This document shows positions 1 to 54,923 of a DNA stretch of 54,923 nt, piece by piece. Every line of letters starts with the position of its first letter. The stretch's first letter is position 1. Origin of the DNA: Nitrospirota bacterium (GTDB taxonomy: Bacteria; Nitrospirota; Nitrospiria; Nitrospirales; Nitrospiraceae); the NCBI GenBank assembly GCA_004296885.1, contig SCVN01000011.1, positions 1 to 54,923 of the forward strand. Direction: 5' to 3'. The position numbers were made by a program, and so were the translations under genes. The notes beneath the pieces are model-generated. The model was given only the letters and a program-made list of their open reading frames with translations, had not been told where the DNA came from and did not search any database.

Positions 1-804
1 TCGCGCGAGCTGCTCATCGACTGGCTCGCCGCCGGCATCGATCCGCAGCGCGCCACGGTCTTCATCCAATCGCGCGTCCCCGACCATGCGATCCTGCACC
101 TGCTGCTCTCGATGATGGTGCCGATCCCCTGGCTGGAGCGAAACCCCACCTACAAGGAGAAACAGGACGAGATCAAGGAGAAGGACCTCTCCACCTACGG
201 TTTCCTCGGCTACCCGGTGCTGCAAGCCGCCGATATCTTGATCTACAAGCCGGACTTCGTCCCGGTGGGCAAGGACCAACTGCCGCATCTGGAACTGACG
301 CGCGAGATCGCCCGCCGCTTCAACAGCCTCTACAAGCCGGTATTTCCCGAGCCGATGGAACACCTGACGAAGTTCCCCAAAGTGCTCGGCACCGACGGCC
401 GCAAGATGAGCAAGAGCTACGGGAACACCATCAACCTCTCCGACGCCGAGCCGGTCGTGCGCCAGAAACTCAAAACCATGGTGACCGACCCGGCGCGGGT
501 CAAACGCACGGACAAGGGCAATCCCGACATCTGCCCCGTCTACGACTTCCACAAGATCTATTCGACCACAGAGGTACAGGACCGCATCAATACCGAATGC
601 CGCACCGCCGCGATCGGTTGCATCGACTGCAAGAAGCTCGTCGCCGACGCGATGGTGGAACGCCTCGTGCCGATTTGGGAGAACCGGGCCAAACTGACCG
701 CCCAGCCGGATCAGGTCGAGGAAATCGCGCAGGAAGGCAGCAAACGCGCCGCGAAAATCGCACATCAGACGCTGGAAGAAGTGAAAGAGGCTATGAAGAT
801 TTGA
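1..804 (+). CDS. trpS: Tryptophan-tRNA ligase, C-terminal 267 residues (5' end outside window)
   Basis: Charges tRNA-Trp with tryptophan using ATP in the cytoplasm. The reading frame is open from base 1, so the N-terminal HIGH-region part lies upstream of the window. Visible are the class I synthetase stretch QAADILIY, the substrate-binding GKDQLPHLELTREIARRFN region and the KMSKS signature (GRKMSKSYGN, about nt 400-430), followed by the helical anticodon-binding part. The gene stops at TGA 802-804. Nothing looks broken. The next gene is an AT-richer PIN-domain remnant on the same strand. Identity is very secure; only the missing start limits it. Confidence 0.96.
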   Translation, partial: SRELLIDWLAAGIDPQRATVFIQSRVPDHAILHLLLSMMVPIPWLERNPTYKEKQDEIKEKDLSTYGFLGYPVLQAADILIYKPDFVPVGKDQLPHLELTREIARRFNSLYKPVFPEPMEHLTKFPKVLGTDGRKMSKSYGNTINLSDAEPVVRQKLKTMVTDPARVKRTDKGNPDICPVYDFHKIYSTTEVQDRINTECRTAAIGCIDCKKLVADAMVERLVPIWENRAKLTAQPDQVEEIAQEGSKRAAKIAHQTLEEVKEAMKI

Positions 805-840
805 GCCTTATCAGATCGCCCTCGACATTTCATTTCTCTT

Positions 841-1346
841 ATGGGCACGCCTCGCTCACCGAGAACTCTCACGCTCGACACAAACTTCCTACTTGATAAA
901 GCGACAAATCGCACAGGCGCAGACCTTTTTGATCGGCTCATCGATCTGACAAAATTGGGACATTTCAAGCTCTACTATTCAGGCACCACCGATTTTGAAG
1001 ATAAGACAGGGGAAATAATGCGGCTAGTAATAAAATTGGTGGGCGAGAGTCTGATTCACGAAGCAACGTAGGCACTGGACTGGACTTTATCCCTGGCAGC
1101 CCAGGCCTGCATCGTGTTCAGGATAAGGACATCGATGATCTAGTGGAAACGATTTGGCCAAACGCGCAGCTACTTGGACGCAGCTATGAAAGCAAGAGAG
1201 GGGATGCCTGCCATCTGATGGCGCACAAACTCAATAAACGCGATGTTTTTTTGACCAAGGACTCGGAATTATTGCGAAAAAGACAAACCATTTTAGACAA
1301 ATTAGGCGTGACAGTCATGAGTCCACAGGAAATCTTAACCACCTAG
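841..1346 (+). pseudogene. PIN-domain protein, interrupted by one frameshift
   Basis: PIN domains are usually RNase toxins or RNA-processing nucleases. The first piece (841-1071) carries the N-terminal acidic motif in LTLDTNFLLD. The second piece, in another frame and open from at least nt 1050 to 1346, carries the C-terminal pattern GDACHLMAHKLNKRDVFLTKD typical of PIN proteins. The frames overlap around nt 1045-1070, and reading VGE from the first frame into SDSRSNVGTGLDFIPG of the second gives one continuous domain of about 168 residues. A single indel there is the simplest explanation. The gene is AT-richer than its neighbours and no antitoxin gene is adjacent, which suggests an acquired and decaying gene. 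A sequencing error is the alternative. Confidence 0.7.
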
Positions 1347-1474
1347 CTCACTTTCTCATCGCATTTTCTCCCCCCCACCCTCCCCACGAAGGCTGGGCAG
1401 AAGACTAAGCCGCCGATCACCCGAGGGGGCGGAACACAACTTGCCGCAGGCCGCGTCCCAAGTTCTTCACCCTA

Positions 1475-1716
1475 CAGGCTGCTCAAAATGGCCCCTTCAC
1501 ACCCACCCAACCCCAGGCACGCCAAGACGTGTCTTTCTACCCGTGGCGAGGCCGCAGGGCGTGAGGACCCCGAGGAGGTACATACCAAGCTTCGCTTGAT
1601 CCGCTCGCTTCGATCACATGCGAGCGGATAGGTACTTTGCCTTCAGCTTTGCCGTTCCGTTCGTTGAGGGGTTCGAGCGCCCGAGAACAAAGTTGGGGGA
1701 CATTTTCAGCAGCCTG
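1475..1716. repeat. Dispersed intergenic repeat, copy 1 (about 242 bp, terminal inverted repeats)
   Basis: The left end (CAGGCTGCTCAAAATGGCCC, from 1475) is nearly the reverse complement of the right end (ACATTTTCAGCAGCCTG, to 1716). Internal blocks CGCCAAGACG, GAGGCCGCAG and CGAGAACAAAG (1682-1692) recur in the same order in the copies at 20729-20898 and 38477-38716. A 21-bp block starting at 1572 is identical in the 38.5 kb copy. The short open frames inside it look non-coding. The element fills most of the 468-bp gap between the PIN remnant and gap. Confidence 0.8.
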
Positions 1717-1723
1717 AAACGGC

Positions 1724-2819
<1,096 letters not shown>

Positions 2820-2847
2820 GGCCCACCGCCAGGATACAACGCACGCC

Positions 2848-4047
2848 ATGAACCTGCACAAACAGACGATCGACGACCTGGTTCTGCACAACAAGCGGGT
2901 GATCATCCGCGCGGACTTCAACGTCCCGCTCGACGACTCGCACCAGATCACCGACGACACGCGTATCCGCTCCACCCTGCCCACGATCAACCGCGCCGTG
3001 GACGAAGGCGCCAAGGTGATCCTCTGCTCGCACCTGGGCCGCCCCAACGGCAAACCGGACCCCCGCTACAGCCTGGCTCCGGTGGTCAAGCGATTGCAGC
3101 GGCTCCTCGGCAAGGACGTCCTCTTTGCCCCGGATTGCATCGGCCCGGAGGTTGAGAAGATGGTCGCCAAGATGAAGCCGGGCGACGTCCTCCTCCTGGA
3201 AAACCTGCGCTTCCATCCGGGAGAGGAAAAGAACGACGAAGCGTTCTCCAAAGCCCTGGCGTCGCTGGGCGACGTGTTCATCAACGACGCGTTCGGCGCC
3301 GCCCACCGCGCCCATGCCTCGACCGTCGGCATCACGAAGTTCATCAAGGAGTCGGGCGCCGGCTACCTGCTGAAGAAAGAGATCGAATACCTGGAAGGCG
3401 CGGTGGCCAACCCGATGCGCCCCTTCGTGGCGATTCTGGGCGGAGCCAAAGTGTCCGGCAAGATCGGCGTCATCGAGAACCTCGGCAAGCGCGTGGACAA
3501 GGTCATCATCGGCGGCGGCATGGCCTTCACCTTCATCAAGGCCATGGGCTACGAGATCGGCAACTCGCTGGTCGAGAACGACATGCTGGACTTCGCCCGC
3601 GGCGTGCAGGAACATGCCTTCTCGCGGGGGGTCAAGTTCTACCTTCCGGTAGACTGTGTCGTGGCCGCCAGCCTGGAGCCTGGCGCCGAAACCAAACTGG
3701 TCCCCGTGCAGGAGATCCCCAAGGGTTGGGTTGGGCTGGATATCGGCCCCGCCTCGGTGAAACTGTTCAGCGAAGCGGTCCAGAACGCAAAGACGATTCT
3801 CTGGAACGGCCCCATGGGCATGTTTGAAACCGATGCCTTCGCCCGCGGCACTCTCTCAATGGCGCACGCCGTGGCCAACGCCTACGCCTTGACCATCGTG
3901 GGCGGCGGCGATACGGCCCTGGCGGTCCACCGGGCCGGCGAGTCCGAGAGCATGTCGTTCATCTCCACCGGCGGCGGCGCGGCGCTGCAGTTGCTGGAAG
4001 GCAAGGAGTTGCCGGGCCTCACCGCGTTGCCGAAGCGTGCCGACTAG
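2848..4047 (+). CDS. pgk: Phosphoglycerate kinase
   Basis: Transfers phosphate between 1,3-bisphosphoglycerate and ADP, the step after gap in glycolysis and the reverse in gluconeogenesis or carbon fixation. It has 399 residues, the normal bacterial length. Seen are the RADFNVP signature near the N-terminus, the substrate-binding HLGRPNG and NDAFGAAHRAHAS stretches, GGAKVSGKIGVIENL, and the C-terminal nucleotide loop GGGDTALAV. The ATG at 2848 has only a weak upstream AGGA. It follows gap by 28 bp and precedes tpiA by 48 bp, the classical glycolytic order. Nothing looks altered. Confidence 0.97.
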   Translation: MNLHKQTIDDLVLHNKRVIIRADFNVPLDDSHQITDDTRIRSTLPTINRAVDEGAKVILCSHLGRPNGKPDPRYSLAPVVKRLQRLLGKDVLFAPDCIGPEVEKMVAKMKPGDVLLLENLRFHPGEEKNDEAFSKALASLGDVFINDAFGAAHRAHASTVGITKFIKESGAGYLLKKEIEYLEGAVANPMRPFVAILGGAKVSGKIGVIENLGKRVDKVIIGGGMAFTFIKAMGYEIGNSLVENDMLDFARGVQEHAFSRGVKFYLPVDCVVAASLEPGAETKLVPVQEIPKGWVGLDIGPASVKLFSEAVQNAKTILWNGPMGMFETDAFARGTLSMAHAVANAYALTIVGGGDTALAVHRAGESESMSFISTGGGAALQLLEGKELPGLTALPKRAD

Positions 4048-4095
4048 CCCGGGCTCGGGCATCCGACACACCCACCACCCTTCCACGAGGAGAGC

Positions 4096-4866
4096 GTGCG
4101 CAAACGCCTGATCGTGGGCAACTGGAAGCTGCACAAGACCGCCTCCGAAGCGGTGGCCTTCGTGTATCGATTATCCGCGCTGGCCCAGGCCACCGACGAC
4201 GTGGAAGTCGTGCTGGCCCCTCCCTTTACAGCCCTCCAGGCCACGGCACAGGCCGAGCTGCCCGCCTTTCCCTTTGAGCTGGGCGCACAAAATCTGTTCT
4301 GGGAAGACAAGGGCGCCTTCACCGGCGAGGTCTCGGCGCCGATGTTGAAGGAACTCGGCTGCCGTTACGTGATCCTGGGCCATTCCGAGCGCCGGCGCAT
4401 CTTCGGCGAGCAGGATGAGGGGATCAACAAGAAGGTGCAGGCCGCGCTGCGACACGGGTTGCGCCCGATCCTGTGCATCGGAGAGACCCTGACGGAGCGG
4501 GAGGCGGGGCAGACCGACCGGATCGTAACCCATCAGCTTCTTCGGGGACTGGAGGGAGTGGCAGGCGAGAGCCTGGGAGCCGTCGCCATCGCCTATGAGC
4601 CGGTATGGGCGATCGGCACCGGACGGGCTGCGTCCGCCGACCAGGCGACGGCAGTCCATCGCACGCTGCGCAAGGTCCTGACCGAACGATGGAACACGCG
4701 GGAGGCCGAGCCGGTTCGCATTCTGTACGGCGGGAGCGTGACGCCGGAGAATGCCGGGCAGTTCCTGGCCGCGCCTGAAATCGACGGGGCCCTGGTGGGA
4801 GGGGCTTGTCTGGACCCACAGTCGTTTGCTACAATCATCGCCTCCGCGCAGGCCCGACAAGGCTAA
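4096..4866 (+). CDS. tpiA: Triose-phosphate isomerase
   Basis: Interconverts dihydroxyacetone phosphate and glyceraldehyde 3-phosphate. The 256-residue TIM barrel shows Asn9 and Lys11 in VGNWKLHK, catalytic His96 in YVILGHSERR and catalytic Glu168 in AYEPVWAIGTG, plus the phosphate-binding YGGSV stretch. Translation starts at GTG 4096, supported by GAGGAG at 4087-4092. It sits between pgk and secG, a common bacterial arrangement. The family call is secure. Confidence 0.97.
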   Translation: MRKRLIVGNWKLHKTASEAVAFVYRLSALAQATDDVEVVLAPPFTALQATAQAELPAFPFELGAQNLFWEDKGAFTGEVSAPMLKELGCRYVILGHSERRRIFGEQDEGINKKVQAALRHGLRPILCIGETLTEREAGQTDRIVTHQLLRGLEGVAGESLGAVAIAYEPVWAIGTGRAASADQATAVHRTLRKVLTERWNTREAEPVRILYGGSVTPENAGQFLAAPEIDGALVGGACLDPQSFATIIASAQARQG

Positions 4867-4894
4867 CCCGCGCTGCGAGGGAAAGAGGAGTCCT

Positions 4895-5260
4895 ATGTAC
4901 ACCCTGGCCGTGATCCTTCATGTCATCGTCTGTTTCCTGATGATCGGCGCCATCCTGTTGCAAGCCGGGAAGGGGGCCGAGATCGGGGCCGCATTCGGCG
5001 GGTCGAGCCAGACGGTGTTCGGCAGCCGCGGGCCGGGGACGTTCCTCAGCAAAGTGACCGTCGCCGCCGCGATCATCTTCATGCTGACCTCGCTCAGTCT
5101 CGCCATACTGTCCAAGGAACGGACCTTCTCCTCCACCGTCATCGACCTCAACAAGAAAAGCACCTCCACTGCCGCCCCCGCGCAAGACGCCAAGCCCAAG
5201 GACTCGTCGCAGGCCCCGGCCGGCGGCGATGCCGCACCCGCCGCTCCGACCGCGCCGTAA
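4895..5260 (+). CDS. secG: Preprotein translocase subunit SecG
   Basis: Small integral-membrane partner of SecYE in protein export. The 121-residue protein has two transmembrane helices (about residues 3-22 and 52-70) separated by a loop with the family motif GGSSQTVFG. The tail is Ala/Pro/Lys/Ser-rich and low in complexity, as is common at SecG C-termini. Start ATG 4895 has AGAGGAG at about 4884-4890. It closes the gap-pgk-tpiA-secG group; a heptad-type hairpin lies just after the stop and may end transcription from both this gene and convergent ilvE. Confidence 0.93.
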   Translation: MYTLAVILHVIVCFLMIGAILLQAGKGAEIGAAFGGSSQTVFGSRGPGTFLSKVTVAAAIIFMLTSLSLAILSKERTFSSTVIDLNKKSTSTAAPAQDAKPKDSSQAPAGGDAAPAAPTAP

Positions 5261-5267
5261 ACGAGCA

Positions 5268-5368
5268 CTCAGCTTTCAGCAGTCAGCCATAAGCCACAGG
5301 TCGGGGGAGCGGACAGAGTCCACTCCCTCGTTTCCGGTTGCTGAGAGCTGATCGCTGAAGGCTGAGCT
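5268..5368. repeat. Heptad-word hairpin between convergent secG and ilvE
   Basis: The left arm starts CTCAGCTTTCAGC (5268-5280) and continues with further 7-nt words ending in CAGC. The right arm contains GCTGAAGGCTGAG (5354-5366), the reverse complement with one mismatch, and further period-7 words. The arms enclose a loop of about 40 nt. The position between two convergent stop codons suggests a bidirectional terminator. It belongs to a set of similar hairpins in this window. Confidence 0.65.
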
Positions 5369-6281
5369 AGACGGGCGTCCGCCAGGAGGCGTGGGCGGTT
5401 TCTTCACCGCGGACGATCTCGAAGAAGGTTTTCTGCAGGTCTTTCGTGATCGGGCCCGGCACACCGGTTCCGATCCGGCGCCCATCCATTTCCCGGACCG
5501 GCGTGACTTCCGCCGCCGTGCCGGTCAGGAAAATTTCGTCGGCCACATACATGGCGTCGCGGGTGAAACGTTCCTCGACCACGGGGATGTTTCGTTCACG
5601 CGCCAACTGCATGATCGAATTGCGCGTCACGCCTTCCAGGATCGACGTGAGTGGCGTCGTCTTCAGCACCCCGTTGCGGACCAGGAAAATGTTTTCGCCC
5701 GTGCCTTCCGCCACATACCCGTCCGGATCGAGCAGAATGGCTTCGTCATACCCGTCCGCCTTGGCCTCCTGCTTGGCCATGATGGAATTAACGTAGTAGC
5801 CGGACACCTTGGCCCTGGTCATGGTGACGTTGACGTGATGGCGCGTGAACGAGGACACCTTGGCCCTGATGCCCTTGGCCAGCGCGTCCTCTCCCAGATA
5901 CGAACCCCACCGCCAGGCGGCGATCGCCACGCGGATGGGATTGTCGCCGGGATAGACCCCCATCGCTCCATACCCGATGAAGACCAAGGGACGGATGTAG
6001 CAGGCGTCGAGCCGATTGACCCGCACCGTCTCCACGATCGCGTCAAGAAGCTGCTTGCGGTCGTAGGGAATCTTCATCATCGCGATATGGGCCGACTCGT
6101 ACAGCCGATCCACATGTTCCTTCAGGCGAAAGATCGACGATCCCTGCCGCCCTTTGTAACAGCGGATGCCTTCGAACGCTGCGAGCCCATAATGGAGCGA
6201 GTGGGTCAGCACGTGAACGGAGGCGTCCGCCCAGTTCACGAAGGCCCCGTCCATCCAGATTTTTTCGCTCGGCTGCAGCAC
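5367..6281 (-). CDS. ilvE: Branched-chain amino acid aminotransferase
   Basis: PLP enzyme of fold type IV that transfers amino groups to and from leucine, isoleucine and valine with 2-oxoglutarate. The 304-residue protein shows YGLAAFEGIRCY, the PLP-lysine region TRAKVSGYYVNS (Lys158), DEAILLD, the EGTGENIF motif and the late stretch TGTAAEVTPV, all typical of IlvE. The start is taken as GTG at 6281; an ATG nine codons in is possible. A TTGACA-17-TATAGT promoter lies upstream on the same strand (6337-6365). It is a single gene, convergent with secG and divergent from rplU. Confidence 0.93.
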   Translation of the reverse strand: MLQPSEKIWMDGAFVNWADASVHVLTHSLHYGLAAFEGIRCYKGRQGSSIFRLKEHVDRLYESAHIAMMKIPYDRKQLLDAIVETVRVNRLDACYIRPLVFIGYGAMGVYPGDNPIRVAIAAWRWGSYLGEDALAKGIRAKVSSFTRHHVNVTMTRAKVSGYYVNSIMAKQEAKADGYDEAILLDPDGYVAEGTGENIFLVRNGVLKTTPLTSILEGVTRNSIMQLARERNIPVVEERFTRDAMYVADEIFLTGTAAEVTPVREMDGRRIGTGVPGPITKDLQKTFFEIVRGEETAHASWRTPV

Positions 6282-6336
6282 GACCGCACACCCCGTTCAG
6301 AATGGAAATTTTCGTCTTCGGCACGTCGCCTGGGCC

Positions 6337-6365
6337 ACTATAGCAGCGGGTTCTGGGCCTGTCAA
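6337..6365 (-). promoter_or_regulatory. Sigma70-type promoter for ilvE
   Basis: Read on the minus strand: TTGACA (6365-6360), a 17-bp spacer, TATAGT (6342-6337). This gives a start near 6330 and a leader of about 50 nt before the ilvE GTG at 6281. Confidence 0.75.
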
Positions 6366-6442
6366 CGAAGGCAGGCCCAGGCCGAATTGCAGCCAGGCGA
6401 TGCACCCCTATCACCTTCAGGCGCCGAGAGCTCGATCATCGC

Positions 6443-6472
6443 TTGACACCTCCAAAACCACTATGTTACAAA
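6443..6472 (+). promoter_or_regulatory. Sigma70-type promoter for rplU-rpmA
   Basis: TTGACA (6443-6448), an 18-bp spacer and TACAAA (6467-6472). The predicted start near 6479 gives a leader of about 25 nt before rplU. The -35 is perfect, the -10 matches four of six. Confidence 0.6.
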
Positions 6473-6503
6473 GCAAGGTCTTGTACACGTAAGGAGACGA
6501 GTC

Positions 6504-6818
6504 ATGTACGCAATTGTGGAGACCGGGGGGAAGCAGTATCGGGTCCAGCCCGGCGAAATCTTGAAGGTCGAAAAGCTCGCCGGCGACGTCGGGGGCACCG
6601 TTGAACTCACGCAGGTGCGCTTGATCCAGGGCGACAAGGGCTTGCTGGTCGGCAAACCGTGGGTCGAACGGGGCCGCGTCACCGCCGAGATCATCGCACA
6701 AGGCCGGACCCGTTCCATGATGGTGTTCAAGAAGAAGCGGCGCAAGAACTATCGGCGCACCAAGGGCCACCGGCAATGTTTCACCGAGGTCCGCATCACC
6801 GGAATCGAAACGGCATAA
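6504..6818 (+). CDS. rplU: 50S ribosomal protein bL21
   Basis: Component of the large ribosomal subunit. It has 104 residues, normal length, with the family start [14 protein letters not shown], the central [11 protein letters not shown] and [11 protein letters not shown], and the basic [16 protein letters not shown] tract before the C-terminus. ATG 6504 follows AAGGAGACGAGTC, a strong ribosome binding site. It is co-transcribed with rpmA and probably obgE, the usual order L21-L27-Obg. Confidence 0.97.
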
Positions 6819-6840
6819 GGGAAGGCACGGGGAAAAAGCC

Positions 6841-7095
6841 ATGGCAACAAACAAAGGCGGCGGATCATCCAGGAACGGTCGTGACAGCAACCCCCAGTAC
6901 CTCGGGGTCAAGGCCTACGGCGGGGAACTGATCAAGGCCGGGAGCATCATCATCCGGCAGCGGGGCACCAAGTTCTTTCCCGGCTTCAACGTCGGCCTGG
7001 GTCGGGACCATACCCTGTTCGCCAAAGTCACCGGAGTCGTCAAGTTCGAAGGCGGTCGCGCCCGTCAGAAGGTCAGCGTCTACCCGCCCGCCTGA
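6841..7095 (+). CDS. rpmA: 50S ribosomal protein bL27
   Basis: Large-subunit protein whose N-terminus reaches the peptidyl-transferase centre. The 84-residue protein starts [20 protein letters not shown] with the usual flexible Gly/Ser-rich arm, then [10 protein letters not shown] and [19 protein letters not shown]. There is no N-terminal cleaved extension of the Firmicutes type. It lies 22 bp after rplU. The 163 bp before obgE hold no clear terminator. Confidence 0.97.
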
Positions 7096-7258
7096 GCCGC
7101 GGGTTCGCTCGCGACGCCGCATCTGACCACTCCGCTCTCGTCCCCTTCTTTCTTTTCCAGTTTGATCCTCCAGGCACGCGGGTTCGCCGGCAGACGGGAA
7201 CGAACGCTGTCGCGGCGCCCGCGCCTCATGCATTGCCCTTGTGAAGGACTGGACCGCC

Positions 7259-8284
7259 ATGTTGTTCGTCGATCAAGTCAGGATTTTCGTCAAAGCCGGC
7301 CGCGGCGGGAACGGCGTCTGCAGTTTCCGGCGGGAGAAGTATGTCCCCCAGGGCGGACCGGACGGAGGAGACGGGGGCAATGGAGGCAGCGTGGTCATGG
7401 TCGCCTCGCGCCGCCTGACCACATTGCTGGACCTCCGCTATCAGCAACTGTATGAGGCCAAAGCCGGCGGGCCAGGCGGGGGGTCCAACTGCCACGGCCG
7501 CACGGCGGACGACGTGACGATCACCGTCCCGGTCGGCACCATCGTCGCGGACGAAGCCACCGGCGAGATCCTGGCCGATTTGACGGCCGACGGCCAGAGC
7601 CAGGTCATCGCCCGCGGGGGCAGAGGCGGCCGCGGCAACCAGCACTTCGCGACCTCCACCAACCGGGTCCCCACCCGATTCGACCAGGGCACCCCCGGTG
7701 AGGAACGCTGGCTCTCGCTTGAGCTGAAACTCCTGGCCGACGTCGGGCTGGTGGGGTTCCCCAACGCCGGCAAGTCCACCCTGATCGCCTCGATTTCGGC
7801 GGCGCATCCCAAGATCGCGGATTACCCCTTCACCACGCTGACCCCCAACCTCGGCGTTGTGGCCTGGAAAGAGGACCGCAGCTTCGTAGTGGCCGACATT
7901 CCCGGCCTCATCGAAGGGGCCCATGAAGGCAAGGGGCTCGGGCTTCAATTTTTGCGGCACATCGAGCGCACCACGTTTCTGCTCCATTTGATCGACGTCT
8001 CCGAATGGGCCACGGAGGATCCCGTCGCCAGTCTGGCGATCCTCCGCAAGGAACTCGCGGCCTACGATGAGCGGCTGCCATCGAAGCCCTTCGCGGTCGT
8101 CGGCACGAAACTCGACATCAAAGGCGATGAGCAGCATCTGCGCCGCCTCCAGACCTCCTGCAAACGGCGCAAGATCCCCTTTTTCGCGATTTCGGCGGCG
8201 ACCAGGGAGGGACTCGACGCCTTGGTCACCTACGTCGGGCAGCAAGTCGAATCCTTGAGAACCCCATGCGCGACCATCTCCTAA
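7259..8284 (+). CDS. obgE: Obg-family GTPase (CgtA)
   Basis: Essential GTPase linked to late 50S assembly and stress control. The Gly-rich Obg fold is seen at the N-terminus (KAGRGGNGVCSFRREKYVPQ, GGPDGGDGGNGG), then the G domain with G1 GFPNAGKST, G3 DIPGLIEGA and G4 GTKLD, and G5-like SAATREG. ATG 7259 is chosen because MLFVDQVRIFVKAG matches the family start; a GTG six codons earlier (7241) is the alternative. AAGGA lies about 12 nt upstream. It overlaps proB by 19 bp, implying translational coupling. No large C-terminal extension is present. Confidence 0.95.
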   Translation: MLFVDQVRIFVKAGRGGNGVCSFRREKYVPQGGPDGGDGGNGGSVVMVASRRLTTLLDLRYQQLYEAKAGGPGGGSNCHGRTADDVTITVPVGTIVADEATGEILADLTADGQSQVIARGGRGGRGNQHFATSTNRVPTRFDQGTPGEERWLSLELKLLADVGLVGFPNAGKSTLIASISAAHPKIADYPFTTLTPNLGVVAWKEDRSFVVADIPGLIEGAHEGKGLGLQFLRHIERTTFLLHLIDVSEWATEDPVASLAILRKELAAYDERLPSKPFAVVGTKLDIKGDEQHLRRLQTSCKRRKIPFFAISAATREGLDALVTYVGQQVESLRTPCATIS

Positions 8285-9387
8285 AGCGGGCGAAGCGCAT
8301 CGTCGTCAAGATCGGGAGCAGCCTCGTGGCATCCCAGGGCGTCGGGCTCCGGCCGGAGCGCATCGAACGCCTGGCCGAGGAGATCGCGGCGATCAAGGCG
8401 GACGGTCGTGAGGTGCTCCTGGTCTCGTCGGGCGCCATCGTGTCGGGACTCCAAAAACTGGGGTTGACCACACGCCCCAAGAGCCTGCCCGTGAAACAGG
8501 CCGCCGCCGCCGTGGGTCAAAGCCGGCTGATGTGGGCCTACGAAAAGGCTTTTGAACCGCTGCAGCAGCGGGTCGCCCAGGTGCTGCTCACGCACCAGGA
8601 CCTGGCGGACCGGCGCCGGTTCTTGAACGCCCGACACACGCTGACCACCCTGATCGAGTTCGAGGTGATTCCGATCATCAACGAGAACGACACGGTGGCC
8701 GTGGACGAAATCCGCTTCGGCGACAACGATTCCCTGGCGGCCCAGGTGGCGCACCTCGTGGATGCCGATCTCCTGGTGATCCTGTCCGACGTGGACGGGC
8801 TGTTCTCGGAAGACCCGCGTCGGAATGCCTCCGCAACCCTCATCCCCCTGGTCACGGATATCACGAAGGATGTGGAACGACGCGCCGGGGTTTCCAGCAG
8901 CTTCGAAGGGACCGGCGGCATGGCCACCAAGATCCAGGCGGCCAAGAAGGTGGCGGAATACGGCGTGCCGACGCTGATCCTCAACGGGGAACGCCCGGGC
9001 TTGCTCGGAACGACCTTGCGGGGCGGGCCCGGCGGAACCTTTTTTCTGCCCCGTGATCGCCGCCTGACCAACCGGAAACACTGGATCGCCTTTACCCTGC
9101 GCGGCAAAGGCCAGATCACGGTGGACGAAGGGGCCGAAGAGGCCCTCGTGCGCCGCGGGAAAAGCCTGCTGGCGTCGGGAATCCTCGCCGTGGCCGGTGA
9201 TTTCGGCCAGGGCGACGCGGTCACATGCCTCACCCGTCACGGCAAGGAGTTCGCCAAGGGGCTGGTGAATTTTTCCGCCGAGACCCTGGGCCGGATCAAG
9301 GGCCTGAAAACTGCCGAGATACAAAAGACGCTCGGCCGGCAGGAATACGGCGAAGTGATCCACCGGGATAATCTGGTGATTCTCTAA
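8266..9387 (+). CDS. proB: Glutamate 5-kinase with PUA domain
   Basis: First step of proline synthesis: phosphorylates glutamate with ATP. The 373-residue protein has the amino-acid kinase domain (VVKIGSSLV near residue 13, LLVSSGAIVSG, INENDTVAVDEI, FGDNDSLAA, GTGGMATKIQAA) and a C-terminal PUA domain from about residue 280 (GKGQITVDEGAEEALVRRG). ATG 8266 lies inside the end of obgE. It is followed by a heptad-word hairpin and nadD. The frame looks intact. Confidence 0.96.
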   Translation: MRDHLLKRAKRIVVKIGSSLVASQGVGLRPERIERLAEEIAAIKADGREVLLVSSGAIVSGLQKLGLTTRPKSLPVKQAAAAVGQSRLMWAYEKAFEPLQQRVAQVLLTHQDLADRRRFLNARHTLTTLIEFEVIPIINENDTVAVDEIRFGDNDSLAAQVAHLVDADLLVILSDVDGLFSEDPRRNASATLIPLVTDITKDVERRAGVSSSFEGTGGMATKIQAAKKVAEYGVPTLILNGERPGLLGTTLRGGPGGTFFLPRDRRLTNRKHWIAFTLRGKGQITVDEGAEEALVRRGKSLLASGILAVAGDFGQGDAVTCLTRHGKEFAKGLVNFSAETLGRIKGLKTAEIQKTLGRQEYGEVIHRDNLVIL

Positions 9388-9389
9388 AC

Positions 9390-9480
9390 GATGAACGGTG
9401 AAGGATGAATGCCGAACTGGGAACAGGGGGGGGGCGAATTTCCAAACTCATCGTTCCGCGTTCCGTGTTCAGCCTTGTCG
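9390..9480. repeat. Heptad-word hairpin between proB and nadD
   Basis: The left arm is a run of 7-nt words (GATGAAC, GGTGAAG, GATGAAT, GCCGAAC, TGGGAAC). The right arm, read as reverse complement, has the same period (AGGCTGA, ACACGGA, ACGCGGA, ACGATGA). A G8 run (9425-9432) sits in the loop. It is co-directional with flanking genes and has no T-tract. The nadD start codon follows directly. Confidence 0.55.
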
Positions 9481-9484
9481 TTGT

Positions 9485-10177
9485 ATGAAGATCGGTTTGT
9501 TCGGCGGAACGTTCGACCCGGTTCACCGCTGCCACGTCGCCGTGGCCACACAGGTGCGGGACCTGCTGCACTTGGACCGCGTGCTGCTCATTCCTTCGGG
9601 CGATCCACCGCATAAACCCCTGGGCACCCTGGCGCCGGCCTTCCACCGCCTCGAGATGGTCCGCCTGGCCATCGCCGGCGAGCCTTCCCTGGAGGCGTCA
9701 GAACTGGAGATCCGGCGTCCCGCCAAATCCTACAGCATCGAAACCGTCCGCACCCTCAAAGAACAGTACGGGCCTGGCGCCGAGCTGTTCTTCCTGATCG
9801 GGCTCGATGCGTTTCTCGAGCTCCATACCTGGAAAGATGCCCCGAGCCTGCTGAGCCTTTGCCATTTCGTCGTGGTGTCGCGCCCCCTCTGTCACTTTAC
9901 CGCGTTGAGGGCCCTGCCGATGCTGCCCCCCCTCGACCCCGCCGCCCTCGCGCACATCGACTCCCAGGGCCAGGGCCGTCTCGATATCCCCCTGCCTGGG
10001 GGAACCAGCCTTATCCTCCTCGCCCTCCCCCCCTGCGAGGCCTCCGCTACGGACATTCGGCGCCGGCTTCGAGAGCGCCTACCCCTGTCAAACCTGTTGC
10101 CCGCCTTGGTGGAATCCTATATAATGCGACACCGGCTCTATCAGGAGGCACCAGATCGCACCAGAGTCGAAGGCTAA
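9485..10177 (+). CDS. nadD: Nicotinate-nucleotide adenylyltransferase
   Basis: Adenylates nicotinate mononucleotide in NAD synthesis, so it works with nadA found at 30.1 kb. The 230-residue protein starts MKIGLFGGTFDPVHRCHV with the nucleotidyltransferase GGTFDPVH motif and ends its domain with SATDIRRRL, matching the ISSTxIR-type motif. An upstream in-frame extension (to 9398) is rejected because it lies in the hairpin and adds no family sequence. No clear ribosome binding site precedes ATG 9485. It overlaps the start of rsfS, the normal nadD-rsfS order. Confidence 0.93.
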   Translation: MKIGLFGGTFDPVHRCHVAVATQVRDLLHLDRVLLIPSGDPPHKPLGTLAPAFHRLEMVRLAIAGEPSLEASELEIRRPAKSYSIETVRTLKEQYGPGAELFFLIGLDAFLELHTWKDAPSLLSLCHFVVVSRPLCHFTALRALPMLPPLDPAALAHIDSQGQGRLDIPLPGGTSLILLALPPCEASATDIRRRLRERLPLSNLLPALVESYIMRHRLYQEAPDRTRVEG

Positions 10178-10577
10178 CGCACTCGCCATCGCACAGGCCG
10201 CCCTCGAGAAGAAGGCCGACGACGTCCTTGTCCTTGATGTCGCCAAGCTGACTTCCGTGGCCGACTACTTAATTCTCTGCTCCGGGGAGACGGAGCGCCA
10301 CGTAAAGGCCATCGCGGATCATATCGACCAGACCCTGTCCGGCCGGCGCCACCCTCCGCTCAGCATGGAAGGCGCGTCGACGGCGCAATGGATTCTGATC
10401 GATTTCGGGGATGTCGTGGCCCATATCTTTCGCTCCGACATCCGCGCGCACTACGGACTGGAGCACTTGTGGGCCGATGCGAGGCAGGTTCGACTGCCTG
10501 CCACGCTCCAGACTCCGGCGGTCAGTCCCCTGCCGGCGGCCAAGCCGCGCACGCGCCGCGTGCGCAAGCAAGGATAG
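10155..10577 (+). CDS. rsfS: Ribosomal silencing factor RsfS (apparent non-standard start codon)
   Basis: Binds uL14 and blocks joining of ribosomal subunits during starvation. The family sequence ALAIAQAALEKKADDVLVLD then LTSVADYLILCSGETERHVKA and WILIDFGDVVAHIF is all in one frame, but no ATG, GTG or TTG exists in that frame before GTG 10257. That GTG would delete about 34 residues of conserved N-terminus. AGGAGG at 10143-10148 points to codon ATC at 10155 (six-nt gap) as the start, inside the end of nadD. A miscalled base (ATG to ATC) is equally possible. Product identity is firm; the start is not. Confidence 0.85.
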   Translation: MAPESKANALAIAQAALEKKADDVLVLDVAKLTSVADYLILCSGETERHVKAIADHIDQTLSGRRHPPLSMEGASTAQWILIDFGDVVAHIFRSDIRAHYGLEHLWADARQVRLPATLQTPAVSPLPAAKPRTRRVRKQG

Positions 10578-10580
10578 CGC

Positions 10581-11981
10581 ATGTTCCGGCTCCTCTTAAC
10601 AGTCTTCCTCATCATCAGCGCCGCCCTGATCTACGGGTACTTCCAAGAGCTCAATCCCGGCTTCGTCAACATCCGGATCAGTCCGACGGAGGCCCTGGAC
10701 CTCAACCCGATTACGCTGATGCTCCTGTCCATGGCGGCCGGAGCCCTGATCGTCACCCTGATGGTCGGCGTCCGGGAGACCAAGCATCTGATTCTGAACT
10801 GGAAAACTTCGCGACTGCGCCGGCGCGAGGAGAAAGTGGACGCCCTGCACCGGGAAGGCATGCACGCCTTCCTATCGAAACGCACCGCCGAGGCCATCGG
10901 CCTGTTTGAAAAGACCCTGGCGCTCGACCCCAACCATGCCGATTCTCTGCTCTGGCTGGGCAACCTCTATCGCGCGGAACGTAACTATCCGGAAGCCATC
11001 CGCCTGCATCGCAAGGCGCGCAGCATCGACGAACGCAACGCAGAGGTCCTCCTCGCGCTCGCCATGGACCTGGAAGGGGCCAAGCGGTTCGAGGAAGCCC
11101 TGCAGGTCCTGCACGACATCCTCAAGCTCGACCCGGGACACCTCAGCGCGCTGATGCGCAAGCGGGACCTGTACATTCGCCTCGAACAGTGGAGCGACGC
11201 GCTGGAGATCCAACAGCGGCTGGTGAAAGCCCATCTATCGGAACAGGATCAGCGGGCCGAGACCAGGCTCCTGGTCGGCATCACCTACGAGGTGGGCCGA
11301 CAGTGGCTGGAGCGCGGCCATCCCGAGAAAGCCCGCCACTCGTTCCGCGCCGCCATCAAGCGGGACAAGAGCTTCTTGCCGGCCTACATCGGCTTGGGCG
11401 AACTCCTCGTCCGTGAAGGCAAGACCAGGAATGCCGCAGAAATCCTGGAGAAAGTGTACGTCAAAACCGGGAACCTCATCATTCTGCACCGACTGGAAGA
11501 GCTGTATCTGGAGATCGGCGAGCCGGGCGAGATCATCCGGGTCTATCAGGAGGCCTGCCAGCGCGACCCCCAGAATCCGGCCTTGCGGTTTTATCTCGGG
11601 AAATTGTATTACCGGCTGGAGATGATCGACGAGGCGTTCGACCTGCTCTCGACCCTGGAAGGGCCCCAGGATCAAATGGCCGACTTTCACAAGATCATGG
11701 CGAACCTCTACCTGCGGAAGCAACAGATGGACCACGCGGTCGAGGCATTGAAAAAAGCCCTGGGATTCAAAAAGCGCGTAGTGGTCCCCTATCTCTGCAG
11801 CTCCTGCCGTCACGAATCGTCCGACTGGTCGGGACGCTGCGGCCGTTGCGGCCAATGGAATACCTATACGGCGCTGCCTTGGGTGGATGCGTCCGCGACG
11901 GAGTTCCCCCGGGAGGATCATGAGATGGAATCCCGCGCCCTGTCCTACCGAGGCCTCACGTCACCGTTTGAAACCGTGTAG
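10581..11981 (+). CDS. LapA-LapB fusion: membrane-anchored TPR protein with zinc ribbon
   Basis: In E. coli LapA and LapB are separate inner-membrane proteins; LapB guides FtsH degradation of LpxC and so sets lipopolysaccharide synthesis. Here one 466-residue chain carries a LapA-like part with two membrane helices (about 1-22 and 41-65), then about eight TPR units (about 90-400), then a rubredoxin-like zinc ribbon CSSCRHESSDWSGRCGRCG. The continuity is real: one frame from ATG 10581 (AAGGATAG upstream) to 11981. It follows rsfS by 3 bp. Function as an LPS-level regulator is inferred from the domain match. Confidence 0.85.
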   Translation: MFRLLLTVFLIISAALIYGYFQELNPGFVNIRISPTEALDLNPITLMLLSMAAGALIVTLMVGVRETKHLILNWKTSRLRRREEKVDALHREGMHAFLSKRTAEAIGLFEKTLALDPNHADSLLWLGNLYRAERNYPEAIRLHRKARSIDERNAEVLLALAMDLEGAKRFEEALQVLHDILKLDPGHLSALMRKRDLYIRLEQWSDALEIQQRLVKAHLSEQDQRAETRLLVGITYEVGRQWLERGHPEKARHSFRAAIKRDKSFLPAYIGLGELLVREGKTRNAAEILEKVYVKTGNLIILHRLEELYLEIGEPGEIIRVYQEACQRDPQNPALRFYLGKLYYRLEMIDEAFDLLSTLEGPQDQMADFHKIMANLYLRKQQMDHAVEALKKALGFKKRVVVPYLCSSCRHESSDWSGRCGRCGQWNTYTALPWVDASATEFPREDHEMESRALSYRGLTSPFETV

Positions 11982-12058
11982 CCGGCGCATCCCGATCGAA
12001 TTCTTGCCCGGAACCGACGACCGAGACGGGGCCGGCGTTGACCATGCGGAGAGGGACC

Positions 12059-13117
12059 ATGTCTGATTTTCATCTACTGGCAGAGAAGGCGTTGCGAGAC
12101 GAAGCACTCACCCGTGACGAATGCTTGGCCGTACTGGCCACCCCGGACGAACGGCTGCTGGACCTACTGGACGCCGCCTTTCTCGTGCGCGAACGGTACT
12201 TCGGCAGAAAAGTCCGGTTGCAGATGCTCCTGAACGCCAAGAGCGGCGCCTGCCAGGAAGACTGCCACTACTGCTCCCAGTCCGCCGTCTCCACGGCCGA
12301 CATCGAGCAATACGGCCTCCTCCCCAGGCACGACATGGTGGAGGGAGCCAGGCGGGCCGCCCAGGCCAAAGCCCAGCGGTATTGCGTCGTCATCAGCGGG
12401 CGAAGCCCGTTGGATCGTGAAATCGCCGAGATCGCCGAAGCCGTGCGGGCCATCAAGCGCGAGGTTCCCATCCAGGTCTGCTGCTCTCTGGGGCTCCTGA
12501 ACAAGGAACAGGCCCAGACCCTCAAAACCGCCGGCGTCGACCGGATCAATCACAATCTGAACACGAGCGAGGCTTACCACGAGACCATCTGCACGACGCA
12601 CAGCTATCGGGATCGGTTGACGACCATCGATGCCGCCCGGAACGCGGGACTGGAAATCTGTTCGGGCGGAATCATCGGCATGGGAGAACGGGACGAGGAC
12701 ATCGTGGACCTGGCGTTCGCGCTGCGCGACGTGAAGCCGGACTCGATTCCACTGAACACGTTGCACCCGGTTCCCGGCACCCCCCTGGCCGAGACCCAGG
12801 CCCTCAGCCCCCAGCGCTGCCTCAAAGTGCTGTGCCTGTTCCGGTTCCTCCACCCGAGAACGGAAATCCGCGTCGCGGGCGGACGGGAGTTCAACTTGCG
12901 GACGCTCCAGCCGCTCGCCCTCTACCCGGCCGACTCCCTCTTCGTCGGCGGCTACCTCACGACGCCGGGACAGCCGGCCCCTGAAGCCTGGCGCATGATC
13001 TCCGATCTGGGATTCGAGGTTGAAGCGGACTACCTGACGCCCGAAGGGAGCCAGCCGCCAACCTCGGCACAGCACACACCATCGGCGACGCCGCTTCCCA
13101 TGTTCCAGGCCCGGTGA
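12059..13117 (+). CDS. bioB: Biotin synthase
   Basis: Radical SAM enzyme that inserts sulfur into dethiobiotin. The 352-residue protein shows the SAM cluster motif CQEDCHYC (Cys65, Cys69, Cys72), the CCSLGLL stretch, NHNLNTSE and the C-terminal FNLRTLQPLAL. ATG 12059 has GGAGAGGGA just upstream and is preferred to a TTG seven codons earlier. No other bio gene is present, so biotin genes are scattered in this genome or lie outside the window. The last 25 residues are low-complexity and not conserved. Confidence 0.95.
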   Translation: MSDFHLLAEKALRDEALTRDECLAVLATPDERLLDLLDAAFLVRERYFGRKVRLQMLLNAKSGACQEDCHYCSQSAVSTADIEQYGLLPRHDMVEGARRAAQAKAQRYCVVISGRSPLDREIAEIAEAVRAIKREVPIQVCCSLGLLNKEQAQTLKTAGVDRINHNLNTSEAYHETICTTHSYRDRLTTIDAARNAGLEICSGGIIGMGERDEDIVDLAFALRDVKPDSIPLNTLHPVPGTPLAETQALSPQRCLKVLCLFRFLHPRTEIRVAGGREFNLRTLQPLALYPADSLFVGGYLTTPGQPAPEAWRMISDLGFEVEADYLTPEGSQPPTSAQHTPSATPLPMFQAR

Positions 13118-13142
13118 GGCTTTCCGGGCCATACCTGTCTGA

Positions 13143-15815
13143 TTACTCGTACCGCAACCCCTCGACCAGCGGTTGCCGGCCGGCCCAGCGGGCCGGCGCA
13201 TAGCCGGCCACCAATGCCACGATCAAGGCCAATCCGATCGCTTCCGCCAGGAGGCCGACCGGAAGGGTCCATTGAATCGTCCATCCGAACGACTGCGTAT
13301 TGATCACGTTGATCAGTAGCACCGAGAGAAGCCCGCCCCCGATCAGCCCGAGCAACGCGCCCAGCACCGCCAGATAGCAGGATTCCCCGAGAATCAGCCC
13401 TTCGATCTGCCGCCGACCCGCGCCGATTGCCCGCAACGTTGCCAGCTCCTTCTGCCGTTCCAAAACCGATGTCAGCAGCGTGTTGACAATGCCCAGCAAC
13501 GCGATGATCACGACGATGAGCTCCAGCGCATAGGTGACCCGGAACGTCCGGTCGAAGATCGCCAGAATGTCCGCCTTCAGCTCTACATTCGGGATCACGG
13601 CAATGGCGCGCTCCTCCTCCGCCAGCCCGGCCGCCAGCTCCTGCACCCGCTGACGGACAAGCGCGACGTCTTCGCGCCGATCGAGATACAGAGCAAAGAC
13701 CGTCGCCGTTTCGTCCGGCCAGAACCGGCGATAGAGCGCTCCGTCCATCACCACTTTTCCGCCATCCGTGGCATAGTCATAGAACACCCCCAGGATGGGG
13801 AAGGACCGCTCGCCGGCCGGTGTCATCATGCGGAGCAAGCCGCCGGGGCCCACGTCCAAGGTGCGGGCCAGCACTTCGGACAGGATCACGCCCTGGCCGG
13901 ATACCGTTCGGTTGAGCGTCTCCACCGGATCGCCGGCCAGGAAGAGATACCGGCTCCGCTCCCCATGCAGCCGCAAGTCACGGGCCACCAACGAAGCCGG
14001 CCGGCCTTGAATTTCCATCCGCACCTGCCGATAGGGATCCACGGCGGCCACACCCGGCACCGCCGCCAATCTCTCGGCCCATGACAATGGCAGACGTTTG
14101 GCCGGCAGCCCCGCCTCATCGCTATTCAGCCAGGAGGCGGGCGCCACGATCAGATCGGCCATCACCGTTTGGTTGATCCAGAGTTCGACCGTCGAGCGGA
14201 AACTCCGCACCATGGTGCCGACCCCCACCATGATGGCAATCGCCACCATGAGGGCCGAAATCGTCACCGCGCTGCGTCCAGGCGCCTGGGCCACCTGCCC
14301 GATCGCGAGTCGGCCGATCGCCCCGATCCTCCCGATCCATCCGCTCCGGCGTCGAGACCCGCCGCTGCCCATTTCTCGACGCATCAGCAGCCGTCTGATC
14401 AGACCGACGATCCCCGGGGCAAAGCAGGACAGACTGAGCAGGAGACAAAAGGCGGAGGCATAGCCGAACAACGGCAGTCCGTCGATCGGACCGGGGAGCG
14501 CCAGCAATCCGGCCAGAGACAGCCCTCCGATACCGATCCACGCCAGCCGGCCGGCGTGGAGGTGCTGCTCAACTTCATACGAGCCGGGAGCCAACGCCCG
14601 AGAGGGCACCGTCCGCCCCGCCTCCAGGCTCGGCAGGAGAGCGCCCGCCATCGAGACCAGCATCCCCACCATCATTCCCTGGCCGATTCGCGCAGGCGAC
14701 ACCGCCAACAGGGCACCGCCGGCCACCGACACCGGCGCATAGAGGTCCGAGACCGTCCGTGACAGGATCGCCGCCAACCCTCGCGCCAGCACCACACCCA
14801 ATCCGCTTCCCAGTACGCCGCCCAGCAGCCCCATGACAGCCGCCTGGACCAGGAACAGCCCCGTCACTCCTTGCCTCGACATCCCGATGGCGCGCAGAAT
14901 ACCGATCTCCCGCCGCTTGCGGACCACCGTGAACGACACGGTGTTGTAGACGATGAGCAGCCCGACGAGCAGCCCCACCGCGCTCAACGTCGCCAAGTTG
15001 AGCTGAAATGCCCGGACCATACGCTCCACTTGCTCGTTCCGGCGTGAGGGACGACTCACCGTCAGGGACGGAGGCAACATCGCTTGGATGTCTCGCGCCA
15101 CCTCCGCCACCGAGTTGCTTGGATCGGTTACCAGATCGATGCGGTCCAACCGGCCAACGAGTCCGAACTGGACTTGTGCCGAGGCAATGTCCATGACTGC
15201 CATCTGGCTCCAGGCTGAGATACCGCCCCCAGATGATTCCACCACCCCCCTGACCACAAGGTGATGGACCTGGGTGCCCACCAGCAGATCGAGGGGAGAA
15301 CCGGTGTGCAACCCCCAGTCATCGGCCAGCCGCCGCCCGATAAAGATCGCGTCGGGAGCCAGTAACGCATCGAATCGTTCGGCCGCTTCCACGGACTCGC
15401 CCCCGGTCCTCATCGTGATCCCCTTCAGATCTGGCGCATCCAACAAATCCAGACCCATCACAAGCATCGGTTGTCCACGGTGAGCGCCGGCCACAAGCCT
15501 CCCCCCCTGAGACAGGACCGGGCTGGCCGACGTCACGGCCGGATGAGCGAGGAGAGCCGGGAGCAGGCCTTCATCCAGACCCAATTCTCCCCCGGACACT
15601 TGGAGCGTCGCCCGCCCGGCGACAGCAGTGACCGTGTCCTGGAACGATTTCAGAACTTCCTCGTTGGCCGTCGGGATCGCAATCGCCACCGACACCCCGA
15701 GCGCGATACCTGCGATCGTCAGGATCGTTCGCACCGGCCGCTCGAACACCTGGCGGCTCGCGATCCAGCACGCAGCTCTCAACATGCGACCAGTACCTTT
15801 AGGTTGAACTTCCAT
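13143..15815 (-). CDS. FtsX-like ABC transporter permease, large (two FtsX units)
   Basis: Inner-membrane permease of the MacB/FtsX/LolE-like superfamily, 890 residues with two FtsX repeat halves. Visible are an N-terminal helix (TILTIAGIALGVSVAIAI), a periplasmic MacB_PCD-like domain, clusters of helices near residues 270-390 and the end, and a second periplasmic domain (about 560-740). The ERQKELATLRAIGAGRRQIE loop matches the FtsX cytoplasmic motif; VRKRREIGILRAIGMSRQG is its counterpart in the first half. The start may be ATG 15815 or 15785 (AAAGG upstream). The likely ATPase partner is at 17265. Substrate unknown; lipids or lipoproteins are possible. Confidence 0.85.
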   Translation of the reverse strand: MEVQPKGTGRMLRAACWIASRQVFERPVRTILTIAGIALGVSVAIAIPTANEEVLKSFQDTVTAVAGRATLQVSGGELGLDEGLLPALLAHPAVTSASPVLSQGGRLVAGAHRGQPMLVMGLDLLDAPDLKGITMRTGGESVEAAERFDALLAPDAIFIGRRLADDWGLHTGSPLDLLVGTQVHHLVVRGVVESSGGGISAWSQMAVMDIASAQVQFGLVGRLDRIDLVTDPSNSVAEVARDIQAMLPPSLTVSRPSRRNEQVERMVRAFQLNLATLSAVGLLVGLLIVYNTVSFTVVRKRREIGILRAIGMSRQGVTGLFLVQAAVMGLLGGVLGSGLGVVLARGLAAILSRTVSDLYAPVSVAGGALLAVSPARIGQGMMVGMLVSMAGALLPSLEAGRTVPSRALAPGSYEVEQHLHAGRLAWIGIGGLSLAGLLALPGPIDGLPLFGYASAFCLLLSLSCFAPGIVGLIRRLLMRREMGSGGSRRRSGWIGRIGAIGRLAIGQVAQAPGRSAVTISALMVAIAIMVGVGTMVRSFRSTVELWINQTVMADLIVAPASWLNSDEAGLPAKRLPLSWAERLAAVPGVAAVDPYRQVRMEIQGRPASLVARDLRLHGERSRYLFLAGDPVETLNRTVSGQGVILSEVLARTLDVGPGGLLRMMTPAGERSFPILGVFYDYATDGGKVVMDGALYRRFWPDETATVFALYLDRREDVALVRQRVQELAAGLAEEERAIAVIPNVELKADILAIFDRTFRVTYALELIVVIIALLGIVNTLLTSVLERQKELATLRAIGAGRRQIEGLILGESCYLAVLGALLGLIGGGLLSVLLINVINTQSFGWTIQWTLPVGLLAEAIGLALIVALVAGYAPARWAGRQPLVEGLRYE

Positions 15816-15996
15816 GAATGACTCAGCGAATGTGCAAAGGAAACCATGAAGAAACGGAGATCACTGTAACCATGTGGGACTTGTACGCAATTGATGAAAA
15901 CATATGAAGACATTGTCTTCTATAAGATTCCTGGCTCGTGGAACGCCCTAACTAATTCATTCTCGGCCCTTGCATGAGCCTACCAGATTTGCTAGA

Positions 15997-16026
15997 TTGA
16001 CAGTGTTGCGTCTGTAGGAAAATTCT
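15997..16026 (+). promoter_or_regulatory. Possible promoter for the LuxR-type gene
   Basis: A perfect TTGACA (15997-16002) is followed after 16-18 bp by the weak -10 candidates AAAATT or AATTCT. Only the -35 is convincing. The ATG of the HTH gene follows at 16049. Confidence 0.35.
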
Positions 16027-16048
16027 TACTCAAGGAACGAGGGGTGTC

Positions 16049-16321
16049 ATGCGCAGGGCAGCGAAAAAGACAACGAAGCCGAAAGTCCGATCCTCAGCCA
16101 AAGCCAGCCGGACGCTGACACCGCGCCAAAAAGAAATTCTTCGCTTGGTCGCGCAAGGCCTGACCAACCGAGAAGTGGCCGAGCACCTGGGGATCAGCGT
16201 GAGGACCGTCGAGGTCCACCGGTTCAATCTGATGCGTCGCTTGAAGGTCCGTAACGTCGCGCAGCTCCTGCGGCAAGCGCTGATTCATGGCCTGCTGCCG
16301 AAGAGCTTCGGCTCTCGTTAG
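16049..16321 (+). CDS. Stand-alone LuxR/NarL-type HTH protein
   Basis: DNA-binding protein of 90 residues consisting of a basic N-terminal tail (about 20 residues rich in Lys/Arg) and one GerE/LuxR helix-turn-helix: LTPRQKEILRLVAQGLTNRE, then VAEHLGISVRTVEVHR. No receiver or ligand-binding domain is attached. ATG 16049 is preceded by GAGGGG. It is convergent with the dihydroorotate dehydrogenase gene (stop codons 2 bp apart) and divergent from the FtsX permease gene, which it might control; that target is inference. Confidence 0.85.
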   Translation: MRRAAKKTTKPKVRSSAKASRTLTPRQKEILRLVAQGLTNREVAEHLGISVRTVEVHRFNLMRRLKVRNVAQLLRQALIHGLLPKSFGSR

Positions 16322-16323
16322 CC

Positions 16324-17268
16324 CTAGAGCTCTTTCAGCTTCCCCCGGCAAGCTTCCAGAGACCGGTATCCCTTCTTCTCCAGGACAGCTGCCAGTTCCC
16401 GCTCCAGCCGTTCGAACGCTCCAAGCCCTTCCTCCATCAGCACCGTCCCTACCTGGACAGCTGAGGCTCCACACAGGACATGTTCGAAAATATCCGTGCC
16501 GGTGACGACGCCGCCGGTCCCAATAATGGGCAGCCGACCTCCGAACAGTTTCCAGAAGGCCCGGACGTTGGCCAAGGCCACTGGCTTGATCAGCGGCCCG
16601 CCCAGCCCTCCGAATCCCCCCTTTGGCTTGATCACCACCGTTTCGCTGGCCGGGTCCACTACCAACCCGTTCCCCACCGAATTGATCAATGAGAGAAATT
16701 GCACCCCGGCGCGCTCCAGCACCGGAACCATCTGTTCTTGATGGACCGGATCGAAATAGGGAGGCAACTTGACGCCCATGGGAACGGTCAGTATCTTTCG
16801 CACCCGAGCCAGCAACCGTTCCGAAGCTTCGGCGTCATAGCCGATCTGAGGCTTTCCAGGAATATTCGGACAAGAGAGGTTCACTTCGACCAGGTCCGGC
16901 CGGCTCTCGTTGATGAGCGTGGCGATCGAGACAAAATCCTCTTCGCACAAGCCAGCCACGCTGGCGATGACCGGCTTCCCGAAACGCCTGAGATCGGGAA
17001 TCAGCTTCGCATAGGCGCGATACCCCAGATTGGGCAGGCCCATCGAATTGATGGAGCCGCTCGGAAATCCGTAATACCGAGGCTCCGGATTTCCCTGGCG
17101 CGGCTCCAGCGTCATGGACTTGGTCACGATGGCGCAGGCCCGCGAGCGCCCCAAGGATTCCAGCTCGGCCTGCGTCACGCAACGCGCCCCCGCCGCGTTC
17201 ATGATGCAGCCGGCAAACCGCACGCCCGCGATAACGGTCGACAAATCCACCTGGTTAGCCTCCGTCAC
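16324..17268 (-). CDS. pyrD: Dihydroorotate dehydrogenase, class 1A-like
   Basis: Flavoenzyme of pyrimidine synthesis that oxidises dihydroorotate to orotate. The 314-residue chain has no membrane-anchoring N-terminal helix of the class 2 type. It shows NSMGLPNLG, the active-site stretch VNLSCPNIPGKPQIGYD with the cysteine base typical of class 1 enzymes, and IIGTGGVVTGTD for FMN phosphate binding. The CPNxPGKPQ form points to class 1A (fumarate as acceptor) rather than class 1B. It overlaps the ABC ATPase gene (17265) by 4 bp, so the two are translationally coupled, an unusual pairing. Confidence 0.85.
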   Translation of the reverse strand: MTEANQVDLSTVIAGVRFAGCIMNAAGARCVTQAELESLGRSRACAIVTKSMTLEPRQGNPEPRYYGFPSGSINSMGLPNLGYRAYAKLIPDLRRFGKPVIASVAGLCEEDFVSIATLINESRPDLVEVNLSCPNIPGKPQIGYDAEASERLLARVRKILTVPMGVKLPPYFDPVHQEQMVPVLERAGVQFLSLINSVGNGLVVDPASETVVIKPKGGFGGLGGPLIKPVALANVRAFWKLFGGRLPIIGTGGVVTGTDIFEHVLCGASAVQVGTVLMEEGLGAFERLERELAAVLEKKGYRSLEACRGKLKEL

Positions 17269-17981
17269 AGCGCTGCGCTCCCCGCTCCCGACTCAAGACG
17301 GCCGTCCCGAAGCCCATGCACGGTATCCGCCTGCTGCGCCGCCTCCCGACTGTGCGTCGCCATGATCACGGTGGCACCGAATCGCCGCGGCAGGGACCGG
17401 AGGAGGGCGATGATCTCGGCCCCTTGCTTGGAGTCCAGGTTGCCCGTCGGTTCATCCGCCAGCAACAGCATGGGCTGATGGACCAGGGCCCGCGCAATCG
17501 CGACCCGCTGCTGCTCGCCCCCGGACAATTCGCCGGGGCGGTGATGCTCCCGCCCGCGCATCCCCACGGCATCAAGACACTCGGCCACCCGCTGGCCCGC
17601 TCGACCTCCGCCACGGCCGCTCAACAACAGCGGGAGCGCCACATTCTCCGCGGCGCTGAGACCGGGCAGCAAATGAAACGCCTGAAACACCAGGCCGATG
17701 CATTCCCGTCTCAGCTTGGTCCAGTCCGCATCCGAGAAGTCAGCCGTGGCCCGCCCGTCGATCGCCAGGGTCCCCTCGGTCGGCTGGTCTAGCCCGCCGA
17801 TCAGATTGAGCAACGTGCTCTTGCCGCAGCCGCTGGGACCCATGAGCGCACAAAACTCACCGGGGCCGACTTCCAGACACACGTCTCGGAGCGCCGTCAC
17901 AATCGCACGCCCTTGCGCATACTGCTTGTAAATATGGTCGAGCTTGACCACGCCCCTGCTGGTATCATCGCCGCATGACAT
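17265..17981 (-). CDS. ABC transporter ATPase, LolD/MacB type
   Basis: Cytoplasmic ATPase that energises an FtsX-like permease. Walker A GPSGCGKST, Q-loop LVFQAFHLLPGLSAAENV, signature LSGGEQQRVAIARALVH, Walker B LLLADEPTGNLDS and the switch ATHSR are all present. ATG 17981 is chosen; GTG codons near 17950, nearer a purine-rich stretch, are alternatives. The stop overlaps the pyrD start. The FtsX permease at 13143-15815 is the nearest partner, 1.4 kb further along the same strand. Confidence 0.85.
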   Translation of the reverse strand: MSCGDDTSRGVVKLDHIYKQYAQGRAIVTALRDVCLEVGPGEFCALMGPSGCGKSTLLNLIGGLDQPTEGTLAIDGRATADFSDADWTKLRRECIGLVFQAFHLLPGLSAAENVALPLLLSGRGGGRAGQRVAECLDAVGMRGREHHRPGELSGGEQQRVAIARALVHQPMLLLADEPTGNLDSKQGAEIIALLRSLPRRFGATVIMATHSREAAQQADTVHGLRDGRLESGAGSAAL

Positions 17982-18045
17982 CCGAACCAATGCGCCACTC
18001 GTATACCACAACCTGCCATAGCTCACAAGGACGGGGCCGTTGGAC

Positions 18046-18075
18046 TTGACAGAGCTTGCGCCGATTGCCTACAAG
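18046..18075 (+). promoter_or_regulatory. Sigma70-type promoter for comF
   Basis: TTGACA (18046-18051), an 18-bp spacer and TACAAG (18070-18075). The start near 18082 falls before ATG 18136 but after the earlier in-frame codons at 18040, which supports the later start codon. Confidence 0.6.
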
Positions 18076-18135
18076 AAAACGGCTCGGGCTGCCGGTTCGT
18101 CCGAGCCACAGGAGCATATCTTCGGTGGAGACTCG

Positions 18136-18867
18136 ATGCAAGGCCTGACCGAAGCTTTCAGACGTCTCCTGCACATCGTGCTGCCGGTGGAGTGCGCAGG
18201 CTGCGGCACCGCTCTCACCGACGACCCGGTCCCCTTCTTCTGCCGGTCCTGCTGGAGCGGCATCAGTCCGATCGACGGGCCCGCGTGCCCCCGCTGCGGC
18301 CGCCCCTTCGCGTCCCCCGTGGCGCTGACCTTCAGCCCCGATCACATCTGCGGCTCGTGCCGAAAGAAACCCCCGGCCTACACCAAAGCCTGGTCCCTCT
18401 ATCCCTATACCCCGCCGCTCCGGGACGCGCTTCTCCTCTTCAAGTATCGCGGCAAGGTGACCCTGGCGGAAGCGTTGGGCAGCCTGTGGCACACCTCGGC
18501 CATGCCGCAGCATCTCGATCTCTTGATGCCGGTGCCGATCCATCCCTCCCGCTTGCGCGAGCGCGAGTTCAACCAAGCCCTCTTGCTGGCCGACCGGCTG
18601 AACCGCAAGCTCCGACTCCCTCTGTCGTTCGACAATCTGGTCCGCCTGCGCCAGACCGTCCCCCAAACGGAATTGAGCCGATCGGCACGGCTGAAAAACC
18701 TCCGCCGGGCATTCGCGGTTCAGCGTCCAGACGACGTGCGCGAGAAGCGGATTCTCCTGATCGACGACATTTTTACCACCGGCACAACCGTCAATGAATG
18801 TGCCAAAGCCTTGCGGAAGGCCGGCGCAGCCGACGTCTACGTCTGCACGCTGGCGCGCACGCTATAG
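18136..18867 (+). CDS. comF: ComF-family double zinc ribbon phosphoribosyltransferase
   Basis: ComF-type proteins act in DNA uptake or single-strand DNA handling; many bacteria without clear competence also have them. The 243-residue protein has N-terminal zinc-binding cysteines (CAGCGTAL, CRSC, CPRCGRPF, CGSCRKK), then LFKYRGK and a PRTase domain with the loop VLIDDIFTTGTTVNECAKAL-type pattern (here LLIDDIFTTGTT). ATG 18136 has GTGGAG upstream. It is divergent from the ABC ATPase gene. No other competence gene is visible; the exact role is not known. Confidence 0.88.
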   Translation: MQGLTEAFRRLLHIVLPVECAGCGTALTDDPVPFFCRSCWSGISPIDGPACPRCGRPFASPVALTFSPDHICGSCRKKPPAYTKAWSLYPYTPPLRDALLLFKYRGKVTLAEALGSLWHTSAMPQHLDLLMPVPIHPSRLREREFNQALLLADRLNRKLRLPLSFDNLVRLRQTVPQTELSRSARLKNLRRAFAVQRPDDVREKRILLIDDIFTTGTTVNECAKALRKAGAADVYVCTLARTL

Positions 18868-18910
18868 TAGAAGCGTCACAAGGTCTATCTGACATCCCGA
18901 GAAAAAAGCC

Positions 18911-19243
18911 ATGCCGATCTATGAATACCGATGCACGGACTGTGGGAAACGGAACAGCCTACTGATCCTGAGCATCAGCCATCCCCCGTCTCTCGCCTGC
19001 AAGTACTGTCAAAGCGCCAAGCTGGAACGAGTCCTGTCCCGCTTCGCCTCGCCCAAGTCGGAGGGGGCCAGACTGGAATCCTTGGCGGACCCAAGCCACT
19101 TCGGGGGTCTGGACGAAAACGACCCGAAGAGCATGGCCCGCTTCATGAAGAAAATGGGCGAGGAGATGGGCGAAGACGTGGAGGCGGCGCTGGACGAGGC
19201 AGGGTCGGATGGGGAGGCATCGGCAGCCACTGACATAGACTGA
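18911..19243 (+). CDS. FmdB-family zinc ribbon protein
   Basis: Small putative regulatory protein. The 110-residue chain starts MPIYEYRCTDCGKRN, the hallmark of the FmdB/CxxC_CXXC_SSSS family, followed by a second pair CKYC, then a predicted helical acidic tail (MARFMKKMGEEMGEDVEAAL). Molecular function is unknown for most family members. GAGAAAA precedes ATG 18911. It lies between comF and the HTH-mraZ-rusA group. Confidence 0.85.
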   Translation: MPIYEYRCTDCGKRNSLLILSISHPPSLACKYCQSAKLERVLSRFASPKSEGARLESLADPSHFGGLDENDPKSMARFMKKMGEEMGEDVEAALDEAGSDGEASAATDID

Positions 19244-19266
19244 CATGCACTGACTTGGCCGATTGC

Positions 19267-19294
19267 TTGACAATTTCCCGACCTTGTCTATACT
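19267..19294 (+). promoter_or_regulatory. Strong sigma70-type promoter for the HTH-mraZ-rusA group
   Basis: TTGACA (19267-19272), a 16-bp spacer and TATACT (19289-19294), close to consensus. The predicted start is near 19301, so the leader before ATG 19344 is about 43 nt. Confidence 0.8.
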
Positions 19295-19343
19295 GGCACC
19301 TTGTGAGACCGTTGCTCCCCACGATGGCTCGGCACAAGGAACC

Positions 19344-19562
19344 ATGGCACTGTCATCCAAACCGGCCAAGAACGAACTGCTTACGGCGGAAGAAACCTGC
19401 CGGTACCTTAAGATCACTCCCAGGACTTTGTACCGGTATATCCAAGACCGCCACATGCCGGCCTTTAAACTCGGCAAGGAATGGCGGTTTGCACGCACCG
19501 ATCTGGAACAGTGGCTCCAAGGGCGCGCCACATCGGCCACTCGACGGACCGGCAGGGCCTAA
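19344..19562 (+). CDS. Excisionase-like helix-turn-helix protein
   Basis: Predicted small DNA-binding protein, 72 residues, with a MerR/excisionase-type HTH: LLTAEETCRYLKITPRTLYR, then YIQDRHMPAFKLGKEWRFAR and DLEQWL. Such proteins bind DNA to control transcription or recombination; no integrase gene is nearby, so a regulator role is more likely. ATG 19344 has AAGGA upstream; an in-frame TTG further upstream would begin within the promoter. It is 26 bp before the MraZ-like gene and probably shares its transcript. Confidence 0.85.
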   Translation: MALSSKPAKNELLTAEETCRYLKITPRTLYRYIQDRHMPAFKLGKEWRFARTDLEQWLQGRATSATRRTGRA

Positions 19563-19588
19563 CCCCATGCCGACAAGGGAGCGCGCAC

Positions 19589-20035
19589 ATGTTCGCGGGT
19601 GAGTACCTCTGCAAGCTGGATGAAAAAGGCCGCTTTATCATCCCCTCTCCCATCAGGGAGCTGGTGCAGGCCCAGGGGAACGGAGTGGTCTTCCTCAAGG
19701 GCGAGCACTCGGTGCTGATTTACTCCTCGGCCGAGTGGGCCAAGCTCCTGGACAAGACCAAAGACAAGCTGGACGACGACCAGAAGCGGCTCTTCATGCA
19801 CTTCGTCGTTTCGGAAATCGGCACGTCCGACGTGGACAAGGCGGGCCGCGTGTTGATCCCCGGCCGCTTCCGCAAACTCGTGCCGGTGGAAGACGATCTG
19901 GAAATCACCCTGGTGGGACTCTACAACCACATGGAAGCCTGGAACCCCTCCACTTGGCGCCGGTATTTGAGCCAGACGGAGGACAAGAACGAGCAGAACC
20001 TCAACAAAATTTACGACCTGCTTTCCTCGACCTAA
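19589..20035 (+). CDS. mraZ: MraZ-like transcriptional regulator
   Basis: MraZ is a DNA-binding ring-forming protein with two SpoVT/AbrB-type halves that usually controls the division and cell-wall gene cluster. Both halves are visible: LDEKGRFIIPSPIRE (DEKGR 11-15) and VDKAGRVLIPGRFRKL (DKAGR 83-87). The 148-residue length fits the family. AAGGGAG (19575-19581) precedes ATG 19589. Unusually, the next gene is a RusA-like nuclease and not rsmH/ftsL, so this copy is detached from the division cluster or is a paralogue with other targets. Confidence 0.85.
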   Translation: MFAGEYLCKLDEKGRFIIPSPIRELVQAQGNGVVFLKGEHSVLIYSSAEWAKLLDKTKDKLDDDQKRLFMHFVVSEIGTSDVDKAGRVLIPGRFRKLVPVEDDLEITLVGLYNHMEAWNPSTWRRYLSQTEDKNEQNLNKIYDLLSST

Positions 20036-20036
20036 C

Positions 20037-20618
20037 GTGCCACGCGCGTCACGAAAGCCTGCGTCCCGCCAAGTCGCCGTTTCATTGCGCCTCACCTCCT
20101 ATCGGCAGACACAACCTCTATCCGCTGAACCGTCCCAACTGGCACACGCAATCCTGTCGGCCTCGTTCCCGACATCCAGACGCAGATCGAGGCCAGTCCT
20201 GCTGCAAGTCACCGGGCCGCTCGGCCAAGCCACCGTCTCGGCGACAAGCCTCTCGGTCACCCTGCCAGTTCCTCCGAGCATCAACCACCAATATGCCACG
20301 GTCAACGGCCGGCGCGTGCTCTCGGCCGTGGGGCGAGGCTACAAGGCCCAAGTGGCCCAGCTTGTCCTCCTGGCCCTGGCCCAGTCCCAGCACAAAGTCT
20401 CGTTGCGCCAAAGCCTCGGATCCGGCCCTCTGGCCCTCTCCATCCACTTCCATTTTGTCTCCCCGCTCCGCCGCGACGTGGACGGAGGGCTCAAAATCGC
20501 CCAGGACGCCCTCTGCGAAGCCCTCGGCCTCAACGACAACCGCATCGTGGAGATTCATCTGTACAAAGAGCAAGATTCAACCAACCCCCGCATCGACGTG
20601 TCGCTCCGCCCCGCATAG
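20037..20618 (+). CDS. RusA-family Holliday junction resolvase-like protein
   Basis: RusA cuts Holliday junctions and is often phage-derived. The C-terminal 120 residues carry the family pattern: LPVPPSINHQY near residue 76, then RRDVDGGLKIAQDALCEALG with the metal-binding aspartates, and LNDNRIVEIHLYK. The N-terminal 60 residues are low in conservation and the true start is uncertain; GTG 20037 lies 1 bp after the mraZ stop. Co-transcription with mraZ is likely. No phage genes surround it, so it is probably a domesticated chromosomal gene. Confidence 0.75.
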   Translation: MPRASRKPASRQVAVSLRLTSYRQTQPLSAEPSQLAHAILSASFPTSRRRSRPVLLQVTGPLGQATVSATSLSVTLPVPPSINHQYATVNGRRVLSAVGRGYKAQVAQLVLLALAQSQHKVSLRQSLGSGPLALSIHFHFVSPLRRDVDGGLKIAQDALCEALGLNDNRIVEIHLYKEQDSTNPRIDVSLRPA

Positions 20619-20694
20619 ACCAGCTTTTTAAGTCTCGGCTGGAACGGCTGCTTTTCGTCCATCTTCACGCCTCTGCGAGGCAAGCGCATTACCG

Positions 20695-20720
20695 GAGGCT
20701 TGGCGTACTCGCCAAGCTTC
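20695..20720. terminator. Hairpin after the RusA-like gene
   Basis: GAGGCTTGGCG pairs with CGCCAAGCTTC (one mismatch) around a TACT loop. It has no T-tract, so it is a stable transcript-end hairpin rather than a proven intrinsic terminator. It lies between convergent genes, just before dispersed repeat copy 2. Confidence 0.45.
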
Positions 20721-20728
20721 GAGACTGA

Positions 20729-20898
20729 CAGGACGCTCAAAAAGGCACCTTACTCACCCGCCCACCCTGCGCGCGCCAAGACGCGTGCCGTTCCCATGGC
20801 AAGGCCGCAGCGAGCGAAAAGCCGAGGCGTACTCTTGGCGGTACGTCGAGGGTTTGAGCGATGCGAGAACGAAGCGGGCGGGCTTTTTCAACACCCTG
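20729..20898. repeat. Dispersed intergenic repeat, copy 2 (about 170 bp)
   Basis: The left end CAGGACGCTCAAAAAGG and right end GGCTTTTTCAACACCCTG are imperfect inverted repeats. Internal blocks CGCCAAGACG, AAGGCCGCAG and CGAGAACGAAG match copies 1 and 3 in order. The right end touches the stop codon of the minus-strand MacB permease (20899), so the element may serve as its transcript end. Confidence 0.75.
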
Positions 20899-22134
20899 CT
20901 ATTCGTAGCGCAGGGCTTCGATCGGATTCAGCCTCGACGCTTTATTGGCAGGATACAGGCCGAAGAAGAGTCCCACGGCCAGGGAGAAGAAGAACGCGAC
21001 CAGGATGGATTCGGCCGAAATGATCGTCGGCCAGCCGGCCACCACCGTCGTGATGCGCGCGCCGACCACCCCGAACACGATGCCGAGCAGGCCGCCGACC
21101 AGGCTCAGAGTCATGGCCTCGATCAAAAACTGCATCAAGATGTGCCGCCGCTTGGCGCCCACCGCCATCCGCACGCCGATTTCCCTCGTCCGTTCGGTCA
21201 CCGAGACCAGCAGGATGTTCATGATCCCGATCCCGCCCACCAACAGCGAAATCGAGGCCACGGAAAACATCATGAGCGTGAGGGTCTGACTGGTCCCCTC
21301 CTGCACCAGACCAATATCCACCTGGGTGCGGATCGTGAAATCGTCCTGCTGCTCCGGCTGGAGGCGATGCCTCGCCCGCAGGACCTCCCGGATGCCTTCC
21401 ACCGCCGCCGGCAAGTCGTCCGGATGGTCGGTGGAGGCGAACAAGGCACCGACCGAGCCGAGAAACTGGGTACCGAGGACCTTGCGCTCCGCCGTGCTGA
21501 ACGGGATGAAGATGATATCGTCCTGGTCCGACCCCTGGGCCGACTGTCCCTTGGGCACGAGCACTCCGATGACCCGGAAGGGCACGTTCTTGATTCGGAT
21601 CACAGAGCCCACCGGCTCCTCTCCTACATCGTAGAGGTTCTCGACCACGGTCTGGCCGAGCAAAGCCACGCGGGCCCCTGCTTCCATATCGGCCTGGGTG
21701 AAGGGGCCTCCGCTGGAATAGGACCAGTCCCGGATCATCAGGTAACTGGGAGAAATGCCGTTGACGGGTGTGTTCCAGTTCTTGTTCCCATAGACGATTT
21801 GCATCACGTCCCGCTTGGACCAGCCCGTGTCGCTCAGGAGCGGGACGCGCTTCTTCAATTCCAGCGCATCCGAGACGGTCAAGGTCACGCCGCTCCCCTG
21901 ACTGCCCCGCACGCCACCGACGGTGGTGGCGCCAGGCAGCACGATGATGACGTTGGTCCCCATGCTGGCCACTTGCGCCTGCACCACGGCCTTCGCCCCC
22001 TGCCCAATGCTCACCATGGCGATCACCGCCCCGACGCCGATGATGATCCCCAGCATCGTCAGTCCGGCCCTCATCCGATTCCGGAACAGGATACGAAAGG
22101 CGGTCAAGACAGTCAGCCAGACAAACGCCCCCAT
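20899..22134 (-). CDS. MacB-type ABC transporter permease
   Basis: FtsX-superfamily inner-membrane permease of 411 residues: N-terminal membrane helix (AGLTMLGIIIGVGAVIAMVS), a periplasmic MacB_PCD domain starting MGTNVIIVLPG, and three C-terminal helices including the GIMNILLVSVTERTREIGVR motif and IEALRYE at the end. It is the third gene of the operon MacA - ATPase - permease; the ATPase stop and this ATG are 3 bp apart. Together these form a tripartite-type exporter of unknown substrate; no outer-membrane TolC gene is in the window. Confidence 0.92.
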   Translation of the reverse strand: MGAFVWLTVLTAFRILFRNRMRAGLTMLGIIIGVGAVIAMVSIGQGAKAVVQAQVASMGTNVIIVLPGATTVGGVRGSQGSGVTLTVSDALELKKRVPLLSDTGWSKRDVMQIVYGNKNWNTPVNGISPSYLMIRDWSYSSGGPFTQADMEAGARVALLGQTVVENLYDVGEEPVGSVIRIKNVPFRVIGVLVPKGQSAQGSDQDDIIFIPFSTAERKVLGTQFLGSVGALFASTDHPDDLPAAVEGIREVLRARHRLQPEQQDDFTIRTQVDIGLVQEGTSQTLTLMMFSVASISLLVGGIGIMNILLVSVTERTREIGVRMAVGAKRRHILMQFLIEAMTLSLVGGLLGIVFGVVGARITTVVAGWPTIISAESILVAFFFSLAVGLFFGLYPANKASRLNPIEALRYE

Positions 22135-22137
22135 CGC

Positions 22138-22848
22138 TCAATGGCCTCCCATGGAGGCCGGCGCGCCGGTCCGGTCGCTCAGGATCTGTCCGTCTTTGAC
22201 CACGATTTGCCGCGCCGCATAGTGCGCAATGTCCGGTTCGTGGGTAACCAGGATGATCGTGATCCCGTCGTCCCGGTTGAGGGACTCCAGAATACCCATG
22301 ATCTCACGGCTGGATTCCGTGTCGAGGTTCCCGGTCGGTTCGTCCGCGAGTAAGATGGACGGTTGCGAAACCAGGGCCCGGGCGATAGCCACCCGCTGCT
22401 GCTGGCCACCGGACAGTTGGGCCGGGGCATGGTGTTCGCGCCCGCTCAGTCCCACGCGGGCCAACGCGGCGGCGGCCCTGGTCCGCTGCTCGCGCAGCGA
22501 CACCCCGCGGTAGAACAGCGGCAGCTGCGCGTTTTCCAAGGCGCTGGTGCGGGGAATGAGGTTGAAACTCTGGAAGACGAACCCGATTTTCAGATTGCGG
22601 ATCTCGGCCAACTCATCCCGGCTGGCTTTGCCGATGTCGAGACCGTCCAAGAGATAGGTTCCGCGCGTGGGCTGGTCCAGACAGCCGAGGATGTTCATGA
22701 GCGTGGACTTGCCGGAGCCGGACGCTCCCATGATCGCGACGAATCCGCCGCGCTCGATCGAGAGACTCACCCCGCGGAGCGCCTGCACCTCGATATCGCC
22801 CAGGCGATAGACTTTCCACAAGTCCTGGCAGAGGATCAGTTCGCCCAT
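22138..22848 (-). CDS. MacB-type ABC transporter ATPase
   Basis: ATPase subunit working with the adjacent permease. Walker A GASGSGKST, Q-loop GFVFQSFNLIPRTSALEN, signature LSGGQQQRVAIARALVS, Walker B ILLADEPTGNLDT and switch LVTHEPD are intact. ATG 22848 is chosen over a start eight codons earlier because GAGGA lies just upstream and MGELILCQDLWKVY fits the family. In E. coli MacB the ATPase and permease are fused; here they are separate genes. Confidence 0.92.
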   Translation of the reverse strand: MGELILCQDLWKVYRLGDIEVQALRGVSLSIERGGFVAIMGASGSGKSTLMNILGCLDQPTRGTYLLDGLDIGKASRDELAEIRNLKIGFVFQSFNLIPRTSALENAQLPLFYRGVSLREQRTRAAAALARVGLSGREHHAPAQLSGGQQQRVAIARALVSQPSILLADEPTGNLDTESSREIMGILESLNRDDGITIILVTHEPDIAHYAARQIVVKDGQILSDRTGAPASMGGH

Positions 22849-22964
22849 CCCATCCTCACTCTCACAATACAAAGGGGAGACGGGGCCGGCCTCAACTGCG
22901 CGCGTCCAGCGAGCACTGCTTCATCGTGCGCGATGCGCGAGCACAGAGGCCGCCCCCGTCTCCC

Positions 22965-24242
22965 CTACAACCCCCGGTCCCGACCGCCACCCGGCCGCCG
23001 CTGCTGACCCGAGCCGAAGCCTGGCGGGAGGGAGTCCTGCTTCTTGGCCCCGCGGGGCGTTTCGATGCCGATGATCACTTGATCCCCGTCCTTCAGCTCG
23101 CTGTTGACGATCTCGGTGACGTTGCCGTCGGAAATGCCGGATTGGATGGCCAGGGCTTCCGGATCGCCGGTCGCCCCGACCCTCCATACTTTCTTCTCCG
23201 CCGGCCCGCGCACCTTGGCGGAAGCCGGACGGGCCGGGGCTGCGCCCGGTTCGCCGCCCCCGGCAGGTTTCCCCTCGCCTCGCTCGGCTCTGGGCGGGGT
23301 GAAACGCAGCGCCGCATTGGGCGCGGTCAACACATTGTCCTTCCGGGCCACGACGATCGAAACGTTCGCCGTCATGCCTGGCTTGAGCCGCATGTCCTTG
23401 TTGTCCACCCCGATCACGACGTTGTAGGTCACGACGTTCTGCACGCTGATGGGGGCGTTCCGGACCTGCCGGACTTGCCCGCGGAAACGTTCGCCCGGAT
23501 AGGCATCCACCGTGAACGTCGCCTCTTTGCCTTCGGCGATGCCGCCGATGTCCGATTCGCTGACGTTGGTGTCCACCTGCATCTGGGTCAAATCGAGGGC
23601 GATCAAAAATAGGTTCGGGGTCGCGAAGCTGGCGGCCACCGTCTGCCCCACTTCCACGTTGCGGGCGATGACGATGCCGTTGACCGGCGAGCGGATGACC
23701 GTGTACTTGAGGTCCAAATCGGCAGAACTCAGGGTCGCCTCGGCCTGCTTCACCTGCGCGTCGGCGACGTCCAGTTGCGCCTGGGCGCCCTGATAGGCCG
23801 TTACCGCCACATCGACGTCGTTTTGCGAGACGAACTGCCGGTCGATCAGCGTTTTCAGCCGGTCCAGCTCACGCTTCCGCTGCGCAAGATCCGTCCTGGC
23901 CTTGGCGGCGCTGGCTTTCGTAATCTCCAGATTCGCCGCCGCCTGGTCCCGCCTGGCCTTGAACGGCGAGGGATCGATGCGGGCCACGACATCCCCCGCC
24001 TTGACGATCGAATTGTAATCCGCGTGCAGGCTCAGGATCATGCCCGACACCTGACTGCCGACCTGGACCGACACGACGGGATTGATCGTGCCGGTGGCGG
24101 ACACCGCCGACACCACGGTGGCCCGTTCCAGCGGCGCAGTCCGGTACCGGGTCGGCACCTTCCGCTCCCCGCTGAAAAAGACGTAGCCGCCGACGCCCAG
24201 GCCCACCACCAGCACCGTAAGAATCCAGACGGTTTTCCGCAC
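22965..24242 (-). CDS. MacA-like periplasmic adaptor (HlyD/RND-MFP family)
   Basis: Links the MacB-type pump to an outer-membrane channel. After an N-terminal membrane helix (VWILTVLVVGLGVGGYVFF) come the lipoyl-like half (GTINPVVSVQVGSQVSG), an alpha-helical hairpin (about residues 90-150), the second lipoyl half (TVIRSPVNGIVIARNVEVG), a beta-barrel part and a Pro/Gly-rich C-terminus. GTG 24242 (AGAGGA upstream) is the preferred start; a preceding GTG at 24245 and an ATG at 24287 are possible. About 116 bp separate it from the ATPase gene. Confidence 0.9.
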   Translation of the reverse strand: MRKTVWILTVLVVGLGVGGYVFFSGERKVPTRYRTAPLERATVVSAVSATGTINPVVSVQVGSQVSGMILSLHADYNSIVKAGDVVARIDPSPFKARRDQAAANLEITKASAAKARTDLAQRKRELDRLKTLIDRQFVSQNDVDVAVTAYQGAQAQLDVADAQVKQAEATLSSADLDLKYTVIRSPVNGIVIARNVEVGQTVAASFATPNLFLIALDLTQMQVDTNVSESDIGGIAEGKEATFTVDAYPGERFRGQVRQVRNAPISVQNVVTYNVVIGVDNKDMRLKPGMTANVSIVVARKDNVLTAPNAALRFTPPRAERGEGKPAGGGEPGAAPARPASAKVRGPAEKKVWRVGATGDPEALAIQSGISDGNVTEIVNSELKDGDQVIIGIETPRGAKKQDSLPPGFGSGQQRRPGGGRDRGL

Positions 24243-24462
24243 CACATTCCTCTTTCGGCCGACACAACGAGGGCTGCTCTCGTTCATTCTAGGGGGCCAC
24301 AGGCGGAAACACAACAGGCCATCCGCCCAACCTGCGCGAATGGCCTGTCACACCATCAAAACATCAACAGGAAAGTTGGGGGGTCTTTACATAAGGGGAG
24401 TCGCCGCCAGGAGGCAAAAGGTTACATCCGGCATGGTCATCGGTCGTGGCGAGGCCGTTTGC

Positions 24463-25209
24463 TCAGGGCGCGACGGTGATCCGGTCCTTGATCACGTCAT
24501 AGGTGGCCTTCGGCAGCACATTCTTGGCCACCAATTCGCCGCGAACCTTGTAGGGACGATTGGTGACGATCCGCTCGGCGACTTCCTTGGTCAGGCCCAG
24601 GAACAGGACCATGTCGTTGGAGGAGGCCGTATTCACGTTCACCGGAGCCAGCGCCGCCGACTGCGTGGCCGGCGCGGCGGCCACCGGAGCCTTGGCCGAC
24701 GGAGGCGGCAGTTTCGGCGCGGCGGTCGGGGGAGCAGGAGGAACCGGCATCATGGGGGCCTTGGGAAGAGCCGGGGAGCCAGGAACGCCGCTTTGCCGGT
24801 CCTTGAGCTCTTTCTGGTATCGGTTCACCGCAGCGGTCAGGGTTTCGTTGCGCTGCTTGGCCTCGTCGTAGTCCTGCCGCAACGTCCGGTGCTGGGTCAT
24901 CAACTCTTTGATCTTTTGTTCCTGGTCCCGGACGCGGCCTTCGACGCCTTCCCGTTCCTTGTCCCGGCTGTCCTTGATCCGCTGCAGCTCAGCCTGGGCC
25001 AGTTCGGCCTCCGCGATGATCTTGCCGTTGCTGTCTTTGAGCGTCTTGACCTGCTGCTCGAGGGTATTCTTCTGCTGCCGGACCCGCTCCAGCTCGGCTC
25101 TGGCGCTTTCCGTTTCCGCAACCGCTTGCTGGTACTTGCCGCTGGACACACAGCCGCCTGATCCGACCGCGACCGCAAGGGCCGCACCAAGCATGAGCGA
25201 CTTCCTCAT
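24463..25209 (-). CDS. Coiled-coil lipoprotein with C-terminal helix-hairpin-helix domain
   Basis: Predicted lipoprotein of 248 residues: signal peptide with lipobox VGSGGC, a long charged coiled coil (about residues 30-145), a Pro/Ala-rich linker (about 150-190), and a C-terminal ComEA/PsbU-like HhH module (VNVNTASSNDMVLFLGLT then PYKVRGELVAKNVLPKATYD). ATG 25209 has GAGGGAGGACGGA upstream; the longer frame to 25275 has no such site. It precedes macA on the same strand and has its own candidate promoter (25306-25334). Function is unknown; an envelope scaffold for the exporter is one possibility. Confidence 0.82.
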   Translation of the reverse strand: MRKSLMLGAALAVAVGSGGCVSSGKYQQAVAETESARAELERVRQQKNTLEQQVKTLKDSNGKIIAEAELAQAELQRIKDSRDKEREGVEGRVRDQEQKIKELMTQHRTLRQDYDEAKQRNETLTAAVNRYQKELKDRQSGVPGSPALPKAPMMPVPPAPPTAAPKLPPPSAKAPVAAAPATQSAALAPVNVNTASSNDMVLFLGLTKEVAERIVTNRPYKVRGELVAKNVLPKATYDVIKDRITVAP

Positions 25210-25305
25210 TCCGTCCTCCCTCTCCTGAGCGCCAGGCGATTCGCGACCGGTCTCTCCAGAATACTCGATTTCCACGGGGTTCCCGCGCGACTATGGCGCT
25301 TGTGA

Positions 25306-25334
25306 TGTGTAGTCCATCAGGCCCGGTTTGTCAA
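25306..25334 (-). promoter_or_regulatory. Candidate promoter for the HhH lipoprotein gene
   Basis: Minus strand: TTGACA (25334-25329), 17-bp spacer, TACACA (25311-25306). The -35 is perfect and the -10 matches three of six. It is divergent from the uppP promoter. Confidence 0.45.
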
Positions 25335-25398
25335 TAGGTCCGAGGGGTTGGGCCCTTCCAGCCGGGACTTGAAGCCCGGGATTCCTCTCCCTCCACTC

Positions 25399-25427
25399 TT
25401 GACTCCCCTGACTCAGTCTGTGATTAT
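25399..25427 (+). promoter_or_regulatory. Candidate promoter for uppP
   Basis: TTGACT (25399-25404), a 17-bp spacer and GATTAT (25422-25427). The start near 25434 gives a leader of about 32 nt to ATG 25466. Confidence 0.5.
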
Positions 25428-25465
25428 GCGCCAGTCTCAATAGGCCACGTTAGGGAACGACACGC

Positions 25466-26362
25466 ATGACGGAATGGGGACCAGGGCTCGCGATCCTGCT
25501 GGGTCTGGTAGAAGGGCTGACCGAGTTCCTGCCGGTCTCCTCCACCGGCCATTTAATCCTGGTCGGATACTGGCTCGGCTTTACCGGAGCCGTCGCCATC
25601 AGCGTGGAAATCTCCATCCAACTCGGCTCGATCCTGGCCATCGTCGCCTACGAACGGCACAAGCTTGCCGCGATGCTCTCCAATGCCTGGAAAGAGCAAG
25701 CCTCGTTCCGCGCCCTGGTCCGCACTTCTCGCGAGTCGGCGGACCGGAATATGGAAGAAGGCTTGGGCTATATCCTCTGGCGATCGGCCGACCAGCACCC
25801 GAACCTCTGGTTTCTCACGGGGCTCAGCCTGGCCTTTCTTCCGGCCGCCGTCATGGGACTCCTAGCCCGTCATTGGATTGAAGCCTATCTGTTTTCCCCA
25901 CGCACCGTGGCCGCTTCGCTGATCGTCGGCGGCCTAATTATCCTGGCGGTCGAAGCCTTCAAAAGTCGGCCGCAGATCAACCGGCTGGAACAGGTCGGCG
26001 CCAAAGCGGCGCTCTGGGTCGGCTTGGCGCAATGCGTCTCGCTGATTCCCGGCGTGTCCCGCTCCGGCGCCACTATCGTGGGCGGTCTGCTTACCGGGAT
26101 GGACCGGAAGATCGCCACCGAATATTCGTTTTTCCTCGCCCTGCCGACCATGATCGCCGCCACCAGCTACAAGATGTTCAAGTCCCGAGACCTGCTGACC
26201 AGCCAGGATGCCTTGGCCTTGGTTCTAGGACTCCTGGTTTCGTTCTTCGTCGCCTGGGGCGTCATCGCCGCCTTTCTGGCCTTCGTCAAGCAACATAGCT
26301 TGCGCGCCTTCGCCTACTATCGGGTGGCGCTGGGCATCCTGGTGCTGCTGGTCTTAGGCTGA
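25466..26362 (+). CDS. uppP: Undecaprenyl-diphosphatase UppP/BacA
   Basis: Inner-membrane enzyme that dephosphorylates undecaprenyl pyrophosphate, recycling the lipid carrier of peptidoglycan and O-antigen synthesis and giving bacitracin tolerance. The 298-residue multispanning protein has the two signature regions LLGLVEGLTEFLPVSSTGHL (about 11-30) with catalytic Glu residues, and LIPGVSRSGATIVGGLL. AGGGAA precedes ATG 25466. Normal length is about 270; the extra residues lie in a loop around positions 70-110. Confidence 0.95.
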   Translation: MTEWGPGLAILLGLVEGLTEFLPVSSTGHLILVGYWLGFTGAVAISVEISIQLGSILAIVAYERHKLAAMLSNAWKEQASFRALVRTSRESADRNMEEGLGYILWRSADQHPNLWFLTGLSLAFLPAAVMGLLARHWIEAYLFSPRTVAASLIVGGLIILAVEAFKSRPQINRLEQVGAKAALWVGLAQCVSLIPGVSRSGATIVGGLLTGMDRKIATEYSFFLALPTMIAATSYKMFKSRDLLTSQDALALVLGLLVSFFVAWGVIAAFLAFVKQHSLRAFAYYRVALGILVLLVLG

Positions 26363-26390
26363 ACGTCGCCAAGAATAAGAGCAGGGTCGC

Positions 26391-26659
26391 ATGGCGAAGC
26401 CGTCGGCAGATACCGTGAAAGTCTTCGACACCTGGGTGAACGGCAAAAAAGGCCGGCTGCACTTCGACGTGATGACGACCGATGAGAAGACTGCGCTGAG
26501 ACTGGCCAAGGAGCATTTAGCCAGGATCGGCGAAGCCGAGGCGACGATCACTGCGCGCGAGTGCCAGTTTTGCCACAGCGAGCCCCTGGTCATGTTTTCG
26601 ACGGACCAGCAGAAACAGTTCAACGAGCAGGGGGCTTTATTCTCGAACTGCCGGCCTAG
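26391..26659 (+). CDS. DUF2024-family protein, frameshifted near its C-terminus
   Basis: Small protein of unknown function. It starts with VKVFDTWVNGKKGRLHFDV and continues to ITARECQFCHSE, the DUF2024 pattern. In the given sequence the frame runs on past 26659 through lspA antisense. Adding one G to the G5 tract at 26630-26634 instead gives EQGGFILELPA and a stop at TAG 26657-26659, about 89 residues, the normal family length and ending. That stop lies 7 bp before the convergent lspA stop, which supports the reading. Cause: base-count error or recent mutation. Confidence 0.75.
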
Positions 26660-26666
26660 TCCCGAC

Positions 26667-27170
26667 TTACGAATGGTCCTGCTGAAGCGCCTGGTCCGGT
26701 TCTTTTTTCTCGAACGCGAAGTGCACGATCAGGAAGCAGACGCCGACGCTGATCGCCGCATCCGCGACGTTGAAGGCAGGCCAGTGGTAGGCATCGATGT
26801 AGAAGTCCAGAAAGTCGATCACCTCGCCGAAGCGCAGCCGGTCCAGCAGGTTGCCCACCGCCCCGCCGAGAATCCCCGAGATGAAGAGCTGCCCCAGCCG
26901 GTCTTCCTGTGGCAAGCGGAAAAAGATCGTCAGGAGCAACCCCAGAGCGAAGAGGGACATGACGCCGAAAAAGACCAGGCGGAAGAGGGTCCCGCTGGAG
27001 GCCAGAATACCGAAGGCCGCGCCTGGGTTGCGGATGTAGGTCAGACTGAAGAAATTCTGGACGATTGGGATGGATTCATGCAGCCGCATGGTCTGCATGA
27101 TGTGGATCTTCGTGAGCTGATCCACGACGATCGTGCCAAGCCCCACGACGGCCAGAATTACGAAGCGCAT
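26667..27170 (-). CDS. lspA: Lipoprotein signal peptidase (signal peptidase II)
   Basis: Inner-membrane aspartyl protease that removes signal peptides from prolipoproteins. The 167-residue protein has four membrane helices and the catalytic aspartates in GEVIDFLDFY (Asp119) and FNVADAAIS (Asp137), with YIRNPGAAFG also typical. ATG 27170 (AAGGGA upstream) is chosen; a longer frame to 27272 would overlap ileS. It follows ileS by 11 bp, the common ileS-lspA arrangement. Several lipoproteins in this window are its likely substrates. Confidence 0.95.
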   Translation of the reverse strand: MRFVILAVVGLGTIVVDQLTKIHIMQTMRLHESIPIVQNFFSLTYIRNPGAAFGILASSGTLFRLVFFGVMSLFALGLLLTIFFRLPQEDRLGQLFISGILGGAVGNLLDRLRFGEVIDFLDFYIDAYHWPAFNVADAAISVGVCFLIVHFAFEKKEPDQALQQDHS

Positions 27171-27181
27171 CGCACGTCCCT

Positions 27182-30004
27182 TCACCGGATCGCCTCGATG
27201 CAACGGTCGCAAATCGTGGGGTGCTCGGCGACCGCCCCCACCGAGGTCCGATAGTTCCAACAACGCTCGCACTTTTTGCCCTCGGCCTTCTGCACCGTCA
27301 CCAAAAAATCAGGCGCCTGGGGTAGGGCGTGCGCTTCCCGCAGTTCGGCTTGCGACACGATAAACAGGCCCGGCAAGTCTTGCTCGTACGGCTTCAAGAA
27401 CTTGAATCGCTCCGGACCGGCTTGGACTATCACTTTGGCTTCGAGCGACGACCCGATGACTTTGTCGCGACGTTGAGCTTCCAGCGACGCTTGCGCAGCG
27501 CCCCGCACTTCAAGCAACCGCTCCCAGCGCTGCGCCAACGCCGCATCGGCCCAGCGAGGATCGGACTTGGGGAACGACGCCAAATGAACGCTCGACGCCC
27601 CGGCTTCCTTGCGCACCTGCTCCGGCAGCATCCGCCAGATCTCTTCCGCCGTAAAACTCAGGACCGGCGCCATCAACTTCGTCAGCGCCACCAGCACGTC
27701 GAACAACACGGTCTGGGAGCCGCGACGCAGTGGAGAGTTTTTATGCAGCGTGTACAGCCGATCCTTGAGGATATCCAAGTAGACCGCACTCAGGTCCACC
27801 GAGCAGAAGTTGTTCACCGCATGGAAGATCGTGTGGAACTCGAAGTCCTCATAGCCGCGCGTGACCCGCGGAACGAGCTCGCCCAGGCGCAGGAGCGCCC
27901 AGCGGTCGAGTTCTGGCAACTGCTCGTACGATACCCGGTGTACAGCCGGATCGAAATCGTAGAGGTTGCTCAAGAGGAACCGGCAGGTGTTGCGAATTTT
28001 CCTGTACGCCTCGACCAGATGGTTCAGGATTTCCGGAGAAATCCGGAGGTCCTCGCGATAGTCCTGCGCGGCGACCCAGAGACGGAGAATCTCGGCGCCG
28101 GACTGTTTGATGACATCCTGCGGCGCCACCACGTTGCCGGCCGACTTGGACATCTTCTTGCCGGCCCCGTCAAGGACGAAGCCGTGCGTCAGCACCGCGT
28201 CATACGGCGCACGTCCGTCCGCGGTCACTCCGGCCAGCAGCGCACTGTGGAACCAGCCCCGATGCTGGTCGGAGCCCTCCAAATACAGGGCGGCGGGCCA
28301 CCAGTTTCGAGGCTTGAGGACCGCCGCATAGCTGACGCCCGACTCGAACCACACGTCGAGAATATCTCGCTCCTTCTGAAATTCCTTCCCGCCGCATCGG
28401 CAGGCCGTGCCGGCAGGCATCAATTCCGTTGCGGATTTTTCAAACCAGAGGTCCGCGCCTTGCCGCTCGACCAACGAAGCCACATGCTCGATGACCTTCG
28501 GATCTGCCAGCACCGTTTTGCAGGTCATGCAGGTGAATCCCGGAATCGGCACGCCCCAGACCCGCTGACGGGACAGACACCAGTCGGGACGATTCTCGAT
28601 CATCCCGTTGATGCGATCCTTCCCCCAAGACGGAATCCAGCGGACTTTTTCTCGAATTTGATCGAGCGCCCGCTGACGCAACGCATGGGTCTCCATCGAG
28701 ACGAACCACTGTTCGGTCGCCCGGAAGATCACCGGGGTTTTGCACCGCCAGCAATGCGGATACGAATGTGCGAGGCTTCCCGCGCCCAGCAGCTTGCCGT
28801 TGGCCTTGAGCCGCTCGACGATCGCCGGGTTGGCTTTCAGCACCTGCTGCCCGGCAAACTCTTTTACCGACTCCTTGAACCGTCCCGCATCGTCCACCGG
28901 CGCCAGGATTTCCAGCCGTTCGCCGGGCGTCGCGTGCTGATTATGTTCCAGCACCAGCAGGTAGTCCTCCATGCCGTGACCCGGCGCGATATGCACACAC
29001 CCAGTCCCCTGTTCCAAGGTGACAAAGTCGCCCAGGAGAATCGGCGAGAGCCCGTCGGTCAGGGGCCGCTGGGTTTCCAATCCCTCGAAGCCCTGACTCC
29101 CCTTGCGCGAACCGAGGATGGCATAGTCGGCCAAAGCACAGGCCTTAGCCACGTCGCCCACCAGCTTCTCGGCAATGATCAACACCTCCGTCCCGACCTT
29201 CACGAACGCATAGTCGATGTCCGGGTGCAGACAAACCGCCTGATTGGCCGGTAATGTCCAGGGCGTGGTGGTCCAGATGACCGCCGAGACACGCACAACA
29301 TCTGCAGGAAAAGACATTCCAAAAACAGCGGCACTGCTCAAACTTTTCGGCTGATTAACGAGCGGAAACTTCACATAGATCGAGGGAGACGTGTGGTCCT
29401 CGTACTCCACTTCCGCCTCGGCCAGCGCGGTTTGATCCACCGTGCACCAGAGAACCGGCTTCAACCCTTTGTAGACTCCACCCTTCTTAACGAAGGTCCC
29501 GAACTCGCGCAGGATGGTCGCCTCGTAGGCCGGGTCCATCGTGAGGTAGGGATGGTCCCAGTCGCCCAGCACGCCCAGGCGGCGGAACTCCTCGCGCTGG
29601 AGATTGACGTATTTCTCTGCGTACTCGCGGCAAAGTTTGCGGATAGCGGGCACATCGAGGCCCTTTTTCTTGTCACCCAACTCCTTGAGCACCTGATGTT
29701 CGATCGGCAGTCCATGGCAGTCCCACCCAGGCACATAGGGCACGCGGAACCCGGCCATGGTCTTGGACTTGACGATGATGTCTTTGAGGATCTTGTTCAG
29801 CGCGTGGCCGATATGGATACGGCCGTTGGCGTAGGGCGGGCCGTCGTGCAGCACATAGAGAGGACGGTCTTTGCCGGCTTCCTGAATCCGCTCGTAGAGA
29901 CGCTCCTGCTCCCACTTGGCCAACAGTTCCGGTTCCCGCTGCGGCAAGTTCGCCTTCATCGGAAAGTCGGTCTGGGGCAGGTTGAGTGTGGCCTTATAGT
30001 CCAT
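27182..30004 (-). CDS. ileS: Isoleucine-tRNA ligase
   Basis: Charges tRNA-Ile and edits mischarged valine. The 940-residue class I synthetase shows the HIGH motif in [26 protein letters not shown], the editing-domain stretch [12 protein letters not shown], the KMSKS motif [14 protein letters not shown], and a C-terminal zinc finger [10 protein letters not shown]...CDRC. The length is that of the bacterial (ileS1) type. Start ATG 30004 has no clear ribosome binding site. It is transcribed between nadA (upstream, with a heptad hairpin between) and lspA. Confidence 0.97.
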
Positions 30005-30010
30005 CGCCGT

Positions 30011-30097
30011 GAATTATGAATGTTGAACGATGAATGATGAATTGCGAGGCTGGTTGAATCTGAAATTCAACATTCAGCATTCACAATTCATAATTTC
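30011..30097. repeat. Heptad-word hairpin between nadA and ileS
   Basis: The left arm (30011-30043) is built from TATGAAT, GTTGAAC, GATGAAT, GATGAAT. The right arm (30063-30097), read as reverse complement, gives TGAATTG, TGAATGC, TGAATGT, TGAATTT. The arms pair over about 33 bp with a few mismatches around a 19-nt loop. This is the clearest member of the set. It fills the whole gap between the nadA stop and the ileS start. Confidence 0.8.
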
Positions 30098-30099
30098 GG

Positions 30100-31203
30100 C
30101 TAGCTCACTGCCATCATGCGATCCAGCGCGATCTTGGCCCAGGCCTTCTCATCGTCCGGCACGACGATCCGGTTCACAACATGCCCGTCGGCCAAGTTCT
30201 CCATCGCCCAACAGAGGTGGGGAGCGTCGATGCGAAACATGGTGGCGCACTGGCAGACCGTGGAGGACAGAAAAAGCACCCGCTTGTCCTGCTGTTCCCG
30301 CTTCAGCCGGTTGACCAGATTCAACTCGGTCCCGACCGCCCAGACGGTCCCTGCAGGAGCCGCACTGACGGTTTTGATGATGAACTCGGTGGAGCCGACC
30401 AGATCGGCCTTGTCCACGACGGTTTCATGGCATTCCGGATGGACGATCACGCGGCCCTGCGGATATTGCTTCCGAAAATAGTCCACGTGCGCCGGCTGGA
30501 ACATCTGGTGTACGCTGCAGTGGCCCTTCCAAAGAATCAGTTTGGCCCGGCGGATCGCCTCGACGCTGTTCCCGCCGTTCGGCTGGAACGGATCCCAGAC
30601 GATCATCTCCTCCCGCGGCATGCCCATCTTGTTCGCCGTGTTGCGACCCAGGTGTTCATCGGGGAAAAACAGAATTTTCTCACGCCGGGCCCAGGCCCAC
30701 TGCATGACCGCCCAGGCATTGGACGAGGTGCAGGTAATGCCGCCGTGTTCGCCGCAGAACGCCTTGAGCACTGCGGCGGAATTCACATACACGGCCGGCA
30801 TGACCGATTCCTCCACCGCCAGAACCCGGCCGAGCGACTCCCAACATTGATCCACCTGTTCGATGGCCGCCATGTCGGCCATCGAACAGCCGGCGGCGAG
30901 ATCGGGCAGGATCACGACTTGTTTGGAACGGCTGAGGATATCCGCCGTCTCCGCCATAAAATGCACGCCGCAAAAGACGATATAGGGCCGTTCCGAGCGC
31001 TCCGCAGCCAGCTTGGACAGCATCAAGGAGTCCCCGCGGAAATCGGCATGTTCGATGACTTCGTCGCGTTGATAATTGTGCCCCAGGATCATGACCTTGG
31101 CGCCCAACGCCCGTTTGGCCGCCGCGGTGCGCGCAAACAGCTCGTCCGGCGTCAACGCCTGATAGTCGGTGATCGGCCGAACAACGGTTTCAACAGCTTT
31201 CAC
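30100..31203 (-). CDS. nadA: Quinolinate synthase A
   Basis: Iron-sulfur enzyme that condenses iminoaspartate with dihydroxyacetone phosphate to quinolinate in NAD synthesis. The 367-residue protein shows VMILGHNYQRDEV, SLMLSKLAAE, the cysteine-containing stretches VHPECHETV and STVCQCATMF, VGSTEFI, and HLGRNTANKMG. GTG 31203 with GAGGGA upstream is chosen over a frame extending to 31266. Its product feeds nadC and then nadD at 9.5 kb. It is divergent from the thiC riboswitch region. Confidence 0.94.
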   Translation of the reverse strand: MKAVETVVRPITDYQALTPDELFARTAAAKRALGAKVMILGHNYQRDEVIEHADFRGDSLMLSKLAAERSERPYIVFCGVHFMAETADILSRSKQVVILPDLAAGCSMADMAAIEQVDQCWESLGRVLAVEESVMPAVYVNSAAVLKAFCGEHGGITCTSSNAWAVMQWAWARREKILFFPDEHLGRNTANKMGMPREEMIVWDPFQPNGGNSVEAIRRAKLILWKGHCSVHQMFQPAHVDYFRKQYPQGRVIVHPECHETVVDKADLVGSTEFIIKTVSAAPAGTVWAVGTELNLVNRLKREQQDKRVLFLSSTVCQCATMFRIDAPHLCWAMENLADGHVVNRIVVPDDEKAWAKIALDRMMAVS

Positions 31204-31368
31204 GGTTTCCCTCTGCTCTCCCGCGGCGGGCAGGAAATCGGCGCGTGCATGGGGCTGTCCCCTCACGGGAAGTCGCTCATTCTACGCTAGGCCATCGCGG
31301 ACAATCAACGCCTCCGACGGAGCGGCGCGGGCCGAATCCGACTCCGAGACACTAGGCCTAACGGCCGA

Positions 31369-31398
31369 TTGACAAGCTCGAAAACCGGGGTGTACGAT
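31369..31398 (+). promoter_or_regulatory. Sigma70-type promoter of the thiamine operon
   Basis: TTGACA (31369-31374), an 18-bp spacer and TACGAT (31393-31398). The predicted start near 31405 falls directly before the TPP riboswitch, which supports it. Confidence 0.72.
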
Positions 31399-31408
31399 CC
31401 CGCCATAG

Positions 31409-33551
<2,143 letters not shown>

Positions 33552-33561
33552 GGAGTTGGCC

Positions 33562-34362
33562 ATGGCAAAGCCGAGACCGGCGCCCTTGCGGGAACGGGAC
33601 ATCACCCGCCAGATTGCGCGGGCCTACTATAAAGAGTTCGATCAGCTCATCGAGAGCGACGTGATCATCGTCGGCGCCGGACCCTCCGGGCTGATTTGCG
33701 CGCGGGACCTGGCCGCCATGGGCTTCCGCACCCTGATCGTGGAGCAGGCGCTCGCGCTCGGCGGCGGCTTCTGGTCCGGCGGCTACCTCATGAACAAGGC
33801 CACGATCTGCGCGCCGGCCCAGGAGATCCTGGAAGAGATCGGCGTACCCTGCACGCCGGTGAAAGAATGCGAAGGGATGTACATCGTGGACCCGCCCCAC
33901 GCCACCGGCGCCCTGATCGCCGCCGCCTACAAAGCCGGGGCCAAAGTCCTGAACCTGACCCGGGTCGTGGACTTGATCCTGCGCCGCGAAGGCGTGCTGG
34001 AGGGCGTGGTCGTGAACAATACGACGGCCGAGACGGCGGGCCACGATGTGGTGCACGTGGACCCCATCGCGCTGGAGAGCAAGATCGTGGTGGATGCGAC
34101 GGGCCACGATGCGATCGTGGTGGAACTGCTCCACAAGCGGCATCTCTATCAGGCCGTGCCGGGCAACGGAGCCATGTGGGTCTCCCGCTCCGAAGAAGCG
34201 GTCATGGATTATACAGGCGAGGTCTACCCGAATTGCTTCGTCGTCGGCTTGGCCGTCGCCGCCGTGCACGGCACGCCACGCATGGGCCCGGCCTTCGGCT
34301 CGATGCTGCTGTCCGGCCGCTATGGAGCCGAGCTGATCAAAAAAAAACTGAAACAGGAATAG
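33562..34362 (+). CDS. thi4: Thi4-type thiazole synthase, probably sulfide-using
   Basis: Makes the thiazole phosphate part of thiamine from NAD, glycine and sulfur. The 266-residue FAD/NAD-fold protein has VIIVGAGPSGL (34-44), EQALALGGGFWSGG and the C-terminal GTPRMGPAFGSMLLSG. In yeast Thi4 a cysteine before DP donates its own sulfur; here the matching stretch reads VVHVDP (His165), as in archaeal enzymes that use free sulfide. This suggests a multi-turnover enzyme. AAGGAG precedes ATG 33562, 10 bp after thiC; both share the riboswitch. Confidence 0.9.
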   Translation: MAKPRPAPLRERDITRQIARAYYKEFDQLIESDVIIVGAGPSGLICARDLAAMGFRTLIVEQALALGGGFWSGGYLMNKATICAPAQEILEEIGVPCTPVKECEGMYIVDPPHATGALIAAAYKAGAKVLNLTRVVDLILRREGVLEGVVVNNTTAETAGHDVVHVDPIALESKIVVDATGHDAIVVELLHKRHLYQAVPGNGAMWVSRSEEAVMDYTGEVYPNCFVVGLAVAAVHGTPRMGPAFGSMLLSGRYGAELIKKKLKQE

Positions 34363-34366
34363 AGGG

Positions 34367-34456
34367 AGCTTATAGCTGGTAGCATATGGCGAGAAAAAAG
34401 CCGGCGGGATCGACTCCTGGTCCGCGCCATCGGCTATCTGCCATAGGCCATCAGCT
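34367..34456. repeat. Heptad-word hairpin after the thiazole synthase gene
   Basis: Left words AGCTTAT, AGCTGGT, AGCATAT, GGCGAGA (34367-34394). The right arm (34425-34456) read in reverse complement gives AGCTGAT, GGCCTAT, GGCAGAT, AGCCGAT. The arms pair imperfectly with a 30-nt loop. Confidence 0.6.
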
Positions 34457-34470
34457 CTTTGTTGAGAGCT

Positions 34471-34986
34471 ATGGATCTGCAAGACTTTCTGCTGCAAGGC
34501 GAAGGACGCGAGGAAGACAAGACGGAGGCCTGGAACTTCTTTCAGCAAGCCTACGAGCAACAGATGAAAGGCGAGTTGGAAGAAGCCGTGCGTCTCTACA
34601 AACAGTCTCTCGACCGCCACCCGACCGCCGAGGCCCATACGTTTCTGGGCTGGACCTACAGCTTCATGGGCAAGCTGGACGAAGCGATTGCGGAATGCCA
34701 TCGGGCGATCGACATGGACCCGGAGTTCGGCAATCCCTACAACGACATCGGGGCCTATTTGATCGAAAAGGGCCAGTTCGACGAAGCCATCCCCTGGTTC
34801 GAACGGGCCATGCAAGCCAGACGCTACGAAAGCCCGGCCTTCCCCCACCTGAACCTGGGGCGTGTCTTTGAACGGAAGGGATTGTGGGACAAGGCGATCG
34901 ATGCCTACAAGCAGGCGCTGACCCTCAATCCCGACTATGCGCTTGCCAAACGCGCGCTGGGCCGCCTCATCGGGATGCTGAATTAA
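34471..34986 (+). CDS. TPR-repeat protein
   Basis: Soluble protein of 171 residues made of about four tetratricopeptide repeats (for example AEAHTFLGWTYSFMGKLDEA, then GNPYNDIGAYLIEKGQFDEA and LNLGRVFERKGLWDKAIDAY). No signal peptide or membrane segment is seen. Such proteins mediate protein contacts; no specific partner can be named. ATG 34471 is used, a TTG four codons earlier is possible. It stands between the thiamine genes and a receiver-like gene. Confidence 0.85.
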   Translation: MDLQDFLLQGEGREEDKTEAWNFFQQAYEQQMKGELEEAVRLYKQSLDRHPTAEAHTFLGWTYSFMGKLDEAIAECHRAIDMDPEFGNPYNDIGAYLIEKGQFDEAIPWFERAMQARRYESPAFPHLNLGRVFERKGLWDKAIDAYKQALTLNPDYALAKRALGRLIGMLN

Positions 34987-34994
34987 ACAGGGCC

Positions 34995-35021
34995 CTCAGC
35001 AGTCAGCGTTCAGCCGTCAGC
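34995..35021 (+). repeat. Single arm of heptad words
   Basis: CTCAGC, AGTCAGC, GTTCAGC, CGTCAGC in direct series with period 7, the same word type as the secG-ilvE hairpin but without a visible partner arm nearby. Confidence 0.5.
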
Positions 35022-35053
35022 AGGAAACAAAAGCAAAGGCTTCCATACAACGC

Positions 35054-35461
35054 ATGAACGAAGCAGGACAGCACAGCGGCCAGACTATTCTCGTCGCTAT
35101 CAATGACATCTTTTTCTACGCCAAACTCAAGGACGCGCTACGCGGCGGCGAGTATGCGTTGGCGCGCGCGCGGACGGAGGAAGATGTCGCCGCGAAGGCC
35201 GATACAGCGGCGGCGCTGGTTATCAATATGAACGACGACCGCCTGGATGCCTTCCGCGCCTTGGAAGGACTCAAACACCGCGCGACCAAGTCCCCTTTGC
35301 CGATCCTCGCCTTCGCCAACCATGAAGAAGTGGAGACTTGGCGGCGCGCAAAAGAATTGGGCGTGACCAAGATCGTCTCACGCAACGAATTCTCTTCGCG
35401 GACGCGAGAGCTGGTGGAGGAAGTGATTCGGTCGGAAAGTTTGAAAGTCATCAAGTCGTAA
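35054..35461 (+). CDS. Receiver-fold-like protein without clear phosphorylation site
   Basis: A 135-residue protein with alternating strands and helices resembling a response-regulator receiver (TILVAINDIFFYAKLKDAL, then ALVINMNDDRLDAFRAL, LPILAFANHEE, AKELGVTKIVSRNEF). The usual DD pair and the phosphoacceptor Asp context (LxDxxMP) are missing; INMNDDR is at the matching place. It may be a pseudo-receiver that signals by protein contact. The last codons form the left arm of the hairpin at 35435-35507. Function unknown. Confidence 0.6.
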   Translation: MNEAGQHSGQTILVAINDIFFYAKLKDALRGGEYALARARTEEDVAAKADTAAALVINMNDDRLDAFRALEGLKHRATKSPLPILAFANHEEVETWRRAKELGVTKIVSRNEFSSRTRELVEEVIRSESLKVIKS

Positions 35462-35507
35462 AGTCTTCGGCCAACGACTTTCAGACTTTGAGACTTTTAA
35501 ACTTTTA
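35435..35507. repeat. Octad-word hairpin, left arm inside the coding 3' end
   Basis: Left words GAAAGTTT, GAAAGTCA, TCAAGTCG, TAAAGTCT (35435-35466) overlap the last codons and stop of the receiver-like gene. The right arm (35473-35507) in reverse complement gives AAAAGTTT, AAAAGTCT, CAAAGTCT, GAAAGTCG. The period is 8 here. The loop is only about 6 nt. Confidence 0.7.
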
Positions 35508-35524
35508 GCCTGTTAGCCAAAACC

Positions 35525-36625
35525 ATGAAACACTCCCGACTGCATGACGTACAGCTCGCACGCGGCGCGGTCATGGCCGAGACGGCCGGATGGGAGATGC
35601 CCGCCCATTACGGCCACCCGGCGGCCGAGCACCTGGCCGTGCGTCGCAGCGTGGGGCTCGCCGATCTGTCGCATCGCGGCAAGTTGCGGGTGACCGGAGA
35701 AGACCGGGTCAAGTGGCTGCAGAGCGTCATCAGCAACGATATCCTCCCGCTCACACCGGGCCACGGCCTCTATTCCAGCTTTCTCAACCACAAAGGCAAG
35801 ATGTTGACCTATTTCCGGGTCTACGCCCTCCCCGAGTCGCTTTTTCTGGAGGATGTCGGCGAGATCGGAGACGCCACGTTGCAAGTCCTGCGGAAATTTC
35901 TCCTCTACGGCACCAAGGCCAAGCTGGAACACTGCAGCGATACCTGGGGACAGCTGCTCGTGAGCGGCCCGCGCGCGGCCGAGCTCATCAACGCCGCCTT
36001 CGGCGCCGAAGTCACCGGGCTCACATCCCTGAATTTCACCGGTCAAGAAATCGGAGGACAGCAGGCCATCCTGGTTCGGACGGAAGAGACCGGCGAAACC
36101 GACATCGAGGTGTTGATTCCCGCTGACGGGCTCCCGGCCGCCTGGGAGCGGCTGGTGGAAACCGGCGCCTCGATGAGCCTCACCTTGTTCGGTACCCAGG
36201 CTCGCGAATCTCTACGCCTGGAGGCAGGTCTTGCGAGAATCGGCAAGGACCTCACCGAGGAGATCGTCCCGCCGGAGGCCAATCTGGAAGGGATTGCGTT
36301 CAGCCTGAGCAAGGGTTGTTATCCGGGCCAGGAGGTCGTGGCTCGGATGGACACCTACGGGAGCGTGCGCCGCCGCCTGGCCGGCCTTTCACTGAAGGGC
36401 TCCGCCGTCCCGCCCCATGGCGCCAAGATCTTCAGCGGCGACCGGGAGGTGGGCTGGGTCTCCAGCGCAGCGTCATCGCCTTCGCTGGGGCACCCCATCG
36501 CGCTGGGCTTCCCGCTGCGCGATTTCACCCAGCCTGGCACGGCCCTGACCATCGAGATCGACGGCCAGCGACACGAGGCGACAGTGCAGACACTTCCCTT
36601 CGTAAGGTCGCCGTCAGTCAGTTGA
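35525..36625 (+). CDS. ygfZ: YgfZ/GcvT-like folate-binding protein
   Basis: Folate-binding protein that supports repair or synthesis of certain iron-sulfur enzymes. The 366-residue protein has the GcvT-type fold (DLSHRGKLRVTGEDRVKWLQ near residue 47, with SNDI following) and the YgfZ hallmark KGCYPGQEVVARMDTYGSV near residue 260. ATG 35525 is used. This genome region contains several iron-sulfur enzymes (NadA, ThiC, BioB) that could depend on it; that link is inference. The stop lies within the left arm of the following hairpin. Confidence 0.9.
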   Translation: MKHSRLHDVQLARGAVMAETAGWEMPAHYGHPAAEHLAVRRSVGLADLSHRGKLRVTGEDRVKWLQSVISNDILPLTPGHGLYSSFLNHKGKMLTYFRVYALPESLFLEDVGEIGDATLQVLRKFLLYGTKAKLEHCSDTWGQLLVSGPRAAELINAAFGAEVTGLTSLNFTGQEIGGQQAILVRTEETGETDIEVLIPADGLPAAWERLVETGASMSLTLFGTQARESLRLEAGLARIGKDLTEEIVPPEANLEGIAFSLSKGCYPGQEVVARMDTYGSVRRRLAGLSLKGSAVPPHGAKIFSGDREVGWVSSAASSPSLGHPIALGFPLRDFTQPGTALTIEIDGQRHEATVQTLPFVRSPSVS

Positions 36626-36697
36626 GAGTTGAAAATGGTGAATTGAGAGTTAGCTGCTGAAGAGCTTTCAACTCCCAACTCTTCATTCTCAATTGAA
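36620..36697. repeat. Heptad-word hairpin after ygfZ
   Basis: Left words AGTTGAG, AGTTGAA, AATGGTG, AATTGAG, AGTTAG. The right arm in reverse complement reads AATTGAG, AATGAAG, AGTTGGG, AGTTGAA. It overlaps the ygfZ stop codon. The rest of the gap to 36857 (about 160 bp, lower GC) shows no clear promoter or gene. Confidence 0.6.
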
Positions 36698-36857
36698 TCT
36701 TATCGTTTCGGGTAGTGCTGTCAGCGCTTGCCATATCCAGAGAGCCGAAAATTTTCTTGCCAAGTGTACAGGAAGCACATAGGATTTCCCGTAACCCTAA
36801 GGCCAATTTGGTGGGGATAGGCTGACCGGTCTACTCAATAGCTATACCGCTAACTCA

Positions 36858-37358
36858 ATGGTGAAAACATCCAAACTACCTGAGGACAATGTGCGCGCGG
36901 TCGGTCGCGTGGTCGTAAACTTCCAATATCTCGAATTCACAATTGTCCAATTAATCTGGATCATGACGGGCCCGGATGAAAATATCGGGCAGCGCATTAC
37001 GGCCGGTGTTCCATTTACGAAACTTTGTGAGCTGTTATCGTCTATTTTCCACTACCACATCAAAGACTCGTCGGTCGTCGAAAAATTTGAACACCTCATG
37101 ACGCAAGCCCGTAACGTCAACACCGACCGAAATCGAATTGTTCATTCGTGGTGGTTTACAGATCTTGACGGCGGCGCTCCGTCACGGTTGAAACCTAAAG
37201 CGAAAGGGGCGCAATACGATTCCGAGAACATTGATGCAGATGCGGTGTCCACTTCAATTTCTAAATTGGCAAGCGACTTTGAGAAATTCATCGACGAACT
37301 CTACCAGGCCAACCTTATTCGCAGGAAACCTGGAATTTCATTGGACTCATTACGCTGA
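36858..37358 (+). CDS. Protein of unknown function in a cassette-like unit (possible HEPN fold)
   Basis: I do not recognise this 166-residue protein. It is mostly helical by composition, has no signal peptide or membrane helix, and contains DRNRIVHSWW (near residue 95), which fits the Rx4H pattern of HEPN ribonuclease or abortive-infection proteins; this is a weak hint only. Its base composition is clearly lower in GC than neighbouring genes. An attC site begins 5 bp after the stop, so the gene and site together look like one integron cassette. No clear ribosome binding site is seen before ATG 36858. Confidence 0.65.
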   Translation: MVKTSKLPEDNVRAVGRVVVNFQYLEFTIVQLIWIMTGPDENIGQRITAGVPFTKLCELLSSIFHYHIKDSSVVEKFEHLMTQARNVNTDRNRIVHSWWFTDLDGGAPSRLKPKAKGAQYDSENIDADAVSTSISKLASDFEKFIDELYQANLIRRKPGISLDSLR

Positions 37359-37362
37359 CGCG

Positions 37363-37468
37363 GCATAACAATTCGTTGGACGCGAGCGGCGGTAGCGCGT
37401 TTCTCAACTTGCTTGGTGCAGCGAAGGGTGCGTCGATTCGCGCCGCCGCGTCAACTCAGACGTTAGAC
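37363..37468 (+). other. Integron attC recombination site
   Basis: R'' box GCATAAC (37363-37369) and R' box GTTAGAC (37462-37468) flank a 106-bp palindromic region. The outer arms TTCGTTGGACGCG and CGCGTCAACTCAGA pair as L''/L' with an extra G on one side, followed by a further GCGGCG/CGCCGC stem with an unpaired A: these are the extrahelical bases typical of attC. R' matches consensus GTTRRRY exactly; R'' has one mismatch to RYYYAAC. No integrase gene or second complete attC is in the window. Confidence 0.8.
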
Positions 37469-37499
37469 GCCCCACATGAACCCGCGAATCGGGCAGCTT

Positions 37500-37534
37500 C
37501 AAGAGAAGTTGGCCCCGGGGCCGAGCAACGATCG
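37500..37534 (+). repeat. Direct repeat flanking the toxin-antitoxin pair, left copy
   Basis: 35 bp starting CAAGAGAAGTTGGCCCCG; identical in 30 of 35 positions to 38358-38392. The two copies bracket higBA. The rest of the 375-bp gap (37359-37733) holds the attC site and the higBA promoter region; no further gene is seen. Confidence 0.7.
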
Positions 37535-37699
37535 ACGAGGGAGGAGATTGTGTGGGAGGCCGCCCGGCCGGACTGAGGACCTCAGTGTTCCTCAATCCAG
37601 CGTTCAGCATGCATCGTTGATCGTTCTGGTCTACCGCTCCGGATTGCGCGCGGCGGCGTCCGCGCTGGCTAGCGTGGCGCGGTAAATAGATCGTCCTGC

Positions 37700-37728
37700 T
37701 TGCCGTTAATCATGCGCGGCGTTAATAT
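37700..37728 (+). promoter_or_regulatory. Candidate higBA promoter with repeated operator-like words
   Basis: TTGCCG (37700-37705), 17-bp spacer, TAATAT (37723-37728). GCCGTTAAT (37702-37710) and GGCGTTAAT (37718-37726) are near-direct repeats overlapping both promoter boxes and could bind the antitoxin. The start of transcription would be at about the GTG of higB (37734), implying an almost leaderless message. Confidence 0.45.
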
Positions 37729-37733
37729 AGACC

Positions 37734-38012
37734 GTGATTAAGACGTTCAAGTGCGCCGATACGGAAGCGCTCTGGAAGGGCCACCGGGTCAAACGTTTTC
37801 TGAATGTCGAATCTGTCGCGCAACGCAAGCTGCGACAGTTACAGATCGCGGGCCGCCTGGAAGACCTAAGGGTACCACCGGGCAACCGGCTGGAAGCGCT
37901 CAAAGGCAACCGCGCCGGGCAGCACAGCATCCGCGTGAACGACCAGTATCGCCTCTGCTTTCGCTGGACGGACTCGGGTGCCGAAGACGTTGAGATCGTG
38001 GACTACCACTGA
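37734..38012 (+). CDS. higB: HigB/RelE-type toxin
   Basis: Predicted ribosome-dependent mRNA endonuclease that slows growth when free of antitoxin. The 92-residue protein shows the family pattern: RLEDLRVPPGNRLEALKGNR followed by GQHSIRVNDQYRLCFRW and VEIVDYH, matching the HigB C-terminal catalytic strands. The GTG at 37734 is the start. The antitoxin gene follows 12 bp downstream, so the order is toxin first, which is typical of higBA. Confidence 0.93.
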   Translation: MIKTFKCADTEALWKGHRVKRFLNVESVAQRKLRQLQIAGRLEDLRVPPGNRLEALKGNRAGQHSIRVNDQYRLCFRWTDSGAEDVEIVDYH

Positions 38013-38024
38013 TGGAGAATGATT

Positions 38025-38342
38025 ATGCGTAAGCTAAAGCCTGTGACGCCTGGCGATCTCTTGCTCGAAGAGTTCCTGATCCCGATGGGTATCACTCAAT
38101 ATCGCCTCGCCAAAGAAATCGGGGTCTCCGCCCAACGGATCGGCGACATTGTGGCGAGCAAACGTGCCATTACTGCGGATACCGATTTGCGTCTGTGTCG
38201 GTTCTTCGGCCTTTCCAATGGCTACTGGCTGCGCGCGCAGGCCGCCTATGACACCGAGGTTGCCGAGAGCGCCCTCGCCAAAACGTTGGCGAAGATTAAG
38301 CCGTGGGCAGGGGCCAAAACTCATGCGGGTTCCGCCGCCTAA
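38025..38342 (+). CDS. higA: HigA-type antitoxin, XRE-family HTH
   Basis: Neutralises HigB and represses the pair. The 105-residue protein begins MRKLKPVTPGDLLLEEFLIP, then an XRE/Cro HTH (MGITQYRLAKEIGVSAQRIG, DIVASKRAITADTDLRLCRF), the usual HigA form. ATG 38025 is preferred to 38019 because GGAG (38014-38017) is eight bases upstream. The stop TAA lies in GCCTAAC, an R''-like word, as is common for genes in integron cassettes, but a complete second attC is not visible. Confidence 0.93.
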   Translation: MRKLKPVTPGDLLLEEFLIPMGITQYRLAKEIGVSAQRIGDIVASKRAITADTDLRLCRFFGLSNGYWLRAQAAYDTEVAESALAKTLAKIKPWAGAKTHAGSAA

Positions 38343-38357
38343 CTTCCGCTTCGACGC

Positions 38358-38392
38358 CAAGAGAAGTTAGCCCCGAGTCCGAGCGAAGATCG
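38358..38392 (+). repeat. Direct repeat flanking the toxin-antitoxin pair, right copy
   Basis: 35 bp starting CAAGAGAAGTTAGCCCCG, 30 of 35 identical to 37500-37534. TAACTTC just after the higA stop pairs with GAAGTTA here, giving a short hairpin. The 378-bp gap 38343-38720 otherwise holds dispersed repeat copy 3 and about 85 bp with nothing recognised. Confidence 0.7.
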
Positions 38393-38476
38393 GTCTTGAT
38401 CACGCGCAGGGGCACGGCAGGCGAAACATCCGGCTACCGTCCCCACCCTCTCCCTCTACACCGCCGCTAAACTCCG

Positions 38477-38716
38477 CAGGCTGATCAAAAAGGCCGCCTT
38501 CTCACCCGCCCACCCCAGCGCGCCAAGACGCGCCTTTTCCACGAGCGAGGCCGCAGGAAGTCCAGCGACTGAGGAGGTACATACCAAGCTTTGCTTGAAC
38601 CGCTCGCTTCAATCACCTGCGAGCGGATTGGTATTTTGCCTCCAGTAAACTTAGCTCGGTACGTCGCAAGGAAACGGACGCCCGAGAACGAAGTTCGGGG
38701 CCTTTTTTCAGCAGCC
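38477..38716. repeat. Dispersed intergenic repeat, copy 3 (about 240 bp)
   Basis: Left end CAGGCTGATCAAAAAGGCC and right end GGCCTTTTTTCAGCAGCC are imperfect inverted repeats. It shares CGCCAAGACG, GAGGCCGCAG, a 21-bp identical block (38571-38591) and CGAGAACGAAG with copy 1 in the same order. The right end lies 4 bp from the stop codon of the minus-strand gene at 38721, like copy 2 at 20898. Confidence 0.8.
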
Positions 38717-38720
38717 GTGG

Positions 38721-39203
38721 CTATTTTTCCGGATTGCGCGCGGCGGCAACGGCGGCAGCAAACGCAAACAGGCTCTTCCTGGCCTCGTCGTCGAGGGCCA
38801 GCAGCAGATGCGCCTCTTCCCCGTGCATGAGCCGGAGGCTCAGGAACGGTTCCTCCTGGCGCTTTTCCCGATTGTCCCAGACCGCGTCGATCACCTGGAC
38901 TTTGTCGAGATCGCGGGCCGAGACGACGTCGTACCGGAAGTAGGAATCGCCGATCACCATATCGTAGAGCACGTTCCCCGCCGTGAGCACCGCAAGGTTG
39001 AAACGTCCCTGCTCTTCATAGCCTTCCGGCAGATACTTGTTGATGTGGAGCAGCGCCACCTTTCGGTCGCCCAGCGCCGTCTGTATGTTTTTCTTGAGGG
39101 CGTCATAATCGAGTTGCAACGCCTTCTCATCCGGACCCGTCGCGTCCACCGCCGCCTGTTGCACCGCCTCAAAGACTCCTGCCGCCGTCGTCACACTACC
39201 CAT
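38721..39203 (-). CDS. Protein of unknown function, 160 residues
   Basis: Not recognised. The protein is acidic, without signal peptide or membrane helix, and looks alpha/beta: VALLHINKYLPEGYEEQGRF, then NVLYDMVIGDSYFRYDVVSA and FLSLRLMHGEEAHLLLALDD. A strong AAGGAGA before ATG 39203 and coding-like base usage support a real gene. It ends in an Ala-rich helix. Neighbours (repeat copy 3 and a PhoD-like gene upstream on the same strand) give no functional clue. Confidence 0.75.
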   Translation of the reverse strand: MGSVTTAAGVFEAVQQAAVDATGPDEKALQLDYDALKKNIQTALGDRKVALLHINKYLPEGYEEQGRFNLAVLTAGNVLYDMVIGDSYFRYDVVSARDLDKVQVIDAVWDNREKRQEEPFLSLRLMHGEEAHLLLALDDEARKSLFAFAAAVAAARNPEK

Positions 39204-39336
39204 ACAACCGGTCTCCTTTCGAAATAATGCTGCGATCCGCCGCCAACGCGGGCGGAACCGCGGGCCTCTTCTTGCCTGTTTACACGGAGCGATCAGGCGC
39301 TACGGTACCTGGAGTCTGCCGCCTATTGCAAGGGGC

Positions 39337-40803
39337 TTATGGACCGGTCTTGGGGAAGGTATGCGCGAAACGGGGCTGGCCTGCGTCGTCCAGAATTTCA
39401 AGGTGCAGGCTTTGTCCATCCAGGCGGATCAGGCCGAAATTTTGATACCCGCCCTCGCTGTACAGCGTCGTCGGGGCCAGCGCAGGATCGGGCGGAACCG
39501 GTTTGCCCGGCGCGGCGGACAGCGGTCCGCAGATGAATTCATGGAAGTCAGGCGCTCCGTCCCGGTCCGGATCGTAGGCATTGATTTGCACGTAGTGGAC
39601 GTCCGTTGCCAGCCATACGACGTTCCGGATGCGGCGCTGGAGGATGTCGTTGACGATCAGACGGAGTTCGGTCTGGAAGCCGGTGCCATCCGCTCCCCGC
39701 GCCCAACTGTCGATGCCCGGGACCATTTTATTGCCCGCCTTGGGAATCGAGAGCGGCACACTCGTGGCGATCACCTTCCAGGTCGCGGTGGAGCGCGCCA
39801 ATCCCTCCAACAGCCAGGCCCGTTGAGCCGCGCCCAACATCGTCTTGCCCGGCCCGTCGGGATCTGAATTTTTGCTCCGATATTGCCGGGTGTCCAGGAT
39901 GAACAGCTCCAGATCGGCGCCGTAGCGCACCTTCCGATAGAGTCTGGTCGGGTCTTCCGGAGGCGTGCCGATCGGCCAATACTCGAGCAAGGCCTGGCGG
40001 CCAATGGGCATCAAGGGTTCGGAGGGGCCCGAGAAATTGTTGCCGACTTCGTGATCGTCCCAGATGGCATACACCGGCACGGCGGCGAGGAAGCGCTGAA
40101 GGAACCGATCCCCCCGCTGATACCGGTGCTTGATCCGGTAGTCATCCAACGTCGCGGCAAGAAAATCTGCGCCGGTTACATTCGGCGGCGCAGGACAGCG
40201 GTCATCGCCGTAGATGGTATCGCCCAGTAAGAGCAGAAACGACGGGCTTTTCCTGAGCATCGCATCGAAAATGGGATACCCGGTCCGTTCCCCCCGACAA
40301 CGCTGCTGGCCCCCCAGATCGCCGCTCCAAAGAAAGGTGACAGGCTCCGCGACGTCCGGCGCCGCGGCGGTTCTGAAGCGACCCTGCCCTGCCTCGCGGG
40401 CCGACTCCTGGAACGGACGGCCGGCGATGCCGGCGACCAAGACCCGATACCGGTAGGCAGTAGCCGGCGCCAGTCCGTCCGCCGGTACGGCGAGTGTAAA
40501 ATCCCGTTCGCCGGCAGTCGTGGCGACAGCGGACTTGCCCAGAATCTCAGGTTGTCGCTCCGGCGACCAGACTACCTGCGCCCGAGCCGGGCCATCGGTC
40601 CTGACCCAGATCACCGCGGAGCGATCGGTGACGTCGCCAGCCGCCACCCCTTGAGGCAAGAGGGCCTCGGTCGGTGCCGGCTGTTCGGAAAAGGGACCGG
40701 AGGGAGGCAGCCCCGGGCGAGAATCGGACACACAGCCCTGACCAACCGACAGCAGGACAAGCCCGATCACGATCCGGAATCTGTCTGCAACCGACGTCAC
40801 CAT
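39337..40803 (-). CDS. PhoD-like alkaline phosphatase, predicted lipoprotein
   Basis: Metallophosphoesterase likely releasing phosphate from organic phosphoesters outside the cytoplasm. The 488-residue protein has a signal peptide with lipobox-like SVGQGC, a fibronectin-like N-terminal domain (VAAGDVTDRSAVIWVRTDG) and a PhoD catalytic domain with metal-binding stretches WSGDLGG, LLGDTIYGDD, IWDDHEVGNNF, LDTRQYRS and WLATDVHYVQ. All expected metal ligands appear present. A single-gene unit, divergent from the small gene at 40927. Confidence 0.88.
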   Translation of the reverse strand: MVTSVADRFRIVIGLVLLSVGQGCVSDSRPGLPPSGPFSEQPAPTEALLPQGVAAGDVTDRSAVIWVRTDGPARAQVVWSPERQPEILGKSAVATTAGERDFTLAVPADGLAPATAYRYRVLVAGIAGRPFQESAREAGQGRFRTAAAPDVAEPVTFLWSGDLGGQQRCRGERTGYPIFDAMLRKSPSFLLLLGDTIYGDDRCPAPPNVTGADFLAATLDDYRIKHRYQRGDRFLQRFLAAVPVYAIWDDHEVGNNFSGPSEPLMPIGRQALLEYWPIGTPPEDPTRLYRKVRYGADLELFILDTRQYRSKNSDPDGPGKTMLGAAQRAWLLEGLARSTATWKVIATSVPLSIPKAGNKMVPGIDSWARGADGTGFQTELRLIVNDILQRRIRNVVWLATDVHYVQINAYDPDRDGAPDFHEFICGPLSAAPGKPVPPDPALAPTTLYSEGGYQNFGLIRLDGQSLHLEILDDAGQPRFAHTFPKTGP

Positions 40804-40926
40804 GGGGTTCCCTTACCGGAAGCGCGGCGCGCCGTCAAGTACGGCACGGCCAGGCGGTTGCATTCTCCACAATGGGTTCGGCATACTGAGGAACATCTGT
40901 CGGCCGTATCAGTTGGGAACCCTGCT

Positions 40927-41136
40927 ATGAATAATGAAACTTGTTTGGTTGGCAATTGCACGTTCCGGGTCTATGCGCCGGCGGGAACCGGAGGTCTCTG
41001 CAAGGAACACTTTCTCAGCTTCGTCACCTGGCGGCGCAGGAAAGGTTCCGCCATGTTTCACAAGTACGCGGCCATGACCATGGACGAGCGTGATGCCGTG
41101 CTGGCCGAGTGGAGCACCACCCTCGCGGCCGAGTAA
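40927..41136 (+). CDS. Small Cys/His protein, 69 residues
   Basis: Unrecognised small protein with CLVGNC near the N-terminus and LCKEHF further on, a possible single zinc site, followed by a basic helix (TWRRRKGSAMFHKY) and an acidic end. ATG 40927 is preceded by GGGAAC. A longer frame extends upstream antisense to the phosphatase gene and is not believed. The stop is 2 bp from the stop of the convergent gene at 41139. Confidence 0.65.
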   Translation: MNNETCLVGNCTFRVYAPAGTGGLCKEHFLSFVTWRRRKGSAMFHKYAAMTMDERDAVLAEWSTTLAAE

Positions 41137-41138
41137 GG

Positions 41139-41549
41139 TCATTCCATCACGGGAGATCCGTGGTGGTGGATGATGTGCCACCGGTCCCCCGCCTTTTCGT
41201 ATAGATTGGTCGCGAGCACCCGGCTGCCCTGCGACTGCTCTCCCTGCCGGCTCGTGATCTGCTCGGTGCAGATCACCCAGGCCATGTCTCCCGCCACCTG
41301 AATCTGGATCTCGGTCAACTCGAACGTCATGGCGAAGGTGTTGTTGAAAATCAGCACCCAGGAATCCCGCACCGCTGGCCAGCCGACCCGCAAGGTCCAG
41401 CCGGGATGGATGCAGGTGACATACTCCTGCTGGGCCCAAATCCGGTCCATCCGCGCCACGTCCAGGCTTTCAAACGCTTCATAAAATTCCTGGTTCGCGC
41501 GGGTGACTTCCTCGATCTTGGTTTTCAACAGCTCTTCGGCGTCGCTCAT
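41139..41549 (-). CDS. SnoaL/NTF2-like protein
   Basis: A 136-residue protein with the SnoaL-like ketosteroid-isomerase fold pattern: EEVTRANQEFYEAFESLDVA at the N-terminus, then WAQQEYVTCIHPGWTLRVG, AMTFELTEIQIQVAGDMAWV and a final WHIIHHHGSP. Such proteins range from small-molecule isomerases to unknown stress proteins; the substrate cannot be told. No signal peptide. It is followed in transcription by the small convergent gene. Confidence 0.8.
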   Translation of the reverse strand: MSDAEELLKTKIEEVTRANQEFYEAFESLDVARMDRIWAQQEYVTCIHPGWTLRVGWPAVRDSWVLIFNNTFAMTFELTEIQIQVAGDMAWVICTEQITSRQGEQSQGSRVLATNLYEKAGDRWHIIHHHGSPVME

Positions 41550-41585
41550 GGGGGCGCATCATACCTCAATCGAGCGAACGGACAC

Positions 41586-41625
41586 AAAAAATCGGCGACC
41601 GGCAGGGGCAGCTCCCGGTCGCCGA
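41586..41625 (-). terminator. Intrinsic terminator after the Ala/Lys-rich exported protein gene
   Basis: On the minus strand an 11-bp stem (TCGGCGACCGG with CCGGTCGCCGA) with a 12-nt loop is followed by six T (A6 at 41586-41591 on the plus strand). It ends the gene at 41644-42108. Confidence 0.88.
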
Positions 41626-41643
41626 CCGTGCGTGTCGCGGCGC

Positions 41644-42108
41644 CTAAAATCCGGACAGACCCTTCTTGAGCGCGTCGCCCTGCTGCTTCAGCGCCTCGCC
41701 TTCTTTCTTCACGGCGTCTGCGGCCGCTTCGGTCTTCTCCTTCGCCGCTCGCGCCGCATCGATTTTTTCCTGCGCCGCCGCCGTTGCTTTGTCCTTCCCC
41801 GCCTGGACGGCATCGGCCTTGGCCTTCACCGCATCCGTGCCTGCCTGCACCTTCCCTTCCACCTGCGCCTTCTTCTCCTGGACCTTGGCCGCGGCCTTCG
41901 CCTTTTTTTCCTGGACCGCTGCCGCGGCCTTGCCCGGCGCCTCTGCGGCAGCCTGCGTCTTCTGCTGGACCGTATCGGCCCCTTTCTGCATGCTTTCCAT
42001 CCCCTTCTGGACTCCCGTCTCAGCCATCGAGGGGAGCGGGGCTAAGCCCCAGAGCACCAATGCCGAACCGATGACCGTCACCGCGACCAATGTGTGTGTC
42101 GTTCGCAT
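41644..42108 (-). CDS. Exported Ala/Lys-rich coiled-coil protein
   Basis: A 154-residue protein with a signal peptide (about 1-29, ending PSMA) and a mature part almost wholly of Ala, Lys, Glu and Gln in an amphipathic helical pattern (repeats like AAAAVQEKKAKAAAKVQEKK). This resembles LEA-like or apolipoprotein-like proteins and suggests an envelope or stress role; composition alone is not proof. It lies downstream of mscL on the same strand, 51 bp apart, and has its own strong terminator. Confidence 0.7.
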   Translation of the reverse strand: MRTTHTLVAVTVIGSALVLWGLAPLPSMAETGVQKGMESMQKGADTVQQKTQAAAEAPGKAAAAVQEKKAKAAAKVQEKKAQVEGKVQAGTDAVKAKADAVQAGKDKATAAAQEKIDAARAAKEKTEAAADAVKKEGEALKQQGDALKKGLSGF

Positions 42109-42159
42109 GCGTCTCTCCTTATAGTTGGTAGTTGGCGAGCCCCGCGACTCTTGTGTGAA

Positions 42160-42591
42160 TCACTTCTGCTCGGCCGTGCAATGGGCGCACCGCAGGGCCT
42201 TGACGGGAATGGCGCTCAGGCAATAGAGGCAGTCCTTGGTCGTCGGCGCGGGCGGCGCCGGTTGCGCTTTCAACCGGTTCACCTGCCGGACGAGGAGAAA
42301 GATCACGAAGGCCACGATGACGAAGTCCAGGACCGTTTGCAAAAACACCCCGTAGTTGATCGTGGGCGTCCCGGCTGCCTTGGCTGCGGCCAGGGATGGC
42401 TGCGGCTGACCCGAGAGGTTGATGAACAGGCTCGAGAAGTCCACCTTACCCATCAGCAGGCCGATGGGCGGCATCAGGATATCGCTCACCATGGACGACA
42501 CGATCTTGCCGAACGCCCCGCCGACGATGACGCCGATCGCCATATCGAGGACATTGCCGCGCATGGCGAATTCTTTGAACTCCCTGAGCAT
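42160..42591 (-). CDS. mscL: Large-conductance mechanosensitive channel MscL with zinc-ribbon tail
   Basis: Opens under membrane tension to release solutes during osmotic downshock. The 143-residue protein has the N-terminal amphipathic helix [22 protein letters not shown]1 ([20 protein letters not shown]), a periplasmic loop and TM2 ([20 protein letters not shown]). The C-terminus carries [18 protein letters not shown], a four-cysteine zinc-ribbon-like tail. GGAGGAACGGT stands before ATG 42591. It lies just downstream of the sigma54 regulator gene. Confidence 0.94.
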
Positions 42592-42657
42592 ACCGTTCCT
42601 CCTTTGGCCCGATCAATGCCGGTCGCGCACAACCCGAATCGGCGCAGGCGCGCTCCG

Positions 42658-44043
42658 TTACAGGTTCGGAGGAATGTCGAAGTCGGCCAGGCGGCGGTAA
42701 AACGTGGCCCGGCTGACGCCCAGGAGGCGGGCCGCCACCGTCCGATTCCCATTGGCTTCGGCCAGCGCGGCGACGATCCGTTCCCGTTCGTCCCCGGGAT
42801 AGGCGCCCGAGGGGGAAGACAGGCCGGCGGCGTGGGCGATCTCCGTCGGCAGATCGGCCGTCTCGAGGACGGCCCCCCGGCAAGACACCGCCGCGCTTTC
42901 GATCGCGCTTTTCAACTCCCGCACGTTGCCGGGCCAGGGATACTCCGTGAGGCGGTGCATGGCCTGATTGCTCACATCCCGCACCGATTGACCGGTCGCC
43001 CCGCGGCAAGGCACAAGAAACGACGCCACCAGAAGCGGAATGTCTTCCCGCCGCTCGCGCAACGGGGGGAGCTGAATCCGCGCGACACGCAGGCGATACA
43101 GGAGGTCCGCGCGGAACCGCCCGGCCACGACGTCCTGACTCAAGTTGTGATGGGTCGCCGCCAGGACGCGCACGTCGACCTTGCGGGGACTGGTCTCCCC
43201 GATCCGGGTCACCTCTTTTTCCTGCAGCACCCGCAGTAAGGCCGTCTGTACCGGACCGGGAACGTCGCCGATCTCGTCCAGAAAGATCGTCCCTCCCGAC
43301 GCCGCCTCGAAAAACCCCTGGTGGGACTCGGAGGCCCCGGTAAACGCCCCTCTTCTGTGACCGAAGAGCTGGCTGCCCAACAACGACTCGGTCAGCCCCG
43401 CACAATTCACCGCGATGAAGGGGTGGCCGGACCGCCGGCTGCACGCGTGAACGGCGCGCGCCACCAGCTCTTTCCCGGTCCCGGTCTCTCCTTCGATCAG
43501 CACGGTCACGTCCGCCTTCGCGACATCGCGGATCTTCTGATAGACCTGGTTGATCGCCGGGCTCGCCCCGACCAGATCTTCGAAGGAGGCCTCGCCGTCG
43601 AACCGGACCGTCCGCGGGGCCGCCGGCCCCGCCTCGTTCGGCCTCCCGGCCTCCGCCAGCCGTCGTTGCGCCCGCTCCCGGACCAGTTCCTCGGCGATGG
43701 TCAAGCGGACTTTCAGCAACGCCGGAGGCACCGGCTTCGCCACGTAATCGTTGGCCCCGGCCTGCAAGACGGCGTGCACATCGTCCGGTTGATCCCGCGC
43801 CGTAACCATGACGATCACGCTGTGCGCCCCCTCGGGCATGGCCCGGATCCGCCGACAGAGCTCCAGCCCGTCCATCCCGGGCAACTGCCAGTCCAGCAAC
43901 ACCAGCGGGTGCCTGTCGCGTCGGTAGGCGTTCCACGCAGACTCGGCGTCACCACAGGCCGTGACGTCATGCCCGCGCGCACCGAGCAGTTTCTCGAATA
44001 CCCGGCGCACATCTTCGTCGTCATCAACCAGCAATACGTGCAT
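42658..44043 (-). CDS. NtrC-type sigma54-dependent response regulator
   Basis: Phosphorylation-controlled activator of sigma54 promoters, 461 residues: receiver with Asp51 (LVLLDWQLPGMDG), AAA+ domain with Walker A GETGTGKE (185-192), the sigma54-contact loop GAFTGA (232-237), Walker B GGTIFLDEIGD, and a Fis-type HTH at the end (NRTVAARLLGVSRATFYRRL). ATG 44043 has GAGGGA upstream. It follows the Hpt gene by 37 bp, so it is the probable phosphoryl target of the relay. No sigma54 promoter was recognised nearby. Confidence 0.93.
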   Translation of the reverse strand: MHVLLVDDDEDVRRVFEKLLGARGHDVTACGDAESAWNAYRRDRHPLVLLDWQLPGMDGLELCRRIRAMPEGAHSVIVMVTARDQPDDVHAVLQAGANDYVAKPVPPALLKVRLTIAEELVRERAQRRLAEAGRPNEAGPAAPRTVRFDGEASFEDLVGASPAINQVYQKIRDVAKADVTVLIEGETGTGKELVARAVHACSRRSGHPFIAVNCAGLTESLLGSQLFGHRRGAFTGASESHQGFFEAASGGTIFLDEIGDVPGPVQTALLRVLQEKEVTRIGETSPRKVDVRVLAATHHNLSQDVVAGRFRADLLYRLRVARIQLPPLRERREDIPLLVASFLVPCRGATGQSVRDVSNQAMHRLTEYPWPGNVRELKSAIESAAVSCRGAVLETADLPTEIAHAAGLSSPSGAYPGDERERIVAALAEANGNRTVAARLLGVSRATFYRRLADFDIPPNL

Positions 44044-44080
44044 ACCGTCCCTCACGCCACGTTCGCCGGACCGGCCGGAG

Positions 44081-44413
44081 TCACGAAGCTCCATAAATCA
44101 CTTCCACGCGACTCAGGTAGGAAGACAGCTCGGCAACCCGGCTGCGAACGGTTTCTTGGTTCCGCTCCTGCGCCGCCTGCTCCAGCGCATATCCGATGGC
44201 GCTGAGGCCATCGAAGCCGTACCCCCCGCCATCCCCTTTCAGCCGGTGCCCCAACGCTTGAATGGCCTGGAAATCGCCCCGGTCGTTGGCCGCGATGAGT
44301 ATGGCCACGTCTTTGCGCCGATTCTCCAGGAAGCCGGGAATCAGCTCCTGCAGGTCCGGGTCCCCCTGGACGATGATTTTGTCCCGCGGCGTTTCATCCG
44401 GCTCCGGCGTCAT
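44081..44413 (-). CDS. Histidine phosphotransfer (Hpt) protein
   Basis: A 110-residue stand-alone Hpt domain with phosphorylatable His56 in QALGHRLKGDGGGYGF. It accepts phosphate from the hybrid kinase's last receiver and passes it to response regulators. ATG 44413 overlaps the kinase stop as ATGA (44410-44413), so translation is coupled to the kinase. The longer open frame upstream, inside the kinase gene, is non-coding. Confidence 0.9.
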   Translation of the reverse strand: MTPEPDETPRDKIIVQGDPDLQELIPGFLENRRKDVAILIAANDRGDFQAIQALGHRLKGDGGGYGFDGLSAIGYALEQAAQERNQETVRSRVAELSSYLSRVEVIYGAS

Positions 44414-47400
44414 CTCGTCACGCTCCTCGTCTGTTCGCTGATCGCCGTCAGCAGCGTCGCTTTCTTGATGGGCTTGATGAGGTGGGCCGTGCAGCCCGCC
44501 TCCAGGCTCTTGCGGATCTCTTCCGGAAGCGCGTTCGCCGTCAGCGCGACAATCGGCGTGGGCGTCCGGCCTTGTTCCTGCTCCCACTGCCTGATCGCCC
44601 TCGTGGCGCTGTGGCCGTCCATCACCGGCATCTGGACATCCATCAAGACCAGATCGTAGCGGCTTTGCTGAAACTTGTCCACGGCGACTTGCCCATGCTC
44701 GGCGACATCGATGACATAGGGCAACGTCTTCACATACGACAGAATGAGCAGGCGATTGTCCGGCGAGTCTTCGACCAGCAGAATGCGCAACGCCGGCACG
44801 TCTTCGGAGCGGCCCGCCGGCGCCTCCGGCGCAGCCTTGATCTGACCCAATACGGCGGAGATGGCGTGCATCAGATCGGTTCGTTTGATCGGCTTAACCA
44901 GATAGCCGGCGAGGCCGACGTGCCGAGCGCGGGCGATGTCCCCGCTGCGATTGTCCGAACTGAGCATGAGCACCCTGGCGTCACCGATCTGTTTGAGGCG
45001 CTCCGCCACCTGAAACCCGTCCTGGCCCGCGATGCTGCGCTCCAACAGGACCAGTTGGTACGGCAAACCCGCGGCCCTGGCCCGTTCGAACTCGCGCAGG
45101 CCGGCCTCCCCGCTGGCCGCTTCCGTGACCGATGCCCCCCAGGCGGAGCAACTTTCCTTCATGATCATCCGATCGGTGTCCCGATCATCCATCAATAGGA
45201 TGCGAAGCCCTTTCAATTCCACCGGTGCAGCAGACGCAACGTGGCTCGGCCGGGTGTGTACGCCAAAGCCGGCCGTAAAATGAAACGTGCTGCCCCGGCC
45301 AACCTCGCTGTCGACCCAGATGCGCCCCCCCATCAGCTCCACCAACCGCTTGGCAATGGCCAACCCCAGCCCTGTGCCCCCATATTGTCTGGTGGTCGAG
45401 GCATCCGCCTGGGTGAACCGCTCAAAAATCACGCCCACCTTGTCTGCGTCGATGCCGATCCCCGTGTCCGCAACCGAGAACGTCAGACGGCCCGGCTCCT
45501 GGGCATCCAATTCCGGTTCGACCAGCAATCTGATGGCGCCTCGGTCCGTAAATTTGATCGCGTTCCCCATCAGGTTGAGCAGCACCTGCCGCAGACGGCT
45601 CGGGTCGCCTTCGAGCACGGACGGGATGCGGGGACTGACCTGCCACGTCAACGTCAATCCCTTTTCTTGCGCACGGATCGCCACCATCTCGACGGTTTTC
45701 TCGATCAATTCGCGGAGATCAAAGCCGACCCGCTCCATCTCCAGATGCCCGGCCTCCACTTTGGACAAATCCAGGATGTCGTTGATCAACTCCAGCAGAT
45801 TGCCTCCCGCGCGCTGAAAAATTTTGACATATTCCGACTGTTCTCGCGTCAACGGCGTTTCCAGGAGCAGGTCGGCGATGCCGATGATCGCGTTCATCGG
45901 CGTGCGAATCTCGTGGCTCATACTGGCCAGGAACTCACTCTTGGCCCGGTTGGCTGACTCGGCCGCCTCTTTGGCCTTGTGCAATGCGGCCTCCGCCTGC
46001 TTGCGCTCGGTGATATCACGAGCCGCCGCCTGGAAGCCGACCACCTGTCCCCTCTCTTCCAGAATTTGCACGTTCTGTCCGATCCAGACCTCGGTCCCGT
46101 CCTTTCGCACGGCGGGAAACTCAAAATAGGTGCTGGGGATCTTGCGGAGGAACTGCCGGCCGTAGAACCGCTCGGCGGCCGCGCGGGCATCCGGCCGGAT
46201 CAAATCGACGAACCGCCGGCCGAGGAGCTCTTGCTCCGAATACTGCATGATGCGGGAGGCCGTCGGGTTCACAAACACAAAGCACCCCGTGGGATCGGTC
46301 CGGTAGATGATGTCCGTCGCGAGGTCCACCAGTTGCCGGTATCGCACTTCGCTGCCGCGCAGGGCTTCTTCCGCCCGCTTTCGTTCCGTGATGTCCCGGA
46401 AAACGCCGCGCGTCAGCATGAGCCCGCCCTGGTCGTCGTACCGGCCGGTCGCACTGCCCTCCACAAATACCTTCCCGCCGGATTTCGTGATGAACGCGGT
46501 CTCGAACCGCTCGACGTTCACCCCCCGGAACAGGCCATCCAGCACGGCCCGGAATTGGTCCCGGTTGTCCGGGTGAATCACATCCATGACCGAGTTGCGG
46601 GCCAGGTCGGCGTCGTCATATCCCAACGCGCGGCGCCAGGGCGGATTGGCATAGACGACCCGTCCATCCGGCGTCGCCAGCTGGATGAGGTCCGTGGTAT
46701 TTTCAAACAGGTCCCGGAACCGCCGTTCACTGTCGCGCAAGGCGGCCTCCACCTGCTTCCGTTCGGTCACGTCGCGCGCGATCCCCAGCACCTCCACCAC
46801 ACGACCGTCCTGCATCTGCGGGGTGATCGTGAATTCGCCGGTCACATACTCGCCCGATTTCGTGCAGACGCGCATCTCGACGGGCGCCACCGTCTGGCCG
46901 GCCAGAATCTGCTGAAATCGCTGGGTCGACAGGGCTGCGTCCTCGGGGTGCAGGAGCGCCAGATACGGCTTCCCGATCCATTCCTCGCGAGGAAACCCGG
47001 TGTATCGGTCGAAGGCCGAGTTCACGGACGTAATGACGCCTTGCGGGGAAATCGTAAAAATGACGTCGGTGGCCGTTTCCACGAAACTCCGGTAGCGTTG
47101 TTCCGAATCGCGCAGCCGATCCTCCACGCGCTTCTGCTCGGTGATGTCGCGCGAGACGCCCATTACACCCACCACCGCGCCCTCGGGGTTGCGCACGACC
47201 GAGGCCGACAAGAGACAGGGGAACAGCTCTCCGCTCCTGCGCTTGTTGAGAATTTCCTGCATGTGCCGCTCTTGTCCGACCACCGCCGCGTTGACCGTCG
47301 CCCCTTCTCCGACGTCGGCATACAGGATATTGACCGATTGCCCCAGGACCTCCTCCCGGCGATACCCGAACGCCGCTTCGGCGGCCGGATTGAATTCGAT

Positions 47401-47982
47401 GATGCGCCGGTGCTTGTCCGCCGCCACGATCATGTCCATGGAACTGGCGATCAGATTTCCGGCGAAGGCCCTGGAGGTTTGCAGCGCCGCCACCAGACGT
47501 CGCATCTCCAATTTCCTGACAACCTGGCCACTCAGCAGCCGCAACGCTTCCGACTGCTCCGGGGTAAGCTGCCGCGGCTGCCGGTCGATCACGCAGAGGG
47601 TGCCGATGGCGTGTCCATGGGGCGTCATGAGCGGAACGCCGGCGTAAAACCGAATCCGGGGATCGGCGGTCACGAAGGGATGGTCTCTGAACCGCTCATC
47701 CTGGCCGGCATCGGGCACGACCAGCAGATCCCGTTGAAGAATGGTGTGGTCGCAAAAGGCCAGCTCGCGGGCGGTTTCGGACAGGTCCAGCCCCAATCTC
47801 GACTTGAACCACTGACGGGCGGCATCGATCAGTCCGATCGCGGCGATCGGGACGCCGCAGATCGTCGCCGCGAGCCTGGTCAGCTCGTCGAAGTCCTCTT
47901 CGGGCGGCGTATCGAGGATTTCATAGCGGGCCAGGTCTTCGAGCCGGGCCGCTTCATCCTGCGGGAGAGGCACCTGCTGCAT
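44410..47982 (-). CDS. Hybrid sensor histidine kinase: GAF, four PAS, HisKA, HATPase, two receivers
   Basis: Cytoplasmic sensor of 1190 residues without membrane helices. N-terminal GAF domain (about 20-165), four PAS/PAC units (about 170-660, each followed by RDITE-type linkers), HisKA with His690 in SHEIRTPMNAI, an ATPase domain with N-box NLMGNAIKFTD, DTGIGI and GGTGLGLAI, then receiver 1 (about 923-1048) and receiver 2 (about 1063-1185). Receiver 2 has Asp1115 (LVLMDVQMPVMDG). In receiver 1 the phosphoacceptor position reads VLLERSIAGQDG, Glu981 instead of Asp, so it is probably not phosphorylated. Several PAS domains could bind small ligands or flavin; none is identified. Confidence 0.93.
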   Translation of the reverse strand: MQQVPLPQDEAARLEDLARYEILDTPPEEDFDELTRLAATICGVPIAAIGLIDAARQWFKSRLGLDLSETARELAFCDHTILQRDLLVVPDAGQDERFRDHPFVTADPRIRFYAGVPLMTPHGHAIGTLCVIDRQPRQLTPEQSEALRLLSGQVVRKLEMRRLVAALQTSRAFAGNLIASSMDMIVAADKHRRIIEFNPAAEAAFGYRREEVLGQSVNILYADVGEGATVNAAVVGQERHMQEILNKRRSGELFPCLLSASVVRNPEGAVVGVMGVSRDITEQKRVEDRLRDSEQRYRSFVETATDVIFTISPQGVITSVNSAFDRYTGFPREEWIGKPYLALLHPEDAALSTQRFQQILAGQTVAPVEMRVCTKSGEYVTGEFTITPQMQDGRVVEVLGIARDVTERKQVEAALRDSERRFRDLFENTTDLIQLATPDGRVVYANPPWRRALGYDDADLARNSVMDVIHPDNRDQFRAVLDGLFRGVNVERFETAFITKSGGKVFVEGSATGRYDDQGGLMLTRGVFRDITERKRAEEALRGSEVRYRQLVDLATDIIYRTDPTGCFVFVNPTASRIMQYSEQELLGRRFVDLIRPDARAAAERFYGRQFLRKIPSTYFEFPAVRKDGTEVWIGQNVQILEERGQVVGFQAAARDITERKQAEAALHKAKEAAESANRAKSEFLASMSHEIRTPMNAIIGIADLLLETPLTREQSEYVKIFQRAGGNLLELINDILDLSKVEAGHLEMERVGFDLRELIEKTVEMVAIRAQEKGLTLTWQVSPRIPSVLEGDPSRLRQVLLNLMGNAIKFTDRGAIRLLVEPELDAQEPGRLTFSVADTGIGIDADKVGVIFERFTQADASTTRQYGGTGLGLAIAKRLVELMGGRIWVDSEVGRGSTFHFTAGFGVHTRPSHVASAAPVELKGLRILLMDDRDTDRMIMKESCSAWGASVTEAASGEAGLREFERARAAGLPYQLVLLERSIAGQDGFQVAERLKQIGDARVLMLSSDNRSGDIARARHVGLAGYLVKPIKRTDLMHAISAVLGQIKAAPEAPAGRSEDVPALRILLVEDSPDNRLLILSYVKTLPYVIDVAEHGQVAVDKFQQSRYDLVLMDVQMPVMDGHSATRAIRQWEQEQGRTPTPIVALTANALPEEIRKSLEAGCTAHLIKPIKKATLLTAISEQTRSVTR

Positions 47983-48024
47983 GTGACGTCCTTTTCGACG
48001 GCGGCCCGGCGCCGGCAGGCGGGA

Positions 48025-49047
48025 TCAGCCCCGCGTAGCGGCTTTCACCCGATTACGCCCCCCGTGCTTGGCCTGATAGAGGGCCCGGTCGGCCGCCTCG
48101 ATCAATCCCGCGGGCTTGTCTCCCCGAGCCGGCACGGTCGCCGCCACGCCGGCGCTGATCGTCACGACCCGTTTGACTCGGGACTGGTCATGCGGCATGG
48201 CGCAGGCTTCGATCTGTTCACGGAACGTTTCCGCCACCGCGATCGCCCCATCGGCATCCGTCCCCGGGAGCACGACGGCGAACTCCTCCCCTCCATACCG
48301 GGCGACCAGATCGCCGGGACGCTTGATGCCCCGGCCGAGGACCCCGGCGATGCGCTTCAAACAGAGGTCGCCGGCTTGATGACCGTACGTGTCGTTGTAG
48401 GCCTTGAAGTCATCCACGTCGATCAGCACCAGGGACAGGCTCCGGCCTGATCGTATGGCCCGTTTCCATTCATGCTCCAATACGTCGTCGAAACGCCGGC
48501 GATTCGGAATGACGGTGAGACCGTCCAGCTCCGACCGGCTCAACAGCATCTTATTGGCGACCTCCAGTCGCCGGGTGACCTCCACCAGTTCCCGCTCACG
48601 GGCCTTGCGGGCGTCGAGCTCACGCTTCAGGTTCAGGCCGGCGGACACCCGGGCCAGGAACTCGACCTTCCGGATGGGTTTCATGATGTAGTCCACGACT
48701 CCGGCGGAAAAAGCCTTCGTCAGCGTCCGCTCCTCAGTTGCCACCGTCACCATGATGATCGGGATATCCCGCAGCGCCTCGACCGCCTTGATCTTCCGGC
48801 ACGCCTCCACCCCGTCGATGTCCGACATGATGTGATCCATCAGAATCAGATCGGGCAATGGCTGGTCGAGAGCCGGCCGGGGCATCCCCAGCACCTTGAA
48901 CGCGGCACGGGCGGACTCGACCGCCTGCACATCGCGATACCGTGCGCCCGTGAGAATCGACCGGAGCAGGAGCCGGCTCTCCTCCGCATCGTCGACAATC
49001 AAAATGCGGCTCGGCTCGCTTGCGCTAGGCCCTCTCGCATTGGGCAT
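48025..49047 (-). CDS. Response regulator with active-type GGDEF domain (diguanylate cyclase)
   Basis: PleD/WspR-like enzyme expected to make c-di-GMP when phosphorylated. The 340-residue protein has a receiver with Asp71 ([13 protein letters not shown]), a coiled linker (about 140-175) and a GGDEF domain with NRRRFDD, the catalytic GGEEF (252-256) and the product-inhibition I-site RPGD (243-246) five residues earlier. ATG 49047 follows GGAGGA. It is the intact member of a tandem pair; its neighbour at 49149 is similar along its full length but has lost the catalytic motif. Confidence 0.92.
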
Positions 49048-49148
49048 CATTCCTCCAACTACGTACAGGCGCAGCCCTGCGTGAGGCAACGTCCGGCTGC
49101 TCTTCAGGAACATCGGGCGTCAGGGTCCAGCCGTTTCCAAACCGATGA

Positions 49149-50174
49149 TCAGTGACTGTTAAGCGCCGACATGCCGGCCTTGACCCGATTCGCCCCCTCG
49201 CCTTGCGCCTGCGTCAACGCCTGCTGCGCCGCCCGGATAAGCGGCTCCGGCTCGGTCCCGCGTTTCGGCACGGCCGTGGCCACGCCAAAACTGGCGGTGA
49301 CCCGAGCCGGACCTCCAGGCTGGGACACGGGCGACTCCATGGCCTCCACCTCCGCACGGAAGGTTTCTGCCACATACTGCGCCCCTTCGGCATGGGTCGC
49401 CGGGAGGAGGACCGCAAACGCGTCTCCTTCCCAGCGGGCGACGAGATCGCCCGAACGCCGGACTTGCCGGTTGAGCAGCCCGGCCACCCGTTTTAAACAA
49501 TGATCGCCGGCCGTCGCACCATAGGTGTCGTTGTAAGCCGCGAAGTCATCCAGGTCAACCAAGATCACGGAGGTCGGGGTTTCATCCCGCATCGCCCGCC
49601 GCCACTCCTGTTCCAGCGCATCCTCGAAGCGCCGCCGGTTCGGGATGGCCGTCAGGCTGTCCAGTGAGGCCACGCGGAGCAACATCAGGTTGCTCGCTTC
49701 GAGACGCCGCGCCAGGTCCTGCAGTTCCCGCTCATGCGCCTTGCGCATATCCTGCTCCCGCTTCACGCTCTCGATGAGGCGGATCCGCGCCAAAAACTCC
49801 ACCTCCCTGACGGGCTTGGTGACATAGTCGGCCACACCGGCCTCGAACGCCTCCTTGAGCACCTGCCCATCCGTATTGGCCGTCACCATGACGATGGGGA
49901 TTCCGGCTAGCAGCGTCACCGCCTTGATCCGCCGGCACGCCTCAATGCCGTCCATATCACCCAGGCTCTGATCCATCAGAATGACATCGGGCTGGGCCCG
50001 TTCCGTGTCCGGCTGAGGCATGCCCAAGTGATGCAAGGCCTCGCGGGCAGACCCCACGGCTTGCACCTCGCGATACCCAGCCCTCTCGAGAAACGTGCGC
50101 AAGATGAGGCGGTCCATGTCCGAATCATCGACGATGAGGATCCGGGTGCCGGGGGTCTTCGACGAGTCGTTCAT
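49149..50174 (-). CDS. Response regulator with degenerate GGDEF domain, I-site retained
   Basis: A 341-residue paralogue of the next gene. The receiver has Asp68 (VILMDQSLGDMDG). The GGDEF fold is complete (NRRRFEDALEQEW, VDLDDFAAYNDTYG) but the active site reads EGDAF (249-253): the first Gly and the catalytic Glu are replaced. The I-site RSGD (240-243) remains at the right spacing, and the late ALYxAK motif has drifted to ALTQAQ. The protein is therefore probably a c-di-GMP-binding effector or a regulator of its paralogue, not a cyclase. ATG 50174 is chosen from the MNDSSKTPGTRILIVDD start. Confidence 0.9.
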   Translation of the reverse strand: MNDSSKTPGTRILIVDDSDMDRLILRTFLERAGYREVQAVGSAREALHHLGMPQPDTERAQPDVILMDQSLGDMDGIEACRRIKAVTLLAGIPIVMVTANTDGQVLKEAFEAGVADYVTKPVREVEFLARIRLIESVKREQDMRKAHERELQDLARRLEASNLMLLRVASLDSLTAIPNRRRFEDALEQEWRRAMRDETPTSVILVDLDDFAAYNDTYGATAGDHCLKRVAGLLNRQVRRSGDLVARWEGDAFAVLLPATHAEGAQYVAETFRAEVEAMESPVSQPGGPARVTASFGVATAVPKRGTEPEPLIRAAQQALTQAQGEGANRVKAGMSALNSH

Positions 50175-50260
50175 GCGCTGCCTTGTCCCTCTTTCTGGCG
50201 ATCCCCCGATCGTCCCGGGAGCACCGCCTCTGATCCTGCGCCTCGGCCGGCCCATCCCGG

Positions 50261-51064
50261 CTAAGGCCGATGGTCGGCAATAATGCTCCAAAACTCGCGA
50301 AACAGGAACAGAAGCAGTACTCCCGCGATGGCCACGCCCAGGAGCAGCAACAGTTGCTTGCTCCCCTTATGGAGCCGGCCTTGCAGCCGAACCGGCCAGC
50401 CGGCTTCTCGCTTGGGGCGGGGCCCTCCCGCGCCGGCCTTGCCGGCCATCGCTATCACACACTCGGGACAGCGGCCAAGACTGAACTCGGCTTCCGAGTG
50501 GGCTTCCACATAGACTTCGATCTGATTCCAATATCCCCGGTCATCCCGAATCTTCTTGCAGGACACGCACATCGGAAAGCACCCGCGCAGCGTCTTCACC
50601 TCCTGCAGCGACGCCTCCAGTTCCTCCGTCCGTTGCGTGAGTTCCCGCTCCCGCGCTTTCCGTCGGTCCATTTCCTGTTTCAACGCCAGGGCCGAGCGGA
50701 CCCGTGCCAGCAGCTCGAACTTGTTCACCGGCTTGGTGATATAGTCGACCGCGCCGGCGGCGAAGGCCCTGACCAAGGTCGAGGTCGCCGTCGCCACCGT
50801 CACCATCAGGATCGGGATGTCCTTCAGATGGGGTATTTCCTTGATCTGCTGGCAGGCGTCGATCCCGTTGAGCTCCGGCATCTCGATATCCATGAGGATC
50901 AGGTCGATCTTCGGGCCCGGGCTATCCGGGTCATTGACCGACGCATACGTGAACGCATCGGGCAGCGATTCGGCCGTGACCACATCCGCATATCCGCCCG
51001 CCTTGAGAAATGTCTCCAAGAGCTGCCGCTGGTCGACCGAATCGTCAATAATCAGAATGCGCAT
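50261..51064 (-). CDS. Receiver protein with zinc-finger-like module and C-terminal membrane anchor
   Basis: A 267-residue protein: receiver (1-125, Asp59 in LILMDIEMPELNG), coiled linker (about 128-158), a cysteine module CFPMCVSC...CPEC (Cys162, 166, 169, 199, 202) of the kind found at the C-terminus of some signalling proteins with GYWNQIEVYVEAHS, and a final membrane helix (about 237-256). The C-terminal anchor places the receiver at the inner membrane on the cytoplasmic side. ATG 51064 is the start; 25 bp separate it from mscS, suggesting joint expression. Confidence 0.85.
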   Translation of the reverse strand: MRILIIDDSVDQRQLLETFLKAGGYADVVTAESLPDAFTYASVNDPDSPGPKIDLILMDIEMPELNGIDACQQIKEIPHLKDIPILMVTVATATSTLVRAFAAGAVDYITKPVNKFELLARVRSALALKQEMDRRKARERELTQRTEELEASLQEVKTLRGCFPMCVSCKKIRDDRGYWNQIEVYVEAHSEAEFSLGRCPECVIAMAGKAGAGGPRPKREAGWPVRLQGRLHKGSKQLLLLLGVAIAGVLLLFLFREFWSIIADHRP

Positions 51065-51089
51065 CCGCCTGTGTCCTGCTCTCGTATAC

Positions 51090-51890
51090 TTAGGAGGGGC
51101 CGAGCAGCCGCACTTCCTGTTGCGGGAACGGAATGTCGATCCGTTGGGCGCGAAATTCTTCGACGATCGTGCGGTACAGTTCCGCCTGGGCCGGCAGATA
51201 GTCCGCCACTTTGACCCAGGGCTGGATCGAGACGGTGATGGCGGAATCGGCCAGCACCGCAATCCCCACCAGCGGTACCGGCTCCTTCAACACGCGGGGA
51301 TTGGCGAGTACGAGCCCTCGCACGACCGTCAGCGCCTTGTTCACATCCGCTCCATAGGCCACCCCCACCGTCAGCTTCAGCTGCCGCACGTCGCCGAAAT
51401 TATGCAGCACCTCCCCGATGACCTTGCGGTTGGGAATCACGACGCGGGACCGGTCCGCATGCGCCAGCGTCGTCGAAAAGATGCTGATCGCGGCGACCTG
51501 CCCCTCTACGCCGATCAGTTCGATATATTCGCCCACCCGGTAGGGCTTGGTAAAAATGATCGTCAGCCCGGCGATCATGTCGCTGAGCACTCCTTGCATG
51601 GCGATGCCGACCCCCAGCCCCACCACGCCAATGCCGGCCAGGAACGGGCCGATCTGGACGCCGAGCTTCTCCAGAGCGGTCAGGAGGACGAACAAGAGGA
51701 CGAGTCCCCTGGCCAGCCGGACGAGCAACATCCGGACCGGCGGCTCCATGTCCTGTTGTTGGAGCACTCGCTGGAGGGCATTGCCGACCCATCGGGCCAG
51801 CACAAGCCCAAGGCCCAGAATCGCCAAGGCCCCCAGCACCTGGAACCCGTACGTGACGAGGAGATCGAGGATGTGATCCGTGATCGCCAT
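51090..51890 (-). CDS. mscS: Small-conductance mechanosensitive channel MscS
   Basis: Tension-gated inner-membrane channel of 266 residues, the minimal MscS layout: TM1 (VLGALAILGLGLVLARWVG), TM2, pore-lining TM3 (FLAGIGVVGLGVGIAMQGVL), beta domain (GEYIELIGVEGQVAAISIF, VIPNRKVIGEVL) and alpha/beta end. ATG 51890. It stands between the AsmA-like gene (upstream, 68 bp) and the receiver-anchor gene (25 bp downstream), so channel and signalling genes probably share a transcript. Confidence 0.94.
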   Translation of the reverse strand: MAITDHILDLLVTYGFQVLGALAILGLGLVLARWVGNALQRVLQQQDMEPPVRMLLVRLARGLVLLFVLLTALEKLGVQIGPFLAGIGVVGLGVGIAMQGVLSDMIAGLTIIFTKPYRVGEYIELIGVEGQVAAISIFSTTLAHADRSRVVIPNRKVIGEVLHNFGDVRQLKLTVGVAYGADVNKALTVVRGLVLANPRVLKEPVPLVGIAVLADSAITVSIQPWVKVADYLPAQAELYRTIVEEFRAQRIDIPFPQQEVRLLGPS

Positions 51891-51958
51891 AACCCTCTGT
51901 ACGTTGTGTCCCCTCGGGGCGGGCGGCGCCGAACGCCAAACGACCGCGGCGCCAGAGA

Positions 51959-53785
51959 TTAGAACGGAAGCTTCAGACCTCCGGGCAACAGTTTCTCCGC
52001 GGGATTCGACGGCAGCACCGAACCGAAAGAGCCCTGCGTCAAACGGGATGCCAGTTCGTTCCCGATACCTCCCAGCCCGCTGAAGCTGCTCTTGAGCTCG
52101 TTCAACGGCCCGCCGGCCTTGGCCATGACCGCCGCTTGCAACTCCTTCGTGAACTGGTCCGCCAGGGCCTGCACCTGCTTCCCCACCGCGTCTTTCAGGA
52201 TGCGATCCAGGTCGGAGGTGAGATGCACGTCATACTGCTCGACCGTGCCGGAAACCTCGGCCTTCACCGTGAACCCGGTCACACTCGACAAGGCTCCCTC
52301 GATCGCTTTGATCACGGGATTGGCCGCGTCCGGCTTGCCCGCTGTCAGCTTCACCGACTGGAGCCCGACGGTCGCCTGGCCCGCCAAGGCCTGGCCGCTC
52401 ACCGTCACCTGCAGATCCGCATCGGCCACCGCCTTCCCCAGAGTCACAGGCCAGTCGGCGCTGTCGGAGAGGGTCACCGACTGCACCTGATAGCCCTGGA
52501 CCCGTACCTGCGCGTGATCCCTCGGTGAAGCCGGCGCCACGCGATTCATCGATCCGTCAAGGCGGATGGACTGGACTCCCTTGAGCTTGTCGCCGGCAAA
52601 GGCAAAGGTCAGCGGCTTGCCGAGGATATGCTGGTCCGGGGTGATGTTCTCGATCGTGCCGTCGAGGTCCCCCACCTCCAACTGCGCGGACACCTTAGCC
52701 GAACGGATCAGGAAATCGGGCAGCGGCTCTCGCTCCGCAAACCGGACCTCCACTCCTTTGCCGCGAATCGGCTTCACAACTTCCGGCCCTTTCGATTGGA
52801 CTTGCGCCTGCGCGAGCATCGGCTGCACTTTCCCGTACCACACCAGCCCCTGCCGCACCCACTCCCCGCCCTTCCCCCCCAACAATATCCCGCTCATGTT
52901 GGCCAGGCCCTGGGGAGACAACCGGTATTTTTCCTGGAGGCGCTGCACGTCTTCTTGCGGCGCCTTGATGGCTTGGTCCACCCGCTGCTTGAGATCGGCC
53001 AGTTGCCGGTCAAAATCGGTCTTGGCGCTCTTGATCCGCTCGAGGTCTCGTTCCAGGTCCTTCTGGATCGCCGCCACCTCGCTGGTCGCACCCAGAATCC
53101 CCCCCAGACCTCCCTTGGTGGAAGACTTCAGTTTTTCAATGCGGGCCTTATAGTCGTTCAGCTTCTGTTGGTCCGGCAGCTCCGCCAGCCGTTTTTTCCA
53201 ATTGTCCTGCTCCTTCTTGATGTCGGCCTGCAACGACTCCGCGAGCTTGACGGACTGGAGGTCGGCGCCGGCCATGACGGTATTGATGTCAGGGACCTCA
53301 AACGACGGCAGGGGAATGTTCGCGGCAAGTTTCGCGACCGTGCTTGGTTCATGGGAAGGCACCACCGCGCCGGAGGACTGCCGCTGCGTGCCGAATCGCA
53401 GACCCTCCACCGCCATCTCTTCAACAATCACCTTCCGTCGGAACAGATTCAGCCCGTCCAGCGACATGGCGATACGCGCCACTTCTACGGCATTGGTCAT
53501 CGGCTCATCGGGGTTGGTCACCTGCAAGCGGATCAGGGTCAATCCCAGCGGCGACAGGGTCACATGGGCGGCCCCGAGTTCCACCTTGGCCCCTACGAGC
53601 TTCGTCCCCGTCTGTTCGATCATGCGTTTGACGAAGGGATCGACCAAGAAGAGCCAGACGAGGGCGAGCAAGGCCGTCAGGCCGACAAAGGCGCCAAGCC
53701 CCCACCAGCGAATCCAGCCTTCGTGCTTGGGCTTCTTCGGGTCTTTGGGTTCGTGGGCCGGCGGAGGGGCCGTCTTCTCCGTCAC
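51959..53785 (-). CDS. AsmA-like envelope protein, TIGR03545 family
   Basis: Membrane-anchored periplasmic protein of 608 residues: a Pro/Lys-rich cytoplasmic tail, one helix (WGLGAFVGLTALLALVWLFL, about 29-48), then a long part with AsmA/DUF748-like beta segments (VELGAAHVTLSPLGLTLIRL) and a central coiled coil (about 190-310). The family is known mainly as the neighbour of TIGR03546 proteins, as here (4-bp ATGA overlap). Role unknown; AsmA relatives act in lipid transport or outer-membrane upkeep. Confidence 0.85.
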   Translation of the reverse strand: MTEKTAPPPAHEPKDPKKPKHEGWIRWWGLGAFVGLTALLALVWLFLVDPFVKRMIEQTGTKLVGAKVELGAAHVTLSPLGLTLIRLQVTNPDEPMTNAVEVARIAMSLDGLNLFRRKVIVEEMAVEGLRFGTQRQSSGAVVPSHEPSTVAKLAANIPLPSFEVPDINTVMAGADLQSVKLAESLQADIKKEQDNWKKRLAELPDQQKLNDYKARIEKLKSSTKGGLGGILGATSEVAAIQKDLERDLERIKSAKTDFDRQLADLKQRVDQAIKAPQEDVQRLQEKYRLSPQGLANMSGILLGGKGGEWVRQGLVWYGKVQPMLAQAQVQSKGPEVVKPIRGKGVEVRFAEREPLPDFLIRSAKVSAQLEVGDLDGTIENITPDQHILGKPLTFAFAGDKLKGVQSIRLDGSMNRVAPASPRDHAQVRVQGYQVQSVTLSDSADWPVTLGKAVADADLQVTVSGQALAGQATVGLQSVKLTAGKPDAANPVIKAIEGALSSVTGFTVKAEVSGTVEQYDVHLTSDLDRILKDAVGKQVQALADQFTKELQAAVMAKAGGPLNELKSSFSGLGGIGNELASRLTQGSFGSVLPSNPAEKLLPGGLKLPF

Positions 53786-54303
53786 AGGCCACCTCCCATG
53801 CCGGAAAAGGACTGGTACAGGCTGTAGAAGCGGCTGGCTTTCAGAAGCTGCATGACGCGGGTCTTTTCCACCCAGGCAAGGACGTGGGCCCGGTACCGAC
53901 GGATGGCGAGGTTCGAGAGAACATAGAGCGGCACGAACGACACAAGCGAGAAGAGCAGGCTGCCCATCACGATGGAGTTATTGAAATGTTCGAGCCGCCA
54001 GAGCGTCGAGTTATACAGGCTGGTCCAAAGGCCGGCGAGGGATTCGTTGGTGAGCGCGGCGAGCCCGATCCGGTGAAAGAGCGGGTCCAGCCCGAACGCC
54101 AGGCCCGAACAGACGGGCAACCCGAGAAGAAACGCGGAGAGGTTGACTCGGATCACCAACACGAGGAGCAATACCAGCAGATTGTGGAGGCTCATCAACG
54201 GAGTGAAGCCCGCCACCATGGCGAAACAGAACCCCAAGGAGATCTGCCCTGGATGCGTCTCGGAATTCAGCACCGCCAGAAGACGAGCCAACATTCTCAT
54301 CAT
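53782..54303 (-). CDS. Integral membrane protein, TIGR03546 family
   Basis: A 173-residue protein with about four membrane helices: starts MMRMLARLLAVLNSETHPGQ, then ISLGFCFAMVAGFTPLMSLH, LLVLLLVLVIRVNLSAFLLG, and a later SIVMGSLLFSLVSFVPLYVL. The QISLGFCFAMVAGFTPL pattern resembles DUF2062 proteins. It overlaps the TIGR03545 gene by 4 bp; the two form a conserved pair of unknown function. Confidence 0.85.
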   Translation of the reverse strand: MMRMLARLLAVLNSETHPGQISLGFCFAMVAGFTPLMSLHNLLVLLLVLVIRVNLSAFLLGLPVCSGLAFGLDPLFHRIGLAALTNESLAGLWTSLYNSTLWRLEHFNNSIVMGSLLFSLVSFVPLYVLSNLAIRRYRAHVLAWVEKTRVMQLLKASRFYSLYQSFSGMGGGL

Positions 54304-54401
54304 CGAGGGCCGACCTTTCTCCGTAGCGTCCCACGTGTGATAGTAGCATAGGGCGCTGCAAAAGCAACTGCGGCCGACATTGGCCGATCAAGGCGAACTC
54401 G

Positions 54402-54923
54402 TCAGCCCGCGGCCAACTTGGCCGTCTGTCGGTTGACGAGCCAGACGCCGGCCAAGATCAATCCGATGCCGATGAGTTCGACCGGCCCGACCGCTTCGTT
54501 GAGGATGAGCGCGGACAAGCCGACGGCGGCCACGGGGGTCAGGTTGCCGAGCACGGAAGCTCTCGACGGTCCAATCCCCTTCACGCCGAAGAGCCAGGCC
54601 TGTTGGGCCACGGCCGTGGCAAACACCACCAAATACCCTAAGGCCAGCCAGTCGGCCGACGAGACGGAAGCCGGACCGGCCTCCATCATCTTGCGGTCCA
54701 CCCACAATAACGGCACCTGCAGCAGCGTCGCCACCAGCAGGGTCGTCCAATTGACGGTCAAGGCCGACAGACGCTCCATGACGGTTCGGCTGCCGATGCT
54801 GTAGAGCGCCCAACTCGCCACGCCGAGAAACACCAGGACCCCGCCGACCAAGGGTTGCTCTCCGACGCTGCGGAACCCGGCAACCGACACCAATCCCACC
54901 CCGGCAAAGGACAGCAGAGCGCC
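54402..54923 (-). CDS. EamA-family (DMT superfamily) transporter, C-terminal part
   Basis: Inner-membrane exporter of amino acids or other metabolites; the substrate cannot be named. The frame is open to the window edge, so only the last 173 residues are seen: the end of one helix (ALLSFAGVGLVSVAGF) and five further helices with the typical EamA repeat ending SVLGNLTPVAAVGLSALILN, then EAVGPVELIGIGLILAGVWLV. The 98-bp gap to the TIGR03546 gene shows nothing clear. Confidence 0.88.
   Translation of the reverse strand, partial: GALLSFAGVGLVSVAGFRSVGEQPLVGGVLVFLGVASWALYSIGSRTVMERLSALTVNWTTLLVATLLQVPLLWVDRKMMEAGPASVSSADWLALGYLVVFATAVAQQAWLFGVKGIGPSRASVLGNLTPVAAVGLSALILNEAVGPVELIGIGLILAGVWLVNRQTAKLAAG

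Follow-up and report, generated by a model that had tools for sequence, protein, structure and literature searches.

An attI, a single gene cassette and an attC without an integrase behind a ygfZ-like gene of a Nitrospirota bacterium

In a stretch of 54,923 nucleotides from a Nitrospirota bacterium (the window), a ygfZ-like gene was found to be followed by an attI, one gene cassette and an attC, in this order. The locus is very probably the integrase-less remnant of a sedentary chromosomal integron. The attC, the attI, their order and spacing, and the absence of IntI were observed at the locus itself, and intact intI genes beside the same attI, followed by attC arrays, as well as truncated intI genes elsewhere, were observed in relatives. 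The window itself retains no trace of intI, so it is from the relatives that we infer that this locus once had an integrase and lost it; entry of the cassette by IntI would fit the same picture. What is new is the attI family, together with its use for recognising dead integrons. The features of the locus are as follows.

35525–36625, + strand: GCV_T/YgfZ-like gene, the conserved left neighbour, with last codons differing from those of relatives
36755–36843, + strand: attI, matched by model R3, with homologous sites on the 3' side of full-length intI in genomes G080, G102 and G127
36757–36785, + strand: promoter-like TTGCCA-N17-TAGGAT within the attI, a candidate cassette promoter
36816–36841, + strand: attI core, GATAGGCTGACCGGTCTACTCAATAG, with the recombination point after G36841
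36842–37462, + strand: integron gene cassette in its integrated form, 621 bp, delimited from the sequence and the attI and attC boundaries
36858–37358, + strand: cassette ORF of 166 aa, probably HEPN-like, matching no Pfam family and giving nothing usable in NCBIfam
37363–37468, + strand: attC, matched by covariance models R1 and R2 and by a geometric scan
37363–37369, + strand: attC box R'', GCATAAC, read from the sequence
37379–37384, + strand: attC box L'', GACGCG, read from the sequence
37447–37452, + strand: attC box L', CGCGTC, read from the sequence
37462–37468, + strand: attC box R', GTTAGAC, read from the sequence
37463–37664, + strand: right flank of the integron, apparently old, with homology to the sequence that follows the G014 attC at the corresponding locus
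38721–39203, − strand: conserved right neighbour gene, 160 aa, identified by its conservation in the family

The attC site and the cassette gene

Two covariance models were used, from both of which the window site was left out. Model R1 was built from 29 sites of class 1 plasmids and of arrays in relatives, which had been chosen with our own scanner, and model R2 from six class 1 plasmid attCs only. The R1 structure showed strong covariation, with 108 double-change cells compared with 42 in shuffles, and slid versions scored far lower. The covariance search of the 55-kb window that an earlier note on this DNA had proposed yielded, with R1 and up to an E-value of 10, a single match at exactly 37363–37468 (44.1 bits, E 1.1e-8; 6.5e-7 at whole-genome scale), and R2 gave the same single match (28.5 bits, E 1.1e-6), all these E-values being rough. 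By the geometric scan the site reached 13.9, while 30 Markov copies of the window scored 12.0 at most. No Rfam match was found at 36000–39000.

The arms of the site run in the order R'', spacer AATTCGTT, G, L'', A, inner stem, L', spacer AACTCAGAC and R'. The extrahelical bases are G37378 and A37385, with six base pairs between them; the invariant AAC/GTT is present, and the extrahelical bases are on one arm. Exactly the same spacing, 8-1-6-1 / 6-9, is seen in aadA-type sites of class 1 and in the attC found in relatives, and the site agrees with the 29-site training alignment at each of its 12 invariant columns, read off by eye. The R'/R'' boxes, L boxes and extrahelical bases named in the earlier note were thus recovered. 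Its description of the site as a 106-bp palindrome was right for the arms but not for the central ∼50 nt, and folding of the full 106 nt was no better than that of shuffles (minimum free energy, z of 0.22 and −0.24). Because this central part is not palindromic, the fold energy of the whole attC is unremarkable, and the signal therefore sits in the arms. These results demonstrated that 37363–37468 is a genuine integron attC, which terminates one captured gene.

The cassette gene was confirmed to be AT-richer than its surroundings (47% GC, compared with 62.5% for the window), and its stop codon lies 4 bases from the attC, not 5 as first counted. With the cassette ends taken from the integron mechanism, the right junction reads G^TTAGAC and the left one G^CTATAC, where G^TT was expected. 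GTT was present at this junction in most other attI sites, whereas the window attI has GCT. The start of the cassette pairs with its own R'' at 5 of 7 positions, no better than does the downstream R'; the first cassettes of intact loci usually begin with a match to their own R'' at 6 or 7 of 7. GTT is essential for recombination in known integron systems. Since the left junction lacks it, the G^CT probably cripples or blocks excision of the cassette from the attI.

Besides Pfam and NCBIfam, PADLOC gave nothing usable for the cassette protein, Foldseek against PDB returned no significant match for its model, and no relatives were found in plasmids, phages or viral contigs. A homologue with 55% identity was found in a Chloracidobacterium MAG, and no attC lies near it. 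Among ten aligned sequences of the protein family an RNxxxH motif was recognised, in which R91 and N92 are invariant and H96 nearly so, and the resulting Rx4H (R91...H96) agrees with the Rx4-6H motif of HEPN proteins. The predicted structure (pLDDT 80) is all-helical, with RNxxxH near the end of a long helix (residues 71–99), as in HEPN proteins such as HepT toxins. HEPN toxins were among its structural matches with Z of about 7, a score that unrelated helical bundles equalled. Unlike known HEPN proteins, the protein matched no family model, and there is no antitoxin partner in the cassette. Judged from the predicted model, it is likely HEPN-like.

The attI family and the state of intI in relatives

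For the sequence lying between the ygfZ-like and cassette genes, matches were obtained in several genomes from the same family and order, two of them directly behind truncated intI genes. In G080, G102 and G127, the corresponding sites lie 85–111 bp 3' of a full-length IntI gene, in the same direction and with attC arrays downstream. Because they adjoin full-length IntI with attC downstream, these sites were assigned as the attI of the group's integrons, whose intI points towards the cassettes. The shared part of the family ends with GATAGGCTGACC(A/G)(A/G)TCTACTCAATAG^TTAGGC. A short pattern search for attI allowing one mismatch was unspecific, as the reversed control also matched many genomes; the attI calls rest instead on the extended core, the context and R3, a 91-bp sequence model made from 16 sites without that of the window. 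R3 matched the window attI with 55.3 bits and an E-value of 2.0e-14 over the whole genome (1.4e-15 in a second search), and across the host's family it found at least one attI in 43 of 175 genomes, model searches over several genomes having been run with stricter filters. The promoter-like element of the window has a counterpart, TTGCTA-N17/18-TAGGAT or something close to it, at the same distance in the majority of 22 attI sites, and is proposed as a candidate cassette promoter (Pc).

No IntI-type gene over the TIGR02249 cut-off was present in the host genome. The best host match to the IntI of G080 was a Xer-like recombinase (49% identity over about 76 residues, 63 bits), so that the genome-wide search suggested in the earlier note returned only general Xer-type recombinases in place of intI, but it did return more attC, namely a cluster on contig C16. 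There is no intI beside the window attI or anywhere in the window, as the earlier note had stated. The contig is gapless from the ygfZ-like gene into the attI, so intI is truly absent here, and the locus is therefore called a remnant and not an integron. The attC is not isolated, as had been thought: the attI lies 520 bp upstream of its start, and the genome also holds the C16 cluster and a partial attI on contig C3. Since the upstream attI is of the type proper to this group, the first of the two origins offered before, insertion of a cassette at a distance from its platform, becomes unnecessary; the second, a chromosomal-integron remnant, is the better one.

The state of intI was recorded at 39 attI loci of relatives and the host, which were chosen by search rather than at random and some of which stop at contig ends. 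The gene was full-length at 3 and partial at 14, some of these partial matches being weak or far from the attI, and it was missing at 22. An attC within 3.5 kb after the attI was found at all 3 loci with full intI, at 8 with partial intI and at 7 with none. The leftover pieces were mostly of the 3' end, from residue 177, 237, 244, 250, 281, 287 or 289 of IntI to residue 315, indicating that the loss of intI in relatives is graded, with erosion from the 5' side. As a separate observation, three copies of the C-terminal end of IntI, spaced about 1.83 kb, were seen in G018 (contig C48, L035, 9638–13476), with no recognisable attI or attC.

In the sequence of events that we propose, an IntI-family tyrosine recombinase would once have stood beside its attI in the same orientation and would have captured a circular cassette there via the folded bottom strand of the attC, leaving attI, cassette and attC behind the ygfZ-like gene. 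The intI gene would have been lost later, as in many relatives with erosion from the 5' side. The single HEPN-like cassette would then have stayed fixed, possibly transcribed from the attI promoter or by read-through from ygfZ.

The ygfZ locus and alternative explanations

The interval bounded by the ygfZ-like gene on one side and the gene at 38721–39203 on the other is conserved in place across the family but varies in content. It is empty or nearly so in G007, G013 and G022. In G003 it holds an attC of 52.2 bits and in G014 one of 28.4 bits behind a RelBE-like gene pair (named by eye), both in the same orientation as here. A weak attI remnant was detected in G003 by pairwise alignment (score 39, at most 32 in 2000 shuffles), which the R3 model does not report; no recognisable attI was found at the locus of G014, the R3 search included. 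The first 79 bp after the window attC aligned with the stretch following the attC of G014 with a score of 49, compared with at most 37 in 2000 shuffles, and the whole of 37463–37664 with a score of 118, compared with a top score of 60 in 500 shuffles. The insertion looks old, because an attC occupies the same locus in two other species and this 79-bp flank aligns with G014, and we read it as an old integron at one place. Repeated or independent insertions at a tolerant hotspot are possible, since what lies there in G001 and in G002, of which G002 is the closest genome by ygfZ identity, is an unrelated gene of outer-membrane type.

Several further observations were made around the locus. The last codons of the ygfZ-like gene (36601–36625) are unlike those of the compared relatives, and its native stop codon was seemingly replaced by the insertion. 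A HigBA-type toxin-antitoxin pair (37734–38342) is inserted beside the integron remnant; a 35-bp repeat at 37500–37534 and 38358–38392 flanks this block, and 37631–37664 is a further copy of the 3' end of the gene downstream, at 38727. In two species of the genus, the ygfZ locus is occupied by an unrelated minus-strand gene that by eye has an outer-membrane look (L051, 1991–3250; L053, 5430–6839).

Alternatively, attI, cassette and attC could have arrived at the ygfZ locus together, as one block derived from a different integron in this or some other genome, by duplication or by cassette-like excision of the attI with part of intI, so that the integrase was never here. Multiple attI copies per genome are common (five in G102, three each in G139 and G125, two in the host), most of them without intI, and the conserved stretch around the window attI stops near 36706, inside the intI–attI spacer, both of which would suit such a move. 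Nevertheless, three species have integron pieces at the ygfZ locus, with the right flank common to two of them, a series of 5' to 3' intI loss exists, and the stretch left of the attI (36602–36745) has no repeat copy elsewhere in the genome and is thus not a repeated element; we hold a block move to be unlikely. A small but appreciable chance is given to the more general idea that the attI is dispersed in the family, travelling or multiplying with the cassette with or without the 3' end of intI. If this is true, a genome would have several integrase-less docking sites usable in trans, a distributed integron served by one intact integrase elsewhere in the cell or by one arriving later.

It is quite doubtful that the cassette is still mobile, to be excised and reinserted via its attC by an integrase from another strain or a mobile element: although the attC arms, extrahelical bases and GTT are intact and relatives have full-length IntI, the host genome has no integrase and the left junction lacks the GTT normally required. 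An IntI acting in trans could have put the cassette into a chromosomal site other than an attI, an event known from mobile integrons at attG sites (PMC12901181), but this is very improbable here, as a full attI of the family's own type occupies exactly the required left junction. As for an unrelated or chance inverted repeat, the ordinary folding energy of the whole stretch and its position after a stop codon would be in keeping with one, but no terminator-like site was found, an attI lies upstream, and both attC models match there alone in the window; the terminator or REP reading was rejected on this last ground, and the probability left to any such repeat is negligible. The remnant of a sedentary chromosomal integron accordingly remains the preferred reading.

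Relation to known integrons and further sites in the host and relatives

Integrons, reversed intI, intI pseudogenes (PMC2426708) and CALINs are already known. An intI pointing towards the cassettes was reported for Spirochaetota, and an attI just downstream of intI for archaeal integrons too (PMC9668308). The intact loci of relatives share with the Spirochaetota-type integrons the order intI, attI, cassettes in one direction, and the attC geometry is canonical in both; no description of the attI sequence family was found in the literature covered, as judged from the texts rather than base by base, and the window locus differs in having no intI and one cassette left. Compared with class 1 aadA-type attC, the window site has the same 8-1-6-1 spacing of arms and extrahelical bases and an identical R''-side spacer, but it is 106 bp instead of 60 bp long, has other L boxes and follows an unrelated gene, and the window lacks the intI1 and attI1 of class 1 integrons.

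The host's family is probably Nitrospiraceae. The 16S gene of one member, G009, contains the targets of the Nitrospira probes Ntspa662 and Ntspa712; no exact Ntspa712 target was found in the host itself. In keeping with the earlier note's remark on how little integrons have been described here, IntegronFinder 2.0 listed only two CALINs, in Candidatus Nitrospira inopinata, for the phylum Nitrospira (PMC9024848). No literature on complete integrons or attI in this group was found in a search that covered few subscription journals. The window locus resembles a CALIN in having attC without intI, but a CALIN has at least two attC within a few kb, the default threshold, whereas the window has one and retains its attI. 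attI sites are poorly described outside class I, where IntegronFinder does not seek them (PMC9024848). The attI model reveals integron fossils from which intI is gone and in which one attC is left, and it allows a locus-by-locus test of whether integrase-less cassettes arose by decay in place or by insertion elsewhere. It also points to a candidate cassette promoter within the attI and to a HEPN-like captured cargo.

On host contig C16, attC sites were found at 268235–268312 and 268866–268931, with a weak one upstream and no intI at the cluster; these two good and one weak attC constitute a CALIN. A 271-aa cassette protein in this region (C16, 267402–268931; L143, 7403–8932) gave a weak match to the LmuA defence family (PADLOC, E 2e-6). 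On contig C3, the 3' half of an attI (113570–113608; L131, 1071–1109) lies close behind a gene and is followed by a 125-aa ORF; no attC was found there with filters off. In genomes of the host's order, 60-bp attCs very close to the class 1 aadA type were seen at L030 (6497–6556) and L080 (2677–2736), and another at L144 (2626–2685), known as a high-scoring 60-bp match. Such aadA-like sites, two by likeness and the third by score, may hint at exchange with mobile integrons.
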